A DNA stretch of 64,000 bases from Armatimonadota bacterium (GCA_028871815.1 JAGWMJ010000002.1:1-64000), one strand, 5' to 3'; shown: positions 1-64,000, numbered from the stretch's first letter. Notes: a model not told the origin generated them from the sequence alone. Program-made: numbers and translations.

Positions 1-147
1 CTCATCATACTTCAGCGCCTTGCTGCCGTTATACTCAGCCAGCACACGCGTCATGGCGGCCGTCAGCGTGGTCTTGCCATGATCCACGTGGCCGATCGTG
101 CCGATGTTCACATGCGGCTTGGTTCGCTCAAACTTCTGCTTGCCCAT
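1..147 (-). CDS. tuf: Elongation factor Tu, N-terminal part (runs off the window)
   Basis: The 49 visible codons start [20 protein letters not shown] and continue with the G1 P-loop GHVDHGKT and the TAAMTRVL helix, which is the N-terminus of EF-Tu. EF-Tu is the GTPase that delivers aminoacyl-tRNA to the ribosome. The rest of the roughly 400-residue protein lies to the left of the window. The ATG lies 95 bases downstream of tRNA-Thr on the same strand, so it is probably cotranscribed with tRNA-Tyr and tRNA-Thr, as in the classic tRNA-tufB operons. Identification is certain; the true length cannot be seen. Confidence 0.97.
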
Positions 148-242
148 TGATTACACTCTTCCTTGCACGCCGGGAGGCTTCAGCAACTGCGCGCCATTGC
201 CGCCTGCACCGGGTCACTCCGCATAGAATGGTCTTCGAACGG

Positions 243-314
243 AGCCCACACTGGGAATCGGACCCAGGACCTCTTCTTTACCAAAGAAGTGCTCTGCCAC
301 TGAGCTATGTGGGC
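243..314 (-). tRNA. tRNA-Thr (anticodon GGU)
   Basis: On the minus strand a complete cloverleaf can be folded. The seven-base acceptor stem GCCCACA pairs with TGTGGGC, the D arm contains AGCTCAGTGGCAGAGC, and the anticodon loop TTGGTAA sits on a CTTCT/AGAAG stem and reads GGU. The T arm contains GGTCCGATTCC, close to the usual GGTTCGAATCC. CCA is not encoded after the discriminator. It is the second tRNA of the tRNA-Tyr, tRNA-Thr, tuf unit. Confidence 0.96.
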
Positions 315-379
315 GCTGCACGCTGCCCACACGCGCGTTGCAGCCCCGTAAAACTCGCCGGCGGCCGTGCCATGCAGAA

Positions 380-461
380 TGGGGAGAAGAGGATTCGAAC
401 CTCTGAAGCATTCCGCAACTGATTTACAGTCAGTCCCCTTTGGCCACTCGGGTATCTCCCC
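380..461 (-). tRNA. tRNA-Tyr (anticodon GUA)
   Basis: The minus strand folds as a class II tRNA. The acceptor stem GGGGAGA pairs with TCTCCCC, the anticodon loop CTGTAAA reads GUA on a GACTGA/TCAGTT stem, the long variable arm fits tRNA-Tyr, and the T arm contains GGTTCGAATCC. The discriminator is A and CCA is not encoded. It is the first gene after the promoter at 552-581. Confidence 0.96.
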
Positions 462-551
462 AGGGCGCTGCAGCCATCGCGCGGCAACTATTTGTGGTGT
501 ACACAAACAGATACTCGGCGGAAATCGCGCTTCCACCGAGTAACGCTGCAG

Positions 552-581
552 ATTATAACACAGCCCGACGCGCCAAGTCAA
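552..581 (-). promoter_or_regulatory. Sigma-70 type promoter of the tRNA-Tyr/tRNA-Thr/tuf operon
   Basis: The minus strand carries TTGACT (576-581) and a perfect TATAAT (552-557) separated by 18 bases. Transcription would start near 545, about 85 bases before tRNA-Tyr. The near-consensus match fits a strongly expressed translation operon. Confidence 0.8.
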
Positions 582-938
582 GGTGCAGCTATAGGTGCAA
601 ACCACCCGTACCAGCACGGCCGCGCGAACCAATCCCTTGCAGGAGTTGCAAACCAACAACCCTCGCCGCCGGCGACCCAATCGTATAGCTGGGAACATAG
701 GTAACAAGCTGTCTGTATTGCTTGTGCAACGTGCTTGTGGAAGATGCCTGCCGCGAGCCAGAGTTATCAGGCGACGCAGGTAGGAGGCAGCCCAGCTGCG
801 CCGACACCGTAGGCAGTCGGGCGCGGCGAATGCCCGGCTTCGCAGGGACGCGCCTCCGGCAGGCCGGCGCGACATGTGATAGAACGTATCTAAGCGGCAC
901 AAATGGAAATCGGTTTAGAAGGAAGAAGGCGCTGTGAC
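582..938. other. Intergenic stretch without a recognisable gene
   Basis: Several reading frames are open here on both strands, but none has a convincing start, a ribosome binding site or a recognisable protein. The only site seen is a purine-rich Shine-Dalgarno candidate at 917-929 just before the ATG at 939. Confidence 0.5.
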
Positions 939-2288
939 ATGATGTCCACCAGCAAGCGAGCAGTCAGTTTGTCTCTCTCTCTCTCTCTGAGCCACGCGGC
1001 TCTTCCAGCGGGCGCATTCCGGCATTTTGCCTTGCAATTCTCCTGGTCGGCCTGACGACGGCAGCGCCCATCTCCAGTGCGCAAACGAGCGGCGCTGCTC
1101 CAAAGCTCGTCTCTTCCGGCTGGTGCCGCCTCGCGGACCTGCCGCCGGCGTTTCCCGGTAGCGGCGGCACCGGCGCGGCGCCGATAGTCACCGCCCCCTG
1201 CTCCGCCGGCACGCCAACCGGACCGGCCGTGCCGCAGGTGTTCAGCCCAGTCACGAACATCCCATCGCCAGAGCCTTCGGAAACCATCAGCATCCTGGGC
1301 GACCTGGGCGGGAATGCCGGCTACCCGCCGGACACCGAAGGCGCTGTTGGCAAGAGTTACATCGTTACCGGGCTGAACTATCTCGTCGTCGTAACCGACC
1401 GCGCCGGTAAGCTGATCAGTGATCCCGATCTGAATTCGTTCTGGCACGCGGTCACCGGACTGACTTTCAACTTTGTGACGGACCCTCACTTTCTGTACGA
1501 TCCGTATACGGACCGGTATATCGCCACGGCAATAGCGAACACCGATACCGGTGACCAGGCGAACGCGATGGTACTTATCGCGGTGACGCAGAGTGACGAT
1601 CCCACGCAGTTCTGGAACGGATGCGCCTACCGTGACGACCTCACCGGAGGCGTCTGGTATGACTGTCCAAGCAGAGGCTTAAGTGCCTCGTGGGTCGGCA
1701 TTGGGTTAAACGTCGCCCCGGTCGGAGGTGAGAGCTTTAGGAATTCGCCGGCGAATGCTCCGACCCAGGCCGGCGTCCGGAGGTGGCAGCTTTCGACGAC
1801 TGGCACGGTACAGCAGACCGGCATTCTGCTGGACCCCAACGGCGCCATCTCCTACGCGTATGGCGGTCTTGCGGCAAACGTCAATAATGAAAGGCGGTGC
1901 TCTTTCATGTCACCACCGGTGGCGCCTATATGCCGCTCCACATGTTCGCTGGCTGCCTGGGTCCGAACGACCCGCTCAGTGACGGCGGCAAACCGCCAGC
2001 CGGCCTGCTGGACGTGAGTGGCACGGTATACGGCGAGACCTACCAGGGCGGAGGTTGTGACCTTGGCATGATCTATTCACTCGACCTCTCGAAGTCCGTC
2101 TATAACCCTCCGTTGTATTCGTTCTCCGGGTTCAATGCGAACAACCCGGGTGCCAGCGACGGCTCGTCGCCGTATGCCACGCTTGTAGAGGATTCCAACG
2201 GCCTGCTCTTTGGGACGCCGGCGGTCTGGTCTACTCCATCCAGAATACGGGCGCATGGATCAACTATCTTTACTCGTTCTCGTACTGA
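939..2288 (+). pseudogene. Secreted GloVer-repeat-like protein, broken by three frame changes
   Basis: A good ribosome binding site (917-929) precedes ATG ATG at 939/942, but this frame hits a stop at 1053. A signal-peptide-like stretch (LAILLVGLTTAAPISSAQ) lies in another frame from about 1028 and leads into a long body that runs to a stop at 2017. At about 1890 the natural protein continues in a third frame (LFHVTTGGAYMPLHMF), which looks like the loss of one A. Near 2216 it changes frame again and ends with NYLYSFSY at 2288. The segments with GTVYGETYQGG and YSFSGFNANNPGASDG resemble the GloVer tandem repeats of extracellular anchored proteins. The first break coincides with a (CT)n tract, so it could be a switch; the two further breaks favour decay. 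Long intact genes nearby argue against general indel errors in the assembly. Confidence 0.7.
971..988 (+). repeat. (TC)8-type dinucleotide tract inside the 5' end of the broken gene
   Basis: About eight TC/CT units lie 30 bases after the ATG at 939/942. Losing one unit, or gaining two, would join the start codon to the frame that holds the signal peptide and body. This is the arrangement of a slipped-strand phase-variable locus, although further downstream frameshifts weaken that reading. Confidence 0.75.
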
Positions 2289-2322
2289 CGGAGCGCCGTC
2301 CGCCTGCGCAAAGGGGTCTCTC

Positions 2323-2874
2323 ATGGTTTCACCGCGATCTCGTTTCGGGCTTAGCCGGAGATTCGGCATGCTTGTGGTGGCGTTAGTCGCCGCCGGCGCC
2401 GTTTGCGGCTGCGGCGGTAATGGCGTAAACGGCGCGCCGAAGTCCAGCCCAGCGGTAAGCTCGGCGCCACGCTCCGCCGGCGGCCTGGATTTCACGGCTT
2501 CGGCGGACCACGGCGTGTACGCCAGAACGGCTCCGATCGTGTTGACGTATTCGATAACCAATCCGACCGGCACCGAGCCCACGGTAACGACTGTATCCGG
2601 TGGTTGGTTCCTTGCCGACGCGTCCAATGCGTCGCAAACCGTGCACCTCTTCGTTCAAGTTGGGCCCGGAGGAGTCGGAAGCGGCGCCAAGGGAAACATC
2701 TTCCGGATTTATAATAACGAAACCGTCTCCTACCCGGAACCGACTTCCGCCCTCCCTCCGGGCCGGTGGCAGATCACCTGCTGGCTGAATGGCTCGATCG
2801 GAGGCGTTTTCGATGGCCAGCAGCCGCCTTACGCGTACGCAACCAACCCCGTCACGGTAACCGTGCTGCGGTAA
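2323..2874 (+). CDS. Small exported lipoprotein-like protein
   Basis: This is a 183-residue protein. The start ATG at 2323 has AAGGGG just upstream (2311-2316). The N-terminus has Arg residues followed by a hydrophobic stretch (residues about 16-28) that ends in a Cys-containing segment (AGAVCGCGG), so it is probably a lipoprotein anchored to a membrane; the lipobox is not canonical. The mature part is beta-rich, with 'LTYSITNPTGTEPTVT' resembling the BsuPI-like Ig-fold domain of intracellular proteinase inhibitor homologues. The reading frame is open far upstream into the broken GloVer-like gene, but a sensible start exists only here. Function is unknown. Confidence 0.65.
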   Translation: MVSPRSRFGLSRRFGMLVVALVAAGAVCGCGGNGVNGAPKSSPAVSSAPRSAGGLDFTASADHGVYARTAPIVLTYSITNPTGTEPTVTTVSGGWFLADASNASQTVHLFVQVGPGGVGSGAKGNIFRIYNNETVSYPEPTSALPPGRWQITCWLNGSIGGVFDGQQPPYAYATNPVTVTVLR

Positions 2875-2913
2875 GCGGCCCGGCATGGGCGGGGCCCGGC
2901 TCGCTCCGCCTTA

Positions 2914-3249
2914 TCACAAGTTTTGCGCGGCTGGCGGTGCTGCCTTCCGGCTGCAGGCGCGACAGTGCCGCAAGCAGCTTCTTGAGAGCCCGGCTGTGGC
3001 GCCACGGCGCTGAGCACACAACAGTGCGCAGATGGCCTCACGCGTGCGATGTGGACCCGACCCGGGAACGTCGGAACGCTGAGCCAGGCATGCGAAGCCA
3101 TCCGCAGCAAAGCGTGAAGCCCATTTGTAGCCCGCGGACCGGCGTGTACCGAACGGTTCGCACAACTCCGCGAACCCATGCAGGCCGCAATGTGCTTTCA
3201 CAACGAATGGGCGCCCCTCATCCATTGAACCAATCTCTTTCATAGTCAT
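2914..3249 (-). pseudogene. Remnant of an IS481-type transposase (N-terminal part)
   Basis: The 111 codons contain a helix-turn-helix pattern (ELCEPFGTRRSAGYKWASRF), followed by FAADGFACLAQRSDVPGSG and a degenerate LCAQRR region. This matches the N-terminal DNA-binding domain of IS481 family transposases, where GISRKTGYKW and LADRSRAP are typical. A full transposase has about 300-400 residues with a DDE core; here the frame stops before any catalytic motif. No inverted repeats were found by eye. It is an old, inactive insertion sequence scar. Confidence 0.6.
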
Positions 3250-3573
3250 GGCGAAGGCTTCTCATCACGCCTGCCCAGGCGCCGGAAACTGGTACCGGTT
3301 CGTCGCAGCCGGTTAGGCATACAAGGCTTCCGGTATGTACCGCTCACCAAACATCAACTCACCGGACGCGCCGTGAACTCCACCAGCGCCGACGCCGAAC
3401 CGGGGCAAATTGCCCGGCGCCGGCCCGATCGCACCGGGCACACTATTGGCAGCAAGCCGACGGCGTTTGCGAGCCTTGATGCCGGCGACGCCTTCAGGCT
3501 TGCCATCGCGCTACAGCCGCTCTAACCCGCGGGCGGTTCCTTTGCCGAAGTGCGCCACAGCAGGAGATGGATG
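3250..3573. other. Intergenic stretch without a recognisable gene
   Basis: The stretch lies between the transposase remnant and the CAP-domain gene. It may include further decayed parts of the insertion element, but no motif or terminal repeat can be made out. A Shine-Dalgarno sequence for the next gene is at 3562-3567. Confidence 0.4.
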
Positions 3574-4389
3574 ATGGTACGGAAATCCTGGGTATCCAGC
3601 GCGGTAGCGGCCGTGGTATTGCTGCTGTCTTCAATTGCCGCACAGAGTCAGGCGCCTGTGTCCGCACCAGGCACGCTGATCAACACACAACTGCTCCAGC
3701 TTACCAACCAGATCCGACGCCAGCACGACCTGGCGCCATTTACCGAAAACGCCCAGCTGGATGAAGCTGCGGCCCAACAGGCCGCGGACATGGCCCGCCG
3801 CGACACCTGCAGCCATCTCAATGCGCAGGGGCAATACCTGGCGGCCCGGCTTTCGCTGGCCGGTTACACCAATTTCACCACGGCCGCAGAGGATGTTGCT
3901 GCCGGACAGCCATCACCGTCCTCCGTTCTGGATGCATGGCTTGCCAGTCCGCCGCACCGAATGGCGCTTTTGAACCCGGCCTATACCGAAATCGGACTTG
4001 GCTTCGCGTTGAACCACTCCGGGGTTTATCAGTACTACTGGGTTGAGGAGTTCGGTCACCGCCCTCACTCCGCGATCGCCTCCGCGATTCCATTTTCATC
4101 GCCGCCATCCGGAGCGCATTTCCAACTGGTCTCCACCGAACAGCAGCAGGCGCCGGCCCCACCGCCGACCAACGCCGTGAACATCAGCCTGGCTCCCGGC
4201 GCGTCCTCTGTTGGGGTTGAGTTGCGGATGAGCGATGACGGGCAGCACTGGTCAGAGTGGAAACCCGCGGACGCCAGCCTGCTCTGGAAGCCAACAGCCG
4301 CGTCCAGAACGCACACCATCTTTCTCCAGGTGAGGGCTGCCGGCGCTGTCCAGTCCGCCTCGGTGACCATTCGTCAGCCTGTGCCGTAA
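3574..4389 (+). CDS. Secreted CAP (SCP/PR1) domain protein
   Basis: A 271-residue exported protein. The start is ATG 3574, placed 6-7 bases after AGGAGA; the two earlier in-frame starts (3550, 3571) are worse spaced. A signal peptide (MVRKSW then a hydrophobic run ending SQA) is followed by a CAP domain at about residues 28-160: LTNQIRRQHDL, the AQQAADMA helix, HLNAQG, and the SPPHRMALLNPAYTEIGLGF signature, in which the two His residues match the usual CAP cavity. The remaining 100 residues contain a proline-rich linker and a beta-rich tail without a known match. Bacterial CAP proteins are extracellular and mostly of unknown role. Confidence 0.85.
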   Translation: MVRKSWVSSAVAAVVLLLSSIAAQSQAPVSAPGTLINTQLLQLTNQIRRQHDLAPFTENAQLDEAAAQQAADMARRDTCSHLNAQGQYLAARLSLAGYTNFTTAAEDVAAGQPSPSSVLDAWLASPPHRMALLNPAYTEIGLGFALNHSGVYQYYWVEEFGHRPHSAIASAIPFSSPPSGAHFQLVSTEQQQAPAPPPTNAVNISLAPGASSVGVELRMSDDGQHWSEWKPADASLLWKPTAASRTHTIFLQVRAAGAVQSASVTIRQPVP

Positions 4390-4679
4390 TTGCCACGGCG
4401 ATGAGCCGCAGGTCGTCATCGGTTGTTCGGCCGTTCCTGGCGCCGGCAGTCTGCGACAAGCCGCGCAGCCTGGGCTGCAGTCCAGGCTGCGTTTAGCACC
4501 CGTATCGTTCCGCAAATCGCCGTACTGCGCGCACGCGGCGTTCTCATCTTCCCTTCGAGTTGGATGTTTCTGCTTTGCCACTCCACGGAAACGGGCATCG
4601 GTTGCGGTGTGCTCGGCCATAATACGGTGTACGTTTTCCGAAGTCGCGACCCGACCGGCACGTGGCTCCGCAAAGGCGA

Positions 4680-5879
4680 ATGGCCAACATGAAGATCACC
4701 GATGTCCGGGTAATCCTGACGGCTCCCGGACGGAACTACCTCTTTGTAAAGATCGTCACCGATTCCCCGGGGTTGTGGGGCATCGGTGAAGCTACCATCA
4801 ACGGCAGCGAAACGATCGTCGCCGAAGCTCTCACCCACATCGCGCAACTCCTGATTGGGCGTGATCCCCAGCAGATCGAGGACCTGTGGCAACTGATCTA
4901 CCGCCAGGGTTACTGGCGCGGCGGTCCCATATTCATAACGGCGCTGGCCGGCCTTGATATGGCGCTTTGGGATATCAAAGGCAAGCAGGCAGGGCTGCCG
5001 GTATACCAATTGCTTGGAGGCAGGTGCCGCGATGCCGTTACCTGTTACAGCCATGCCTTCGGGCGGGATGCGCACGAGACGGAACAGAGTGTACGCGCCC
5101 TTATGGAGCAGGGCTTCCGTGTGATTCGGGCACAGGTTGGCCCGTACGGCGGCGATGGCTGCATCCGTCAGGATCCACCCATTACCCCCGGCACCCCGGC
5201 AACCACCATCTACGATTCGACCCGCTATCTCCTCTCTGTTCCGAGGCTGTTCGAGCATCTTCGCAGCACGCTCGGTATGGAAGTGGAGCTGTTTCACGAT
5301 GTGCACGAGCAGCTGCACCCGATCGAGGCCGTACGGCTGGTCAAGGAGCTTGAGCCGTACCGGCTGTTCTTCCTCGAGGACCCCCTGATGCCCGAGCATC
5401 GCGAGAGCTGGCCGATGCTGCGCGCGGCGTCCGCCACGCCGCTGGCGATTGGTGAGATCTTCAGCTCGAGATGGGACTGTATACCCCTGTTCACGAACGG
5501 CTGGATCGACTTTCTGCGTACGCCGCCGCTCCACATCGGTGGCATCACGGAAGCGCGCAAGGTGATGGCGATCGGCGAGCCGTTCAATGTGCGGAGCGCC
5601 TTCCATGGCGCGGCGGACATCGGGCCGGTGGCACAGGCTGCGTCCGTGGCCGTCGGTATCTCCATCTCCAACTTCGGCGTGCAGGAGTGGACACGCTATC
5701 CGGATGCGCTCCACGAGGTAGTCTCCGGCGTGTGCCAAATGGAGCGTGGGAACCTGCATCCCAACGAGGCGCCGGGATTCGGCATCGAGATCGACGAGGA
5801 GAAGGCTGGGCAGCATCCGTATCAGCGGTCGTTTATGCCTATCGTGCGTCGTGCAGACGGTTCGATGCATGTCTACTGA
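4680..5879 (+). CDS. Enolase-superfamily dehydratase, D-mannonate dehydratase (ManD/RspA) type
   Basis: A 399-residue cytosolic enzyme expected to dehydrate an acid sugar such as D-mannonate to 2-keto-3-deoxygluconate. Mg ligands of the enolase fold are visible: Asp207 in FHDVHEQ, Glu233 in FLEDP and Glu259 in AIGEIF, with His209 two residues after Asp207 and His309 in AFHGAADIGP, all spaced as in ManD. The N-terminal capping domain begins MKITDVRVILTAPGRN. ATG 4680 has AAAGG four bases upstream; ATG 4689 is an alternative. The substrate cannot be decided: the ManD subgroup includes members with D-gluconate or negligible activity. It stands alone, with a small membrane protein gene 15 bases downstream. 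Confidence 0.85.
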   Translation: MANMKITDVRVILTAPGRNYLFVKIVTDSPGLWGIGEATINGSETIVAEALTHIAQLLIGRDPQQIEDLWQLIYRQGYWRGGPIFITALAGLDMALWDIKGKQAGLPVYQLLGGRCRDAVTCYSHAFGRDAHETEQSVRALMEQGFRVIRAQVGPYGGDGCIRQDPPITPGTPATTIYDSTRYLLSVPRLFEHLRSTLGMEVELFHDVHEQLHPIEAVRLVKELEPYRLFFLEDPLMPEHRESWPMLRAASATPLAIGEIFSSRWDCIPLFTNGWIDFLRTPPLHIGGITEARKVMAIGEPFNVRSAFHGAADIGPVAQAASVAVGISISNFGVQEWTRYPDALHEVVSGVCQMERGNLHPNEAPGFGIEIDEEKAGQHPYQRSFMPIVRRADGSMHVY

Positions 5880-5894
5880 CGGAGTGGCCAGGCA

Positions 5895-6884
5895 ATGATA
5901 CGCACGGCTGCGTTCGTCTGGATGATTCTTCTTGCCGCAGCCGGCTCCGTGTTGGCTGTGGCAGCGCCATTTGCCACCATGACCCAGCTGGTGGCCGCAG
6001 CGGCCGTGTGGGTCGCATTCGTGGGCATGTGGGCGCTGAGCCGCAGCCGGCCCCGACCGACCGTCACCGCGGCCACCGAAACGGAAGTGCCGCCTGTCGA
6101 TGCTGAGGTGCGCGAGCCGGAGCTCGCCGGCGGACCGCCACGGCCCGTTTCATCGCGCTTCTGGCCGGCTGTGGTTACGCTGAAGCTCCGCGCGCTCCTC
6201 TATCTGGGCACGATCCTCTGGATCTGGCTTGCTGTGCAGGATGTTACCGCCCTGGACGCATTGAGGCGGACGGGGCAGGGCGCCACGGCAACGATCATCG
6301 GCCGCGCCGTTCGCGCGTCACAGGCATTCCAGGCGAAGTACTACTTCGCGTACGCCGTTGGCAGCCACATCTACCGCGACTCTCGACGTACCACATGGCG
6401 CCTCTACCCACGGTATCCCACCGGGCGTCTGATTCGAATTACCTACCTTCCGTCCCACCCGGTTGTATTTCGCATCGGTACGGTCGGCGTCTCGCGAGAA
6501 CTGCGCGAGCTTTGCGCATGGCTGATCACAGGTTTGGCGCCGCTGGCGCTGCTGTGGGCAGCATCCGCATCACGCTCTGCCCGCGCGGCATTCGAGCGCA
6601 AGCTGGTCGGCAAGGGTCGCGCGGTGCCGGCCGAGGTTCGTTTCGATCGCGGCGTGCTTACAGCCGCCTTTCGCGACCAGGGGGCCCTCTGGCGCCTGAC
6701 GTATCCGGGCGCCGGCACTCGCCGCTCCAGAAATCGACATAACCAGGAGACGGTTCTCGTGCTGGATGCAGCTCTCGGCGAATGTCTGCCGGCCCCATCA
6801 CTGCGCTACGTGCGCGCGCAGTATTTACCGGCTCGCCTCAGCATGGTGGAGTCGCCACCGAAGTCGCGACTCCGTTCCCACTGA
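5895..6884 (+). CDS. Membrane protein, DUF3592-like, unknown function
   Basis: A 329-residue protein with two hydrophobic segments near the N-terminus (residues about 5-22 and 30-50), a proline/glutamate-rich linker, another membrane segment at about residues 95-115, a soluble part with ATIIGRAVRASQAFQAKYYFAYAVGSHIYRD split over several strands, and a fourth membrane segment (CAWLITGLAPLALLWAAS). The extracytoplasmic 'G..A.A.I......... YYF.Y.VG...Y' pattern resembles DUF3592 proteins. It starts 15 bases after the ManD-like gene, so the two may be cotranscribed. The next gene starts only 11 bases after its stop. No catalytic residues are recognised. Confidence 0.6.
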   Translation: MIRTAAFVWMILLAAAGSVLAVAAPFATMTQLVAAAAVWVAFVGMWALSRSRPRPTVTAATETEVPPVDAEVREPELAGGPPRPVSSRFWPAVVTLKLRALLYLGTILWIWLAVQDVTALDALRRTGQGATATIIGRAVRASQAFQAKYYFAYAVGSHIYRDSRRTTWRLYPRYPTGRLIRITYLPSHPVVFRIGTVGVSRELRELCAWLITGLAPLALLWAASASRSARAAFERKLVGKGRAVPAEVRFDRGVLTAAFRDQGALWRLTYPGAGTRRSRNRHNQETVLVLDAALGECLPAPSLRYVRAQYLPARLSMVESPPKSRLRSH

Positions 6885-6895
6885 TAGCAACACGA

Positions 6896-7645
6896 ATGTC
6901 AACAATGCCACTGGTTGGAAAGGTCGCTCTGGTTACAGGCGCTTCGCGCGGGATCGGCGCGGCAATAGCCCGGCGCCTTGCTCACGATGGCGCTGCCGTG
7001 GCCGTCCATTGCCGCGAACGCCGCTCCGCCGCCGACGCCGTTGCAGCGGAAATCGTTTCGGCGGGCGGCATTGCTGCTGTGTTCATGGCCGACCTATCCG
7101 ATGTGCGCACCATCCCGGTTCTCGTGGATTCCGTGCTTCAGAAGTTCGGTCACATCGACGTTCTGGTGAATAACGCAGGCGTGGCGTTTACAACCGACCT
7201 GAACTCTGACCAGGGCGCGCAGTTTGAAACCCTGTTCGGTTTGAACGTGCGCGCCGTCGCTCTCGTCACGCAAGCCGTGCTCCGGCAGATGGGCGAGAGC
7301 GGTGGCTGTATCATCAACCTTTCGTCCGGAGCTGCGACGGCGTGCCCGGCCGGATTGTCGCTCTACAGCGCTACAAAAGCCGCCGTCGAAGTCCTGACTC
7401 GCACCTGGGCCCAAGAGTTGGGTCGCCGTGGTATTCGCGTTAACGCCGTTGCGCCCGGCCTCACCGAGTCGGAGATGCTGCAAGGTCTGGCGCCGCCGGA
7501 TGTCATCCAGAAGTTGGCGTCGCACACGCCACTCGGGCGGCTCGGCCAGCCGGAGGATATCGCCCGGGTCGTGGCGTTTCTTGCATCACCGGACGCCGCA
7601 TGGATCACGGGCCAGGTTGTGGGCGCAAACGGCGGATTCCGCTGA
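6896..7645 (+). CDS. Short-chain dehydrogenase/reductase
   Basis: A 249-residue NAD(P)-dependent oxidoreductase of the classical SDR type. The Rossmann motif TGASRGIG (residues 14-21), the NNAG motif (93-96), the catalytic Ser near 143 and the YSATK active site (Tyr157, Lys161) are all present, and the C-terminus has GQVVGANGGFR, as in FabG-like enzymes. The frame is open about 110 bases upstream, inside the preceding gene, but MSTMPLVGKVALVTG at 6896 fits the family start. The substrate cannot be read from the sequence. The gene is followed 40 bases later by a quinone oxidoreductase on the same strand. Confidence 0.88.
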   Translation: MSTMPLVGKVALVTGASRGIGAAIARRLAHDGAAVAVHCRERRSAADAVAAEIVSAGGIAAVFMADLSDVRTIPVLVDSVLQKFGHIDVLVNNAGVAFTTDLNSDQGAQFETLFGLNVRAVALVTQAVLRQMGESGGCIINLSSGAATACPAGLSLYSATKAAVEVLTRTWAQELGRRGIRVNAVAPGLTESEMLQGLAPPDVIQKLASHTPLGRLGQPEDIARVVAFLASPDAAWITGQVVGANGGFR

Positions 7646-7685
7646 GAGTCGCGATGCTTGCGCCCGGGTAAGGAGGTCGGTCGCT

Positions 7686-8651
7686 ATGCAGCGAGTTATC
7701 GCTCGAGAGTATGGTGGTCCGGAGGTGCTGCGGCTAGAGGCATCGCCGGATACGGCGCCCGCAGCCGGTGAGGCAGCCGTCGAGATGCACTTCGCCGGCA
7801 TTAACTTCATCGATATCTACCGCCGTCGTGGCGGCGTCGAATTGCCGCTCGTACCGGGCTTCGAAGGCAGCGGCGTCGTCGCACAGCTGGGCGAGGGGGT
7901 CGCGGGACTAGCCGTTGGCGATCGTGTTTGCTTTACCGGCGTTCCCGGAGCATACAGTACACGGGTTATCGCGCCTGCCAGCAGGCTCATGCAGATACCG
8001 TCCGAGATGGGGTTCGATGTGGCAGCCGCGTGGCCACTTCAGGGGATGACCGCTCATTACCTGCTCCACGAATACCGGCTGGTTGGCCCCGGTGTTACCG
8101 TCCTGATCCACGCAGCGGCCGGAGGCATGGGCCTGTTGCTGTGCGCGTGGGCGGCGCATCTTGGCGCCACCGTCATTGGTACGGTGTCAACCAGCGAGAA
8201 AGCGCATGCTGCTGCCGCGGCCGGCGCCCATCACACGATCCTTTACACAACCAGCGACTTTGTTGAGGAAGTGCACAGGCTCACAAACGGACGGGGCGCG
8301 GACCTCATCATCGACGGTGTTGGGAATCCCACTGGAGCAAAGGACCTCGCAGCGCTGGCGGATCGTGGCACGGTCGTGTTCTACGGGTCAGCCGGCGGAG
8401 CAATGGATCCTATAGTCCCGACAGAGCTTCTCCCGCGGTGTCTGCGGATCGCCGGAGGCAACCTCGCTCAGTACACAGCAGACCGCAATGAAGCCCACCG
8501 TCGCGCAAGCGCAGTGCTCGCCGGCATAGCAGAAGGTTGGCTGCAGCCGAGGATCGGCCGCATCTACGCACTGGCAGACGCGGCGACGGCGCATGCCGAC
8601 CTGGAGTCGCGCCGTTCCATCGGCAAGCTTCTGCTCCAGATGCCGGCGTAG
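7686..8651 (+). CDS. Zinc-independent quinone oxidoreductase (MDR superfamily)
   Basis: A 321-residue protein of the NADPH:quinone oxidoreductase (QOR, zeta-crystallin) family, which carries out NADPH-dependent one-electron reduction of quinones or reduction of enals. The start ATG 7686 has a full TAAGGAGGT Shine-Dalgarno eight bases upstream. Visible parts are the GroES-like N-domain (FAGINFIDIYRRRGG, residues 35-49; VPGFEGSGVV), the nucleotide-binding AAAGGMGLLLCAWA (about 144-157) and IIDGVGN. It lacks the zinc-binding cysteines of alcohol dehydrogenases. Its stop is four bases from the stop of the convergent GH127 gene. Confidence 0.9.
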   Translation: MQRVIAREYGGPEVLRLEASPDTAPAAGEAAVEMHFAGINFIDIYRRRGGVELPLVPGFEGSGVVAQLGEGVAGLAVGDRVCFTGVPGAYSTRVIAPASRLMQIPSEMGFDVAAAWPLQGMTAHYLLHEYRLVGPGVTVLIHAAAGGMGLLLCAWAAHLGATVIGTVSTSEKAHAAAAAGAHHTILYTTSDFVEEVHRLTNGRGADLIIDGVGNPTGAKDLAALADRGTVVFYGSAGGAMDPIVPTELLPRCLRIAGGNLAQYTADRNEAHRRASAVLAGIAEGWLQPRIGRIYALADAATAHADLESRRSIGKLLLQMPA

Positions 8652-8655
8652 TCGC

Positions 8656-10677
8656 TCACTCTTTGCGCGTCGTGGGAAACACCGATACGCGCAGTCGCGC
8701 ACATCCCATCGGCACCAGCGTCAGCCGCTGCACGGCTGTGTCGGTGGTGACCGGGCTCGCCGGAAGTCGACCTATGAGGCCGTTCGATTCCAGTCGCCAA
8801 TCCGATATCTGCTGACCGGAAGCGCGGATCATGACCGGAGCGTCGGCACGTGCAAAGGGCTGCGAACCGGCCGGAATGGTCCGCCGGATCACCTGGAACT
8901 GCTGTCGATTTGGCGGCAGCAGCCCATAGTTCCAGGCGGTCTCCGGCAGCACGTTGTAAGCCGTCCACGGCGCACTGCCGTATGGCTGCCACTTCTCGCC
9001 GACCTCGAGCGAGAACGCGAGCGGACCGCGGTAGACCGATACGGCGTTGTGCTGCGTCGGCCATGACTTGACGCGGACCGGCATCGGCATACGTACGCCG
9101 ACGCGATCGCCGTTTCGCCACGTCCTGTCAACACGCACCCACCCGTGCGATCCGGCCGGCAGTGGCCGGCGTCTGCCGTTGATTGAAATCGACATCCCGT
9201 GCGCCCAGCCGGGAATCCGCAACACCAGGTCGAAGCGCACCGCACGCGTTGTACCGATCTTGAGCGCCACCGAACTTCGGAACGGATAGTCGGTGGTTTC
9301 GTCGATCGTCACCGCGTCGCCATTGCCAACGCGCGCCGTCACCGAACTGGGGGCGTACAGCACAGCCGCCAGGCCGTTATCGCCCGTGGCTGCCCAGAGC
9401 GAATCGGCGAAATAGGGCCACCCAAACGAGACGTTGTGCTGGCAGCATCGGTACTCGTACGGATTGTACGACAGCATGTCGCCGCCGTTTTGCAGCATCG
9501 GCGACTTGCTGCGCTCGTCCAGCAGCACCATGTTGGGCGCCGTCAGGTAGTGCAGGCCCTTCAAGTCGGCCGTCATGGAGGCCGGCAGCGAGTTGAATGC
9601 CACGGTTTCGCAGCGGTCGGCCCACGTTGCGTCACCGGTAATGCGGGTCAGCAGCTCATCACTGTGCATATACTCCACCATGGCGCAGGTCTCGGATGCC
9701 TGTCGTGCGCCGGTGTAGCCGGGACGGCAGTTCTCGTCGGCTGCAAACATCCCGCCGGGAACTTCGCCGTACGTATCCATCACCTTCCGGTAGTCTGCCT
9801 CGGTGGCGTGCAGAAACCGGTTGTCGCCGGCCTGCTGCCAGTATTCGGCCGGCTCTCTAAACCCCTCGGTAATATTCACTCCATGCCAGGTCGGTATCCC
9901 GTCGGTCCAGTCATCCGTACAGGCATGGCAGCGTGCCGCCAGCTTCAGCAAAAAAGGATCACCGGTATGGTTGTAGAGCCAATAGATCGAGTCCAGGTTG
10001 TCGCCGCCGCGCTGCTTCTGCCAGCTTTCCGGCAAATACCGGCCGTGCGGCAGGTTCATCTGCCAGTGGAAATAGGCGGTCATCAGACGGAGCACGCGCG
10101 CATCGTGCGAGCCGTCGTAGTAGCTGCGCAGCGCATACATGGCCAGCATGTTCGGCCAGCAGTCGTCAGCCGCTCGATTTGCCACCGGTCCAAACCAACC
10201 ATCGGGCTGCGCGCTGGCGATAATGCGGTGAATCCATCGATTGGTCTCGGCAATCAGGCGCGGGTCGTGCAGGGTCCATGCCAGGTCGGTAGCGCCACGC
10301 AGCCAGTAAGGCAGCTCCTCCCAGCCGTTGTCGCCCGTACCATTTGCACTGGCCCATGCGCTGGTCTTGAAGTTCAGCCATGGGCTGATCTGGTCAAGGT
10401 GACCGATGAAGCCGTTCGCCTCCATCTCGAGCTGCGTATGAAGCCATCCCTCGGCCCGCACGCTGCCCGTTGGCAATGCAACCAGGGGCGAACTGCGCAG
10501 AGGCGCACGGTTTCCGGCGTAGTACCGGTTGTGGCCGCCCGGCAGCACCGTCGCCACATGCACATCCGTGTTTTGAGCCCTCCCGGCCGCAAGGCAGGCC
10601 GCCACAGAAAGCGAGAGCACGAGCGTCGGCAGCACCAGCCGACGTGTCCGCATCATGGGCCGTAAGATCTGTTTCAT
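8656..10677 (-). CDS. GH127-family beta-L-arabinofuranosidase-like secreted glycosidase
   Basis: A 673-residue protein with an N-terminal signal peptide (basic start, hydrophobic run about residues 14-31). It matches the family formerly called DUF1680. Key residues fit the Bifidobacterium enzyme HypBA1: Glu329 and Cys331 (SETC) plus Cys411-Cys412 (YRCCQHN) would form the zinc site with Cys411 as nucleophile, and Glu315 could be the acid/base. GH127 enzymes remove beta-L-arabinofuranose from plant glycans; related families (GH137, GH142, GH146) share the fold, so the exact sugar is uncertain. The protein is probably exported to the periplasm or surface. Its upstream side faces the 180-bp repeat array. 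Confidence 0.88.
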   Translation of the reverse strand: MKQILRPMMRTRRLVLPTLVLSLSVAACLAAGRAQNTDVHVATVLPGGHNRYYAGNRAPLRSSPLVALPTGSVRAEGWLHTQLEMEANGFIGHLDQISPWLNFKTSAWASANGTGDNGWEELPYWLRGATDLAWTLHDPRLIAETNRWIHRIIASAQPDGWFGPVANRAADDCWPNMLAMYALRSYYDGSHDARVLRLMTAYFHWQMNLPHGRYLPESWQKQRGGDNLDSIYWLYNHTGDPFLLKLAARCHACTDDWTDGIPTWHGVNITEGFREPAEYWQQAGDNRFLHATEADYRKVMDTYGEVPGGMFAADENCRPGYTGARQASETCAMVEYMHSDELLTRITGDATWADRCETVAFNSLPASMTADLKGLHYLTAPNMVLLDERSKSPMLQNGGDMLSYNPYEYRCCQHNVSFGWPYFADSLWAATGDNGLAAVLYAPSSVTARVGNGDAVTIDETTDYPFRSSVALKIGTTRAVRFDLVLRIPGWAHGMSISINGRRRPLPAGSHGWVRVDRTWRNGDRVGVRMPMPVRVKSWPTQHNAVSVYRGPLAFSLEVGEKWQPYGSAPWTAYNVLPETAWNYGLLPPNRQQFQVIRRTIPAGSQPFARADAPVMIRASGQQISDWRLESNGLIGRLPASPVTTDTAVQRLTLVPMGCARLRVSVFPTTRKE

Positions 10678-11018
10678 CGTAAATGTCCCATCGAACGGGC
10701 GCGCGCCCGCCGCACAATGGCAGTCTGCACCACGCTGTTCCGCATGCCGGCGGCCGATTCCTTATCCGTGCGGATGCGCTGACAAGCCGCCGCAGGCCGG
10801 ATCGGCTATTCCGGCAGTCGGAAACACTTTATCACACCTGGGAGTAACCACAGTAACCCCAGCTCCGGGCATCTGGCCTACAGATCTCAACGGATCCATC
10901 TGTAAGACCGCAGTGTGCGACAGCGGGCTTCGCGGGCCGGATGCTAAGCAGTAAGTCCCATCGCCCGTCGCACGACGAAGCCTCCGCTCGGATCACGTAC
11001 CCAGCGCTGGTGACCTCG

Positions 11019-12235
11019 AATGAGACTTATGCCGTAGCCGGCTCCTGCGCCTGGCGCACAGCCGGACAACGCTGCTCCGCTTGCCGGCCACGCGTGCGCG
11101 AACCTATACGTCCTATATGTCGCATTGGTCCCATGTGGTGGGCGCGTACCCCAGCGCCAAACGCTTGCTGAAATGCGGCCAATGAGACTTATGCCGTAGC
11201 CGGCTCCTGCGCCTGGCGCACAGCCGAGTGCCGCCGCTCCGCTTGCCGGCCACGCCTGCGCGAACCTATATGTCCTAATATGTCGCATTGGTCCCATGTG
11301 GTGCGCGCCTACCCCAGCGCCAAACGCGATGGCAGCGCGGAACGCTTGCTGAAATGCAACCAATGAGACTTATGCCGTAGCCGGCTCCTAGGCCCGGCGC
11401 ACAGCCGAGTGCCGCTGCTCCGCTTGCCGGCCACGCCTGCGCGAACCTATATGTCCTATATGTCGCATTGGTCCCATGTGGTGCGCGCGTACCCCAGCGC
11501 CAAACGCGATGGCAGCGCCAGACGCTTGTTGAAATGCGACCCATGAGACTTATGCCGTAGCCGGAACCTAGGCCTGGCGCACAGCCGAGCGCCGCTGCTC
11601 CGCTTGCCGGCCACGTGTGCGCGAACCTATATGTCCTATATGTCGCATTGGTCCCATGTGGTGCGCACGTACCCCAGCGCCAAACGCGATGGCAGCGCGG
11701 GACGCTTACTTAAATGCGACCAATAGGACAGATGAGACATATGCGGTAGCCGGAATCTGCGCCTGGCGCACAGCCGAGTGCCGCTGCTCCGCTTGCCGGC
11801 CACGCGTGCGCGAACCTATATGTCCTATATGTCGCATTGGTCCCATGTGGTGCGCGCCTACCCCAGTCGAACGCGATGGCAGCGTCAAACGCTTGCTGAA
11901 AAGCGACCAATGAGACTTATGCCGTAGCCCACTCCTCGGCCCGGCGCACAGCCGAGCGCCGCTGCTCCGCTTGCTAGCCACTTGTGCGCGAACCTATATG
12001 TCCTATATGTCGCATTGGTCCCATGTGGTGCGCGCCTACCCCAGCGCCAAACGCGATGCCAGCGCGGAACGCCTGCTGAAATGCGACCAATGCGGCCAAT
12101 GAGACTTATGCCGTAGCCGGAACCTGGGCCCGGCGCACAGCCGGACAACGCTACTCCGCTTGCCGGTCACGGGTGCCTGAGGCTATATGTCCCAGATACC
12201 GCATAGCTGCCATCTGGCTGGTGCATGCCGTATCG
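11019..12235. repeat. Array of seven diverged tandem repeats of about 160-190 bp
   Basis: A unit beginning AATGAGACTTATGCCGTAGC recurs at about 11019, 11181, 11362, 11542, 11731, 11909 and 12098, the last copy being degenerate. Unit lengths are 162, 181, 180, 189, 178 and 189 bases. Each contains the block CCTATATGTCCTATATGTCG followed by CATTGGTCCCATGTGG, and the unit junction carries GACCAATG, so every copy has an inverted pair CATTGGTC/GACCAATG about 65 bases apart. The block itself is built from imperfect 9-base sub-repeats. Lengths are not multiples of three, so the open frames across the array are unlikely to be coding. It lies between the 3' end of an AKR gene and the 5' end of the GH127 gene. 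Confidence 0.9.
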
Positions 12236-12241
12236 CCGCGC

Positions 12242-13180
12242 TCACCCCACTACCGGCCCAAAATACGTTGCTCTTGCCGTAGCCAGCTGCCGGCCGGTTG
12301 CCAACAGCGCGGCGCGTTCCACTCGGCTCAGTGGCCGGTAACTCCTGGCAACGGCGCATGCCGCCTGCACCTCTGCCACGCTGCTGAAACCCACAACGGC
12401 GCATGCCACACCGGTCAAGCCAAGGCTGTAGCGGATTGCCCTGGAGTGGTAGGCCGCGAGGCAGCCGGGGTGTTTGCCATCGTACTGCCAGCCAACCGCA
12501 CCGCCCAGCACCTTCATCGCTACCACGCCGACTCCCGCCATGGTCGCTGCAGGCAGGGTCTCAACCTCAAACGGGTAGTTGGCGCAGTCAACGAAGTTCA
12601 GAGCGTTCATCACCACGTCGATTTCGCCCGTTTTGATCGCCTCTGGAAACCGCCATGGACGTGAATGGCCGCTGGCGCCGATGAAGCGAATCAAGCCGCG
12701 GCGCTTTGCTTCTCGCAAGCCGCCGAGTGCGCCGCCATCCGTGAACACATCCGCCATATTCCAATCGCCCAGGTTATGGATGTGAACCAGGTCCATGTGG
12801 TCGGCGCCCATCCGCTTGATGCTCTCCTCGATCTGAGCGACCACTCCGTCGCGGTCCGGCCGGTTCGGATTGACCTTCGTGACCAAAAAGACCTCATGCC
12901 GGCGTGTGGCAAGCACCGGCAGCAGTTTTGCTTCGGCATTGCCGTAATCCGGTGAGACGTCTACGTACGTGATACCAGCGTCCAGAGCGGCATGCACTAC
13001 CGCTGCGGCATCCGCAAAGCTTGTGGGTCCGCCAAGCGGCGCACAGCCGATACCAAGCAGACTCACGCGCTCGCCGGTACGTCCCAAACGCCGCTGCGGC
13101 AGCGCCGGCCGCGCAGCCGATGCCGGGACTGCTGCGGCCGCGATGCTGCCCGCCAACACCTCGCGCCGGGTCAGCCTCAT
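12242..13180 (-). CDS. Tat-exported aldo/keto reductase
   Basis: A 312-residue protein. The N-terminus LTRREVLAGSIAAAAVPAS has a twin-arginine type signal, so the enzyme probably works outside the cytoplasm. The AKR tetrad is visible: Asp74 (VDVSPDYG), Tyr79, Lys102 (LVTKV) and His135 (HIHN). The C-terminal part has GVGVVAMKVLGG and ends with a helix that replaces the usual NADPH clamp. Its ATG overlaps the stop of the aminotransferase gene by four bases (ATGA), so the two are translationally coupled. Substrate unknown; sugars or sugar-like compounds are plausible given the PhyH and aminotransferase partners. Confidence 0.85.
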   Translation of the reverse strand: MRLTRREVLAGSIAAAAVPASAARPALPQRRLGRTGERVSLLGIGCAPLGGPTSFADAAAVVHAALDAGITYVDVSPDYGNAEAKLLPVLATRRHEVFLVTKVNPNRPDRDGVVAQIEESIKRMGADHMDLVHIHNLGDWNMADVFTDGGALGGLREAKRRGLIRFIGASGHSRPWRFPEAIKTGEIDVVMNALNFVDCANYPFEVETLPAATMAGVGVVAMKVLGGAVGWQYDGKHPGCLAAYHSRAIRYSLGLTGVACAVVGFSSVAEVQAACAVARSYRPLSRVERAALLATGRQLATARATYFGPVVG

Positions 13181-14361
13181 GCCGCTAGCCTCCGCAAAAC
13201 CAGGTCGATTCGACGCACAGCCTCCGCCAGCCGCTCGCCGTCGCAGTCACCCATCACCGTCAACGAGATGCGAACATAGCCTTCGCCGGCAGTCCCATAA
13301 CCGCTTCCGGGAATCACGTTGACAGCAGCCTCTTCCAGAAGCAGCCGGGCAAACTCGCGGCTGCTGTGGCGCGTGGGTATTCGCGCCCATACGTAGAAGG
13401 TGGCCTGCGGCGGCCGAACCGGCCATCCGATGGCGTTGAGGCCGTCGCACAAAACGTTGCGGCGGCGGCGGTAGAGTTCCAGCGTCGCGTCGTTCTCCAC
13501 GTTCAGCAGGCCGTGTGCAGCTGCCTGGGAGATTGCGCCGAACTGGCGGCTGTCGATGTTACTCTTGAGCTTGTTCAGCGCTCCGATGGCATCGCGATTG
13601 CCGACTGCGAAGCCGATCCGCCAGCCGGTCATATTCAGCGTTTTGGAGAGCGAATGGAGCTCAATGGCGCAATCTCGGGCGCCTGGGCTTTGAAGAATCG
13701 AGGGCGGGCGGTAGCCGTCAAACGCTACGGCCGCGTACGCAGCGTCGTTCACTGCCAGTAGGTCGTACTCGCGCGCAAACGCCACAGCCTCGGCAAAAAA
13801 CTCCGGCGTGGCCACTGCGCCCGTGGGGTTGTTCGGATAGTTGAGCCACAGTACGCGCGCTCGCTTTGCCACATCCGACGGAATGGCAGAAAGATCCGGC
13901 AGAAACCCGTTGGCCTCTGTCAGCGGCATGGAGAAACACTCGCCGCCGGCCAGAGCCGAATTGATGCCGTATACCGGATAGGCAGGGTCCGGTATCAGCG
14001 AAAGGTCGCCCGGGTCGATATACGCCCACGCGAGGTGCGCCAACCCCTCTTTGCTGCCGATCAGCAGCATCGCCTCGTCGACCGGGTCCAGCGTCACTCC
14101 GAACCTGCGCCTCATCCATTCCGTAGCTGCGTTGAGGAATGTGGCGCTTCCTGCGGGCGACTCATCGTACCGGTGCGTCTCGGGATTCTGGATCGCCTCG
14201 GACATAGCCGCAACCACGCCTTCCGGCGTGGGCTGGTCCGGATCGCCGATGCCAAGATCGATCACGTCTTTGCCATCGGCAAGCGCCTGCCGCTTCAGTG
14301 CGGATATCTCGGTGAACAGGTAGGGTGGGATTTGTGAGAGCCGTTTGGAGAGTGTCGGCAC
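13177..14361 (-). CDS. Class I/II PLP aminotransferase, LL-diaminopimelate aminotransferase-like
   Basis: A 394-residue fold-type I aminotransferase. Motifs include VIDLGIGDPDQPTP near the N-terminus, HRYDESPAG, LNYPNNPTGAVA (the conserved Asn-Pro-x-Gly), and the pyridoxal lysine in HSLSKTLNMTGWRIGFAVG at about residues 240-258. The start and the N-terminal sequence (LSQIPPYLFTEI) are closest to DapL-type enzymes, which make LL-diaminopimelate from tetrahydrodipicolinate. Related branches use other amino acids, so the substrate is not certain. It begins 14 bases after the PhyH gene and overlaps the AKR gene, which forms a three-gene operon. Confidence 0.85.
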   Translation of the reverse strand: MPTLSKRLSQIPPYLFTEISALKRQALADGKDVIDLGIGDPDQPTPEGVVAAMSEAIQNPETHRYDESPAGSATFLNAATEWMRRRFGVTLDPVDEAMLLIGSKEGLAHLAWAYIDPGDLSLIPDPAYPVYGINSALAGGECFSMPLTEANGFLPDLSAIPSDVAKRARVLWLNYPNNPTGAVATPEFFAEAVAFAREYDLLAVNDAAYAAVAFDGYRPPSILQSPGARDCAIELHSLSKTLNMTGWRIGFAVGNRDAIGALNKLKSNIDSRQFGAISQAAAHGLLNVENDATLELYRRRRNVLCDGLNAIGWPVRPPQATFYVWARIPTRHSSREFARLLLEEAAVNVIPGSGYGTAGEGYVRISLTVMGDCDGERLAEAVRRIDLVLRRLAA

Positions 14362-14375
14362 GTGTTGCTCCGGGT

Positions 14376-15098
14376 TCAGGCGATGCCTTTGAAGCGCGAG
14401 TCAGCCCATCGCGCAGCGTACTGCAGCTGCATCACGTAGCGTGTGCGATCCGAAAGGTTCGGCGCGCCGCGATGCCAGGCTTGATGGTTCGTAAAGTAGA
14501 TATCACCGGCATCGCAGTACATAGCCTGAGCGCTCCGGCCGTCAAACTGCGGGTCTTCTTGCGTCACCGGATAGCGCCCGGAATAGTGGCTGCCGGGTAC
14601 CCACTGCGTGGGCCCATGCTCCAATTCGTGGATGTCGCTAAGGGCCACCTGAACCGTAAACCAGAAAACGGGCATCCGGATGCGTGCGTCAAACCTCTCG
14701 ATATCGTCGGGCAGCGGAAACTCCAGCGTGTCGTCCACATGCCAGACGCTGATCGCCTGGCCCGGTTCGTTCCGGATAACATTCAGGGCGTTGAAGCGCG
14801 GTTCGCTCCGTAAGACCGCCTTAGCCAGGCTATGGATCGGCTCACGCGTCACAGTCGCGGCGAATACAGGATCGGCTTCAGCGCCACGGCGCAGCACAAA
14901 CGCGCCGTGTACGTATGAGACATGCTGCTGGGGAATCGACTCCCGGTGCTCAAACAGCCAATCCGTCTTGTCTCGCAGCTCTTGCACTTCGTCGGAGCTA
15001 AAAACCCCGGGTACCCGCACACTCCCCTCGCGGAAGAACTCATCCGCAATCTCCTGCACGCGTTCCTCGGTCATAGCCCGCTCTGCCGCGATGGTCAT
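14376..15098 (-). CDS. Phytanoyl-CoA dioxygenase (PhyH) family protein
   Basis: A 240-residue Fe(II)/2-oxoglutarate dioxygenase. The iron site is seen as His120-x-Asp122 in WHVDDTLEF and a distal His in the HQAWHRGAPN segment, with a following Arg (RTRYVMQL) that would bind 2-oxoglutarate. A second ATG nine codons in (MTEERVQEI) is also possible. It is the first gene of a minus-strand operon with an aminotransferase and an exported AKR. The oxidised substrate is not known. Confidence 0.88.
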   Translation of the reverse strand: MTIAAERAMTEERVQEIADEFFREGSVRVPGVFSSDEVQELRDKTDWLFEHRESIPQQHVSYVHGAFVLRRGAEADPVFAATVTREPIHSLAKAVLRSEPRFNALNVIRNEPGQAISVWHVDDTLEFPLPDDIERFDARIRMPVFWFTVQVALSDIHELEHGPTQWVPGSHYSGRYPVTQEDPQFDGRSAQAMYCDAGDIYFTNHQAWHRGAPNLSDRTRYVMQLQYAARWADSRFKGIA

Positions 15099-15207
15099 GC
15101 GATCATCCTCCTGCCTCTTGTTCGTCCACAGGTTTCATTCCACGCGCATGGTTTCCTTCCCCGATTGGAAACCGGATGACAGAGGCGATTAGCGACCGTC
15201 CGGGGAG

Positions 15208-15213
15208 TATAAT
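15208..15213 (+). promoter_or_regulatory. Possible -10 element upstream of the cytochrome b gene
   Basis: A perfect TATAAT lies 58 bases before the start at 15271. No clear -35 hexamer is found 16-19 bases upstream, so this is only a candidate. Confidence 0.35.
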
Positions 15214-15270
15214 GGTCGGTGGTGGTTTTGTGAGGCCGCGTCGCTCGCTCCATGTGTGCGCGATCTGCCT

Positions 15271-15966
15271 ATGAAGCGTATCGAAAAGAAACATCCGCTT
15301 GCCATCCGCTGGTTTCACTGGATAAACTTTCCGGTGTTGATGGTGATGATCTGGAGCGGCCTGCTCATCTATTGGGCGAACGATGTGATGCACATCCGCG
15401 TCGCCGGCAAAACGCTCTTCCATTTCTTTCCAAACTGGTTCTATTCGCGGTTTAATCTCGATCAACGCCTGGCGGAAGGCATGGCATGGCACTTTACGTT
15501 CATGTGGCTCTTTGTCATCAATGGGCTGCTCTACGTGCTCACCACCGCGTTCCTGGGTGAGTGGCGCTTCATTCTGCCGAACCGGCACTCGTTTCGAGAG
15601 GCCATCCAGGTGACGCTTCACGATCTGCATCTCAGCCGGAAACAACCACCGCGGCGCAAATTCAACGGCGCGCAGCAGATCGCCTACACCAGCATCATCA
15701 TTATGGGAGCCGGTTCCACTCTCACCGGGCTCGCCATCTACAAACCCATCCAGTTGGCGTGGCTGACTGCGCTTTTTGGAGGATACACCGTGGCGCGGTT
15801 CTTCCACTTTTGGCTGACCATAGGTTTCTGCCTCTTCTTCGTCGTGCACATTGGACAGGTGGTTAAAACGGGGTGGGGCAACTTTCGTGCCATGGTCACC
15901 GGCTTCGAGCTGGTGGAGGCGCCGGAGCCGGAAGGCGACGCGGCTGTCACGCCGGCTTCCGGTTAG
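15271..15966 (+). CDS. Membrane cytochrome b (b561/FdnI/thiosulfate-reductase type)
   Basis: A 231-residue integral membrane protein. Four or more hydrophobic segments carry His residues placed to bind two b-type haems: IRWFHWINF (first helix), MAWHFTFMW (second), ARFFHFWLT (third) and FFVVHIGQ (fourth). Proteins of this type pass electrons from the quinone pool to an extracytoplasmic molybdoenzyme. The start ATG 15271 (MKRIEKKHPLAIRW) was chosen over GTG 15256 for the family-like N-terminus. A small membrane protein and a sulfite-oxidase-type molybdoenzyme follow directly, so it is probably their electron donor or acceptor, as MsrQ is for MsrP, but this is not an MsrQ homologue by sequence pattern. 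Confidence 0.85.
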   Translation: MKRIEKKHPLAIRWFHWINFPVLMVMIWSGLLIYWANDVMHIRVAGKTLFHFFPNWFYSRFNLDQRLAEGMAWHFTFMWLFVINGLLYVLTTAFLGEWRFILPNRHSFREAIQVTLHDLHLSRKQPPRRKFNGAQQIAYTSIIIMGAGSTLTGLAIYKPIQLAWLTALFGGYTVARFFHFWLTIGFCLFFVVHIGQVVKTGWGNFRAMVTGFELVEAPEPEGDAAVTPASG

Positions 15967-15978
15967 TCGAGGAGGCGT

Positions 15979-16449
15979 ATGGTTATTGGGCTGACCGGCA
16001 TGTACGACCTCATCTCAGGCTCCGGCCGGCCCAACGGCAGGCCGCCCAGCAACCTGCACGGCGATGCGGAACAGCCGTCAGTCCGTACGCGCCGGCATGC
16101 CGCGTTGGCAGGAGGCCTCGTCTGCCGCACGGGCGAACCGAGCTTCAGGGTGAGTTACCGACGATTGCTCGTGCCTATGGCAGGCCTGATTACGGGTATC
16201 CTTGCATGGGTGCAAGTGCTCTATCCGATGCCACTTTATGTGGTTGGCATCGGGTTGGCGGCGGGCGCACTTCTCATCCCGGGCTTTGCCCTGATAACGC
16301 AGAAGCAACAAAACACGTATCCGCATAAGCGGGCTTGGTTGGATTATGAAGTTAGCGTGATAACGTATCGCGCGCTTGTTGCGATAGGTAAGGTGCTGGT
16401 CATGGCGGACGCTGCCGCTGGCCAGCATGGAGGTGGCGATGCCGGGTGA
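15979..16449 (+). CDS. Small membrane protein between cytochrome b and molybdoenzyme genes
   Basis: A 156-residue protein with a strong AGGAGG Shine-Dalgarno (15970-15975) just before the ATG. The first 60 residues are polar and glycine/arginine-rich. Two adjacent membrane helices follow (about residues 65-83 and 88-106), then an amphipathic tail. It starts 12 bases after the cytochrome gene and its end overlaps the start of the molybdoenzyme gene by 11 bases, so the three are one transcription unit. It is not recognised; it may be an accessory or anchor subunit of the redox complex. Confidence 0.65.
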   Translation: MVIGLTGMYDLISGSGRPNGRPPSNLHGDAEQPSVRTRRHAALAGGLVCRTGEPSFRVSYRRLLVPMAGLITGILAWVQVLYPMPLYVVGIGLAAGALLIPGFALITQKQQNTYPHKRAWLDYEVSVITYRALVAIGKVLVMADAAAGQHGGGDAG

Positions 16450-17395
16450 CGAGGCGCCGACGAAGGCGCCCTCGGGTGATGAAGCCGTCCGCGCGATGCG
16501 GAGGCTATCTCGCCGGAGCTTTGCCTGGGCTGCTCTTGTCGGGGCAACCGCCTACGGCGGGTGGCGATGGCTCGACAGCCAGTATCAGGAAGATGGAATC
16601 ATCTGGCCGCTCCGCCGCGTACTCGAAGTTAACGAGGGCTTCGCGCGCGATTATTACAGCCCGAAGCGGCTTGCACCTCAGTTCCCCGCAGCCGCGGCGC
16701 GTGAGCCATTGGCGAATGGCGACATCGGCATCATGGATGACCTGGACCCCGCAACCTGGAGGTTGCGCGTGATGGGCCTCGCCGATATGTCGGGCGCCGA
16801 TACCGCCCCCGCGAGTGCGGCGCCCGTAGCCGACAAAAAATCCTCAGGATCCCGCAAGAAACCGCCGCCTACGGGAGAATCCACCTCCGGCGCGGGCGGT
16901 GGCGCCGTGCAGACCGATATGGCGATGACGGGGTCGCCGGCTCTGACCCTGGGGCTGCACGCCATCAAGCAACTGCCGAGAATTGAGATCGTTACGCAGC
17001 TCAAGTGCATCGAGGGATGGGCAACTGTAGTTCGGTGGGCAGGCGCGCGGTTTGCCGACTTTGTCGCGCAGTACCCACCCGAAACGCAGTCCGGCAACGA
17101 TCCCGATGTGCGCCACCACCCCGAAGATTTGGCCCAGTACGTCAGCCTGGTAACGCCCGACGGCGCCTACTATGTAGGTTTGGATATGGCCAGTGCGCTG
17201 CACCCGCAAACGCTGCTGTGTTACGAAATGAACGGCGCGCCGTTATCTCAGGATCATGGTGCGCCGCTACGACTGGTCATTCCGGTGAAGTACGGCATCA
17301 AGCATCTGAAGCGCATCGGCCTGATACGTTATACAAACAAGCGCCCGGCGGACTACTGGGCGGAGCAGGGATATGATTGGTATGCCGGGCACTGA
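16439..17395 (+). CDS. Tat-exported molybdopterin oxidoreductase, sulfite oxidase/MsrP (YedY) superfamily
   Basis: A 318-residue protein. The N-terminus has a Tat motif (SRRSFAW) before a hydrophobic stretch. The catalytic domain shows LKCIEGWATVVRWAG around Cys190, the expected molybdenum ligand, and ends with VIPVKYGIKHLKRIGLI, a signature of the SUOX/YedY fold. A low-complexity insertion rich in Ala, Ser, Lys, Pro and Gly (about residues 118-166) interrupts the domain between MGLAD and the TLGLHAIKQLP segment. ATG 16439 has GGAGG five bases upstream; ATG 16427 is an alternative. With the cytochrome b it would form an extracytoplasmic redox system, possibly methionine sulfoxide reduction, given the Met-rich protein gene 134 bases downstream. 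Confidence 0.85.
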   Translation: MPGDEAPTKAPSGDEAVRAMRRLSRRSFAWAALVGATAYGGWRWLDSQYQEDGIIWPLRRVLEVNEGFARDYYSPKRLAPQFPAAAAREPLANGDIGIMDDLDPATWRLRVMGLADMSGADTAPASAAPVADKKSSGSRKKPPPTGESTSGAGGGAVQTDMAMTGSPALTLGLHAIKQLPRIEIVTQLKCIEGWATVVRWAGARFADFVAQYPPETQSGNDPDVRHHPEDLAQYVSLVTPDGAYYVGLDMASALHPQTLLCYEMNGAPLSQDHGAPLRLVIPVKYGIKHLKRIGLIRYTNKRPADYWAEQGYDWYAGH

Positions 17396-17529
17396 CCGGA
17401 TCAACAAGCTTTATCGAATCTGCCGGGCGATACGCGGCCTCGGGCCCGGCCGATGCGCAGCGCGCCGCTTCCGCGGCGTGGCGCCAGCTGGCCGCACATC
17501 CAGAAACGGTCACAAGGAGACCTGAATCA

Positions 17530-17871
17530 ATGGGACGACGACTGCTTGCTGCCCTCGGGGCAACCGCCATGCTGGTGTCACTTACCGCTATGCCGCTGCT
17601 GGCACAGCACAAGATGACCAAGCACGGCAAGATGGCTATGCACGGCAAAATGATGCATGGCAAGAAAGCCATGCACGGCAAGAAAGCTATGCACGGCAAG
17701 AAAGCCATGCACGGCAAGAAAGCCATGCACGGTATGAAGATGCACAGCAAAACGATGCACGGCAAGATGATGCACGGCAAGATGATGCATGGCAAGACGA
17801 TGCATGGCAAGATGATGCATGGCAAGATGATGCACATGAAGATGGGCGCACACAAAAAGCCCACCAAGTAG
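17530..17871 (+). CDS. Secreted Met/His/Lys-rich repeat protein
   Basis: A 113-residue protein. A Shine-Dalgarno AAGGAG (17514-17519) sets the ATG at 17530. A signal peptide of about 25 residues (MGRRLLAALGATAML... ending PLLA) is followed by a mature chain made almost only of MHGKK, MHGKM and related units. By count the mature part has 23 Met and 16 His in 88 residues, plus many Lys. Such composition suits metal binding or a sacrificial methionine sink for oxidants. It lies just downstream of a sulfite-oxidase/MsrP-type molybdoenzyme, recalling the Met-rich MrpX partner of YedYZ in Azospira hypochlorite defence. It has two tandem paralogues with the same signal peptide. Function is inferred. 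Confidence 0.85.
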   Translation: MGRRLLAALGATAMLVSLTAMPLLAQHKMTKHGKMAMHGKMMHGKKAMHGKKAMHGKKAMHGKKAMHGMKMHSKTMHGKMMHGKMMHGKTMHGKMMHGKMMHMKMGAHKKPTK

Positions 17872-18048
17872 CGCTCCAGCGTCCGGCGGCGAAAGCCAGC
17901 CGGCGCTGGTGCTCCTGTACAAAGCTCCCGTGCCGTTGCTGCGGAAACCAATTGGCTCTTAGAGTTTTCCGGTTCTGTGGCGCGGCGCGGTGAGCTTTGG
18001 AAGTTGGAACGAACGGTCGATTGGTTTGAAGCGAGAGGAGACGGATTA

Positions 18049-18429
18049 ATGGGAAGACGATTGCTGGCAGTCATCGGGGCCGCTGCTTTGCTCATGGGCC
18101 TCACCGCCATGCCGCTTCTGGCACAGGACAACTTGGCGCACCGCACGAAGACGGTGAGCCACCGTACCGTGGTGGCGCATCGCACGGTTACGCACGGAAC
18201 CCGAGCCACACGCCGCGCGAAGAGGCACGTCGCCCGGGTGGCCCGCCGCACGAGGCGGCACGTCCGGCGAGTGGCTCGGCGTACCAGAAGGCATATACGC
18301 CGGGTTGCGCGCCGCACGAGACGGCATGTAAGGCGAGTGGCTCGGCGGATGAGGCGGCATGCCAGACGCGCCGAGCGCCACACCGCGAGGCACAACGCAC
18401 GAGTCGCGAAACACGAGCCCGCCAAATAG
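18049..18429 (+). CDS. Secreted Arg/His-rich repeat protein
   Basis: A 126-residue protein whose first 26 residues (MGRRLLAVIGAAALLMG... PLLAQ) are nearly the same as those of the preceding Met-rich protein. The Shine-Dalgarno is AGAGGAG at 18034-18040. The mature part is extremely basic: after a short His/Thr/Val-rich section come repeats of the form RRTRRHVRRVA. There is no Met-rich section. It could bind polyanions (LPS, teichoic or nucleic acids) or metals. It is 177 bases after the first paralogue, so the genes may have separate leaders. No known family is recognised. Confidence 0.8.
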   Translation: MGRRLLAVIGAAALLMGLTAMPLLAQDNLAHRTKTVSHRTVVAHRTVTHGTRATRRAKRHVARVARRTRRHVRRVARRTRRHIRRVARRTRRHVRRVARRMRRHARRAERHTARHNARVAKHEPAK

Positions 18430-18564
18430 TCGACCGGCGTTCGCCACAGCCATCGGGCCGGGCGCCGGTGTTGCGTGTCGCCCGGCCCGTCGGCGCATTG
18501 TGGCGGCGCGGGCCGGTATCAGGGCGCGCTGACCGCGCTCTTCGAACCGTCGGGAGATGAAGTT

Positions 18565-18990
18565 TTGAGAAACAGGCTGCTCGTCGCCATTGGGGCTATC
18601 ACCGTGTTGATGAGCATAATGGCAATACCGGTGTCGGCGCAAACCGCAACCTCGGCGCATCACAAGACGTTGGCGCAACGCACGGCAAGCAATCTCGAGC
18701 GCGGAATACGCAGCGCAAAGCGCCACATAAAGCGTGGTGCGGCCAGCGCGAAGAGGAACGTGAACAAGGGCGCCCGCAGCGCCAGGCGACATACGGGGCG
18801 CGGCATACGCAGCGCAAAGCGCCATATAAAGCGCGGTGCGGCCAGCGCGAAGAGGAACGTAAACAAGGGCGGCCGCAGCGCTAAGCGACATACGAGGCGC
18901 GGAATACGCAGCGCAAAGCGCCATATAAAGCGAGGTATTGCCAGCGCCGGGAGGCATATTGCGCCTGCCCACACCACTTCCGACAAGTAG
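18565..18990 (+). CDS. Secreted Lys/Arg-rich repeat protein
   Basis: Third member of the tandem family, 141 residues from a TTG start at 18565. The TTG was chosen because GGGAGA lies 6-7 bases upstream and because the N-terminus then aligns with the paralogues (RNRLLVAIGAITVLMS... VSAQ). The mature part is built from two alternating units, RGIRSAKRHIKRG and AASAKRNVNKG, repeated about three times. It is strongly basic, like the C-terminal tails of histone H1-like proteins, but carries a signal peptide and so is exported. Function unknown. Confidence 0.78.
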   Translation: MRNRLLVAIGAITVLMSIMAIPVSAQTATSAHHKTLAQRTASNLERGIRSAKRHIKRGAASAKRNVNKGARSARRHTGRGIRSAKRHIKRGAASAKRNVNKGGRSAKRHTRRGIRSAKRHIKRGIASAGRHIAPAHTTSDK

Positions 18991-19116
18991 TCGGCGCCAA
19001 GAGGGCGATGTGAACTCCGTGGTAAAGCATCTCAAGCAGAAGTAACATGTGCCCACGTGCTCCACGCACAGCCGCACTAGCGCGCCAACGGCGGCGCCGG
19101 CGGAATCAGCTCGCTT

Positions 19117-19914
19117 TCATCGCTGTTTCCACACGATAAACGCCGTCTCGGTACGGAAGCCCAAGCGCTCAGTTCTCCATGGCTCATCCGCGAGCCAAAC
19201 ACGCATCAGCTGGCTGTAGTTCTGGTCCATGCCACGCTGAGCCCCTCCAAGACTTGTCGTTGGAAACGAGACGACGAGGGCCGGCGCCGGCACGTTCCGC
19301 ATCAGCCGAATCGCTGATCCGGGCTCCAGGCGCTCCAGCGCGGGAAGCAGCTTAAGCATCAGCGCCACATCGGCCGGTTCACAGCGCAATGCGCCAAGCA
19401 GATCGGCGGGTTCGGCCAGGCCATGGACGCCGGCGGCGTCGAACCCGGCCTGAATCACGGACGTTATGTCGCTGCGTGCGTCCAGCGCGTGGTACCGAAC
19501 ATCGGATGGCAGCCCCATCCATGGCAGGGCGGCTGGATTCACGCCGCAGCCCAGGTCCAGAACGCTGTGCACCGGGCCGACTGCACTGAAGATCGAGGCG
19601 TAGAACTGCGCCATCTCCGGCAGCCGCTCGCGCGTAGAGGCATGGCGCTGCAGCAGATCGCGGCAGACCGTGCTGCGCTCGCCGGCGTCCTTGCAAGCCG
19701 CGTAGCGCTTCCGCCACGCGGTAACATTCAACGGCGCGGGGCATGGCGCCGAAACCGCGAGGTGAAGCGCGCGGCGAACCTCGGCTTCGGCCCGGTCCGA
19801 ATCTGGATATCGCGCCACGGCGGCGTCGGCAAGATGCTGAACAACGTGCGCAGCTGTGGTGCGATACTTCCGCGATGCAAGCACAGCCTGCACGATCGGC
19901 TCAGCCTGGGTCAC
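19117..19914 (-). CDS. 16S rRNA methyltransferase of the ArmA/Rmt/FmrO (G1405 N7) family
   Basis: A 265-residue protein. Family members methylate N7 of G1405 in helix 44 of 16S rRNA and give resistance to aminoglycosides. Matching motifs are SRKYRT (14-19), HASTRERLPEM with FYASIF (91-108), SAM-binding SVLDLGCGVNP (117-127) with ALPWMGL, YHALDARSD (141-149), LMLKLLPALE (185-194), VVSFPTTSLGG (214-224) and GMDQNY (228-233). All occur in the same order in ArmA and RmtB. Its ATG overlaps the stop of a TGT-like gene (ATGA), which in turn overlaps rsmI. It is not next to mobile elements or antibiotic genes, so it looks like a resident rRNA modifier. The target base is inferred from the family. Confidence 0.85.
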   Translation of the reverse strand: MTQAEPIVQAVLASRKYRTTAAHVVQHLADAAVARYPDSDRAEAEVRRALHLAVSAPCPAPLNVTAWRKRYAACKDAGERSTVCRDLLQRHASTRERLPEMAQFYASIFSAVGPVHSVLDLGCGVNPAALPWMGLPSDVRYHALDARSDITSVIQAGFDAAGVHGLAEPADLLGALRCEPADVALMLKLLPALERLEPGSAIRLMRNVPAPALVVSFPTTSLGGAQRGMDQNYSQLMRVWLADEPWRTERLGFRTETAFIVWKQR

Positions 19915-21014
19915 CGCGCACGCTCCCGAGCAAGCAGCCCCATCAAGCGCTGCATGAAGCTCAGGTTGTGCAGTGTGGCCAGCCGTGCGTAAAGCCCGTC
20001 ACCCTGTCTCCGCAGATGACGCAAGTACCCGACGCTGTACCTGCTGCAAGTCGTGCAATCGCACCAGGGCGACGCCGGCCGGCGGTCCCTTACGTGACGG
20101 TCGTCGTCGATATACAGATATCGCCACCAGCAGCCATCGGTGGCGAGAGCGGAACTGTTCGGATCCTCACGCCAGGTAAACAGTCGCCCATCGCGGGCGT
20201 CACGCGTGGGCAGGGCGCTGTCGAACAGGTCATAGCCCAGCCTGGCGCACAGTACAACGTGGTTTGGGTTGCCGATGCCAAGAGCATGTAGTGGCCAGCA
20301 TGCTGGAACGGCTTCACGCACAAAAGCCAGCGTCTCCTCCAGAATGCTCCCCGTTGCCGAGAGCGGCCAGCCGCCATAACCGTAGCCGTCGAAGCCGATC
20401 TCAAGCAGTCGATCGGCGCACTCTCGCCGCAAAGTGAGGTGGGCGCCGCCTTGAACTACCGCAAACAGCATTCGACCCGTGTCGGGTGGTCGAGAGTTTG
20501 CTTCGTCAAATGTGGCCCGGCACTTGCGCGCCCAGGCAACCGTGCGCGCCACCGAGCTGCGCTGCTCATCGTACCGATCGTCGCTGTGCGTGCAGTCATC
20601 CAGGCAGATGGCGACATCAGCACCCATCGCAATCTGGGTTCGGATGCTCTTCTCCGCGCTCCACACATGGCTGCCAACGTCACCCTCCGAACGGTAGCGA
20701 AAGCCTGACGGCGTTATCACGCCCGCGCCATTGCCGGCCCGGATGAGTGAATAGATCTGAAACCCGCCGGAGTCCATAACAATGGGCCGGTTCCATCCCG
20801 CCATGGCGTGCGCGCCACCGAGCGCCGAAACCACGCCGGCGCCCGGCTTTCGCGCCAAATGGAACGCATTCATAACAACAGCTTGTACGCCGGCCGTTTC
20901 CAGGTCAGCGGCATCGGCGGAACGGACGTAGCCATGCGTGGCGTCGGGCAGAAACGCCGGCAGCGGCACGGCGCCATGGGGCAAATGCAGAGCGGTTTGG
21001 CGTGCGGGCCTCAC
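19911..21014 (-). CDS. Divergent tRNA-guanine transglycosylase (TGT) family enzyme
   Basis: A 367-residue base-exchange enzyme. The conserved catalytic set is complete: Asp81 in MDSGGFQ, the nucleophile Asp265 in [13 protein letters not shown], and the zinc site Cys318, Cys320, Cys323 and His349 (CDCTTC and TLHN) with canonical spacing. FAVVQGG and the LHALGIGNP region are also as in TGT. It differs from housekeeping Tgt: the N-terminus has [11 protein letters not shown] instead of PVGTQGTVK, and GGWPLSA replaces GGLAVGE in the substrate pocket. Standard Tgt inserts preQ1 at tRNA position 34; the changed pocket may mean another base or RNA. It is overlapped by four bases on both sides, with rsmI upstream and the Rmt-type methyltransferase downstream. 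Confidence 0.85.
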
Positions 21015-21727
21015 TCCGGCGGCCGGCTGGCACGCGGAGATCCGCCAATCACGACCACGTACTCGCCAAGTCGCTTCGCTGCCTCGGCGATCTGCTGCAG
21101 TTCCGAAAGTGAGCCGCGTTGAACACTCTCAAACTTTTTGGTCAGGTCGTTCAATATCGCCGCCGGTCGATCACCGTAAACAGCCAGCGCGTCATGGAGC
21201 GACGCAGCAAGTCGGTGTGGGCTTTCGAAGAAGACCAGCGTGTGAGGCGATTCGGCATCGACGGCGAAGAACCGCCGCCTGGGACCGGACTTGCGCGGCG
21301 GGAATCCGCGAAAGGTAAAGCTGTGAACCGGAAGTCCGCTCAGGGCCACCGCCATGATGACCGCGGATGGACCCGGAACCATCGTCACCTCAACGCCCAA
21401 CTCAGCCGCGCCGCGAACTAGCGTAAAGCCCGGATCCGAGACACATGGCGTGCCGGCGTCGCTCACAACGGCTATGCACTTGCCGGAGGCTGCCAGACGC
21501 AAGAGCTCGGGAGCCGAGGAACTCTCGTTGTGCTCATGGAATGCAAGCTGCCGGGCTTCGATTCCCAGCCGTTTCAGCAGCATCCCCGTTTTACGCGTAT
21601 CTTCGCTGGCAACGAAATCCGCCTGCTTCAGCGCTTCGATAGCGCGAAGTGTGATGTCATCCATGTTGCCGATAGGCGTTGCAACCAGGATCAGCACGAC
21701 GTCTGCGCCGGCTGGCGCACCATCCAT
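21011..21727 (-). CDS. rsmI: 16S rRNA (cytidine1402-2'-O)-methyltransferase
   Basis: A 238-residue tetrapyrrole-methylase-fold enzyme. It shows [20 protein letters not shown] near the N-terminus, [12 protein letters not shown], the glycine loop [14 protein letters not shown] and VPGPSAV, all typical of RsmI (YraL). RsmI adds the 2'-O-methyl of C1402 in the decoding site, using SAM. The ATG at 21727 overlaps the GNAT gene by 37 bases; a GTG at 21697 overlapping the GNAT stop would give a start more like other RsmI proteins. Its stop overlaps the TGT-like gene. The operon therefore joins a C1402 modifier to a predicted G1405 modifier. Confidence 0.92.
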
Positions 21728-22125
21728 CGCTCCGGCGAGGGCAGCGGCTCAAACCCGCAAGCGGCGTACACACGATGCGCGTCGCGCGTTGCCAGCACCC
21801 AGCGGCGCAGTCCCTTATGCTCCGGATGATCCAGCGCAAAACGGACCATGGCGCGGGCGAGGCCCTGCTGGCGGTGCGGCTTGTCGACCCAAACGTCACA
21901 AATCCACGCGAACGTCGCCCGGTCGGACACCACGCGCAGGTAGCCGGCCTGTACCCCGCCGAAATAGGCGCCGACCAGCAGCGAACTGCCCGCGGCCGCG
22001 CGCTCCACGCGTTCCCGGCTTACACCCGGCGACCAGTACGCCGCAGTGAGCCACGCATGAACGCGATCGAAGTCGATCCGCGACGCATCACAATCCAGCT
22101 GGTAACCGCGATATGCCTGCTGCAA
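21691..22125 (-). CDS. GNAT family N-acetyltransferase
   Basis: A 144-residue protein with the acetyl-CoA binding region [22 protein letters not shown] split over the usual strand 4-helix 3 (motif Q-x-x-G-x-A as RQQGLA), then [10 protein letters not shown] near the C-terminus. The N-terminus begins with a [15 protein letters not shown] segment seen in many small GNATs that modify amino acids or antibiotics. The acceptor is not known. It overlaps rsmI and starts 10 bases after the VanW gene, so it belongs to the same minus-strand operon. Confidence 0.85.
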
Positions 22126-22135
22126 TGGGACCAGC

Positions 22136-23602
22136 CTACTGGCCCGGCCGAACCGGCGGCACGAGGGGCTGTTGGGGAGGAGTTTGGGGCAACGCGGGAT
22201 GTGGCTGTGGGGCCGGTGCCGAACCGACCAGCAGGATACGTGGAAACATTCGGTAGTGATCGCGGGAAATCAGCTGGCGGCTCACTACCTCGCCATTCTC
22301 ACGTGTTACCCGGTAGACCGTTACATGGATGGAGGGGTGACCCTTGTCTTTTACCACGACGCGCCCCGGCGGAAGCGCCGGGTCTTTCACCCGCTCTACG
22401 GCGACCGGCTGCACCGACCTATCTGCCAACTCGATGTCCACGTCGCGCCCAGCCTGCTTCTTGCCATAGATGCTGAACGTCAGCCGGTTGTGCCACGCCG
22501 AAGCGAAAATACAGATCGGCGTCGCCATACTGTTCGCAAAGCGGAAATCGATCGAACCCCACGCAACGGTTGCATCACGGCCCGGTGGCAAGTAATGGAC
22601 CGGAAAGGCGTGATGAGCGCGCCGCACCACCTTCAAGTCGGCCAACAGCACCGCGTTGTAAAGCGTACTCGAGACCTGGCAAACACCGCCGCCCATGCCC
22701 GGAACCAGCTCGCCTTTAATGATCACCGGCGCAGTCTTGAAGCCATCCTGCTCGATACGTGGCCCCACCACGTTGTTATACGAGAATATCTGACCGGGAG
22801 CCAATGTCGTGCCGTTGATGTGCCGCGCGGCAAGAGCGATGTTGCTCTTGCGGTTTGGCGAGCTGCCACCATAGCGCGTGGTATACCGCCCCAGGAGGCC
22901 GTCGATCAGTTTCAGGTCGGAGGTCTGCAGCGTGGGACGCGTTTTTACCATTGCCATTACAACACCAATGTGTGGCGCCGCTTGCTGAGCGGTGATCGGC
23001 GCCGGTGGCGAAGTCTGGGATGGAACTGCGCCGATAGAATTGGCGCCGAGCGTTGTGGATGCCTGGTTAACGTACACCTGCCATGCCGCAGCAACGCGCT
23101 GACTGGTGTCGCGCACGTCCAGCGCGACGCCGTCAGCGCCGGGCGCCGTGTGCATCTCGCCATCGGCGGCGAGGGCTAGTCTCGGGTTGCGAAATGGCCG
23201 GTCCGTAATTAGCGAGAGCTTATGGAGCGCGGCGTCCAGGCGCGCGTTGTCAACCGCGCCGGAGATGCTCCATGCTGCCTGGGCGGGCGCCCCGGCCGAC
23301 CGCGTGTCCTCGGATGGCTGGGCTCGTACGGTAAGACCCATGGCGGCGCAGGTCCGAGTGATCCAGGCGCCCGTCACCGGGTTATTCAGCAGCACTTTAG
23401 CGCCGTTCATCCGTTTGGTGAAGGCATCCATGTCCACTTGCGAGGCCTGCACATGCGCCGGCAGCCGGTGCATGGCACCGCGCCCGCGGAACGCCAACGC
23501 AACAAGTGCGCCGCCCACCGCAAAGGCGGTCAACAGCGCGCCGCCCCCTAAGCGCGTTATGGATGCCGGCATCCGCCGGCCGGTTCTGGTTTCAGCTGCC
23601 AA
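22136..23602 (-). CDS. VanW family membrane-anchored protein
   Basis: A 488-residue protein with one N-terminal membrane helix (about residues 18-38) after a basic start. The VanW domain covers about residues 240-385: IALAARHINGTTLAPGQIFSYN, GGGVCQVSSTLYNAVLLADL, then HYLPPGRDATVAWG and DFRFANS, which are family hallmarks. A beta-rich C-terminal region (VTVYRVTRENGEVV) and a proline-rich tail follow. VanW was named from a glycopeptide resistance cluster, but its biochemical role is unknown; it probably acts at the cell envelope. The gene lies 60 bases after cysE and 10 bases before a GNAT. Confidence 0.87.
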   Translation of the reverse strand: MAAETRTGRRMPASITRLGGGALLTAFAVGGALVALAFRGRGAMHRLPAHVQASQVDMDAFTKRMNGAKVLLNNPVTGAWITRTCAAMGLTVRAQPSEDTRSAGAPAQAAWSISGAVDNARLDAALHKLSLITDRPFRNPRLALAADGEMHTAPGADGVALDVRDTSQRVAAAWQVYVNQASTTLGANSIGAVPSQTSPPAPITAQQAAPHIGVVMAMVKTRPTLQTSDLKLIDGLLGRYTTRYGGSSPNRKSNIALAARHINGTTLAPGQIFSYNNVVGPRIEQDGFKTAPVIIKGELVPGMGGGVCQVSSTLYNAVLLADLKVVRRAHHAFPVHYLPPGRDATVAWGSIDFRFANSMATPICIFASAWHNRLTFSIYGKKQAGRDVDIELADRSVQPVAVERVKDPALPPGRVVVKDKGHPSIHVTVYRVTRENGEVVSRQLISRDHYRMFPRILLVGSAPAPQPHPALPQTPPQQPLVPPVRPGQ

Positions 23603-23662
23603 TTGGGTTTATCCGTGGGCTTTGATGTGGCCTCCGCCACTTCAGTTCCGCCGATCTCTGCG

Positions 23663-24496
23663 TCATAACCGTGTGGCCTGCGAGTTAAACACGCCGGTGC
23701 CGCGTGTGGTTTCGCCGGTTTCACGACCAGGATCTCGCTCCATCTGCGCGATAAGCTCCTCCAGTTTTTCGCTGTGCTGCTCCAACAACTCCAGCCGCGC
23801 GCGTAGTTCACGGATGGTTTCGTCCTGCGGATCCACCCGGTTTATAACGTTGTCCATTACCTGAGGCAGCTCGGTTCCGCCGTCGCCAAGTCGCAGGCCG
23901 TTCTGCACTACAATTCGGCCCGGTATACCCACCACGGTGGAGTTTGCCGGAACATCTTTGTTAACAACCGCGTTGGCGCCGATTCGGCTGTGATCGCCAA
24001 TCGTCACCGGTCCAAGTATCTTGGCCCCCATGCCTACAAGTACGCCATTGCCAAGTGTCGGATGCCGTTTCGTACGCTCCATGCTGGTGCCGCCCAGCGT
24101 CACCTGATGGTACAGCAGCACGTCATCGCCGATTTCGGTGGTCTCGCCGATGACCACGCCACTGCCATGGTCCAAAAAGAAACGACGCCCGATCACGGCG
24201 CCGGGATGTATCTCAACACCTGTGACCGCCCGGTTGATCTGGGAGATGACGCGGGCGATAAAGCGTAGGCGCCAAGCCCAAAGCCGATGGGCAAATCGGT
24301 GCGCCCACAGCGCGTGCAGGCCCGGATAGGTAAGAACCTCCGGCACAGTGCGCGCAGCCGGGTCCTTGGCAATTACGGTCTTTATGTCCTCGCGGAGGAG
24401 GGCGATCAGGTTCAAGGTGCTGGCAGTGGTGATGTGCCGGCCACGGTCCGGTTTGGCAACGACTGAGAGTTCGTTAAGTATAGCACACCCATCCAC
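23663..24496 (-). CDS. cysE: Serine O-acetyltransferase
   Basis: A left-handed beta-helix acetyltransferase, up to 277 residues, that makes O-acetylserine for cysteine synthesis. Motifs are [60 protein letters not shown] and VVGIPGRIV, all typical of CysE. The acceptor-side His and Asp fall in FLDHGSG and the RDP/KDPAAR region. The annotated GTG start at 24496 is doubtful, because TGCTATACT, an extended -10, lies just inside it; a TTG at 24415 would give a family-like N-terminus. A coiled-coil-like tail ([21 protein letters not shown]) follows the beta-helix, which is unusual but seen in some CysE. Confidence 0.9.
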
Positions 24497-24592
24497 TCAA
24501 CCATCCGCGTTACGACCTCGGCAGGAACCGGCTCATTTATGCGCGAACCAAACCCTGGAAATCCAAAGGATTGCACCACGAGGACACGCATT

Positions 24593-25399
24593 ATGACAGC
24601 AGCCCTGGGGGCCGCGTGGGCGGATACTCAAACCGTTTCGTCGGCCTCAGCCGACGAAGTTTCGTTCTACCGTACTGAGGGATACGTACAGCTTGGGCGG
24701 ATATTCACCACAGCAGAGATGGCCGATCTGCGTCTGCATGTGGATGAAATGATTGCAGCGCTGCCGGAGGGAAAGCGCCCCGAGACCCTGGACGTGCCCC
24801 ACTTTGAGGATCCATGGCTCTTTCGGTACCTGGCGCACCCACGCGTTCTTGACGTGATTGAGTCCTTCATCGGTCCCGACATTGTGCTCTGGTCCAGTCA
24901 CTTCATCGCCAAACCTATGGGAGACGGCAAGTCCGTGCCCTGGCACACGGATGGCGCCTACTGGAATGGCCGGCTGGAACCCATGGAGGTGATCACGCTG
25001 TGGCTGGCCGTTGACCCCTCAACACGGGAGAACGGCTGCATGCGCGTCATTCCGAGGTCGCACACCGCTCTTCAGGCCCACATCGATAGCTATGTGCCGG
25101 TGGATGGCAGCACCAACGTTTTTTCGTCCCGTATTCCACCGGAACTGATCGATGAGTCGGCGGCGGTCGACCTGCAGCTGCAGGTCGGCGAGAGTCATTT
25201 TCACGGCGCCTGGACCATTCACGGGTCAAATGCCAATCACTCCAATATGCGCCGATGCGGGTACACCATGCGATATATGCCGGCAAATGTCGTGCACCAG
25301 CGCAAGGGCTGGAACAATTCGCATCGAATCTATCTGCTTCGCGGCAGCGACCGAACCGGCGGCCGGAATGACTTCGCGCCGGTCCCGCAGATCGACTGA
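24593..25399 (+). CDS. Phytanoyl-CoA dioxygenase (PhyH) family protein
   Basis: A 268-residue Fe(II)/2-oxoglutarate dioxygenase. His118-x-Asp120 in VPWHTDG and a distal His in the WTIHGSNANHS segment form the iron site, with Arg in NMRRCGYTMRY for 2-oxoglutarate. FIAKPMGDGKSVPWHTDG is typical of bacterial PhyH proteins. ATG 24593 is preceded by GAGGA nine bases upstream; an earlier in-frame start at 24539 lies close to the divergent cysE promoter. It stands alone, divergent from cysE. Substrate unknown. Confidence 0.87.
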   Translation: MTAALGAAWADTQTVSSASADEVSFYRTEGYVQLGRIFTTAEMADLRLHVDEMIAALPEGKRPETLDVPHFEDPWLFRYLAHPRVLDVIESFIGPDIVLWSSHFIAKPMGDGKSVPWHTDGAYWNGRLEPMEVITLWLAVDPSTRENGCMRVIPRSHTALQAHIDSYVPVDGSTNVFSSRIPPELIDESAAVDLQLQVGESHFHGAWTIHGSNANHSNMRRCGYTMRYMPANVVHQRKGWNNSHRIYLLRGSDRTGGRNDFAPVPQID

Positions 25400-25587
25400 A
25401 CCGGGGATCGCCACTCGCGCGGTACACTGAGTATGCGGGCAGCCGGCTCTTGCGCCGGGCAAGGCCGAAGCCACTTGGATGGTCGGCTTCCGTTGACACC
25501 CGTTTGAAACATCGTGTCCGCAACGTGCCAATGCTTGTTCGTTTGCGCTTGAACCAGTCGGACGCATTCCTTATCTGGAGGTACCGT

Positions 25588-28500
25588 TTGAAACGTCAAA
25601 TTGCTGCTCTGCTGGGACTTGCTGCCGCCCTTGCGGCTGTGGCGGCGCATGCACAGAATGCCGACCCGGGCCGGCAGCGCCTTGCCCGAATGCCGGATAT
25701 CAGCAAAACCAGTATTGTGTTCGTCTATGGTGGTGACCTGTGGCTGGTATCGCGCAACGGTGGCACCGCACGGCGACTTACGGCGAGCCCGGGACCAAAG
25801 GCCTTTCCAAAGTTTTCGCCAGACGGCAAATGGATTGCATTCTCCGCCCAGTACGACGGCATCGCTGCAGTATATATCATCCCGTCGACCGGTGGCGACC
25901 CGATTCAGTTGACGTATCACCCGACGCCATCCATCGTGGACGGCTGGACACCGGATAGTAAGGCCGTGCTGTTCCGATCGGGACGCGAGGCGCACTCCTA
26001 CCGCTACCAGCAACTGTTTACCGTGCCCGTTACCGGTGGCCTCGCTACGCGACTGCCGATTCCCACCGGAGGGCTGGCGTCGTATTCTCCCCACGGCAAC
26101 CAGATTGCCTACAACGCCATCTCCAGTGAGTTCGCAACCTGGAAGCGCTACCGCGGTGGCGAGCAGTCGTACGTCTCGGTCTTCAATCTGGTGACCCACC
26201 AGTACTACGAGGTTCCTCATGGCGCCGAAGAAGCGGCCTTCCCCATGTGGAGCGGCGGCCATATCTATTTCCTGTCCGACAAGACGGAGACAAAGAACCT
26301 TTACGATTTCAACGTGCAAACGCGCCAAACCCGGCCGCTTACGCACTATCAGGGCTACGATGTGGACTTTCCAAGCTGTGGCGCCGGCGCCATCGTGTTT
26401 CAGCATGGCGGACACCTGAATGTGCTGAACACGGCCACGGGCCATGTCAGGACTGTTGATATCAAGATTTACAGTGACAATGTGTCTGCGCGGCCGGAGT
26501 GGATCAATGTGTCCGGGCAGATCAGCGCGGCGTCACTCTCACCATCAGCGAAGCGCGTCGCCTTTGTGGCTCATGGAGAGATATTCACGGTGCCGGCAAA
26601 GCACGGCGCCACGCGAGACATCTCCAACACTCCTGGAGCGCGTGAGGTGGAGGCCGCGTGGTCGCCCGACGGCAAGCGGATCGCCTACTTCTCGGATGCT
26701 ACCGGCGAATACGAACTCTATACGCGCCCGGCCGATGGAACCGGAGGGCCAACCCGCCTCACGTTCGACGGACACAACTGGCGCAGCAACATCGTCTGGT
26801 CGCCAGATTCGCAGTCGCTGCTCTATCGTGGAGCATCTGGCGCGCTCTACCTTGTCGGCGCGGATGGTAAGAAAGCCATCCTTGTCGACCACCTCGTGAG
26901 CCACGTTTCCACGGATAGCTGGTCGGCGGACAGTAAATGGATTGCATACTGCAAAAGCGGCAGCAACCTCTACAGCAACATCTGGCTCTACTCCGTGGAG
27001 CAGCAGAAGAGTTTCCGCGTGAGCGACGGCACATACGACGACAGTGACCCCGTGTTCGACCGGTCCGGTAAGTACCTCTTCTTTACGTCAGATCGGCACT
27101 TCTCGCCATCGAACAACGGTCTGGAGACCGCGATATCGGTGCCGCACCCCGGAGGCCTCTATCTGCTCACGCTGGCAGCGGCAACGCCCTCGCCATTCGC
27201 CCCGCGTGACGACGAAGAAGGCGCAACGCCCGCCAAACCTGCGCCGGTCACGCCGCCCAAACCCGCCACACCCGCCAATGACAAGAAGGTGGCGCCCAAG
27301 CCGGTGAACATCGACCTCCAGGGACTCTATCAGAGAATCGTGGCGTTGCCGGTGGCCAAGGGTGATTTCGGCAATCTGCAGACGGGCAGCGGCAAGCTGT
27401 TCTACGTGGAAGGCGCCGCCATTCACCTTTACGACCTGAGTGACCGCACCGACAAGGTCGTGATGCCGGGCGCCCAGAGCTACGTCCTGAATGCCGACGC
27501 CTCCAAGCTCCTGTACCAGGCCGGCGGAGGATGGGGCATCGTTCCCGCCACTGCGGGTCATACCGCGGCCGAAGGAAAGGTTGCCGTCGATCTGCAGATG
27601 CGCACCGTACCGCGGGAGGAGTGGCCCGAGATACTCCGCGATGCGTGGCGGTTCGAGCGCGATTTCTACTATAACCCCGCGATGCATGGCCTGAACTGGC
27701 AGGGGATGTACAAGAAGTACGCGGCGCTGGTACCGGAGATCGCAGACCGCAGCGATCTAACCTATCTGATCGGGCAGCTCATTGGTGAGCTCGACACCTC
27801 CCACTCCTACGTGTTCGGCACAGCCGGGCCGCCGGTACCTCATGTGAGCGTGGGGCTGCTCGGCGTCGACTTTGAGGCTGCAGGCAAGTACTATCGCATT
27901 GCCCGGATACTGCCCGGCCACAACTGGAATCCGGCGCTGGTTTCACCACTCACGGAGCCTGGTATCAAGGTGGCGGCCGGCGACTACCTGCTGGCAGTTA
28001 ATGGATCTCCGCTTACAACAACCGAAAGTCCATACGAGCCATTCCAGAATACCGTTGGGGTGGTTACCGACCTTCGCGTGAACTCGGCGCCTACAGATGC
28101 CGGCGCCTGGGATATCAAAGTCAAGCCCATTGCCAGCGAGGGTGCGCTGCGCAACCTCGTGTGGGTTGAACATAATCGCGAATTGGTAAGCAAGGCGACC
28201 GGCGGGCGAATCGGTTATATCTACGTACCCGACACGGCCGGACCCGGAATGACCGCCTTCGCCGAGGGTTTCTATGCCCAGACCAACAAGCAGGGCCTGA
28301 TCGTTGATGAGCGGTTCAACAGCGGCGGCGACATTCCGGATTTCTACATCCAGAAGCTCGACCGCAAACGCCTCAGCATCTTCACCGAGCGTTACGGGCC
28401 CGATATCGGCACGCCAACCGCCGCCATCTATGGGCCCAAGTGCATCATGACCAACGAGTGGTCCGGCTCGGGTGGTGACGCGTTCCCTTACTTCTTCCGC

Positions 28501-28833
28501 GAGGCCGGCATTGGGCCTGTCATCGGACGGAGGACCTGGGGCGGCCTCGTGGGGTACATGGGACCGCGCACGTTGATGGATGGGGGTGGCGTAACCGTTC
28601 CTCAGTTCGGATTGTGGGACCCGCATACCGGCAAATGGATAGCCGAGAACCACGGAATCGATCCTGATATCGACGTTCAGAATACGCCGGACAAGACGAT
28701 CAACGGCGGTGACCCACAGCTTCAGGCGGCAATCAAATACGAACTGCAACAGCTTAAGCTGCATCCCACACCGAAATACGTGCATCCGCCGTTTTCCGTG
28801 GACAATCTGCCGGCGCAGGACGCGGTACCGTGA
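25588..28833 (+). CDS. Secreted tricorn protease homologue
   Basis: A 1081-residue exported serine peptidase. TTG 25588 has TGGAGGT (25576-25582) a few bases upstream and gives a clear signal peptide (MKRQIAALLGLAAALAAVAA, then HAQ). The first 600 residues form beta-propellers with WSPDGKRIAYFS type blades. A Pro/Ala/Lys-rich linker (about 540-575) leads to the C-terminal part: DTSHSYV carries the Ser-His pair near residue 738, a PDZ-like domain follows, and the nucleophile Ser is near 961 in WSGSGGDAFPYFF, with NHGIDPDIDV near the C-terminus. Tricorn homologues degrade peptides from larger proteases; the signal peptide places this one outside the cytoplasm. Confidence 0.9.
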   Translation: MKRQIAALLGLAAALAAVAAHAQNADPGRQRLARMPDISKTSIVFVYGGDLWLVSRNGGTARRLTASPGPKAFPKFSPDGKWIAFSAQYDGIAAVYIIPSTGGDPIQLTYHPTPSIVDGWTPDSKAVLFRSGREAHSYRYQQLFTVPVTGGLATRLPIPTGGLASYSPHGNQIAYNAISSEFATWKRYRGGEQSYVSVFNLVTHQYYEVPHGAEEAAFPMWSGGHIYFLSDKTETKNLYDFNVQTRQTRPLTHYQGYDVDFPSCGAGAIVFQHGGHLNVLNTATGHVRTVDIKIYSDNVSARPEWINVSGQISAASLSPSAKRVAFVAHGEIFTVPAKHGATRDISNTPGAREVEAAWSPDGKRIAYFSDATGEYELYTRPADGTGGPTRLTFDGHNWRSNIVWSPDSQSLLYRGASGALYLVGADGKKAILVDHLVSHVSTDSWSADSKWIAYCKSGSNLYSNIWLYSVEQQKSFRVSDGTYDDSDPVFDRSGKYLFFTSDRHFSPSNNGLETAISVPHPGGLYLLTLAAATPSPFAPRDDEEGATPAKPAPVTPPKPATPANDKKVAPKPVNIDLQGLYQRIVALPVAKGDFGNLQTGSGKLFYVEGAAIHLYDLSDRTDKVVMPGAQSYVLNADASKLLYQAGGGWGIVPATAGHTAAEGKVAVDLQMRTVPREEWPEILRDAWRFERDFYYNPAMHGLNWQGMYKKYAALVPEIADRSDLTYLIGQLIGELDTSHSYVFGTAGPPVPHVSVGLLGVDFEAAGKYYRIARILPGHNWNPALVSPLTEPGIKVAAGDYLLAVNGSPLTTTESPYEPFQNTVGVVTDLRVNSAPTDAGAWDIKVKPIASEGALRNLVWVEHNRELVSKATGGRIGYIYVPDTAGPGMTAFAEGFYAQTNKQGLIVDERFNSGGDIPDFYIQKLDRKRLSIFTERYGPDIGTPTAAIYGPKCIMTNEWSGSGGDAFPYFFREAGIGPVIGRRTWGGLVGYMGPRTLMDGGGVTVPQFGLWDPHTGKWIAENHGIDPDIDVQNTPDKTINGGDPQLQAAIKYELQQLKLHPTPKYVHPPFSVDNLPAQDAVP

Positions 28834-28974
28834 GGCGCTGCGTGGCCCACGCGATTGCGCCACGGCACAGCAGCCTGGCGGACCTCTGCGCGGCCGGGTT
28901 CCAGCGGAATGCGCGATCAATCAAGTTGGCCCCGCCAACGGCGGACTGATGGATAGATAATACGTGGATACTAC

Positions 28975-29006
28975 GCAACTTCCTGGTGAGGCGAATTTGA
29001 AGTTGC
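28975..29006. promoter_or_regulatory. Inverted repeat between the tricorn gene and the next gene
   Basis: GCAACTTC (28975-28982) and GAAGTTGC (28999-29006) form a perfect 8-base dyad with a 16-base spacer. It sits about 80 bases before the next start codon and 140 bases after the tricorn stop. It may be an operator or RNA hairpin; no T-tract follows, so a simple terminator is unlikely. Confidence 0.4.
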
Positions 29007-29085
29007 CTGCTGCGACCGACGCTATAAATCCATACCACCTTCGCGCATCAGCGGCGCCGACCCGCACGCCGCGGCAGACCTACTC

Positions 29086-29709
29086 ATGACAGAAACGGCT
29101 GAAGCACCGATCACCAGCTTCGTTGTGGATCGCCTCGGAATCGAGCAGCACGTGGGCGTCTCCGGCTTACCCCTTGGCGAGGAAGAGCGCACGCAGTGGA
29201 TCACAGCGCTCGGCGCAGCCGTACAGCAGAAAGCGCGCCTCTTTACCGAGCGAAGGGTGACCGCGCGCTCGAACCGCGGCGTGCCGGTACCGGGTCGTAC
29301 TCCCTATCGCATCGCGGCCGGCTTCCATCTCACTGAGGTCACCCGCATGGAGTATGTGCTGAGCACCATGGCTTTCACACTCCTGTCGGATCGCGTGCCG
29401 GTGCTCTCATTCGTGCCGATGCCGGCCGCCGCCAGCGCGGAGACTTTGAATCCAGGTGGGGCGCTCGCGATGCTAATTGCGTGGAGGATGGTCGCCAGCG
29501 GCAGCGATACCGATGCCCAGTACGTCAGCGCCATCAGCCCGGTGATGGAAGGTCAGGTCGCGGAGATGCTGGAGGCGCGGCCCGCCGTGGCAATCCTGCA
29601 TCGCGCCTACCCGCAGGATGGCGTGATGGATGTTGCAGTGCCGATTGCCATTCGATTCGCTCAGATTGTAATCGGTCAGTTTGAGGATCTATCGGCCTCT
29701 GTTGAGTAG
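29086..29709 (+). CDS. Conserved-looking protein of unknown function
   Basis: A 207-residue soluble protein without signal peptide or membrane helices. The N-terminal half has a basic segment (RRVTARSNRGVPVPGRTPYRI), the second half a hydrophobic core with VLSTMAFTLLSDRVPVLSFVPMP and AVAILHRAYPQDGVMDVAVP. Codon usage and composition resemble the neighbours, which supports a real gene. No family is recognised. It stands between the tricorn protease and the GH18 enzyme, with its own upstream gap of 250 bases. Confidence 0.6.
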   Translation: MTETAEAPITSFVVDRLGIEQHVGVSGLPLGEEERTQWITALGAAVQQKARLFTERRVTARSNRGVPVPGRTPYRIAAGFHLTEVTRMEYVLSTMAFTLLSDRVPVLSFVPMPAAASAETLNPGGALAMLIAWRMVASGSDTDAQYVSAISPVMEGQVAEMLEARPAVAILHRAYPQDGVMDVAVPIAIRFAQIVIGQFEDLSASVE

Positions 29710-29811
29710 ATCGCGGTAATTAGGGGCGACCGTGCAGACGGACCGACGGCAGCCAAAACGAATTGGCACAGCCGCGGCGAATGGAACAATACTGAACGGA
29801 GCGAATCACCC

Positions 29812-30987
29812 ATGTCTCCAAACGCTTGCGGTTGGGCAGTCGCTTGCGCCGGTGCGTTGAGTCTTTGCGCGGTCACGCGGTCAACCGCAGCTGTGGCCGC
29901 CCACCGTCCGCCAAAATCATGGGTAGCTGGTTACTACGTGTCGTGGAATCAGGCCAACGGGCTGTTTCCGCCCTCGGAGATCGACTTCTCTGCGATATCG
30001 CAGGTGGTTCACTTCAGCATTCTGCCCAATGCGGATGGCTCGATAGATCCTGTCACTTGTGGCATCACCGCCGCTCAGTCGGCTGCCCTGGTGACGCTTG
30101 CCCATGCGGCGCATCGTAAAGCGCTCGTCTGCCTCGGCGGAGCCGGTAGCGCCGCGCGAATCCGGCCGGCCATCTCCGACGCGTCGAGGCAGGTATTCGT
30201 ACAGAACCTGGCGCAGTTCGTCGTCTCGCGTGGCTATGACGGACTCGATCTGGATATGGAGCCAATCCGGGCGAGCGATACGGCAGATTACACGCAGTTT
30301 GTCATCGCGATGCGCAAGGCGCTCAATGTTGCGAAGCACGGCCTGCTGCTTACTGCTGCTGTCGGCGACCAGCCCGCCATGTTTGCGCAGCTCCAGCGCG
30401 ATTTCGATGAAATCAATGTCATGACGTACGACATCGCCGGGCCGTGGCACGGCTGGGAGACCTGGTTCAACTCACCGATGACCAATGGCGGTCGCACGTT
30501 TCAAAGTAACGGCCGGCCACTCCCCTCCGTCGATAGCGAGGTGCAAACGTACCTCGGGGCCGGCGTGGCGCCAAAGAAGCTTGGGATTGGAATAGCATTT
30601 TATGGCGCCGTCTGGAGCGGCGCCAACGGGCCCAACCAGCCGCTGACCGGCGTGACCGTGGATAACACTGTGGATTACCACGACATCATGCGCCTCTACT
30701 ATCGGCCACAAGCCTACCATTGGGATGCGCAAGCGGAAGCGCCATGGTTGGAAGTCGACGCGCCACAGCAGGCAGACCGCAAGTTCATCTCGTTCGATGA
30801 CGAGCGGCTCATCGGTCTCAAGTTTGACTATATTCGCCGCTACCGCCTTGGAGGCGCGATCATCTGGGAGCTGAGTGGCGGCTACCGCGCCAGCCAGCCG
30901 GCCGGCATGAGGAATCCGCTGCTGCACGCGGTGCGGCGGGACTGGTTGAATCCCGAAGCCCTCAAGAAGCGACCATCGGGACCATGA
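29812..30987 (+). CDS. Secreted GH18 chitinase-like glycosidase
   Basis: A 391-residue protein with a signal peptide (hydrophobic run around residues 8-29, then HRPPKS). The GH18 barrel starts at WVAGYYVSWN (37-46), has the strand 3 motif KALVCLGGAG and the catalytic DxxDxDxE sequence GYDGLDLDMEP with Glu150 as proton donor. INVMTYDIAGPWHG and LGIGIAFYGAVWSG further match GH18 strands 6 and 7. Family members cut chitin or related GlcNAc polymers; substrate specificity is not readable. Its stop is eight bases from the stop of the convergent symporter gene. Confidence 0.9.
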   Translation: MSPNACGWAVACAGALSLCAVTRSTAAVAAHRPPKSWVAGYYVSWNQANGLFPPSEIDFSAISQVVHFSILPNADGSIDPVTCGITAAQSAALVTLAHAAHRKALVCLGGAGSAARIRPAISDASRQVFVQNLAQFVVSRGYDGLDLDMEPIRASDTADYTQFVIAMRKALNVAKHGLLLTAAVGDQPAMFAQLQRDFDEINVMTYDIAGPWHGWETWFNSPMTNGGRTFQSNGRPLPSVDSEVQTYLGAGVAPKKLGIGIAFYGAVWSGANGPNQPLTGVTVDNTVDYHDIMRLYYRPQAYHWDAQAEAPWLEVDAPQQADRKFISFDDERLIGLKFDYIRRYRLGGAIIWELSGGYRASQPAGMRNPLLHAVRRDWLNPEALKKRPSGP

Positions 30988-30995
30988 GCCGTGGC

Positions 30996-32420
30996 TCAAG
31001 GCGTCGCGGTGCGAACTGACCGCTTCACCGCGAGGCCGAAACCGTAGATTGCGCTGCTAAAAGCAAGGCCAAGGTACATCGGCTGCCAGCCCAGCAGGAA
31101 TTCCGGCGCGTCAAATCCGCCGTGGCGCCAACCCCATAGCAGGCTGACAAGCGCCGATCCGCCGCCGGTTGCGATACCCCACAGCGCAAAACGCCCATCC
31201 GGGCGCCAGCCCGAAGGAGCGTAGGCGCCGAGCAGCGGCAGCAGCAGCGCCGGTACATACACGTTGCCGAATGCGTACCACTGCTGCACCACCGAGGGCA
31301 CCTCAATTGCAATGCCGATAGCCAGGGCGGATGTGGCAAACAGGCCCCAGCGAGTGAGCGACGGGATGCGATGCTCCGGCAATTCCGGCTTGATGCGCCA
31401 CAGTAGATCCCGGCCTACGGTTACTCCGGCGATAAACGTGTAAGAGACCAGGCTCGCCATAATCGGCGCCAGCATCCCAACCACGAAAAAGCCCTTCAAT
31501 CCGTGTGGAAGCGCTCGCTGCGCCAGTGCTGGAAACGCGTAGAGCGCATCGGGGAGGCCCGGCGCAAGTTTGCGGCTGAAGAGGCCCGTGAACGTGGTAA
31601 GCGCATCGAACACCATCCAGCAGCATACGGCGCCAACAATGCCCCAGACAGCGATCCGGCCCGATCGGGCCGCGTAGCATCGCTGATGAAACCCGGGGTC
31701 GACCAACGTGGTCAGGGCGATAAAGAACCAGACGAGTGCCCAGCCGATCGAATGTACGCCCAGGGGGGCCAGGTGCGTTTTGGGCAAAGCGCCCGGTCTC
31801 AGCAGCGCGTGCACGCCGCCGAAGCGCTGGATGCAAACCCACGCCAGCAGCGTGAAGCCGGCAAACATCATCGTGAACTGCACGGTGTTTACCCGCACGT
31901 CGGCCAGAAAGCCACCACGGAATACATACACGACAGAAAAAAGCACCGCCAGCAGCATTGCCGGCAGAACCGGCAGGCCGGTGATCGCCGAAAACAGCAG
32001 CGCGGCCATCAACGCATATTGGCTGGGGCTTGCATAGATAAAAGTGAGCGCGGCTCCGAGCAGCGCTGCGGGTTTGCCGTATGCCTCGGCAAGCTTGTCG
32101 GGAATGGTAAAGTTGGTGGCGCCTGCCGCGCGAACTCGGCGTGCCAGCCCGAAAGCGAACAGCAGTCCAAACAGGTAGTAGGGCAGTCCGTTTACCACCC
32201 AGGCGCTCAGACCGTCGGTATATACAAACTCACCGGCGCCGAGTACCGCGCCATACCAGGTGGCCACCAATGTGGCTACAAACACTAAGGGCCCAAGGTT
32301 GTTTTCGGCGATCAGCCAGCCTCGCACGGTTTCACGCCGGATGCCAAATCCTGCGACCAGCAGGAAGGCAACGTACAGCGCTACCCAAAACCAGTCGGTT
32401 CCGTTAAAGGTAAGGTGCAA
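30996..32420 (-). CDS. Sodium:solute symporter (SSS family), candidate thiamine-related transporter
   Basis: A 474-residue protein with about 13 membrane helices. FVATLVATWYGAVLGAGEFVYTDG in the first helices, IPDKLAEAYGKPAALLGA and the WALVWFFIALTTLVDPGFHQRCYAARS region are SSS family traits. It lies 119 bases downstream of thiamine pyrophosphokinase in a minus-strand unit that begins with a TPP riboswitch. Predicted thiamine-regulated SSS transporters (ThiV) are known from comparative genomics, so thiamine or a precursor is a reasonable substrate guess. That assignment is inference from context; SSS proteins carry many solutes and no binding-site residue decides it. Confidence 0.82.
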   Translation of the reverse strand: MHLTFNGTDWFWVALYVAFLLVAGFGIRRETVRGWLIAENNLGPLVFVATLVATWYGAVLGAGEFVYTDGLSAWVVNGLPYYLFGLLFAFGLARRVRAAGATNFTIPDKLAEAYGKPAALLGAALTFIYASPSQYALMAALLFSAITGLPVLPAMLLAVLFSVVYVFRGGFLADVRVNTVQFTMMFAGFTLLAWVCIQRFGGVHALLRPGALPKTHLAPLGVHSIGWALVWFFIALTTLVDPGFHQRCYAARSGRIAVWGIVGAVCCWMVFDALTTFTGLFSRKLAPGLPDALYAFPALAQRALPHGLKGFFVVGMLAPIMASLVSYTFIAGVTVGRDLLWRIKPELPEHRIPSLTRWGLFATSALAIGIAIEVPSVVQQWYAFGNVYVPALLLPLLGAYAPSGWRPDGRFALWGIATGGGSALVSLLWGWRHGGFDAPEFLLGWQPMYLGLAFSSAIYGFGLAVKRSVRTATP

Positions 32421-32539
32421 ACAGAGCCCCCATCAAGTGCGTCACGAGCCTCGCAATACAGCAGCGCCGGTGTCCTGTGGTTCTGTCCAATGCGCGGCCT
32501 TGACGCCTGCAGGTCGCATCGCGCGTTGCCAGCGGATGG

Positions 32540-33199
32540 TCAGGCCGGCGCTGCCACGCGCGGCCGGTGAAACACCAGCACGGCGCCATCCGTCGATGCC
32601 AGGCGCACAATCCCGCCGACCGCCTCATTGCTAACTCCGCGTGTGCCGGGTGGAAGGTAGGTGCGAGTAAGCGGCCATCGCACACCCGAGATGCTCACGG
32701 TTGCGCCTCCTGCGGCAAACACGGAGACGGTATCGCCGGCGCCGCACTCGATCAGCAGCTCACCGCCATCTAAGCCGGCCGGAATGCCGTAGACAGTTTC
32801 GCCGTCGGTCAGCAGTCGAATCGATCCGGGCTGCCCGCAGCGCGTCAGTATCAGCAGCGCGCCGAGCGAGTGATCCGCGCGGCCACCAAGCGCACCGAGA
32901 ATAGTGATTTCCTGCGCACCGCGTTCCAGAGCCAATATCACACTCTTCTCAAGGTCCGCAACCTCCTGATCCGGAAGCGCCACGATCTCAGCGCGTGGAA
33001 ACAGCGCTCCCGCCTGAGCACGCGAGATCGAGTCAAAGTCGCCGCACACAATATCCGCCTCGATCCCGAGACAGTGCGCCGTCATTGCGCCGCCATCCAC
33101 GGCCAGCACCAGGTGGGCGATGTCTCGTTCCCGCTGAGCGAGCGTGGCTTCCGGCGGCTCACCGTTAGCGATAAGCAACGCACGAAGCAGATCAGTCAC
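32540..33199 (-). CDS. thiN: Thiamine pyrophosphokinase
   Basis: A 219-residue enzyme that transfers pyrophosphate from ATP to thiamine to give TPP. Motifs are [36 protein letters not shown] (the D-x-x-K-S/T motif, usually DKDxTDxE), [15 protein letters not shown] and the C-terminal TRGVSNE segment (usually GxSNE). The chosen start is GTG 33199, inside the end of the pseudopilin gene with an 8-base overlap; it gives the normal family length. A longer frame to 33307 only extends into the pilin gene. It is the second gene behind a TPP riboswitch, which fits feedback control by its product. Confidence 0.9.
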
Positions 33200-33989
33200 A
33201 GAGCCAGTACCAGGTGGAACCCGGGTTGCCGTCGCCCGGGGCACCGGGGTCATTGTCGTTGCTGCGCTGGCCGGCAGGGCAGACCACCTGATCATCGAAC
33301 TGCCCACTCGTCACGGTGAACTTGCTGTGGCCATCTGCGAACACCGTGCCACCGCCGCGAGGATGCCACTGGGCAAAATATGTGGGGTAGTAGCCGTACT
33401 TGGCGCCATTCAGATCGGAGGGCCCAAACCACGGCATCATCTCGTCGCGCATAATGCGCGTCTCCGAGGGTGCGGCAAACTGCGCCAGCGTGGTGATCTG
33501 GGTGCTGGTGTAGAGCGTGTTGTTTTGACTCGACTCGCCGGCGATGGTGGTGTAGCTACCCCGGTCAAACCGGTAACTTGAGCCGTAGCACGCCCAATAA
33601 CTGTTTCGGCCCGGACAGCCGTAAACAGGGTCTGCCAACGTTGGGCCGCCGTTATCGTCCGGGCAGCGGAAAATCTGCGGCTCTTTGGTATACGGCGCCA
33701 GTTCCAGTTCCACGCCCTTGTGCAAAGGGTCGCCCGACCACGCTCGAGTCCCACCCGGTGTTTGTGTGTTGTATGCGTAGAAAATCGGAAACGTCTCGTC
33801 GTAATCCTGCACATACATCTGCACGGCCATGCCGATTTCACGAACGTTGGAGGTGCATACAATCTGGCGAGCAGCCTCGCGCGCCTGTGAGAAGACCGGA
33901 AAGAGGATTGCCGCTAATACAGCTATAATAGCTATAACAACTAGCAGTTCGATCAACGTGAATCCGGCGCGAACCCTTTGCTGGCTCAT
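33192..33989 (-). CDS. Type II secretion/type IV pilin-like pseudopilin with H-x9-DG domain
   Basis: A 265-residue protein. The prepilin peptidase site is at [15 protein letters not shown] with Glu at +5, followed by one hydrophobic helix. The [11 protein letters not shown]-like region (here [11 protein letters not shown]) and the C-terminal [18 protein letters not shown], with H-x9-DG, place it with the large DUF1559-related pseudopilin group common in Armatimonadota and Planctomycetes. The Shine-Dalgarno GAGGGAG lies about six bases before ATG 33989. Its position directly behind a TPP riboswitch and in front of thiN is odd, since pseudopilins have no known link to thiamine. Confidence 0.9.
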
Positions 33990-34014
33990 CGGCGTTCTCC
34001 CTCAGATGCATCAA

Positions 34015-34048
34015 CGCCGCCATTCATCGCTGAGAGGAGATGGCGGCG
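34015..34048 (-). promoter_or_regulatory. Strong hairpin between riboswitch and pseudopilin start
   Basis: A perfect 9-base stem (CGCCGCCAT with ATGGCGGCG) encloses a 16-base loop. On the transcript the loop contains CTCCTCTCAG, partly complementary to CTGAGGGAG, which holds the pseudopilin Shine-Dalgarno. It could be the expression platform that hides the ribosome site. No U-tract follows, so control of translation is more likely than a simple intrinsic terminator. Confidence 0.45.
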
Positions 34049-34074
34049 CATCACAACCTGTGGGGCGCGGCCGT

Positions 34075-34158
34075 CGCCTCCCTCCGCCGGTATTATCCGG
34101 ATTCAGGTAGTTCAGGGTTGGGCTTTCACCCTCTCAGCCTCGGAAGCACCCCTGGCGC
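34075..34158 (-). ncRNA. TPP riboswitch (THI element)
   Basis: Read on the minus strand the region contains the conserved pieces in order: GGGGTGC, GGCTGAGAGGG, ACCC followed by GAACTACCTGAATCCGGAT, AATACCGGCG and GGAGGGA. CGCC at the 5' end pairs with GGCG at the 3' end as helix P1. These are the CUGAGA and ACCUGAU...GGAUAAUGCCAGCGUAGGGA features of the thiamine pyrophosphate aptamer. It lies 85 bases upstream of the pseudopilin and should control the pseudopilin-thiN-symporter unit, off when TPP is plentiful. Confidence 0.93.
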
Positions 34159-34218
34159 GGCACTATGCAGTTTTCATTCAATCGTATGATAGCGCATTTG
34201 CGCGCCCCGGCGACAGCG

Positions 34219-34902
34219 TTACCGTTTCTTTCCGGCTGTACCTCCGTTTGTCCTGACTCCTGCCTTTGAACCAACAGCCAGCCCATACACCTGCGCCATC
34301 TGTTTCAGATACTGGGCCTCCGTGCCCATACCCAACCTGGCGCGACGCTTGTCCAGATTTGCCGGGTCCTCAACCGGGTCCAGCACGATCGTTCCGCCGT
34401 GAAAGGTTGCCTGCGTCCCGTATAACTGCCGCTCATGCTGTGCTTTGCGTACGCGGTCCGTAAGATAGGCCACGTCGATTCCATCTACGCCGCGATGCGT
34501 GAACGCGCGCTGCATAAGACCAAGGCACTGCATCTGAAACCTGGGATCCTTATCGGCGTGCTGCACCAGCAGCCAGGCATCATGGGCGCCGTCGCGTCCC
34601 ACCATCGGGATGGTCGGCCAACCATACCGCCTTACAATACGTTTCATCGCTTTCAGGTCGCTGGTATCCACCTTCGCCATCGCAGTCGCGGCCGTCTTGC
34701 TGATTCCGGCGATGCTGCCATGAGCCTTCATCTGCTTCACCATCTCCATACGCGCGGCCTGATCCGCCTGGACCATTGTTATCAGATGGAGCCGGAGCCG
34801 GGCATTCGCAACGGGACCGGAAGGTGCCTGTGCGGCCAACGGGGCGCCACAGGCAAGGATCATAGCTGCCAGTGCCGGCATCACCGCTCGCGGTTGGTTC
34901 AT
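34219..34902 (-). CDS. Exported DUF6624-like protein
   Basis: A 227-residue protein. ATG 34902 has AAGGAGG just upstream and gives a signal peptide (MNQPRAVMPALAAMILACG, then APLAAQA); the frame extends ten codons further, without a better start. The mature part has YGWPTIPMVGRDGAHDAWLLVQHAD, DPRFQMQCLGLM, AYLTDRVRKAQHERQLYGTQ, the conserved blocks of DUF6624. Members are frequent in many phyla and uncharacterised. The invariant His in QHAD suggests a binding or catalytic site. It lies upstream of the riboswitch on the same strand but is separately placed. Confidence 0.75.
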   Translation of the reverse strand: MNQPRAVMPALAAMILACGAPLAAQAPSGPVANARLRLHLITMVQADQAARMEMVKQMKAHGSIAGISKTAATAMAKVDTSDLKAMKRIVRRYGWPTIPMVGRDGAHDAWLLVQHADKDPRFQMQCLGLMQRAFTHRGVDGIDVAYLTDRVRKAQHERQLYGTQATFHGGTIVLDPVEDPANLDKRRARLGMGTEAQYLKQMAQVYGLAVGSKAGVRTNGGTAGKKR

Positions 34903-35102
34903 TTCGCCTCCTTTGGCGTCGCCGATGTCCAAAGCCTGTCGCCACGTGAAAACAAGGTCTCAACTTCTCTGAGACGTCGAGGCTTGAGCCGAGTTTCGAC
35001 GCCGCCCCAAACGCGCCTCGGAGGAGCCGGGAGCCTTAGCGTCTAAATCAGAGACGGTCAGGCAGAACGCACGCCGTATTGTGTGGCAGGTTCTACAGAA
35101 TT

Positions 35103-36464
35103 ATGAAAAAGCTTGGCGCCATAAACCGGCGCGATCTGCTAGTTGGCGCTACGGCCGCTTTGGCCGGCGCCGGGGCTTCAACGGCCGCCGGAGCCACCGA
35201 GACCCATATCCATCCCTCAGCGAGGAGCTCTAAAGTGTCTGTTGCACCCGGTGATATTATCAATCTGGGAATTGTCGGCGTGGCTGGACGCGGTACGAGC
35301 CACCTGCACTGGTTCGGACAGCACCCGGACGTCCGGTTTGTTGCTGTGTGCGACGTCTACGAAGAGCACCGGAACGCCGCCGCCGCGTACATCACCTCCA
35401 AAACCGGCGCTCCAAAGCTCTATAGCGACTTCCGCAGGATGATGGAGGACAAGGACGTGGACGCCGTCATCGTATCCACGCCACCGCACTGGCATCCGCT
35501 GGTGACGCTTGCCGCATTGGAAGCCGGCAAGGATGTCTATTGCGAAAAGCCGATGTGCCGCTACCCGAATGAAGGGCGCGCCATGCTGGAGCTTGCGCTG
35601 CGCCACAGGCGGGTAACCCAGGTCGGAACGCAGATTCACGCGACCGCCAACTACCACAAATGTGTGGATGTCGTCCGTTCGGGCAAGCTCGGCGCCATCA
35701 CCGCTGTGCGAAACTTCTGCACGATGGATGACAATTCGGAAGGTCTGGATCACCCGCCGAATGCAACGCCGCTCGAGGGTCTGGATTGGAACTTCTGGCT
35801 TGGGCCGGCGCCCGAGGTACCGTTCAACATGGGCCGCTTCCGCGACGGAATGCATCGGTACTTCAAGGACTATGTCGACAGCTGGCTGCACGAACTGGGG
35901 CCACACATTGTGGACCTTCCGTTCTGGGCGTTGAAGTTGGGGCACCCTCTGGCGGTCTCGGCCTCCGGCGGACGATTTGCCACCGACAGTATCGCCGACG
36001 TGCCCGACACACTCGACGTGCTGTGGGAGTATCCCGAGTTTAACGTTACGTGGACGTTGATGCAACAGAATGCCTACTACTTTGGCGTTGGTGGCGCCGG
36101 CGGCGGGCGGCGTCTGGGCATTACATTCCACGGCAAGGAGCGCACGCTGGTAGCCAACTACGACCTGTGCGATGTATTTGACAAGAACGGCGCTCCCGTC
36201 ACCGATACCTATGCAAAGTCGGTGCCAGACTCCCCCGGGCACGAGCGTGAGTTTCTCAACGCGATCAAGTCACGCGAGGAGTGCTCCTGCAGTTTTCGGC
36301 GGCACCTCCCGATGCACGTGGCGATGAACCTGGCGCACAGCTCCTACCGGCTTGGCCGCAAGCTTCACTGGGATGCCGAAAAGTGGGAAGTTACCGGCGA
36401 CCGGGAGGCCACGCAGCTGTTGACGCCGCCCTATCGCCCGCCCTGGAAGCTGCCGGCCGCGTAG
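35103..36464 (+). CDS. Tat-exported Gfo/Idh/MocA family oxidoreductase
   Basis: A 453-residue protein. The N-terminus INRRDLLVGATAALAGAGAS is a twin-arginine signal. The Rossmann domain (INLGIVGVAGRGTSHLHWF) binds NAD(P); VDAVIVSTPPHWHPLVTLAALEAGKDVYCEKPM has the family EKP motif, whose Lys is catalytic. The C-terminal domain contains DSWLHELGPHIVDLPFWAL. Members act on sugars, inositols or amino sugars, and exported ones often occur in plant-polymer degraders. The chosen ATG (MKKLGAINRR) fits the signal better than the ATG 24 bases earlier. The substrate is unknown. Confidence 0.88.
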   Translation: MKKLGAINRRDLLVGATAALAGAGASTAAGATETHIHPSARSSKVSVAPGDIINLGIVGVAGRGTSHLHWFGQHPDVRFVAVCDVYEEHRNAAAAYITSKTGAPKLYSDFRRMMEDKDVDAVIVSTPPHWHPLVTLAALEAGKDVYCEKPMCRYPNEGRAMLELALRHRRVTQVGTQIHATANYHKCVDVVRSGKLGAITAVRNFCTMDDNSEGLDHPPNATPLEGLDWNFWLGPAPEVPFNMGRFRDGMHRYFKDYVDSWLHELGPHIVDLPFWALKLGHPLAVSASGGRFATDSIADVPDTLDVLWEYPEFNVTWTLMQQNAYYFGVGGAGGGRRLGITFHGKERTLVANYDLCDVFDKNGAPVTDTYAKSVPDSPGHEREFLNAIKSREECSCSFRRHLPMHVAMNLAHSSYRLGRKLHWDAEKWEVTGDREATQLLTPPYRPPWKLPAA

Positions 36465-36604
36465 CCGCGGAACCGGCGCCTCAGTTGCCGGCGCAGCGGT
36501 CCGTCTGCCGGGCGCGAAGCATCGCGAACCCCGGTTACGGCTCTGCAGCGCGGCGGCGGGTGCTGCGATCTACCGTCACATCCGCCGTCGCGCGTGCCCT
36601 GCGG

Positions 36605-37954
36605 CTACGGCTCAACCACTACGTGTGCATACCGTCGCCAGCCACCAAAGGTCGCCTTAAGCGTTACGTTCGTTGCCGTGGTAACGCTCGAGGTGCTCGC
36701 CGTGAATGAGGCGCTCGTGTCACCGGAGTATACGATGACGCTGGTGGAGTATACGCCCGCGCCAAAGTTCAACTTGGAGTTGTAGGTGCTCACCGTGACG
36801 CTCATGTCAAATGGCGCCGGAGCGTCCAGCGTTATCGTTCCGCCAATCGTCGATCCGCCAACCACCGTGGACGAATCCATGGTGAGCGAACTGACGATTA
36901 CCGGGATGGCGAGAAATGCCGCCTCCTTTTGCTGGTAGTAACCGTAACCCACAATGGCGCCGTAATCGTTTAGCCCGCTCGCCGACACCAGTCGCCACCC
37001 GCTGTTGTTTTCCACCAGTGAGTTCAGGTCGGTCATCGTCCCTGCCGTTGGGTTGGTGATGTCGCCCGACCAGAGAAACGCCCGCGCACCCGACCGGCCA
37101 ACTACAAGTCCGCTTGCAGAGTTGATTGCAAAGGCCTGGCCGGTTGTTGTATGCGGGAGATGGCCGAGCGGGCCGTATGGCGTTCCGGTGATGCCATTCC
37201 ATGCAAACGCCTCATAGGCGTCCGCAGCCGTCTCGTAAGCGAAGCCGATGACATCGTTGGCGTCGTCCAGTCCTGTCCCGTCGTAAGAGGCATACGTATT
37301 CCCTCCAAACGTTCCACCAGCAAGAGGAACAGGGGGCTGGGCGTCAAAAATGGGAAGGCACCAGGCCGCCGGGAAACCGCACGAAGCCCCATATGCGGAA
37401 TTGACGGCATTGGGGCTGTAAGCTGAAGAGCCGGTAAATTGACCGCCGCTGGCGAACTCAAGAGCTGCGTAGCTCGTGTTACTGGTTGAAAGAGTCCCAA
37501 CGGCGTCACCGAAGTAATCAATAGCGCTGAACCCCGAGCCGTAGGTGCCGGTGCCGGCCAGGTCGGTTGTTTTCGTATAGGTGGTGCCCAGGTAGGTATT
37601 GGGGCTCCATATCGTAGCGTTACCGGCAAAGCCGTCCGTTGCGTTCCAGCCGGCCCCCGCGATTTGCCCCAGGCCGTTGATGCCGTACGCGAACGTGGAT
37701 GTGCTTGAGTCGAACGGAAACGACGGAACCCCGGGCATCCAGAGGAACCCTCGATCGTTACCACCGCCGATATAGATACCGACCACCTGGTAATCGTCGT
37801 TCACTGAATAGGCTTGGGCCTCAGCTGTGCCAACCGGGTTTACGTTGATAACCGAGTAGAGCGGCGGTGGCGATGTTTGCGCAAGCGCAGGCGGCCTCGG
37901 CGCGGCAACGGCAAAAGCAATCGCCGCAAGGGCGATCGGAAGCTGCAATCTCAT
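36605..37954 (-). CDS. Secreted HAF-type repeat protein
   Basis: A 449-residue protein with a signal peptide (MRLQLPIALAAIAFAVAA to ALAQ). The body consists of repeats of the type AYSVNDDYQVVGIYIGG...RGFLWMPG, AYGINGLGQIAGAG and AFAINSASGLVVGRSGARAFLWSG, as in extracellular HAF repeat proteins, which probably fold as a beta-propeller. The last 100 residues (VSSLTMDSSTVVGGS, then TITLDAPAP) form an Ig-like beta domain similar to those with IPxTVxGG motifs. Ligand and role are unknown. It is convergent with the Gfo/Idh/MocA gene. Confidence 0.75.
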   Translation of the reverse strand: MRLQLPIALAAIAFAVAAPRPPALAQTSPPPLYSVINVNPVGTAEAQAYSVNDDYQVVGIYIGGGNDRGFLWMPGVPSFPFDSSTSTFAYGINGLGQIAGAGWNATDGFAGNATIWSPNTYLGTTYTKTTDLAGTGTYGSGFSAIDYFGDAVGTLSTSNTSYAALEFASGGQFTGSSAYSPNAVNSAYGASCGFPAAWCLPIFDAQPPVPLAGGTFGGNTYASYDGTGLDDANDVIGFAYETAADAYEAFAWNGITGTPYGPLGHLPHTTTGQAFAINSASGLVVGRSGARAFLWSGDITNPTAGTMTDLNSLVENNSGWRLVSASGLNDYGAIVGYGYYQQKEAAFLAIPVIVSSLTMDSSTVVGGSTIGGTITLDAPAPFDMSVTVSTYNSKLNFGAGVYSTSVIVYSGDTSASFTASTSSVTTATNVTLKATFGGWRRYAHVVVEP

Positions 37955-38274
37955 GATCAGTCAGGTCCTTTCACCGGCACGCGCGCGCCGGGCGTTCCAG
38001 TGTAGTAATTCCGCACCGAATGCAGAGGGAGCACAGCACTGAGATCGGATGCTCAGGACGCTGCTGCCGAACAAAGATGCTCAAGCTGGCCGCCGCCACC
38101 AGTTCACCATGCAAGCCATACAATCCTGCCTCTCGTCGGATAATTGCCTTCGCACACCGGTACGGGCTGTCGCTCCGACATCGGCTGCCAAACAGTTGCT
38201 GCCGGCGCGGGTACCATAGTCCCAGCTCCGCGCAGGCGACGGGCTAGAGAGAGCGGATCACGAGGAGTTGTTGA
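37955..38274. other. Divergent intergenic region
   Basis: These 320 bases lie between the divergent HAF protein and AKR genes and should hold both promoters. An AAAGGA site serves the HAF gene and GAGGAG (about 38261-38266) serves the AKR gene. No gene or clear -35/-10 pair was found. Confidence 0.4.
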
Positions 38275-39234
38275 ATGGAGTACAGGCGACTGGGCAGTTC
38301 CGGGCTTGAAGTCTCCGAGGTATGCCTGGGCAGTTGGCTCACCTATGGCGCGGCGGTGGAGACCGGCACGGCGCATGCCTGCATGACCCGCGCCTGGGAG
38401 CTCGGCATCAATTTTTTTGATACGGCAAACGTCTACGCCCGGGGCGAGGCGGAGAAATCGGTCGGCGCCGCGATACGGAACTGGCCCCGCGATCAGATTG
38501 TTGTCGCCACCAAGGTCTTCTTTCCGATGAGTGATGGGCCTCTGCCAAACAACCGTGGCCTTTCACGGAAGCACATCTTCGAACAGTGCGAGCGCAGCCT
38601 CAAACGGCTGGGCCTCGATTACATCGACCTCTATCAGTGTCACCGGTACGATACCGGGACGCCGCTGGAGGAGACCCTTCGAGCGCTGGACGACCTGGTG
38701 CGCCAGGGAAAGGTTCTCTACACCGGATTCAGTATGTGGTCGCCCGCCCAAATTGCGCGCGCTGTGGAGATGCAGCGCAGCGCCGGGCTGCATCCCTTTA
38801 TATCCAGCCAGCCTTACTACAACATGCTGGGGCGTGAGATCGAGCGCGAGGTCGTTCCCGTCTGTGATGCCGCGGGCATCGGCCAGATCGTCTTCTCGCC
38901 GCTGGCGCAGGGAGTGCTTACCGGCAAGTACCGCAAAGGTCAACCGCCGCCCGCCGGCAGCCGTGCGACGGACGAGCGGCAGAATATGTTCTTCAACCCC
39001 GGCATGCTCTCGGACGAAACGCTTGGCAAGGTGGAAGAGCTTGGGAAGATCGCAAAGAGCCTGGACCTTTCGATGGCTCAGCTGGCGTTGGCGTGGTGTC
39101 TGCGCCTCAGCAGCGTCAGCAGCGTCATCATCGGCGCCAGTCGCCCAGAGCAGGTGGAAGACAACGCCGGAGCCGCCGGCAGGAAGCTCTCCGCCGACGC
39201 TCAGGAAGCCATCGAGAACGTGCTCACCGGCTAG
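38275..39234 (+). CDS. Aldo/keto reductase, potassium channel beta-subunit-like (AKR6/YghZ type)
   Basis: A 319-residue cytosolic reductase. MEYRRLGSSGLEVSEVCLGSW is the typical start, and the tetrad is Asp49 (FFDTANVY), Tyr54, Lys80 (ATKVFFPM) and His123 (YQCHRYD). SSQPYYNML, VFSPLAQGVLTGKY and SVIIGASRPEQVEDN match the Kv-beta-like group that uses NADPH to reduce aldehydes. The ATG is preceded by GAGGAG. The DNA polymerase III delta' gene begins nine bases after its stop, so the two are probably cotranscribed, although they have no functional link. Confidence 0.9.
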   Translation: MEYRRLGSSGLEVSEVCLGSWLTYGAAVETGTAHACMTRAWELGINFFDTANVYARGEAEKSVGAAIRNWPRDQIVVATKVFFPMSDGPLPNNRGLSRKHIFEQCERSLKRLGLDYIDLYQCHRYDTGTPLEETLRALDDLVRQGKVLYTGFSMWSPAQIARAVEMQRSAGLHPFISSQPYYNMLGREIEREVVPVCDAAGIGQIVFSPLAQGVLTGKYRKGQPPPAGSRATDERQNMFFNPGMLSDETLGKVEELGKIAKSLDLSMAQLALAWCLRLSSVSSVIIGASRPEQVEDNAGAAGRKLSADAQEAIENVLTG

Positions 39235-39243
39235 ATTGCTCAG

Positions 39244-40350
39244 TTGTCGATCGTAACGTTATCCCAGCTGTGCGGCCAGCAGACGGCCATCGCGTCGCTG
39301 CGGAGCGCACTGGTGCACCAGGGTGCCGCCGGTTCGTGGCTTCTCACCGGCGAAAGCGGGAGTGGCAAGCGGGCGTTGGCGCTTGCATTTGCCATGGCGT
39401 GCTGTTGCACCAACCCGGTCGCCGCGCCGCCCGATGCCTGTGGCGAATGCGCTGCCTGCCTCAAAACTGCCGCCGGTGAAAACCCCGAGGTTTCAGTGCT
39501 CACGCCTGCCGGCGAAACGTTTCTGATCGGCCAGTTCTGGGACCGTGATTCGCGCGGAGATCCCGGCGCGATAGCGCGCAACATCCACTTCGCGCCCAAC
39601 CTGGGCAGAATGCGCGTCTACATCCTGGATGGTGCGGAACGGATGTCGCCGGCCGCGGCGAACTCGCTGCTCAAAGTCTTGGAAGAGCCGCCGGACTATG
39701 CAATCTTCATGCTGCTGGCAACGCACGCCTCACGGGTTCTTCCTACCATCGTCTCACGATGCCGATCCATCCGTCTGCATCCGGCGCCGATAGACGAATT
39801 GGCGGAGTACATCGTACAACGACACCAGATACCGCCGGCCGAGGCGCGGCGATGCGCACGCGTCTCGCACGGACTGGTCGGCGCCGCTATCAGCCTTGCC
39901 GTCAACCCGGGCGTTCGCGAAGAGATCGATCGGGTGATGGCCTTTGCGGTCACGCTCCCCTCGGCGCCACCAGTGCGCGCGCTCCGAGTTGGCGAACAGA
40001 TACGCAAGCTGGCGCAGCAGATGAAGCTGGCGGGCGCAGCAGAACCGGCGGAGGTGGAGGAGCCGTCAAAAGAACGCGCGTCGCGGCGTCAGTGTGGGGC
40101 AGTTATCGATCTGCTGGCGGCAACTTATTCCGACTTGCTGCACCTCTCTGTTCGCGGCGATGCCGATCTTGATGCAGTCGGAGGCTCAGATGAACTGCGC
40201 GCGGCCGCTCGCGGCAGCAATCCGCGGCGCTGGATGCGCTGCATGGATTCGCTTGTGACGGCCAAATGCAGGATCGAGGCGGGCGCAAATATCGCCCTGG
40301 TTACGGACGTGCTGGCGATGGAGCTGCTCACGGTGGAAGCGCGCGCGTGA
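39244..40350 (+). CDS. holB: DNA polymerase III subunit delta' (clamp loader)
   Basis: A 368-residue AAA+ protein from a TTG start. It has a Walker A GESGSGK near residue 36, four cysteines of the zinc module (CCC with CGECAAC), LGRMRVYILDGAERMSPAAANSLLKVLEEPP (Walker B region and sensor) and TIVSRCRSIRL, the SRC arginine finger motif. Delta' helps to load the sliding clamp during replication. An insertion of about 30 residues (FWDRDSRGDPGA) precedes the Walker B region. The C-terminal domain is more variable. No good Shine-Dalgarno is seen, so translation may depend on the AKR gene upstream. Confidence 0.9.
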   Translation: MSIVTLSQLCGQQTAIASLRSALVHQGAAGSWLLTGESGSGKRALALAFAMACCCTNPVAAPPDACGECAACLKTAAGENPEVSVLTPAGETFLIGQFWDRDSRGDPGAIARNIHFAPNLGRMRVYILDGAERMSPAAANSLLKVLEEPPDYAIFMLLATHASRVLPTIVSRCRSIRLHPAPIDELAEYIVQRHQIPPAEARRCARVSHGLVGAAISLAVNPGVREEIDRVMAFAVTLPSAPPVRALRVGEQIRKLAQQMKLAGAAEPAEVEEPSKERASRRQCGAVIDLLAATYSDLLHLSVRGDADLDAVGGSDELRAAARGSNPRRWMRCMDSLVTAKCRIEAGANIALVTDVLAMELLTVEARA

Positions 40351-40451
40351 CCGGCTATGGCGCCGGTATTTCACCGGTCCAGCGGCGCGGTCCTTTGCAG
40401 CGAAAGTGTCAAGTCGATACCGTTTGTCGGTGAGTTGAGGAGTACCGTTTT

Positions 40452-41729
40452 ATGAAGCCAATCAGCAGCTTACCAATCTCCCGCCGGTCGCTGCTCACTG
40501 GGACTGCCGCACTCGCAGCTTTGCCGTCCGCCGCACAGAGCACGTCCATGGTAACCACCGGCGCTCATAACCCCGCTCTCGATAGCTTCGACCGCACGAT
40601 GATCAGCTTCATGCGCAAGCGCTCGATTCCCGGCGGACAGCTGGCTGTGACGCGGTACGGCCGGCTCGTCTATGCCCGCGGATACGGCTTTGCCGATTTG
40701 GAGCGTCGTACACCGGTTCAGCCGCAGTCGCTGTTTCGGATCGCCAGCATTACCAAACCCTTTACAGCCGTGGCCATCATGACGCTGGTTCAGGATCCAC
40801 GATTTCGCCTCCGCCTGGATGATCCCGCATTCCCAATGATCCCGCTGAACCGCAAGGTCGCGGATCCGCGCCTCAACACGATCACCATCCGTCAGCTTCT
40901 CCACCACACAGGGGGTTTCGACCGGGATAAATCGGGCGACCCCATGTTCCGCCCGTTGGAGATCGCTGCGGCGGAGGGAACGCCCGCGCCGGCGGACCAG
41001 TGGGCGATCATCCGCTGGATGGCGGGCCGCCCGCTCGATTTTGATCCTGGAACGCGCTTCGCGTACTCCAACTTCGGCTACTGCGTACTGGGCCGCGTCA
41101 TCGAAGCCGTGACCGCGATGCGCTATGTGGACTACGTCAGCAAGTTTGTGCTGCAACCTATGGCCGTCCGGGGCATGCGGATGGGCCGGACGCGTTTGCC
41201 GGATCGTGCCCGTGGTGAAGTCCGTTACTACCAGCCCAACGCCCGTCCGGTCCCATCGATATTCCCACAAGACCATGGAGAGCTGGTCAGCGTATGCTAT
41301 GGCGCCTGGAACCTCGAGGCGATGGATTCGCACGGCGCTTGGCTCGCATCGGCTCCCGCTCTAGTGCGGTTCGCCGCCCAGCTCGACTTTCCTTCGCAGC
41401 CGCCGTTGCTCGCCCCGCACACTGCCGCCACGCTTTACGAGCCGCCGGCCGCGCCGATAAAACCGGAGGGCGGCGCCTGGTATGGCTGTGGCTGGGAAGT
41501 CCGGCCTGTGGGCGATCGCGGTAAGGCCAACACCTGGCACAACGGCTCGCTGGATGGAACCAACACGTGGCTGGTGCGACGCTGGGATGGGCTGGCATGG
41601 GCCGCGCTGTTCAATCAGCGTGATACTGGCAACGGCCTCTCAGATGGCGAAATCGACGCCAATCTTCACCCAGCGGCTGACGCCGTTACGCACTGGCCCG
41701 ACTACGATCTGTTTCAGACAGGCCGGTGA
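40452..41729 (+). CDS. Tat-exported serine hydrolase, beta-lactamase/class C-like
   Basis: A 425-residue penicillin-binding-protein-like hydrolase. A Tat signal (ISRRSLLTGTAALAALPSA) starts the protein. The three active-site motifs are SITK (Ser99, Lys102), YSN (205-207) and HNG in WHNGSLDG (about residue 360), in the order of class C beta-lactamases and esterases. LLHHTGGFD and RFAYSNFGYCVLGRVIE are family traits. Members include esterases, D-aminopeptidases and beta-lactamases, so the substrate is undecided. Confidence 0.88.
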   Translation: MKPISSLPISRRSLLTGTAALAALPSAAQSTSMVTTGAHNPALDSFDRTMISFMRKRSIPGGQLAVTRYGRLVYARGYGFADLERRTPVQPQSLFRIASITKPFTAVAIMTLVQDPRFRLRLDDPAFPMIPLNRKVADPRLNTITIRQLLHHTGGFDRDKSGDPMFRPLEIAAAEGTPAPADQWAIIRWMAGRPLDFDPGTRFAYSNFGYCVLGRVIEAVTAMRYVDYVSKFVLQPMAVRGMRMGRTRLPDRARGEVRYYQPNARPVPSIFPQDHGELVSVCYGAWNLEAMDSHGAWLASAPALVRFAAQLDFPSQPPLLAPHTAATLYEPPAAPIKPEGGAWYGCGWEVRPVGDRGKANTWHNGSLDGTNTWLVRRWDGLAWAALFNQRDTGNGLSDGEIDANLHPAADAVTHWPDYDLFQTGR

Positions 41730-41847
41730 AGGACGGCATTGCGGCTGCCATCCCGGTGTCTGGCGGCGCGCGCCAAGTGCCATTGTGCATCGTGCGGCTG
41801 CGTTGTTGCCCATCTGGATGTTACCGGCGGGCAGCGCAACAAAACTC

Positions 41848-41876
41848 TTGCACTTTCCGTCTAACCGGCTTATAAT
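41848..41876 (+). promoter_or_regulatory. Sigma-70 promoter of the DUF1549/DUF1501 operon
   Basis: TTGCAC (41848-41853) and a perfect TATAAT (41871-41876) are separated by 17 bases. Transcription would start near 41883, about 56 bases before the first gene at 41939. Confidence 0.75.
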
Positions 41877-41938
41877 ACGCTGGTTGATCGTTCTTCCGCG
41901 CGCGCTGCGGGCGCCACCGCCCGGGTTCGGGGTTCGGC

Positions 41939-44470
41939 ATGAACCTTTCGGCAAGATCGCAAATTGGGCCACTGGCGCTTGCAGCTCTGCTGGCCGTTCC
42001 CGCTGGGGCGTTGGCCGGGCCGGCCCGGCCTGCCAAAGTGCGCCGGGCCGCTCATCCGCGGTCGGCAATCCTTTCCATCACCGCTGTACCGGCCACAATC
42101 GCGCTAACCGGGCCGCGGGCCGATGCGCACTATATCGTCATGGCGCGGCTGGGTACCGGCGCACTTTTGGACGTCACCTCCCGGGCCAGGCCGTTGTTCC
42201 AGGGCAAGGCTGTTGCCGGCATCAGCTCAACGACGGCGGGCTTGCTGACGCCGATCCGCGATGGCGTCTCCACGCTTGTGCTAAAACTTGGCGCGCACAC
42301 GGCCCATGTGCGCGTCACTGTTACCGGCGCCACCGCCAACACACCCGTGAGCTTTAGTAACGAGGTTGAGCCCGTACTCACACGCATCGGCTGCAACCAG
42401 GGCGCCTGTCATGGCGCGCAATTCGGACAGTCGGGCTTCAAACTATCGCTCTTCGGTACCGACCACTATCTGGATTACGACTCGATCACCCGCCAGGCGC
42501 GCGGGCGGCGAGTGAGCCTTACGCAGCCGGACCAGAGTCTCATTCTTCTCAAGCCGACGATGACCGTTCCGCACGGAGGCGGGCGGAGGCTTATCCCCGG
42601 ATCGTCCGACTACAAGCTGGTGGCGCAGTGGATCCGTGAGGGAGCGCCGCCGCCGCTGCCGACGGATCCGGACGTCGAATCGCTGACCGTGCTGCCGGCG
42701 CAGCGACTCTTCACCCTACCCATGCAGCAGCAGCATCTGGTGGTGCTAGCCCGCTACACGGATGGTACGGTGCGCGATGTTACAGATCAGGCGGTTTTTA
42801 CGTCGCTCAACGACGCCATTGCATCGTGCTCGCCATCGGCCGTGGTTACCGCTGCAGGACGTGGCCAAACCGCCGTGATGGTGCGCTATGGAGGCCAGGC
42901 CGCTGTAACAACCTGCATGCTTCCATACAGTTCCTCCCGCATTGCAGCGCGCCAGACCTTTCCTCCGGACGATTTCATCGACCGCCTCGCAGCGCAGAAG
43001 CAGGCGGAACTCGGCCTTGTGCCGTCACCGCTATGCAGCGACCGTACGTTTATCCGGCGCGTTTCGTTCGATCTCATCGGCACTGCGCCCCGCCAAAGCG
43101 AAGTTGCGGCGTTCGTTGCCGATCCGCGTCCCGATAAGAGGTCGCGCCTGATCGACTCCCTTTTGAGGCGACCGGAATACGCGGACTACTGGGTGGTGAA
43201 GTGGGGCGACCTCCTGCGGTGCAATCGCACCACACTGGGCGTGAAGGGCATGTGGAGTTTCCACAACTGGATCCATCGCCAGCTTGCCAAAAACGTGCCG
43301 ATGGATCAGTTTGTCCGATCGATGCTCCTCGCGCAGGGCAGCACATATACCGATGGTCCCGCCAACTTCTACCGCGTCTCCACCGATCCCGAGTCGTGCG
43401 CCGAAACCACCTCTCAGGTCTTTCTTGGCGTTCGTCTGCAGTGCGCACGCTGTCACCACCACCCGTTTGAGAAGTGGAGTCAGGACGATTACTATCAGTT
43501 CTCGGCCTTCTTTGCCCGTGTTGGGCGCAAAGGCAGCGCAGACTTTGGCATTTTCGGAAACGACCAGGTGATCAAGGTCGATGACCACGGGCAGGTGCGC
43601 AATCCTGCCGATGGCAAAGTGATGGAGCCCGAGGCGCTTGGCGTGGTCACCGCCGCGCTGCCGGATGGCAAAATGCCCGATCCGGATTCCGGTGGCGACC
43701 GAAGAGTAGCGTTGGCCAACTGGGTTACCAGCCCCACAAATCCACTGCTGGCGCGAAACCTGGCGAACCGATATTGGGCATACATGATGGGCCAGGGACT
43801 GGTAAATCCAATCGATGACCAGCGCACCACCAACCCTCCCAGCAATCCGGCGCTCCTGAATGCCCTGGCCGGCTACCTCGTCAGCCACAACTTCAACATC
43901 AAGGCGCTTCTGCGCGTCATCTGCAACTCGGAAGCATACCAGCGCAGTTCTCAGGCTACTGTCGCAAACAGTGGAGATAGTACTTTCTACACCCACTACG
44001 TACCAAAGCGCCTGCCTGCAGAGCCGCTTCTGGACGCCGTCGATTACGCGTGCGGATCCACCGAACACTTTCCGACGCTGCCATCGGGTATGCGCGCCAT
44101 CGATCTTCCCGACCCCAATATCAGTAGCGACTTTCTGGATGTGTTTGGTCGCCCGCAACGCGTCATCGCCTGCGAATGCGAGCGGAACGTGGATCCCAAC
44201 CTCTCGCAGGCTCTTACCCTGATGAACGGCGACGTAGTGAACCGTAAGGTGGAGGCCAGAAATGGTCGCATCCCGGGGCTGATCCGCGAAGGCGCTTCCG
44301 ACAACGACATACTTAACCAGCTGTATCAGGCTGCGCTCGCCCGTCCGCCGACTGCGCGCGAACGTGATATCGCGCTCGGCTTCGTGGCATTTTCACCCGA
44401 CCGCCAGGGAGTGTTTCAGGATATCCTGCTCTCCCTGCTCAACAGCAAGGAGTTCCTGTTCAATCACTGA
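41939..44470 (+). CDS. Exported DUF1549/DUF1553 protein with haem-type motifs
   Basis: An 843-residue protein with signal peptide (MNLSARSQIGPLALAALLAV to ALAG). An Ig-like N-domain is followed by a region with GCNQGACHGAQFGQSGFKLSLFG (a C-x4-CH motif) and then two BIG2-like parts. DUF1549 covers about 340-550 with FIRRVSFDLIGTAPRQSEV and QCARCHHHPFEKWSQDDYY, which contains a true CxxCH site for a c-type haem. DUF1553 follows with LANWVTSPTNPLLARNLANRYWAYMMGQGLV and LMNGDVVN. These domains are abundant in Planctomycetes and Verrucomicrobia and lack assigned activity. It heads a four-gene operon and is followed by the DUF1501 gene that normally accompanies it. Confidence 0.87.
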   Translation: MNLSARSQIGPLALAALLAVPAGALAGPARPAKVRRAAHPRSAILSITAVPATIALTGPRADAHYIVMARLGTGALLDVTSRARPLFQGKAVAGISSTTAGLLTPIRDGVSTLVLKLGAHTAHVRVTVTGATANTPVSFSNEVEPVLTRIGCNQGACHGAQFGQSGFKLSLFGTDHYLDYDSITRQARGRRVSLTQPDQSLILLKPTMTVPHGGGRRLIPGSSDYKLVAQWIREGAPPPLPTDPDVESLTVLPAQRLFTLPMQQQHLVVLARYTDGTVRDVTDQAVFTSLNDAIASCSPSAVVTAAGRGQTAVMVRYGGQAAVTTCMLPYSSSRIAARQTFPPDDFIDRLAAQKQAELGLVPSPLCSDRTFIRRVSFDLIGTAPRQSEVAAFVADPRPDKRSRLIDSLLRRPEYADYWVVKWGDLLRCNRTTLGVKGMWSFHNWIHRQLAKNVPMDQFVRSMLLAQGSTYTDGPANFYRVSTDPESCAETTSQVFLGVRLQCARCHHHPFEKWSQDDYYQFSAFFARVGRKGSADFGIFGNDQVIKVDDHGQVRNPADGKVMEPEALGVVTAALPDGKMPDPDSGGDRRVALANWVTSPTNPLLARNLANRYWAYMMGQGLVNPIDDQRTTNPPSNPALLNALAGYLVSHNFNIKALLRVICNSEAYQRSSQATVANSGDSTFYTHYVPKRLPAEPLLDAVDYACGSTEHFPTLPSGMRAIDLPDPNISSDFLDVFGRPQRVIACECERNVDPNLSQALTLMNGDVVNRKVEARNGRIPGLIREGASDNDILNQLYQAALARPPTARERDIALGFVAFSPDRQGVFQDILLSLLNSKEFLFNH

Positions 44471-44493
44471 ACCGGGAAACGGAGGTTGCCGTC

Positions 44494-45816
44494 ATGTTTG
44501 ATATAGAGCTGGGCCGACACATCGACTGCGACGGTGTTTCACGCCGCGACTTTCTGAGGGTAGGCGCCATTTCGGCGTTTGGACTTACATTGCCGGCTGT
44601 TTTGCAAGCCGGTGCTTCCGCAGCGCCCGGTCCAGGCAAATCGGCGCGCGATACCGCCTGCATTCTGCTATGGATGGGCGGCGGTCCCAGCCATATGGAT
44701 ACATTCGATCCAAAGCCGGACGCGCCGGTTCAATACCGCGGAGCGTTCGGTGCGATCAATACGAATGTCAAAGGCATTCAGATCACAGAACACCTGCCGA
44801 AGCTGGCGCAGCAAGCTGACAAATTCTCGATCCTTCGGTCGGTTACCTCAAACGACGGCAACCACGAGACGGCAACGGAGTATCTGCTGAGCGGTTACCC
44901 CTTCAGCCCGGCCATCGATTATCCGGCATACGGATCGGTGATCGCGCGCGAAAAGGGGTCGCAGCAGGACCTGCCGCCTTACGTGCTCTTCGGCGGTCTG
45001 CCGTTCAATCACGGTGGCGCCGGATATATTGGCGGACAGTACAACCCGTTTATGATCAACGGCGACCCGGCCAATAAGTACTTCAAGGTTGAAAACATCA
45101 CGCCGCCCAGCGGAGTGGATCAGGCTCGTATGGATCGCCGCCACAGCCTGGCCATGGCGCTGGACGACTGGCAGCGGAACAAGGAGACCGCGGCGCCCGC
45201 TGTTCGCACCATGGATGTGTTTGACGAGAAGGCCTACGCACTCATCACGTCGCCAGCAGCGAAAAAGGCCTTCAACCTGCAGGCAGAATCGCCGGATCTC
45301 CGCGCGAAATACGGCCATACGCAGTTCGGGCAGTCGTGCCTGCTCGCGCGGCGGCTGGTGGAATCGGGCGTACGGTGCGTCACGGTGAACTACGGCGGTT
45401 GGGACACGCACCAGAACAACTTCGAGTCGCTTAAGAATGGTCTGCTTCCAACGCTGGATATGGGCTATTCGGCGCTGCTTCAGGATCTCCACGATCGCGG
45501 CATGCTCGACTCCACGGTGGTGCTGTGGATGGGCGAGTTTGGAAGGACGCCGCAGGTGAATGGCGCGGCCGGCCGCGATCACTGGCCTGGCGTCCTCAGC
45601 GTCTGTCTGGGCGGAGGTGGCGCGCGCACGGGGCAGGTGGTCGGCGCCTCCAGCAAACTGGGCGAAACTCCCGATGTCCGCCCGATTCGCGTGGAAGATG
45701 TCGCTGCTACCATCTACAAGCTGATGGGCGTCGATTTCCAGAAACAGTACATGTCGCCGCAGCAGAGGCCCATCGCCATCAACTACGGTGGCACGCCGAT
45801 TTCCGAACTCTGCTGA
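44494..45816 (+). CDS. Tat-exported DUF1501 protein
   Basis: A 440-residue protein of the alkaline-phosphatase-like superfamily. The N-terminus DCDGVSRRDFLRVGAISAFG is a Tat signal. ILLWMGGGPSHMDTFDPKPD, FSILRSVTSNDGNHETATEYLLSG, VNYGGWDTHQNNF, VVLWMGEFGRTPQVN and GRDHWPGVLSVCLGGGG are DUF1501 blocks and include likely metal ligands (Asp, His). Activity is not known. It starts 23 bases after the DUF1549/1553 gene; the pair is a recurrent planctomycete-type module. Confidence 0.9.
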   Translation: MFDIELGRHIDCDGVSRRDFLRVGAISAFGLTLPAVLQAGASAAPGPGKSARDTACILLWMGGGPSHMDTFDPKPDAPVQYRGAFGAINTNVKGIQITEHLPKLAQQADKFSILRSVTSNDGNHETATEYLLSGYPFSPAIDYPAYGSVIAREKGSQQDLPPYVLFGGLPFNHGGAGYIGGQYNPFMINGDPANKYFKVENITPPSGVDQARMDRRHSLAMALDDWQRNKETAAPAVRTMDVFDEKAYALITSPAAKKAFNLQAESPDLRAKYGHTQFGQSCLLARRLVESGVRCVTVNYGGWDTHQNNFESLKNGLLPTLDMGYSALLQDLHDRGMLDSTVVLWMGEFGRTPQVNGAAGRDHWPGVLSVCLGGGGARTGQVVGASSKLGETPDVRPIRVEDVAATIYKLMGVDFQKQYMSPQQRPIAINYGGTPISELC

Positions 45817-45827
45817 CGTCGCCGCGT

Positions 45828-47465
45828 ATGAAAGCTGGGGCCCTTCGCGGTGCGGCTGTGGCGGCGCTGTTCGCCGCAGCCGCGCCGGCCCGCGCAGTGG
45901 CGCCGCCGACGTACGCACACGACATCCTTCCGATCCTGCGCTCGCGGTGCATCGTATGCCATAGCGCGACCAACGTCGGCAGCGCCGCTATCTCCGGTGG
46001 ACTGGCGCTCGATTCGTACGCCGCGGTGCGCAACGGCGTACATGGCGAACCGATTCTCAAGCCCGGCGCAAGTGGCGCCAGCGTGATCATCAAACGCCTC
46101 ACGGCCATCTCTCCGTCGCTGCTTATGCCCCGCGGCGGACCCCCGCTGAGCAAGGCGCGAATTGCGCTGTTTCGCCGCTGGATTGATGCAGGAGCGCCGG
46201 AGGGATCGGTCACCGCCAGCGGAACCGTGCCGGCGACCGTGCCTGCCGCCATGCCGTCGCCGGCTGACGTTGCGATTGTCTCGGTGCCGACACAACTTGC
46301 AGGCCCTGTGCAGCCTGGGACACCACCTCGTCGCGCAGCGGTTTCGCTGAGCCTCAAAGTCGGACCGCTTTCGCCGGTAACCGCGCTGGCAATCAACCCT
46401 TCCGGTAAGCTGCTGGCAGTCGGGGTCTGGCGGGCCGTGGAAGTATGGAATCTGGATACCGGAAGCGTCGCAACGCCAATCACCATGATGCCCGGCCAGG
46501 TGGAGTCCTTGGCCTGGAACAGCGCCGGCACGGCTCTGGCCGTTGCCGGCGGCACAACCGCGAGGTCGGGGCAGGTAACCGTGTTCGACACCACCTCATG
46601 GCGTCAGCTCGGTCCAACGCTGGCTGGTGACACCGATATCTGCACCAGCGTTGCATTCAGCCCCGATGGCGCGACGATTGGCGCCGGAAGTCACGACAAG
46701 ACAGCACGATTATGGGCCTGGCCATCCGGCCGGCTGATCAAGGTGTTGAACGACGCATCGGATGCCGTTACACGGGTTGCATTCTCACCGCACGGCAAGT
46801 GGTTCTACACCGCCGGCTGGGATCGCACCGTCCGCCGGTACCGGATGCCGGCAGGAACGCTGGCAATGAGCTATGCCGGATCGCAGGATGCGATCCACGC
46901 TCTGGCCATCGACCCAAACGGAACCAGCCTGGTCAGCGGCAGTCGCGCCGACCTGCACTGGTGGCAGGTGACCAGCCCAGCCTCGAATGATCGCCGCTAT
47001 GGCATGTCGGCTTCCGTTACCGACCTCAGCTTCAGCAGCAAAGGCGATCTGCTCGTCAGTTGTTCGCAGGATGGCGCAGTGCGCTTGTGGAACGGAAACT
47101 CGCGCAACGGACTGGCGAACCTCGCCTCCGGTTTGAACTGGCTCTATGCAGCAGCGGTAAGTCCAAACGGCGCCTGGGCAGCCGCCGGCGGGGAGGATGG
47201 TGTGGTAACGCTCATTAATCTTAAGCGGCGCGCAGTGGCGCTCTCACTGGCCTGTTGGCCGGCGCCGGCCACGGGTGTGGCGCAGTGGCTCGCCGCGACA
47301 CCGCAGGGATGGTACGACGCTTCAGCCGGCTGGCGCCGGGATGTGCATCTCACCGTTGGCGCCACAACTGTAATACCGGAGGCATCGCTCTGCAGCCCGT
47401 CCGCGATCCACACCGCGTTTTCCGGTGCGCCGGTTCCCACCGCGCCACCGCTTCCACAACCATGA
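45828..47465 (+). CDS. Exported PSCyt1-WD40 fusion protein
   Basis: A 545-residue protein. A signal peptide (MKAGALRGAAVAALFAAAAP, ARA) precedes a planctomycete cytochrome-c-like domain (PSCyt1) with CIVCHSAT as haem site (about residues 40-44) and PPLSKARIALFRRWIDAGAPEG. After a Pro/Ala linker come WD40 repeats (TSVAFSPDGATIGAGSHDKTARLWAW, split blades such as TRVAFSPHGKWFYTAGWDRTVRRY). The earlier in-frame region overlaps DUF1501 and is not part of the gene. The start is 11 bases after that stop and the end overlaps the next gene by four bases (ATGA). Confidence 0.88.
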   Translation: MKAGALRGAAVAALFAAAAPARAVAPPTYAHDILPILRSRCIVCHSATNVGSAAISGGLALDSYAAVRNGVHGEPILKPGASGASVIIKRLTAISPSLLMPRGGPPLSKARIALFRRWIDAGAPEGSVTASGTVPATVPAAMPSPADVAIVSVPTQLAGPVQPGTPPRRAAVSLSLKVGPLSPVTALAINPSGKLLAVGVWRAVEVWNLDTGSVATPITMMPGQVESLAWNSAGTALAVAGGTTARSGQVTVFDTTSWRQLGPTLAGDTDICTSVAFSPDGATIGAGSHDKTARLWAWPSGRLIKVLNDASDAVTRVAFSPHGKWFYTAGWDRTVRRYRMPAGTLAMSYAGSQDAIHALAIDPNGTSLVSGSRADLHWWQVTSPASNDRRYGMSASVTDLSFSSKGDLLVSCSQDGAVRLWNGNSRNGLANLASGLNWLYAAAVSPNGAWAAAGGEDGVVTLINLKRRAVALSLACWPAPATGVAQWLAATPQGWYDASAGWRRDVHLTVGATTVIPEASLCSPSAIHTAFSGAPVPTAPPLPQP

Positions 47466-49618
47466 ACCTGAGTCGATACTGCGTGCTTGCATTCAGCGCT
47501 GTCCTTGCCACGGCTTGGGCCGCCACCCCTCCCGCGGCCGCTCAAACGGCATTCCCGATGATATGGAGCGCCAATCCGGTTGGAGTCGCCCGCGGCGCCA
47601 CACAGCTCGTAACCGTGGATGCCGGCGGTTCTGAGGGCGGAGGTGGTGTGAACCTGTGGGGAGCATACACCGTTTTGTTCAACGACCCAGGCGTTACGGC
47701 CACGATTGTGCCGCCGGCCGGGGGATGGCCGAAGCCGCCTGCGGCGCATCCCGATCAACTCCCGGTTGTCAGTTCCATCCAGATGCGCGTGACGGCTGCG
47801 AAGTCGGCATGGCCGGGTATGCACGAGTTTCGGATCGGCACGCCGCACAACGGCATCTCAACCGTAGGCGTTCTCATTATCGGCGATCTTCCGGATGTCC
47901 TGAGCCTTCCCACAAACCAGGATGCGGCGCATCCGCAGCGTATTCCCGTTCCCTGCGCTGTAGACGGCGTGCTGTCGCCTGCCGAAAGCACACATCACTT
48001 TGTTTTTCATGCGGAAGCCGGGCAGGAGCTGGTGTTCCATGTTGAGTGCGCCGAACTGGAAGACAAGATTCACGACCTGAACGTGCACGCCGATCCGCTG
48101 CTGCAGCTGCATAACGCTGCCGGCGATGAGATCGCCGAAAACGACGACTACTATGGCGCCGACTCGCTGCTGGCGTGGCACTGCGCGGCGGCAGGCGACT
48201 ATACGTTGTGGCTGCGCGATGTAAGTTTCGGCGGCAACCCACACTGGCCGTACCGGCTCACTGTCTCGGATGGGCCGTACGTTACCGCCATGGATCCGTG
48301 CGCGGCGCCACCGGGCGCTGCGACGCAGATCCATGTATGGGGCTACAACCTCGGGCAACAGCCGGCCACGGCCACGGTGACGATTCCAAACGACGCGCCC
48401 CCCGGGGTGACGCACGTGGCGCTCCAGGTTGGTGGAGCGGTAACCAACGTGATCCCACTGCTGGTGTCGCGCGCGCCTCAGGTGGCTGTGATGCCCGCTC
48501 CCGAACCAGCCGGTAGCGTGGTAACCGCCGGATTCAATGCCGCGGAGCCGGCGCCACGCCAGTTTGCGGTGCCCGGAGCTGTAAACGCGGTACTCACCGA
48601 GAACGACGAGATCGATTCATGGCGCTTTCACGCTGTCAAAGGTGAAGCGCTTGGCTTCGAGGTTACCTCGCACCGACTCGATTCGCCGATGGATCCGGAG
48701 ATGAAGATCCGAAACGTCAAGGGCGCGGTGCTGGCAGAGAATGACGACACCTTCGGCAAGGATCCGCGCATCGATTGGACAGCGCCGGCAGACGGCGAGT
48801 ACACCGTACAGGTACGGGATATCAGTGGGCACTCCGGCCCGGCATACTTCTACAACCTGACTGCGGCCGCGCTCACGCCGGACTTCTCGCTCACCGCGCA
48901 GCCGGGGCGGGCCATGATCGCCCCCGGCAATCGCACCGCCTGGTTCGTCAAGATCGCGCGCAAATACGGCTTTGCCGGACCGGTGACCATCAATGTTACA
49001 GGGCTTCCCGCCGGCGTGACGGTTAACCCGCTTACGATCCCGCCTGGCGTGGATGAAGGCGAACTACTGCTCTCGGCAACCGCTTCATCCAAACCAGCTA
49101 CTTCGCTGGTGACGATTACCGGCGCCGCGAGCCTTGGCGCTCCCACGCAGCGCGTGGTTACACGCACTGCGACGCCGCTGGAGGAGATCTACATGCCAGG
49201 CGGCGGACTTGGAGAGATGCCGGTGGACACGGAGGGCGTCTCCGTAACCGATGCCGGCGATGTGACCGTCTCGGCCGAACCATCGGCAATATCGCTGAAG
49301 CCGGGCGGTACCGCTCGCATCAACGTGACTATTGTTCGCGCGCAGGGCTTCATTAAGCCGGTATCGCTCCGGCTCGGCATCTCACACTCCGGCGCCGTCT
49401 ACGCCGATCCGCTGCCGCCCGGCGTGGTCGTGGACCCTGGCGCCAGCAAGCTGCTGATCAACCCGAACGAGACCACCGGGACCATAACGCTGCGTGCGGG
49501 CGCCAATGCCATGCCCGTGCAAAACCTGCCGATATCCGTGCTTGCCACCGTAAGCATTAACTTTGTGATGCGCGTCTGGTACTGCTCGCCGTTGATTACC
49601 GTCACGGTTCAGAAGTAG
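47462..49618 (+). CDS. Large exported protein with PPC (pre-peptidase C-terminal) domains
   Basis: A 718-residue protein with signal peptide (MNLSRYCVLAFSAVLATAWA to AAAQ). Two PPC-like beta-sandwich domains are visible, one near residues 170-290 (FHAEAGQELVFHVECAELEDKIHDLNVHADPLLQLHN, broken over strands; ENDDYYGADSLLAWHC) and one near 375-480 (FHAVKGEALGFEVTSHRL; ENDDTFGKDPRIDWTAPADGEYTVQVRD). The remainder is made of Ig-like modules. There is no peptidase domain. Planctomycete-like clusters with DUF1549/DUF1501/PSCyt1 often end with such a protein. The Rhs fragment begins three bases after its stop. Confidence 0.82.
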   Translation: MNLSRYCVLAFSAVLATAWAATPPAAAQTAFPMIWSANPVGVARGATQLVTVDAGGSEGGGGVNLWGAYTVLFNDPGVTATIVPPAGGWPKPPAAHPDQLPVVSSIQMRVTAAKSAWPGMHEFRIGTPHNGISTVGVLIIGDLPDVLSLPTNQDAAHPQRIPVPCAVDGVLSPAESTHHFVFHAEAGQELVFHVECAELEDKIHDLNVHADPLLQLHNAAGDEIAENDDYYGADSLLAWHCAAAGDYTLWLRDVSFGGNPHWPYRLTVSDGPYVTAMDPCAAPPGAATQIHVWGYNLGQQPATATVTIPNDAPPGVTHVALQVGGAVTNVIPLLVSRAPQVAVMPAPEPAGSVVTAGFNAAEPAPRQFAVPGAVNAVLTENDEIDSWRFHAVKGEALGFEVTSHRLDSPMDPEMKIRNVKGAVLAENDDTFGKDPRIDWTAPADGEYTVQVRDISGHSGPAYFYNLTAAALTPDFSLTAQPGRAMIAPGNRTAWFVKIARKYGFAGPVTINVTGLPAGVTVNPLTIPPGVDEGELLLSATASSKPATSLVTITGAASLGAPTQRVVTRTATPLEEIYMPGGGLGEMPVDTEGVSVTDAGDVTVSAEPSAISLKPGGTARINVTIVRAQGFIKPVSLRLGISHSGAVYADPLPPGVVVDPGASKLLINPNETTGTITLRAGANAMPVQNLPISVLATVSINFVMRVWYCSPLITVTVQK

Positions 49619-49631
49619 TCCGTGGGACCGG

Positions 49632-50660
49632 GTGATTGCTCCCGAAAGCCGGATGACCGCGTACGGCACGGCGCTCACGGCTGGCTATACCATTGATGGC
49701 CTGCGAGCGTGGAAGACCAACTCCTCCGGAACCACGTACTTTCTCTACGACGGCATAACGCCGATCTGCGAAATCGACAGTACCGGTGCGGTCAGCGCGG
49801 TAAACACCTTCGGCCCCACCGGTCTGCTCTCACGCCGCGCAGGTACGTCAAGTATCTTCTACGCCTTCGATCCGCAGGGCAATCCGGCCGAAGAGGTCAA
49901 CTCCATCGACACCCTCCTTGCCTCCTTCGCTTTCGACGCCTTCGGCAGCCGCTCCATCTCCGGTACGGCCACCGATCCGTACTCCGGCTTCGGAGCGCAA
50001 TATGGGTACTATAGCGACACAGAAACCGGCCTGCAGCTGCTCGGCTACCGGTACTACGACCCGGCGCAGGGCCGGTTTGTAAACCGTGACCCCATCGGCA
50101 TGGCCGGCGGGGTGAATGTTTATGGTTATGTGGGGAATGATGCGCCGGTCTTGGCGGACGGCCGGGGAACGCAGGCCGAGGATCTTGAGCCCGATGAGGA
50201 CCTGGGCGGGGACGGCCCGGGAGCAGAGGATGGCGGTGGCGGGCTGGATTACGATCCGCGTCCTCGCTGGGCGGACCTGCCGGGCTACGACCCGCTTCAC
50301 GAACTTTTCCCGAACCTTTTTCCTGATCCCCCGAAACGCCGGGAAGGGTGGCGACCGCCGTTCATACCGCGTCTGCCAGACGGTACAGTGCCCGACCCGA
50401 ACGACCCTGACACACCGCCGTTTCCTGGCATGCACCGCGGCCAGCCGGACAAGGATGGGAAGGCGCCGCGCAGGTGGATAATCGAAAACCCGAACAACGG
50501 CGACAGGCTGACCTTGTTTCCCGATGGTGACGGCGGGTTTCACGCAGAGGAGCCCCACTGGGACGCCTGCTTCCGTATCGATGGCAATTGGTGGAAAGGC
50601 TGGATACTTCCGGACGGGGGATGGGTGTGGCACGAAGGCAGCTGGCGGCCGGATGAATAA
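49632..50660 (+). CDS. Truncated Rhs core with variable C-terminal cassette A
   Basis: A 342-residue product from GTG 49632. Residues 1-165 are YD/Rhs repeats (TTYFLYDGITPICEID, YAFDPQGNPAEEVNS) ending with the core signature LGYRYYDPAQGRFVNRDPIGMAGGVNVYGYVGN. Homology starts right after the stop of the PPC gene and lacks the roughly thousand residues of a full Rhs shell, so this is an orphan piece. The C-terminal cassette (after residue 172) is acidic, Pro/Gly/Asp-rich and ends with a Trp-rich part (IDGNWWKGWILPDGGWVWHEG). It is not a known toxin fold to me. A possible immunity gene follows at 50752. Confidence 0.75.
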   Translation: MIAPESRMTAYGTALTAGYTIDGLRAWKTNSSGTTYFLYDGITPICEIDSTGAVSAVNTFGPTGLLSRRAGTSSIFYAFDPQGNPAEEVNSIDTLLASFAFDAFGSRSISGTATDPYSGFGAQYGYYSDTETGLQLLGYRYYDPAQGRFVNRDPIGMAGGVNVYGYVGNDAPVLADGRGTQAEDLEPDEDLGGDGPGAEDGGGGLDYDPRPRWADLPGYDPLHELFPNLFPDPPKRREGWRPPFIPRLPDGTVPDPNDPDTPPFPGMHRGQPDKDGKAPRRWIIENPNNGDRLTLFPDGDGGFHAEEPHWDACFRIDGNWWKGWILPDGGWVWHEGSWRPDE

Positions 50661-50751
50661 GACTCGCCCGTGATGGGGCAAAAGCGCAAGGGATCCAGAG
50701 AATCGACCTCGCGGCAGGAAATGCGTGAGAGCTTGCTTGGAGTAGTGGCTA

Positions 50752-51492
50752 GTGGCGAGTGACTACAGCCAGGAACGTAGGCCGGTCTACAGACGTACGT
50801 TGGGATCGTTTGCGCTCGACTGGCTGGACGACGTTGCAGCCGAAAACGGGGGCGGCTGCGGGCTATTTCAAGATGCCCTGGAACGCGCTAGGGCGACGGC
50901 GGGAGGGGTTGCGATCTATCTATCCGTCGATGCGCTGCCAGCCTTGCCTTTCGCCGCAGTCAGTGAATTGACGCCGGCGCAATCCGTTGCTCGCACCCTG
51001 GAACGGCTGGATGCGGCTGCGCGGATCTTCCCGCGAGACAAGGGCGAACTCACGCTCCGACTCATGCGGGCACACTTACGTTCTCAGCGATCGAACGTGG
51101 TACTCGCATGCGTCGACGGTCCGCCGAGCGGCCCGCTGGGCAGCGAGCAGAGTCGAGCAAGTCGCTTGGTGCCCGTTTGGACCGGCCACCCATACTGGGT
51201 CTACGATGGCTGGTGGTACCCGGTGGGGCACAACGGCCTGACAGATCAACAGTTGTCCCAAATCGCCGAGTCGACGTGCTTTCCGTTCGGAACCTTCTGG
51301 GTGACTCGCAAGCCATCGACGGCTGTGTTACCCGAGGAGCGGCACGTTTCGGAGCTCATCGCAGAGGAGGCCGCATATCTTACCGATTCGTTGGTTGCAA
51401 TCTATGCGGAGTGCTGCGACGCCTCCGGGCTGCTCGAGTGGCTCGCGCCCGGCGCTGCCCCGCCAGTGTACGATGGTGAGATCCTGGCCTGA
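50752..51492 (+). CDS. Unknown protein, possible immunity partner of cassette A
   Basis: A 246-residue soluble, acidic protein from GTG 50752, with GGAG nine bases upstream. No signal peptide or membrane helix is present. It contains FALDWLDDVAAENGGG, a run of helices (ARTLERLDAAARIFPRDKGEL), and WTGHPYWVYDGWWYPVGHNG. No family is recognised. Its place between two Rhs-type C-terminal cassettes is the usual place of an immunity gene in polymorphic toxin arrays; that role is inferred. The next cassette begins eight bases after its stop. Confidence 0.55.
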   Translation: MASDYSQERRPVYRRTLGSFALDWLDDVAAENGGGCGLFQDALERARATAGGVAIYLSVDALPALPFAAVSELTPAQSVARTLERLDAAARIFPRDKGELTLRLMRAHLRSQRSNVVLACVDGPPSGPLGSEQSRASRLVPVWTGHPYWVYDGWWYPVGHNGLTDQQLSQIAESTCFPFGTFWVTRKPSTAVLPEERHVSELIAEEAAYLTDSLVAIYAECCDASGLLEWLAPGAAPPVYDGEILA

Positions 51493-51514
51493 TAAACCGG
51501 GTGATCCCATCGGC

Positions 51515-52090
51515 ATGGCCGGAGGGGTGAATGTGTATGGGTACGTGGGGAATGACGCGGGGAATCGGGCGGACTTGGCGGGCCTGGCCCGCGTCGATTG
51601 TGCAAAGCTGCTCGAGGAGAGAATGCAGACTGCGGAACTCGTGAACGACAGATTCCGGGATATGCTACATGATGAGCACGGCCTTTACCCTGGCAGCCCA
51701 AATAGACCAGGCAATATCATATCGTGGAAAGGACACCAGAAAGCGTTTCTTCAGGTACAGCAGAAGCTCGCGAAGTTGATCGCCCAATACATGCGCAACT
51801 GTAAACCGCCTCGTAATGAGCCATTGCCGGTTAAGGCCGGCGACGCTGTGCGTAAGCCGGCGCCGAAGTCGCCTACGTACATGCCGTGGGATCCACCGCT
51901 GCGTGACGAGACTCCGGAGGTCATCGGTATCCCTTTGATCGGCATCCTCAGTCCCGGACCTATCCTTGACATATGCGCAGCAGTTGCTAGGTTCCTCCTG
52001 CCCTCAGGTCCCACGGGCCCGGAGGTGGAATACCCGTACCCGTGGCAACCGCCCGGGCTGCCTGGGCGATCCCCGGTGCCGCAACCGTGA
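51515..52090 (+). CDS. Orphan Rhs C-terminal cassette B
   Basis: Homology to the Rhs core starts at about 51500 with DPIGMAGGVNVYGYVGNDAGN, in a frame that is open from inside the preceding gene. The first usable start is the ATG of that motif (51515). The cassette (about 190 residues) has a helical part with AKLLEERMQTAELVNDRFRD, SWKGHQKAFLQVQQKLAKLI and a Pro-rich hydrophobic tail (PLIGILSPGPILDICAAVARFL). It has no promoter or shell of its own and would need recombination into a full Rhs gene to be delivered. Toxic activity is not recognised. Confidence 0.65.
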   Translation: MAGGVNVYGYVGNDAGNRADLAGLARVDCAKLLEERMQTAELVNDRFRDMLHDEHGLYPGSPNRPGNIISWKGHQKAFLQVQQKLAKLIAQYMRNCKPPRNEPLPVKAGDAVRKPAPKSPTYMPWDPPLRDETPEVIGIPLIGILSPGPILDICAAVARFLLPSGPTGPEVEYPYPWQPPGLPGRSPVPQP

Positions 52091-52213
52091 CCCGGTCCAC
52101 CAAGCGACAGCTAGTCGATATAGCTAAGCGAAGTAAGTACGCTATCTCGCCGCGAGCGGGTGCGGAAGACCGCGGCTGACAGGGACCTGGGAGCTTGGTG
52201 AAATCGTAAACGT

Positions 52214-53002
52214 ATGAGCATCAAGGTTACATGTGTGGTCAATGTCTGCGCCACGGAAGCGGAGGCGGCGTCGTACGGGGGAGCGCGGGCACTAAGCCGC
52301 ACTGTGTGTCTCCCGATCGCGCCGTTCCCTGGTATCTACATTGCATTTCAAACGGTTGCCACCCGCGGGAAAGCGGCGAGCCGCGCGCGTTCGCTCGATT
52401 CCATCGAGTTTGCCTTCCCATCGGTCGAGTTCTGCGTCGGCAGCGGCGCGTACTGCGTCAGTACAACGCTTAGGCCGGCTAGCCAGGCAGAATTTGACGC
52501 CGCGTGCCGAACTCTACAAGAGGGCTGTGGATTCGCGACTGGGGCCGCGCCGGAGTCGTCCGCGCTCCGCACAGCTTGCGGCCCGCCTGCGGTGGCTTTC
52601 GAGCTCGCCGTTCGTATTGACGAGGGCGACATCACCTTCGCGATTCTCCGATCGCCCATGGAACATCCGGAGATGCCGCAAATAGGCGAGAAGTGGTATT
52701 TCAGGCGCCAGTACGACTTGAACTGCCGTGCCGCAATGAACCGCCTTTCAAAGACCCCGGACGGGCGGTGGCGTCTGGGCTGGCACACGAGCAGCGCATT
52801 CTTCCGGCCGTACCGAGTCACCGCCTGGGCGAACCAGGAAGCGGTCCGCTACACAGCCGCCCAACGGTGCCCCGGTTCGGAAGCGGCAGCGGCGGTCGTG
52901 AGCGCGTGCAAACACTGCCTTGGCTTTGTTCCCATGGCAGCCGATGCCGCCGGGCATCGCGCGGCGCAATTGGCTGCGGGCGGCTGGCCGCCTGGTCCTT
53001 GA
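52214..53002 (+). CDS. Unknown protein, possible immunity partner of cassette B
   Basis: A 262-residue protein from ATG 52214. It is cysteine-rich (CVVNVCATEAEA, EFCVGSGAYCVS, CRTLQEGCGF, SACKHCLGF). The C-terminus (AVRYTAAQRCPGSE, HCLGFVPMAADAAGHRAAQLAAGGWP) resembles the end of the next gene (FVRYSASLWFDGRSQ, HFGFVPLNPRELAHRSKQLANHAWP), so the two are paralogues. No signal peptide. Duplicated immunity genes are common behind orphan toxin cassettes; the role is inferred. Confidence 0.6.
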   Translation: MSIKVTCVVNVCATEAEAASYGGARALSRTVCLPIAPFPGIYIAFQTVATRGKAASRARSLDSIEFAFPSVEFCVGSGAYCVSTTLRPASQAEFDAACRTLQEGCGFATGAAPESSALRTACGPPAVAFELAVRIDEGDITFAILRSPMEHPEMPQIGEKWYFRRQYDLNCRAAMNRLSKTPDGRWRLGWHTSSAFFRPYRVTAWANQEAVRYTAAQRCPGSEAAAAVVSACKHCLGFVPMAADAAGHRAAQLAAGGWPPGP

Positions 53003-53135
53003 TGGGCACGGTTTCGTTTGACCCAAGCTGCGACGCGGTATTGTCGAACCGGTCAGGGCGCCGGGGCGCGCTCCTGAACGCGCGATTTCGTTACTGAAGG
53101 CATGCCCGCTAACCGCGAAAAGAGGTATCGGTTCT

Positions 53136-53994
53136 ATGACAGGTGACAGCGGTACCGGAGGCTTGTTCACGATAGACTGTGTGCAGACTTTGATCGCGAC
53201 CGGGCGACGGGCCGGAGCGGATCGTCGAGCTGGGTTGCGAGGTACTGTCGCCGCTGCCACCGTGCGCGAACATGTTCGTGGAGTTCCGGCCGGTTTCGCG
53301 CCCGCCGCGTACAAGGCCGCCTAATAGCGTGCGACATCGCTTTGAGCTGTGCTTTCCCCACTTCAGTTACGACCCCGAAACCACCCGCCACTTTGCATTC
53401 ACCGTACACTGCACGGAGAGCAATGACTATTACAATTCCTGGCGGCGGAGATATCGCGCATGTGGCTTTCGATACGACGGTGATGCCATTACGCCAGTAT
53501 CCAGGGAGGGTGTCGGGCCTCCGTCCGTCATTCTGGAGGCGGTGGTGGCGTTTGGAGCGAGCCCAGAGCCGCTTGCCATCCTCTCGTTCGTCAACCCGAC
53601 CGATGCAACGCCGCGCTTGGAGGTCACGTGGGCTGTCTCAGCTGGCCATGAACTTGCGCCGGCGGAGGTCGGGCTGCCGGATGCGAACGATACGCCCGCC
53701 TACCGCAAGGGGATATGGCTGACGGATGGGACCTTATACGCCCAGCCGGTTCGCACCACGATAAGCGCGGACGCCAGCTTTGTGCGGTACAGCGCCTCCC
53801 TTTGGTTCGACGGCCGAAGCCAGGCGGCGGCGGCAGCGCTGTCGCTCGATGCACACTTCGGGTTCGTCCCGCTCAATCCCCGTGAACTGGCACATCGATC
53901 AAAACAACTCGCAAATCACGCCTGGCCGCGCCAGTGGTACGACAAGGAAACGGCAACCTGGTGGCTGCCCAACAGCGTCCTTGTGCCGGCTTAG
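53136..53994 (+). pseudogene. Paralogue of the preceding gene, probably frameshifted near its start
   Basis: The main frame is open from about 53190 to 53994 and encodes ERIVELGCEVLSPLPPC, NMFVEFRPV and a 240-residue body whose end matches the preceding gene. A TGA closes this frame upstream and only an internal ATG at 53272 is available. The missing N-terminus is found in another frame from ATG 53136 (MTGDSGTGGLFTIDCVQTLIATGRRAG), which aligns with the start of the paralogue. One small indel near 53200-53225 would restore a full gene of about 285 residues. Either it is decaying or it starts at 53272. The next Rhs segment begins five bases after its stop. Confidence 0.55.
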
Positions 53995-54701
53995 GCTCGC
54001 AATATGGGTACTATAGCGACAGCGAAACCGGCCTGCAGCTGCTGGGTTACCGGTACTACGATCCGGCAGAGGGCCGGTTTGTAAACCGTGACCCCATCGG
54101 CATGGCCGGCGGGGTGAATGTTTATGGTTATGTGGGGAATGATGCGGGGAATGGGGCGGATCCGGAAGGATTGGTCAGAATATGGCGGATTGGCAAGGGA
54201 ACCATACCCAGCCATTTCGATATTCAGTTTAGCCCGCAGGATCCGTGGCCTGGTAACCCGTTGGGCGGCGACTGGCACAAAGCGTTCGACCCGATTGCGA
54301 GGATTATTGGTATATCGATGCCCGAACCAACGCCGCCCTCCTTCGGATTTTGGCCCGGGAATGGAAGGTGGCTTCCGCTCCTTTGGGGCAAAGGTCAAGT
54401 CGAGTCGCCGGATCCGGACGCGCCAGCTAACCCGGACGGCCCACAAAAAGGTAACACGCCAGTTACGCCCGAAGTCCACGACCCCGGGTTCTGCATGCGG
54501 CTCTACGGCGAGTGCGTGGGCCAGATGAGGAACCCGCCGCCGTATTCGTTCATCTACCTGCCGGGAGGAGGCAATTGCGGTGATTGGGCTGCGCGAATGT
54601 GGCGCGGGGCAAAGCTGACCCCGCCGCCCGTGCCGCGCCCGTGGTGGGTGAACCTGCTGCCGATAACCATCCGCCCTCGCGGCGGCGGTATGATCTGTTG
54701 A
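53934..54701 (+). CDS. Orphan Rhs C-terminal cassette C
   Basis: Rhs core homology starts at 53999 (GSQYGYYSDSETGLQLLGYRYYDPAEG, split; RFVNRDPIGMAGGVNVYGYVGN) directly after the previous stop. The frame is open upstream inside the preceding gene, and GTG 53934 is the earliest start; the true start is unclear. The cassette (about 185 residues) is Pro/Gly/Trp-rich and ends with SFIYLPGGGNCGDWAARMWRGAKL, in which NCxDW(A) recalls the catalytic Cys region of permuted papain-like/NlpC domains in polymorphic toxins. The predicted His partner is not certain. The following ankyrin proteins may be the immunity genes. Confidence 0.65.
   Translation: MVRQGNGNLVAAQQRPCAGLGSQYGYYSDSETGLQLLGYRYYDPAEGRFVNRDPIGMAGGVNVYGYVGNDAGNGADPEGLVRIWRIGKGTIPSHFDIQFSPQDPWPGNPLGGDWHKAFDPIARIIGISMPEPTPPSFGFWPGNGRWLPLLWGKGQVESPDPDAPANPDGPQKGNTPVTPEVHDPGFCMRLYGECVGQMRNPPPYSFIYLPGGGNCGDWAARMWRGAKLTPPPVPRPWWVNLLPITIRPRGGGMIC
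53999..54146 (+). repeat. Rhs core segment duplicated from 49997-50144
   Basis: The 148 bases match 49997-50144 with about seven mismatches by eye, and the last 75 bases are identical. Shorter copies start at about 51500 (well conserved) and about 57990 (decayed). These repeats are the recombination points at which Rhs tails are exchanged. Confidence 0.88.
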
Positions 54702-54759
54702 CCGCCGCGAAAACCATCGCTGAGCCTGTCGGCGCCGCTTCCGTCTGCCTTACATCCCA

Positions 54760-55626
54760 GTGACTCTCAGGGCAAGGATTACGAGTGTGCTCTCCAGATG
54801 GCAGGTGACGACGCTCGGTATCGCGGTATGCCTGGTCACAGGATTTGTTGCCCTCGTAGTCTGTCGTGCGGCCAGCGACGTCTCGCTTGATTTGGCAATT
54901 GCAACAGGGGCGACAGGCGACGTGCGGGCGGATCTGGCGGCCCGCTCGTCCTTCGGTCTTGTCTGGCTGCCGTTTGATAGGGATTGGCCAGCGGAAGCTG
55001 CCCGCCGCGGCCAGCCTCAGATTGCGCTGCTGTTGCTCGCCCACGGCGGAAGCGCCGGCGATGCCTTGGAAGCTGCGGCACAATACGGCAAATGGCCGGT
55101 TGCGGCCGCGGTCCTTGCCACGCGATATCGGATAGAGCGGAGTGCGCTTCGATTCTGCCTCTGGCGCGCCATGGCCGCCCGACGCCACGACATCGTATCA
55201 GCGCTGCTTGGCCGCGGCCTTCCAGCAGACACCGCCCAATCTGGCGAGCCGGCGATTTGCGCGGCCGCGTTTATAGGCGATACGGAGTCCATCAAGCTGC
55301 TCCACAAATATGGTGCGTCGGCCAGCAGCGTGACCCGCAGCGGCGAGTCCGCACTGATGGCCTGCACGGCAGGCTCCGTTTCCGAGAGCTTTGGCGTGAG
55401 CGCCCAGAACCAGATTGCCGCGGCGCGCCTGCTGTTGTCGCTGGGAGCGTCGGCAGCAGCGCGTGATCGATCCGGCCATACGGCGCTGCAGCGCGCCCTC
55501 CGTCAGTATGGCGCCGCGCCAGGTATGGGCGCTGCTAAAGAAGCGCCATCGGAATTCCTGCAGCCGAGGCGCGCCGCCGAATACGCCGGTTGGAAGCGGC
55601 ACAGAGCGAAGCGCGGTGACGGATGA
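54760..55626 (+). CDS. Membrane-anchored ankyrin-repeat protein 1
   Basis: A 288-residue protein from GTG 54760. One membrane helix (residues about 16-37) is followed by ankyrin repeats: QPQIALLLLAHGGSAGDALEAAA, HDIVSALLGRGLPADTAQ, DTESIKLLHKYGASASSV, QIAAARLLLSLGASAAARDRSGHTAL (each split here). Ankyrin proteins bind other proteins; envelope-anchored ones are often immunity or adaptor proteins next to toxin cassettes. It overlaps the next ankyrin gene by four bases (ATGA). A role as immunity protein for cassette C is inferred from position. Confidence 0.7.
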   Translation: MTLRARITSVLSRWQVTTLGIAVCLVTGFVALVVCRAASDVSLDLAIATGATGDVRADLAARSSFGLVWLPFDRDWPAEAARRGQPQIALLLLAHGGSAGDALEAAAQYGKWPVAAAVLATRYRIERSALRFCLWRAMAARRHDIVSALLGRGLPADTAQSGEPAICAAAFIGDTESIKLLHKYGASASSVTRSGESALMACTAGSVSESFGVSAQNQIAAARLLLSLGASAAARDRSGHTALQRALRQYGAAPGMGAAKEAPSEFLQPRRAAEYAGWKRHRAKRGDG

Positions 55627-56315
55627 ATCGCGACAGAAACGCGCAGATTCGGCGTGCCTTTCGCGTTCGGTCGCGCGCCATGCGGCTATGTCTGGGGCTG
55701 GCAGCGTCAGCATTCGCCGTCTGGGGTTGGCGGGAGTACGCGACGGCAGAGCTGATCGTTGCCGCTGATTCAGGAGACGCCGGCAGCGCCCGTCGCTGGC
55801 TTGCTGCGGGCGCCAACGTCAACGGGACCTGTTTTCTTTTGGATGACCAGACCCCGATCGAACATGCGGCTTTCGCCGATCACCCAGGGGTCGCGCGCGT
55901 ACTGCTGGCCCGTGGCGCGGACTCAACTACGGGCTTGGAGTGGGCACGGGACGGGTCTTGGGCGGTCATAGTTGCGATACTCCTTCACGGCCGTCGGGTG
56001 TCCGTAGACGCGTTGAACCGATGCATGTGGGCAGCGATCCGGGCCGGCGCCGGCGGTGTGGTGTGCCTGGCGATTATTGACGGAGCGAACGTCAATGACG
56101 TTTCGAAGGACGCCTACGATCAGAGCGACGATGGGTTTACGCCACTGGGTATCGCGATCAATACAGGTGATGCAGGCCTCGCGCGATTCCTGGCGCAGCA
56201 CGGGGCAACCGTGACACCAGCCGAACGTGCGCCGCTCGAGGCGCTGCTGAAAGCTGCGTCCAACGAGCAAGCCGCTATGGTGAGGCTGCTTGCGCGCCAC
56301 GGTCCGGCTAAGTGA
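55623..56315 (+). CDS. Membrane-anchored ankyrin-repeat protein 2
   Basis: A 230-residue protein similar in plan to its upstream neighbour: a basic N-terminus, one membrane helix (LCLGLAASAFAVWGW), then ankyrin repeats with GDAGSARRWLAAGANVNG, HPGVARVLLARGADSTTG, GFTPLGIAINTGDAGLARFLAQHGA (split) and AAMVRLLARHG. Start ATG 55623 overlaps the previous stop (ATGA), so the pair is translationally coupled and may form a heterodimer. Duplication of an immunity gene is a likely origin. The ligand is unknown. Confidence 0.7.
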   Translation: MNRDRNAQIRRAFRVRSRAMRLCLGLAASAFAVWGWREYATAELIVAADSGDAGSARRWLAAGANVNGTCFLLDDQTPIEHAAFADHPGVARVLLARGADSTTGLEWARDGSWAVIVAILLHGRRVSVDALNRCMWAAIRAGAGGVVCLAIIDGANVNDVSKDAYDQSDDGFTPLGIAINTGDAGLARFLAQHGATVTPAERAPLEALLKAASNEQAAMVRLLARHGPAK

Positions 56316-56356
56316 GCTTGCAGCGCAAACGGATGGTTTTCGGTGGTCATTAACGC

Positions 56357-56554
56357 GTGCCTAACCTCGGGAGCCGCGGCGCGTTTTTTATTCATCCCGG
56401 TTTGCCGAGCGGCCCTGCCCTGCAGCCCGGTGCTCGCGGCAGCAAGGGGTGCATAATGTTGCCAAAAGCCGTTATGCAGCCGTTCGGCCGGCGCGAAAAG
56501 CGCCACGGGCACTGGGGCCTCTACCCGACGGATACCGGTCTCTATGTGGAGTAA
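56357..56554 (+). pseudogene. C-terminal remnant of an L,D-transpeptidase-like (DUF2778/Tlde1) toxin
   Basis: The 65-codon frame encodes RGAFFIHPG, then SKGCIMLPKAV. The His and the S-x-GCI motif match the active site of DUF2778 (Tlde1-type) and L,D-transpeptidase domains, where IHGG and S-x-GCI are separated by about 15-25 residues. An in-frame stop at 56351 removes the N-terminal part of the domain, so this is a displaced toxin end. Tlde1 proteins are exported by type VI systems and attack peptidoglycan. The next gene starts ten bases before this stop, as expected for a toxin-immunity pair. Confidence 0.55.
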
Positions 56555-57731
56555 GCCGTTTGCGTCCACGCCATTTCGCTGGCTGCCGTTGCATTACGGT
56601 CCGCGCCGCGGGATGCTCGCCTCAGTGAAGTGTATAGCTATGGTTGCACTACTTCTAACGATCGCCACACAACGTCCTTGCGCGTTGACGCTCAACGGTG
56701 CGCCGGACCACGGCGATTTGGTCGTCGAGAAGGTCATCGCGCCCGGCCCATCGGGGAGTGCCGTTGGGTTCCTGAGCGATGGCGCGCTTCTGATCGACGG
56801 CTACCGGCCCACCGGAGGCGGCAGCGACATCCTGATTCGTTACAGCCTGTCCAACTGGCATGTCGTTCGAGTAGCCGCGATGCCGGATAGCCGGCGGTTC
56901 CGCGATGCCGCAGTAACGGATGTTGAGCCCGGAGCGGGCCAGCCCCGGCTGCTCCTGAACTGGGGACCCGCCAACACGCCCCTGGAAACCGCCGTTACAA
57001 AGCAGTCCGGGCAGATCGTGGCGACGATGACGTGGCGGCAGTTTCAAGCTGCGGTTCCCGGCGGTGACGCGAATGATTGGTATTGGTGCGGCCCCGGGAT
57101 GGTGGTGGCGATCGATGGCGATACGGGCGACATGCCTCACGCACATCTCTTTCGAGTCGGCCCAGCTGGCGGATTCCGGTTCGTGGGTGACGATAGGCTG
57201 CCGCGCTGGCTGGACCTGAACTGGCAGGTCCGGGCGTTCGGCCGTGGCCTCTTGTACGTAGACGCGCCCCAGCCGGACTCGTCGCCGCCGACGGTCCACA
57301 TGGCCCAGGTTTTCGTGGGGGCAGAAATGCGCCTGCGCCGTCTTGCGCTGAAGGTGCCCGACGGTCGGTTTTGCGAGAGCGCTGACGGTGCGGCATCCCC
57401 CGATGGACGATGGGTCGCGTGCTGGAATTACGACATCTACGCTCACCGACATTACATTCTGGTGTTTAACGCCGGCACCGGTGTCCGGGTCGCCTCCATC
57501 GAGCTGCCGCTGAATCCCCAAACCTGCGTCTGGTCCCCAGATTGCAGACGGCTTGCCGTCACCGCACTCGTGCCACCGAGCCAATCGCCTGGCGGGGGCA
57601 AAAACGGGTCGTTTGCCGAGAATTTCACGGGCCGCAGCGGACCGGGCGTCCCGAGGATATACGTGCTGCGCCTTCGGGTCCCAGGATCGCTGCGCCGGCA
57701 CCGCGGAGGTCGTACGCACGGGCACGGATAG
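56544..57731 (+). CDS. Exported propeller-like protein, possible immunity partner of the Tlde1-type remnant
   Basis: A 395-residue protein. ATG 56544 overlaps the toxin remnant by 11 bases. A hydrophobic segment at about residues 31-47 after a basic start would export or anchor it, which fits a toxin that acts on peptidoglycan. The rest is a beta-rich, probably propeller structure (VGFLSDGALLIDGYRP, AASPDGRWVACWNYDI, CVWSPDCRRLAVTALV). The C-terminus is basic. No family is certain. The immunity role is inferred from the overlap and the localisation. Confidence 0.6.
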   Translation: MWSKPFASTPFRWLPLHYGPRRGMLASVKCIAMVALLLTIATQRPCALTLNGAPDHGDLVVEKVIAPGPSGSAVGFLSDGALLIDGYRPTGGGSDILIRYSLSNWHVVRVAAMPDSRRFRDAAVTDVEPGAGQPRLLLNWGPANTPLETAVTKQSGQIVATMTWRQFQAAVPGGDANDWYWCGPGMVVAIDGDTGDMPHAHLFRVGPAGGFRFVGDDRLPRWLDLNWQVRAFGRGLLYVDAPQPDSSPPTVHMAQVFVGAEMRLRRLALKVPDGRFCESADGAASPDGRWVACWNYDIYAHRHYILVFNAGTGVRVASIELPLNPQTCVWSPDCRRLAVTALVPPSQSPGGGKNGSFAENFTGRSGPGVPRIYVLRLRVPGSLRRHRGGRTHGHG

Positions 57732-57989
57732 TCGATCCGCCCTCCGCATTCAGGCGGCAGGATCAATTCTCAGCGCCTCTTTTGAACCGTGTGGCTTGGC
57801 CCGCTGATGTATGCCTGGTGAGCGACAGTCGCTGCTGACGGCTGGTAAGCCGCTCGCTCCACCTCCGGAAAGGCATCCGATCCGCACTCCCGGTCTGGGC
57901 CGGAATCTGCGACCGTAGCGGCGCGAGACTCGGCTGAAGCTCCTTAATCTCAGGTACGACGGCCCGCACCTGGGCGGCTTGTACACCAC
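57732..57989. other. Non-coding stretch between the propeller gene and the decayed Rhs segment
   Basis: No convincing gene, hairpin or promoter is visible. It probably represents remains of a lost cassette. Confidence 0.4.
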
Positions 57990-58065
57990 TATCCCATCGG
58001 CATGGCTTGAGAGGTGAATGGTTATGCGCACGTGGGCCATGATGCGCGGAATTGAGCGGATCCGG
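57990..58065 (+). pseudogene. Decayed Rhs core segment (cassette E boundary)
   Basis: ATCCCATCGGCATGGC at 57991, GTGAATGGTTATG and GCGGATCCGGACG correspond to the DPIGMAGGVNVYGYVGNDAGNGADPEG stretch of the intact copies. Two in-frame stops are present (after the GMA and RN positions). It marks the right edge of the cassette array. The following 180 bases read ADPDGPPAEFTRVV, a possible toxin remnant, and end at a stop. Confidence 0.65.
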
Positions 58066-58750
58066 ACGGCCCTCCAGCAGAGTTTACACGGGTGGTATGT
58101 GCGCGACTTCGAGGTATGCGGAGTGACACTCCTGGCAGTCTACTTCGTCGTGCCGGGCCGCGAGTTCCCTGGTCCGCCAGCGGCGGCCGACCTCCACCGG
58201 CCTGATCGGCTGGCTGGTACTGTCCAGGGCAGCCGGGGCATTTGACTACCATCGCCGGCCGGTGCGCATCTGGTTTCCTGGCCGCATCTGTCCGAAAGAT
58301 CTGCTCCCTCCTGGGTACGTCGTCTACAACACCTCGCCCGTCCGCCCCCGGGCCGCCTGGCCCGCCTATGGATCGGCTGCAAGCTCAACGGTCGTGCAGT
58401 CCGCTGGTTCCATGGCCGGAACGAAGAGGCTTACCCGGTAGTACCTGCAGCCCAGGCGATCGCTGCCGCCGCTCGCCGCGCGGCGCGTACCACCGGCTGT
58501 GCCGTCGAATGCAAACTCGTTACGCCGTGAAACGCAACATTATCAGGAGCCGATACTTCTCTCTAGTTGTAACACCTCACATCGCGCGGCGCGGCGCGGG
58601 TCAGCGGCGGGGGCGGATCACCGGATGGGTAGCGTACTTCTAGGTATAATCCATATCCACTTCTACAAAAGCCCTCAATCGGGAAAGTCATCGCGTCGAT
58701 TCGGGCATGACGCGGCGTCGCGGCCGGCCTGGGCTTTGGGGAGTCTGGCG
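58066..58750. other. Leader region of the Rel/SpoT gene with remains of the Rhs array
   Basis: No intact gene is seen. The frame of the Rel enzyme is open from 58499, but a promoter-like -10 at 58645 lies within it and the enzyme's own domain structure starts after 58751. Confidence 0.4.
58645..58650 (+). promoter_or_regulatory. Candidate -10 element of the Rel/SpoT gene
   Basis: A perfect TATAAT lies 100 bases before ATG 58751. The -35 region is not clear, so only the -10 is marked. Confidence 0.4.
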
Positions 58751-61072
58751 ATGACAGGCGAGGCTACGACGATCTCTGCCGAGGATTGGGCTGCGATGGA
58801 TGCCGACCGTCCGGATACCTGCAAGCCGGATGAGCTTTTTGGGCGCGTCATCGCCGATGTCCTCCGGTACAGGCCTGCGGCCAACATTGACCTGCTGCGG
58901 CGGGCTTATGCTTTTGCACGAAGCCAGCACGGCGATTCTCCGCGTAAGAGCGGCGAACTCTTCATCATGCACCCGCTGCATGTTGCCCAAATCCTCGCCG
59001 AACTGGAGATGGATGAGGTAACGCTTGCTGCAGGGCTGCTGCACGACGTGGTTGAGGACTGTCAGGTAACCAAGCAGCAGATCGCCTCGGAGTTTGGCGC
59101 GGAAGTCGGCTTCCTGGTCGAAGGTCTTACCAACTTGCCCATGAAGGGTGTGGATGCCGGAAAGCCCGAAGACACCGCCCGTGACGAGGACGAACCGGTA
59201 GTAGCGGCCGCGGGCGAACGGAGACGATGGCGGGAAGAGGTGCAGCGCAACGCCCTCAATATCCGCAAAATGCTGGTTGCTACCGCCAACGATCTCCGGG
59301 TGATCGTGATCAAGCTTGCAGATCGCCTGCACAACATGCGCACTTTGGATGCACTTCCGCATCATCGCCAGTTGCGGATGGCCAATGAAACATTACAGAT
59401 ATTCGCTCCGTTGGCGCATCGACTCGGCATCTGGCAGCTCAAGTGGCAGTTGGAAGATTTGGCTTTCAAGTACGTTGAGCCGGAGGAGTTCGCCCGTGTT
59501 GCCGAACTCGTCGCTGAGAATCGGGCGCAGCGCCAGGCCGACGTGAATCAGGCGATCAGCATCCTGCAGGCTAGTCTGCAAGAGCAGGCAATGCAAGCCG
59601 AGGTGCGCGGACGCCCGAAGCATCTCTACAGCATCTACAACAAGATGAAGAATCAGGGTCTTGAGTTTGACCAGCTCTTCGACCTTACCGCGTTGCGCGT
59701 GATTGTCAATACGCGACAGGAGTGTTACCAGGCGCTTGGCATTGTCAGCGACATCTGGCGTCCACTTCCCGGCATGTTCAGCGATTACATCACGAACGCA
59801 AAAAGCAATATGTACCAATCGCTCCACATCAAGGTGCTTGGACCTAAGGGAGCCCCGCTGGAGGTACAGATTCGCACGTGGGAGATGCACCGGGTTGCCG
59901 AGTTTGGCATTGCCGCCCACTGGCAGTACAAGGAGGGCGGCAAAGTAAACGACAAGTTCGAGCGCCGGCTTGCCGCGCTTCGCAACCAGCTTGCACAGTG
60001 GCAGGATGACAGCCGCGATCACGGCGACTTTCTGCGAAACGTTACCGATGACCTCTTCACAGCGCAGATATTTGTCTACAGCCCGAAGGGTGACGTGATC
60101 GACCTGCCGGCAGGCAGTACGCCAATTGACTTTGCGTACCGCATCCATAGTGAGGTTGGCCAGCATTGCGTAGGCGCGCGCGTCAATGGCCGGGTTGTAC
60201 CGCTCTCCAGCCAGCTCAGCAATATGGATAACGTGGAGATCATGACGCGCTCGAACGCCGTTCCCAGCCGGGACTGGATGGCGTTTGTAAAAACGTCGCA
60301 CGCACGCGTCAAAATCCGAAGTTACTTCCGGCGCCTGAACCATGCCGAGAATGTGGCGCGTGGTCGAGAGATGCTGCAAAAGGAGATGGCCAACCTTACG
60401 GAGCGCGATGCACGGGCATTTGGCGACGAGCCGCGTGCGCTCCTCAAGGACGAGAGTCTGCGCGCCGTTGCACGGCTCTTCAACACGCCAAACGAAACCG
60501 AACTTCTGGCCTCGATCGGTTTCGGTACAATATCGCCGCAGAGCGTCCTCAACCGGCTCAAGCCACAGGCCGATCTTCAGCCGCGCCTGCAGATCGGTGG
60601 CAGGCGCTCCGACGATGCCCGGCTGCGCATCACGGTTGGAGGCGACAGCGCCGACAACGTGGAGATTCGTCGCTCACGCTGCTGCCTGCCCATCCCAGGC
60701 GATGCCGTTATCGGCTATGTAACCCGCGGCCGCGGCCTTGCGCTTCATCGCCGCGAGTGCTCAAATGCCAGCCAGTACCTGCAGCACGAAGCCGAGCGCT
60801 GTACGCCGGTTGAGTATCTCGGCCACGAGAACCAGGTGTTCCAGGTGGTGCTGCGTGTGGATATGGGCGATCGAACCGGAATCATCGCCGATATTGGTTT
60901 TATCTTTGCAGAGCTAAAGACCAACATCACGGCGATAAACACGCAAAGCCATCGGAACCGCACAGCCACATTGACGCTGTCGATCGAAGTACGGGATACC
61001 GATCACCTCGCGCGGATTATCGACCGTCTGCGCCTGATGCACGACGTGATCAGCATCAGCCGTTCCGCCTGA
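58751..61072 (+). CDS. rel: Bifunctional (p)ppGpp synthetase/hydrolase, Rel/SpoT type
   Basis: A 773-residue enzyme of the stringent response. The HD hydrolase domain is near residues 55-210 (FIMHPLHVAQIL, AAGLLHDVVEDC, KLADRLHNMRTL). The synthetase domain follows at about 270-400 (RGRPKHLYSIYNKMKNQ, FDLTALRVIV, DYITNAKSNMYQSLH, GIAAHWQYKEGG). TGS (about 435-500; VYSPKGDVIDLPAGSTPIDFAYRIH, split), a helical and zinc-finger region (RSRCCLPIPGDAVIGYVTRGRG with HRREC) and a C-terminal ACT domain (RTGIIADIGFIFAELKTNI) complete the long form. The first HD/synthetase motifs appear intact, so it should be bifunctional. ATG 58751 was chosen by domain position; longer N-terminal forms are possible. 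Confidence 0.93.
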   Translation: MTGEATTISAEDWAAMDADRPDTCKPDELFGRVIADVLRYRPAANIDLLRRAYAFARSQHGDSPRKSGELFIMHPLHVAQILAELEMDEVTLAAGLLHDVVEDCQVTKQQIASEFGAEVGFLVEGLTNLPMKGVDAGKPEDTARDEDEPVVAAAGERRRWREEVQRNALNIRKMLVATANDLRVIVIKLADRLHNMRTLDALPHHRQLRMANETLQIFAPLAHRLGIWQLKWQLEDLAFKYVEPEEFARVAELVAENRAQRQADVNQAISILQASLQEQAMQAEVRGRPKHLYSIYNKMKNQGLEFDQLFDLTALRVIVNTRQECYQALGIVSDIWRPLPGMFSDYITNAKSNMYQSLHIKVLGPKGAPLEVQIRTWEMHRVAEFGIAAHWQYKEGGKVNDKFERRLAALRNQLAQWQDDSRDHGDFLRNVTDDLFTAQIFVYSPKGDVIDLPAGSTPIDFAYRIHSEVGQHCVGARVNGRVVPLSSQLSNMDNVEIMTRSNAVPSRDWMAFVKTSHARVKIRSYFRRLNHAENVARGREMLQKEMANLTERDARAFGDEPRALLKDESLRAVARLFNTPNETELLASIGFGTISPQSVLNRLKPQADLQPRLQIGGRRSDDARLRITVGGDSADNVEIRRSRCCLPIPGDAVIGYVTRGRGLALHRRECSNASQYLQHEAERCTPVEYLGHENQVFQVVLRVDMGDRTGIIADIGFIFAELKTNITAINTQSHRNRTATLTLSIEVRDTDHLARIIDRLRLMHDVISISRSA

Positions 61073-61153
61073 ACTGCCGGCAGGCAGGGATTCCCTCAGC
61101 GGCCGGCCAAACTGCGCACCGGCGGTTAGTGGCATGCCCGCCGCACTTCGCCC

Positions 61154-62539
61154 ATGAATCAGAGCGTAATCCCCGTTGTAAACCCCTTTGACGGCAGCTC
61201 GCTCGGCGAAGTGCCGCGTATGGACGCCACGGAGGTGGATGCAGCGATTGGGCGCGCCACCGCAGTGCTGCCCGCGCTTGCGCAATTGCCGGCGTTCGAG
61301 CGCGCCGGTATCCTGTCGCGAACCGCCGCCTCGCTGCGTTCCAATGCGCCGGACCTTGCCGCCGGCATTGTGAGGGAGACTGGCAAAACCATCCGTGAAG
61401 CGGCGGCCGAGGTCGGTCGCGCCGCCGGGATCTTTGATTTCGCGGCCGGCGAGGCGCAGCGGCTGCACGGTGAAACCGTGCCGTTCGATGCCTTCCCAAA
61501 TGGCGTTGGCAGGGTCGGATGGTGGATCCGTGAGCCCGTAGGCGTGGTGGCTGCAATCGTACCGTGGAACGTGCCGCTGGCTTTGGCCGCGCATAAGGTC
61601 GCACCGGCGTTGGCCGCAGGTTGCCCGGTGATCATCAAGCCGGCCGAGCAGACTCCGTTCAACGCCATCGAACTGCATCGAGCTCTCGCGGAAGCCGGCG
61701 CTCCAGTCGACTCCGTGCAGGTGGTTACGGGTCTGGGCGATGAAGCCGGCGCCGCGCTGGTGCGGCATCCCGGCATCAGTTTCGTGTCGTTCACCGGCAG
61801 CCACGAGGTCGGCATGCAGATTCCTGCTAAGGCGGGCTATAAGCGCGTCGCCCTCGAGTTGGGCGGCAACAGTCCGGCGCTGGTAATGCCCTCGGCGAAC
61901 ATTGCCGCCGCCGCCAAAGGCATCGTCAGTGGCGGCTTTGCCGTGGCCGGCCAGCTGTGTATCTCCGTCCAGCGGGTGATTGTGCATGAAGCTGCGGCGG
62001 CCGCGCTGGTACAATCTCTCTTGCCGCTTGTTGCGGCGCTGAACGTCGGCGATCCAATGGACCCCGCAACCGATGTGGGCACGCTCATCGATCAGCCGGC
62101 CTGTAACCGCGTGGCTGCGCTGGTTGATAGCGCCAGGGCCGCGGGCGCCAGGATGTTGGTCGGCGGTTCGCGGATCGGTTACGGTGCATTTCTTCCGACC
62201 GTGTTATCGGAAGTGTCGCGAGAGACGCCGGCAGCCGTCGATGAGGCGTTTGCGCCGTTGGTGATGGTCATGGTCTGCCGCAGCCTCGAGGATGGAATTG
62301 CGCTTGCCAACGCCACGCCGTATGGTCTCAACGCCGGAATCTATACCGCTGATGTCCACGAGGCGTTTCGGGCCATTCGTGAACTGAAGTTTGGCAGCGT
62401 TATGATCAACGACACGCCGTCGTTCCGTTCCGACCTCATGCCGTATGGTGGGCGCAAACAGAGTGGTCTGGGTCGCGAAGGCGTCCGCTTTGCCATGGAG
62501 GAGATGACCGAGATGAAAGTTGTGTGCTTCAACCTATGA
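61154..62539 (+). CDS. NAD(P)-dependent aldehyde dehydrogenase
   Basis: A 461-residue ALDH. Catalytic Glu235 (ELGGNSP) and Cys269 (AGQLCISVQR) are present, and PWNVPLALAAHKVAPALAAG with IIKPAEQTP is the cofactor region. FGSVMINDTPSFRSDLMPYGGRKQSGLGREG is typical of the lactaldehyde/glyceraldehyde-3-phosphate (non-phosphorylating) branch, where the usual C-x-x-x-R follows. It would oxidise an aldehyde to an acid; the substrate is not readable. Its stop overlaps the start of the next gene (ATGA). Confidence 0.92.
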   Translation: MNQSVIPVVNPFDGSSLGEVPRMDATEVDAAIGRATAVLPALAQLPAFERAGILSRTAASLRSNAPDLAAGIVRETGKTIREAAAEVGRAAGIFDFAAGEAQRLHGETVPFDAFPNGVGRVGWWIREPVGVVAAIVPWNVPLALAAHKVAPALAAGCPVIIKPAEQTPFNAIELHRALAEAGAPVDSVQVVTGLGDEAGAALVRHPGISFVSFTGSHEVGMQIPAKAGYKRVALELGGNSPALVMPSANIAAAAKGIVSGGFAVAGQLCISVQRVIVHEAAAAALVQSLLPLVAALNVGDPMDPATDVGTLIDQPACNRVAALVDSARAAGARMLVGGSRIGYGAFLPTVLSEVSRETPAAVDEAFAPLVMVMVCRSLEDGIALANATPYGLNAGIYTADVHEAFRAIRELKFGSVMINDTPSFRSDLMPYGGRKQSGLGREGVRFAMEEMTEMKVVCFNL

Positions 62540-63807
62540 GAGCCTCCGCCCCCCTCCTTTGGGCCGTTGGTAGCGTGCTTCTATGCACGTCGCAGGTCTG
62601 CTCGGCGCAGCAGATTGACGATAACTCCCTCCCGCCGCCGGCATCAACAACGCAGCTGCACCTGGTGGACCCGGCCGGTCTGCGCGAGGCCGGCCGCTCC
62701 GGCTGGCATACCGATTTCATCGGCGCCGGACGCGGCGTTTTCGATGTGTCGGCGGGCATGAAGCTGTGGCCCACGCGCTTCTACCTTCGCAATCTGATCT
62801 TTGGTGGCGCCATGGATCTGGCGCCAGGCATTCGCGTACGGCTCGGCATGCGTCGCAGCGAGGGCGAGAAGCATCTCTTCCAGGTGGATACGGACGAGGC
62901 ATATCTCGAAGCCTTTAATCGCTACAATAGTAATACATTGGAGGGCGGTGTCAGCCTCAAGTTAGGTCGGGTCCGCTACCTCCACTTTCCATATCCCGAC
63001 GCGATATCGGAGTTTGACCAGGTGCCGGGAATCTCCGATCTGTATGGAGGCGCGCCGACCGACTACCGCAACGTGGTGTTGGAGGGTGAGGCGGCGCTTC
63101 ACTCCGGGTTTGGCCTGCACTTTACCGGACTCGCGTACCTGCTCACCAGCCGGCCTCATGCCGATGTGGTGGAGGCATACGGCTTCTACCGCCATGAGTT
63201 CGGCGACGGCTGGAACTTTGAATCCCGCCTTGGCGCCATCGCGGTGCGCCACGAACCGCTCGGTCGCGCCGGACAGCCAGGCGTGGATCTCTACCTGGCT
63301 CGCCAGATCGGCGAATTCAATGTAGGGCTGCTCTACGAACATAAGCGGACGGAGCATGAGTACGCGGGCATTATGGTTCAGTTCCGTCCCGGCTCGATCA
63401 CCCGCCTGCTCGGTAAAGTGAGTTTCGACTACTCGCGCCGCCCGGAGGGCTTTACCGTGCAGGTGCCCATCTACCACGGACGCATCAATGAGAGCCGATT
63501 CACGCCACACGGTTACGTTCTGGTTGGCGAGGTGCGCGCCGTCCGTATCCGCACACTCTGGCAGCAGGGATTTGTGCGGAACGAATACGAGCACCGCGTC
63601 GACTCATGGGGCGATACAGGCAGCCGTGGATTGAAGTGCGTTGTGAAGGAGCGCCCGTGGTATCTGCAAGGCGAGGCGCTGGTGAGCCCCCACCTGGCGC
63701 CGAGCGCCGCGTGGGAGCGCGATCGTCAGGGGCCGGGCCAGTTCGTGCAGCTGGTAACCTACCGCTTTTACAAGCGCCTGAAGAAAGGCGATCCCTCCAA
63801 TGCATGA
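62536..63807 (+). CDS. Exported beta-rich, outer-membrane-like protein of unknown function
   Basis: A 423-residue protein. ATG 62536 overlaps the ALDH stop and gives a signal peptide (MRASAPLLWAVGSVLLCTS, QVCSAQ). The mature part is rich in Tyr, Phe, Arg and Gly with alternating patterns (FYLRNLIFGGAMDLAPGIRVRLGMR, split; LHFTGLAYLLTSRPHADVVEAYGFYRHEFGDGW, split) and ends with a strand containing aromatic residues (QLVTYRFYKRLKKG), much like outer-membrane beta-barrels. No family is recognised. Coupling to an ALDH may be incidental. Confidence 0.65.
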   Translation: MRASAPLLWAVGSVLLCTSQVCSAQQIDDNSLPPPASTTQLHLVDPAGLREAGRSGWHTDFIGAGRGVFDVSAGMKLWPTRFYLRNLIFGGAMDLAPGIRVRLGMRRSEGEKHLFQVDTDEAYLEAFNRYNSNTLEGGVSLKLGRVRYLHFPYPDAISEFDQVPGISDLYGGAPTDYRNVVLEGEAALHSGFGLHFTGLAYLLTSRPHADVVEAYGFYRHEFGDGWNFESRLGAIAVRHEPLGRAGQPGVDLYLARQIGEFNVGLLYEHKRTEHEYAGIMVQFRPGSITRLLGKVSFDYSRRPEGFTVQVPIYHGRINESRFTPHGYVLVGEVRAVRIRTLWQQGFVRNEYEHRVDSWGDTGSRGLKCVVKERPWYLQGEALVSPHLAPSAAWERDRQGPGQFVQLVTYRFYKRLKKGDPSNA

Positions 63808-63843
63808 AGCTGCGCGCTTATCTCGGCGCCGCTCCAAGTCGTT

Positions 63844-64000
63844 ATGACAACATCTGCCTCCGCCTTACGCGGGCGTTTCGCACTGGTCGTTGTGTTCGAA
63901 TCGCTGCAGAGCCTGGGGCTCATCGTCTGGCTGGGCGGCCTCGCCATCATCGGCGCGGTTGTAGCCCCGGCGGCGTTCTCCGTGGCCGGCCTCACACCGC
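63844..64000 (+). CDS. DUF4149-like membrane protein, N-terminal part (runs off the window)
   Basis: The 52 visible codons start MTTSASALRGRFALVVVFES and continue with LGLIVWLGGLAIIGAVVAP AAFSVAGL, a membrane helix with the 'W-x-G-G/S... VAP-x-x-F' pattern of DUF4149 proteins. The end is outside the window. Function unknown. Confidence 0.6.
   Translation, partial: MTTSASALRGRFALVVVFESLQSLGLIVWLGGLAIIGAVVAPAAFSVAGLTP

Follow-up and report, generated by a model that had tools for sequence, protein, structure and literature searches.

Repair of methionine in the cell envelope by a molybdoenzyme of the sulfite-oxidase fold is usually equated with MsrPQ (YedYZ). The yedYZ-mrpX genes of Azospira suillum (Melnyk 2015, as cited in PMC8315932 and PMC4623255) act as a renewable hypochlorite sink, where MsrP and MsrQ proper are combined with an exported Met-rich peptide. 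In Brucella, the bcrXQP genes encode an MXKDX-type Met-rich protein together with methionine-sulfoxide reductase genes, and they are accompanied by the sigma/anti-sigma pair BcrS/AbcS and induced by HOCl (PMC8315932). A related system was described in uropathogenic E. coli (UPEC) CFT073, where loss of c3566 or c3567, the cytochrome or the enzyme gene, makes the cells sensitive to tert-butyl hydroperoxide, with poorer growth and survival. The c3566-c3568 genes are under OrhK/OrhR and their authors proposed a methionine-sulfoxide reductase, likening its cytochrome to MsrQ at 23% identity (PMC8550376).

The window examined here, a 64,000-nucleotide stretch from an Armatimonadota bacterium (GCA_028871815.1 JAGWMJ010000002.1:1-64000), carries a gene set of this already known kind which stands out by its enzyme clade, a cytochrome family other than that of MsrQ, the phyla in which it occurs and its linkage to MsrB. 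As in c3566-c3567-c3568, a PF01292 cytochrome, a PF00174 enzyme and an exported Met-rich peptide are found in the same order within one gene run. The comparison was made on an E. coli plasmid and on UPEC strain 536, whose chromosome has these three parts (with a PF01292 cytochrome) at a locus that we take, by gene order, to be the counterpart of c3566-c3568. The enzymes of the two sets fall into separate clades (100/99 for UPEC and 100/96 for the window). The UPEC counterpart has two-component regulation, whereas no two-component genes were found adjoining the window unit. UPEC-type and proteobacterial cytochromes belong to PF01292, whereas MsrQ belongs to PF01794. The window shares with yedYZ-mrpX the exported Met-rich peptide, the molybdoenzyme and a membrane b-heme protein, but it differs in having an enzyme that does not fall within the MsrP clade and a cytochrome of PF01292 instead of PF01794. 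The Brucella genes resemble the window in having a Met-rich protein beside reductase genes, but those of Brucella are MsrPQ homologues; no sigma gene was found adjoining the window unit.

Comparable sets were observed elsewhere. Caballeronia has a cytochrome b/b6, a molybdopterin oxidoreductase and an MXKDX repeat protein with an ECF sigma factor and NrsF, and an equivalent three-part set with two-component genes is present in Rahnella and on an E. coli plasmid. A search of 5,426 complete E. coli genomes gave matches to the proteobacterial-type pair in 352, on both plasmids and chromosomes. At the two E. coli loci of Table 1 (L136 and L137), two-component or response-regulator genes and a Met-rich 'hypothetical protein' lie alongside.

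The gene set in the window

Table 1. Features of the window, MsrB genes at related loci and proteobacterial-type pairs, with their coordinates
Feature	Location	Strand	Evidence or remark
b561-type diheme cytochrome b (PF01292)	window 15271..15966	+	Pfam 70.2 bits vs cut-off 30
Small membrane protein, divergent DUF1003-like, optional part	window 15979..16449	+	start codon uncertain
Tat-exported molybdoenzyme, sulfite-oxidase fold, MsrP-like, outside MsrP clade	window 16427..17395	+	PF00174 84.5 bits; Tat-type motif RRLSRRSF
Secreted Met/Lys/His repeat protein (MHGK repeats)	window 17530..17871	+	leader, composition, counterparts at equivalent position in relatives
Tandem secreted repeat protein, Arg/His-rich (RRVARRTRRH)	window 18049..18429	+	leader common with Met-rich gene
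Third tandem secreted repeat protein, Lys/Arg-rich (RSAKRHIKRG)	window 18565..18990	+	found in source genome only
MsrB	L043 8570-9121		
MsrB	L056 7861-8463		
MsrB fused to thioredoxin-like domain	L058 4019-5008		
MsrB	L074 545-1186		
MsrB	L088 1296-1904		
MsrB	L101 6956-7315		no clear leader
MsrB	L112 3984-4769		
Thioredoxin-MsrB fusion	L107 4765-5862		locus with partial enzyme, not counted
Proteobacterial-type pair	L136 4001-5650		E. coli plasmid
Proteobacterial-type pair	L137 306-1945		UPEC 536 chromosome

The cytochrome is proposed to be the quinol-oxidising membrane partner of the molybdoenzyme. Its likely heme ligands are H16, H74, H179 and H193, which at least 98% of the 61 clade members and 8/8 proteobacterial ones retain. 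The sequence-only reading had placed a b561-type cytochrome where MsrQ would be, and this holds since the partner belongs to PF01292 and no PF01794 (MsrQ-type) protein is present in the source genome. Only 7 of the 61 Armatimonadota genomes searched have any PF01794 match. The small membrane protein shows 36% identity over 97 residues to a DUF1003 protein at the equivalent position in L048, and its relatives score as DUF1003. We rejected it as a core part of the unit because counterparts were found at just two other loci (L046 and L048).

The molybdoenzyme is the sole PF00174 protein of the source genome, which also encodes TatC and MoeA. Among 34 relatives, residues R29, C194, E196, G197 and W198 are invariant and R30 is nearly so. 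C194 is the Mo-ligand cysteine in a CxExW setting and aligns with the CVE[AG]W motif of MsrP, so that the enzyme resembles MsrP both in Tat export and in the setting of its Mo ligand. Neither MsrB nor a stress regulator was found adjoining the unit in the window, and the sole MsrB of the source genome is on another contig. A consensus scan for promoters and terminators gave matches that were mostly intragenic or at chance level.

The Met/Lys/His repeat protein is proposed to be a renewable oxidant sink. Its ATG lies 134 bases past the enzyme stop and its signal peptide ends with LLAQ. When cut at residue 25, the mature chain has 88 residues, of which 23 are Met, 23 Lys, 16 His and 13 Gly. Between the repeats, the codons for His, Lys, Gly and Ala show synonymous differences, which fits a repeat that may be kept at the protein level. 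Met reaches 32% in the richest 50-residue stretch, and no such stretch with at least 18% Met was observed in a random 400 kb of the source genome and two Met-positive relatives, which excludes chance as the origin of the Met-rich stretch. The protein does not match the MXKDX repeat family (TIGR02953, cut-off 41 bits), and its L041 counterpart scores 21.5 bits. Its export signal, Met content and position are those of an MrpX-type sink, a role that would also require the neighbouring enzyme to act as the predicted Msr.

Two more secreted repeat proteins follow in tandem. The leaders of the Arg/His-rich and Met-rich genes agree at 59 of 78 nucleotides, and the third gene has no relatives in 60 related genomes. 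Both mature chains are nearly Met-free, and all three tandem proteins are strongly basic with net charges of +23, +36 and +33 respectively. The sequence gives no evidence for or against an Asr-like acid-stress role of the basic paralogues.

The cytochrome, small membrane protein, Tat enzyme and Met-rich gene described by the sequence-only reading were all confirmed in place, and so was the content of 23 Met and 16 His in the mature chain. The two tandem genes downstream had been missed. The arrangement is not confined to the source genome, as genetic tests of these three components exist for uropathogenic E. coli (PMC8550376).

Elsewhere in the window, a 1-kb tandem array is found at 11152-12192, with a 180-base unit in 5.7 copies at 86% match. 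The product of 19117-19914 belongs to the FmrO family (PF07091, 141 bits), whose rRNA methyltransferases are known from aminoglycoside producers, and a queuine tRNA-ribosyltransferase-like gene adjoins it.

Placement of the molybdoenzyme

A tree of 76 enzyme sequences, where the window clade comprises 48 rows, contains three separate clades: the window clade (100/96), MsrP (100/100) and the proteobacterial group (100/99). Sulfite oxidases and short YuiH-like proteins are set apart from these by a 98/88 split. MsrP, which sits on a long branch, is the sister of the window clade (97/91), but a topology that unites the window clade with the proteobacterial group was not rejected (p 0.29).

Profile searches were consistent with this placement. 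The window enzyme scores 82.4 bits with the MsrP model (NCBIfam NF003767), where the equivalog cut-off is 207 and a true MsrP control gives 485.5, and it does not have the C-terminal extension of MsrP. It is also far under the cut-offs for SorA, SorT and SoxC. The Mo-co_dimer domain (PF03404) is found in the SUOX control L149 and is missing from the window enzyme, which has PF00174 only, although the annotated sulfite oxidase L131 is likewise without a match. Assignment of the enzyme to MsrP itself was rejected on the score of 82.4 bits against 207 and on its position outside the MsrP clade. One outcome that would have spoken against the earlier reading, a grouping with true sulfite dehydrogenases, was not observed. 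Judged by tree and profile scores, the enzyme thus belongs to a separate, well-supported clade and is neither an MsrP nor a sulfite dehydrogenase.

E. coli YedY/MsrP is the nearest solved relative by both profile and fold. The profile search gave 1xdq with an E-value of 1.5e-23, the next structure being at 2e-12. In the fold search with the enzyme model (mean pLDDT 82.6), the TM-score to E. coli YedY/MsrP was about 0.44 on the query, a low value that is probably due in part to the long leader and to an insert of low confidence near 130-170. This match ranks the relatives of the modelled enzyme and is no proof of activity.

Recurrence of the unit and its neighbours

A close relative of the enzyme is present in 18 of 60 related genomes. 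From a wider genome collection we assembled 58 non-redundant clade loci with both flanks; L107, whose enzyme is partial, was not counted. These loci span Armatimonadota, Acidobacteriota, Bacteroidota (Hymenobacter), Planctomycetota, Verrucomicrobiota and others. Nearly every locus has the cytochrome gene next to the enzyme gene, and the pair is a conserved unit.

Absence of Met-rich neighbours from related genomes would also have spoken against the sequence-only reading, but such neighbours do recur. A gene for a Met-rich secreted protein or lipoprotein adjoins the unit on the same strand in 11/58 loci, all from Armatimonadota and Planctomycetota. It lies downstream in the Armatimonadota (the window, L041, L042, L043, L044, L048, L058 and L101) and upstream, as a lipoprotein, in the Planctomycetota loci L093, L094 and L112. 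L101 has a second Met-rich gene upstream of the unit. The frame in L044 is without a proper start, because the gene has decayed or was misassembled. The counterparts vary in their repeat letters (DKM, GKM, HGK, SKG) while their Met content stays high. On the clade tree, the Met-rich neighbour requires at least 6 changes of state. The chance of finding at least 11 such neighbours is about 6e-9 when the 95% upper bound of the density in the random 400 kb is used, and the link between the Met-rich gene and the cytochrome-enzyme unit is real. The neighbour is missing at 47/58 clade loci, including all those of Hymenobacter and Acidobacteriota, and therefore the enzyme is independent of the Met-rich gene. 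Two candidate neighbours were rejected: the Met-rich stretch at L098 belongs to a thioredoxin-like protein, and L123 has 14% Met in an unlikely ORF.

As a genome-wide probe, TIGR02953 gave 3 matches in 61 genomes, 2 of them the gene at the unit, and it misses most Armatimonadota Met-rich peptides including that of the window. A profile of the Met-rich proteins (A1) found the gene at the unit once in each of five genomes, a result that is circular because all five were in the profile. Its five other matches are on different contigs from the enzyme of the unit.

MsrB (SelR) was observed within 1 kb of the unit in 7/58 loci (L043, L056, L058, L074, L088, L101 and L112), which come from several phyla. 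Most of the linked MsrB proteins have a signal peptide, membrane-type or lipoprotein leader as judged by eye. Between 0.03 and 0.13 such loci would be expected, given 58 MsrB matches in 49 related genomes, or roughly one per genome. A Met-rich gene is also present at 4 of the 7 MsrB loci (Fisher p 0.02, which is indicative only because the loci are related). As an example, L043 (genome G048) has the order sigma factor, zinc-finger anti-sigma, MsrB, cytochrome, enzyme and Met-rich protein. ECF sigma genes were found near several relatives of the window unit. The presence of MsrB next to the unit points to methionine sulfoxide as the likely substrate.

A candidate oxidant sink and its alternatives

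We infer from this gene set that the unit is probably a quinol-driven methionine-sulfoxide reductase acting outside the cytoplasm and that the Met-rich protein probably serves it as a renewable oxidant sink. The b561-type cytochrome would draw electrons from the quinone pool, and its two b hemes would relay them to the Tat-exported molybdenum enzyme for the reduction of oxidised methionines (methionine sulfoxide). The secreted Met-rich protein would be an abundant, disordered substrate of this enzyme. It might take hits from oxidants such as peroxides and hypochlorous acid and then be regenerated, which would make it a rechargeable sink, and the enzyme may also repair other envelope proteins. 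Against this mechanism, Lys is as frequent as Met in the Met-rich protein, which is also His-rich, its two tandem paralogues are nearly without Met, and the UPEC enzyme is in a different clade from the window enzyme.

Three other explanations were considered and all are weaker than a methionine-sulfoxide reductase with a sink. The enzyme could be an envelope methionine-sulfoxide or related reductase with no sink beside it, where the tandem genes encode secreted polycations of a general kind, such as proteins for acid stress or surface binding, one of which became Met-rich by chance. Three tandem genes with related leaders, all basic and two of them almost Met-free, agree with such an origin, as does the missing Met-rich gene at most clade loci. 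We nevertheless regard it as unlikely, since Met-rich genes with differing repeat letters recur in place in genomes without basic paralogues. A role of the Met/His protein as a periplasmic copper buffer, similar to Met-rich copper chaperones and repaired by the enzyme after copper or oxidant damage, seems quite unlikely. Its 16 His and 23 Met would be suitable for both Cu(I) and Cu(II), CopC/CopD genes stand beside the set in one Paraburkholderia relative, and one report links MsrPQ to the copper chaperone CusF in E. coli (PMC9302797). However, His is 0% in the mature chains of L043, L048, L101 and L112 where Met is still high, and no copper gene was found among the annotated neighbours in the window or the Met-positive loci.

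The PF00174 fold is common to sulfite oxidases, and electron flow through b561-type cytochromes is possible either way in principle. The pair might thus be a sulfite dehydrogenase, or oxidise another small substrate, and feed the quinone pool via the cytochrome, the Met-rich gene being incidental. This is very improbable given the 98/88 split from the sulfite oxidases and the missing dimerisation domain, together with scores far below the SorA, SorT and SoxC cut-offs and the recurrence of MsrB neighbours.

For the preferred methionine-sulfoxide reductase with a sink, the occurrence of the gene set in distant relatives suggests a widespread, respiration-recharged system that may soak up oxidants outside the cell. 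In its fullest form, which we hold to be evenly balanced between right and wrong, this would be a second, MsrQ-free kind of quinol-driven reductase. It would have its own enzyme clade and a b561-type cytochrome, occur in five phyla (Armatimonadota, Acidobacteriota, Bacteroidota, Planctomycetota and Verrucomicrobiota) beside exported MsrB, and have gained a disposable Met-rich sink several times independently, in the window among three fast-evolving repeat genes that share a leader. Envelope methionine repair would then extend past MsrPQ to the separate clade and the other cytochrome found here. A candidate activity can be named for a widespread pair which is annotated just as 'molybdopterin-dependent oxidoreductase' and 'cytochrome b/b6'. 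Furthermore, repeated convergent gain of Met-rich sinks would make rechargeable oxidant sinks a general strategy, beyond perchlorate reducers.

We also noticed a similar secreted protein that is not Met-rich (RGxVxSxSGxTLxV) beside other b561-linked enzymes, at L132 607-1230 and L128 ~3140-3800. It lies upstream of the pair at one locus and downstream at the other.
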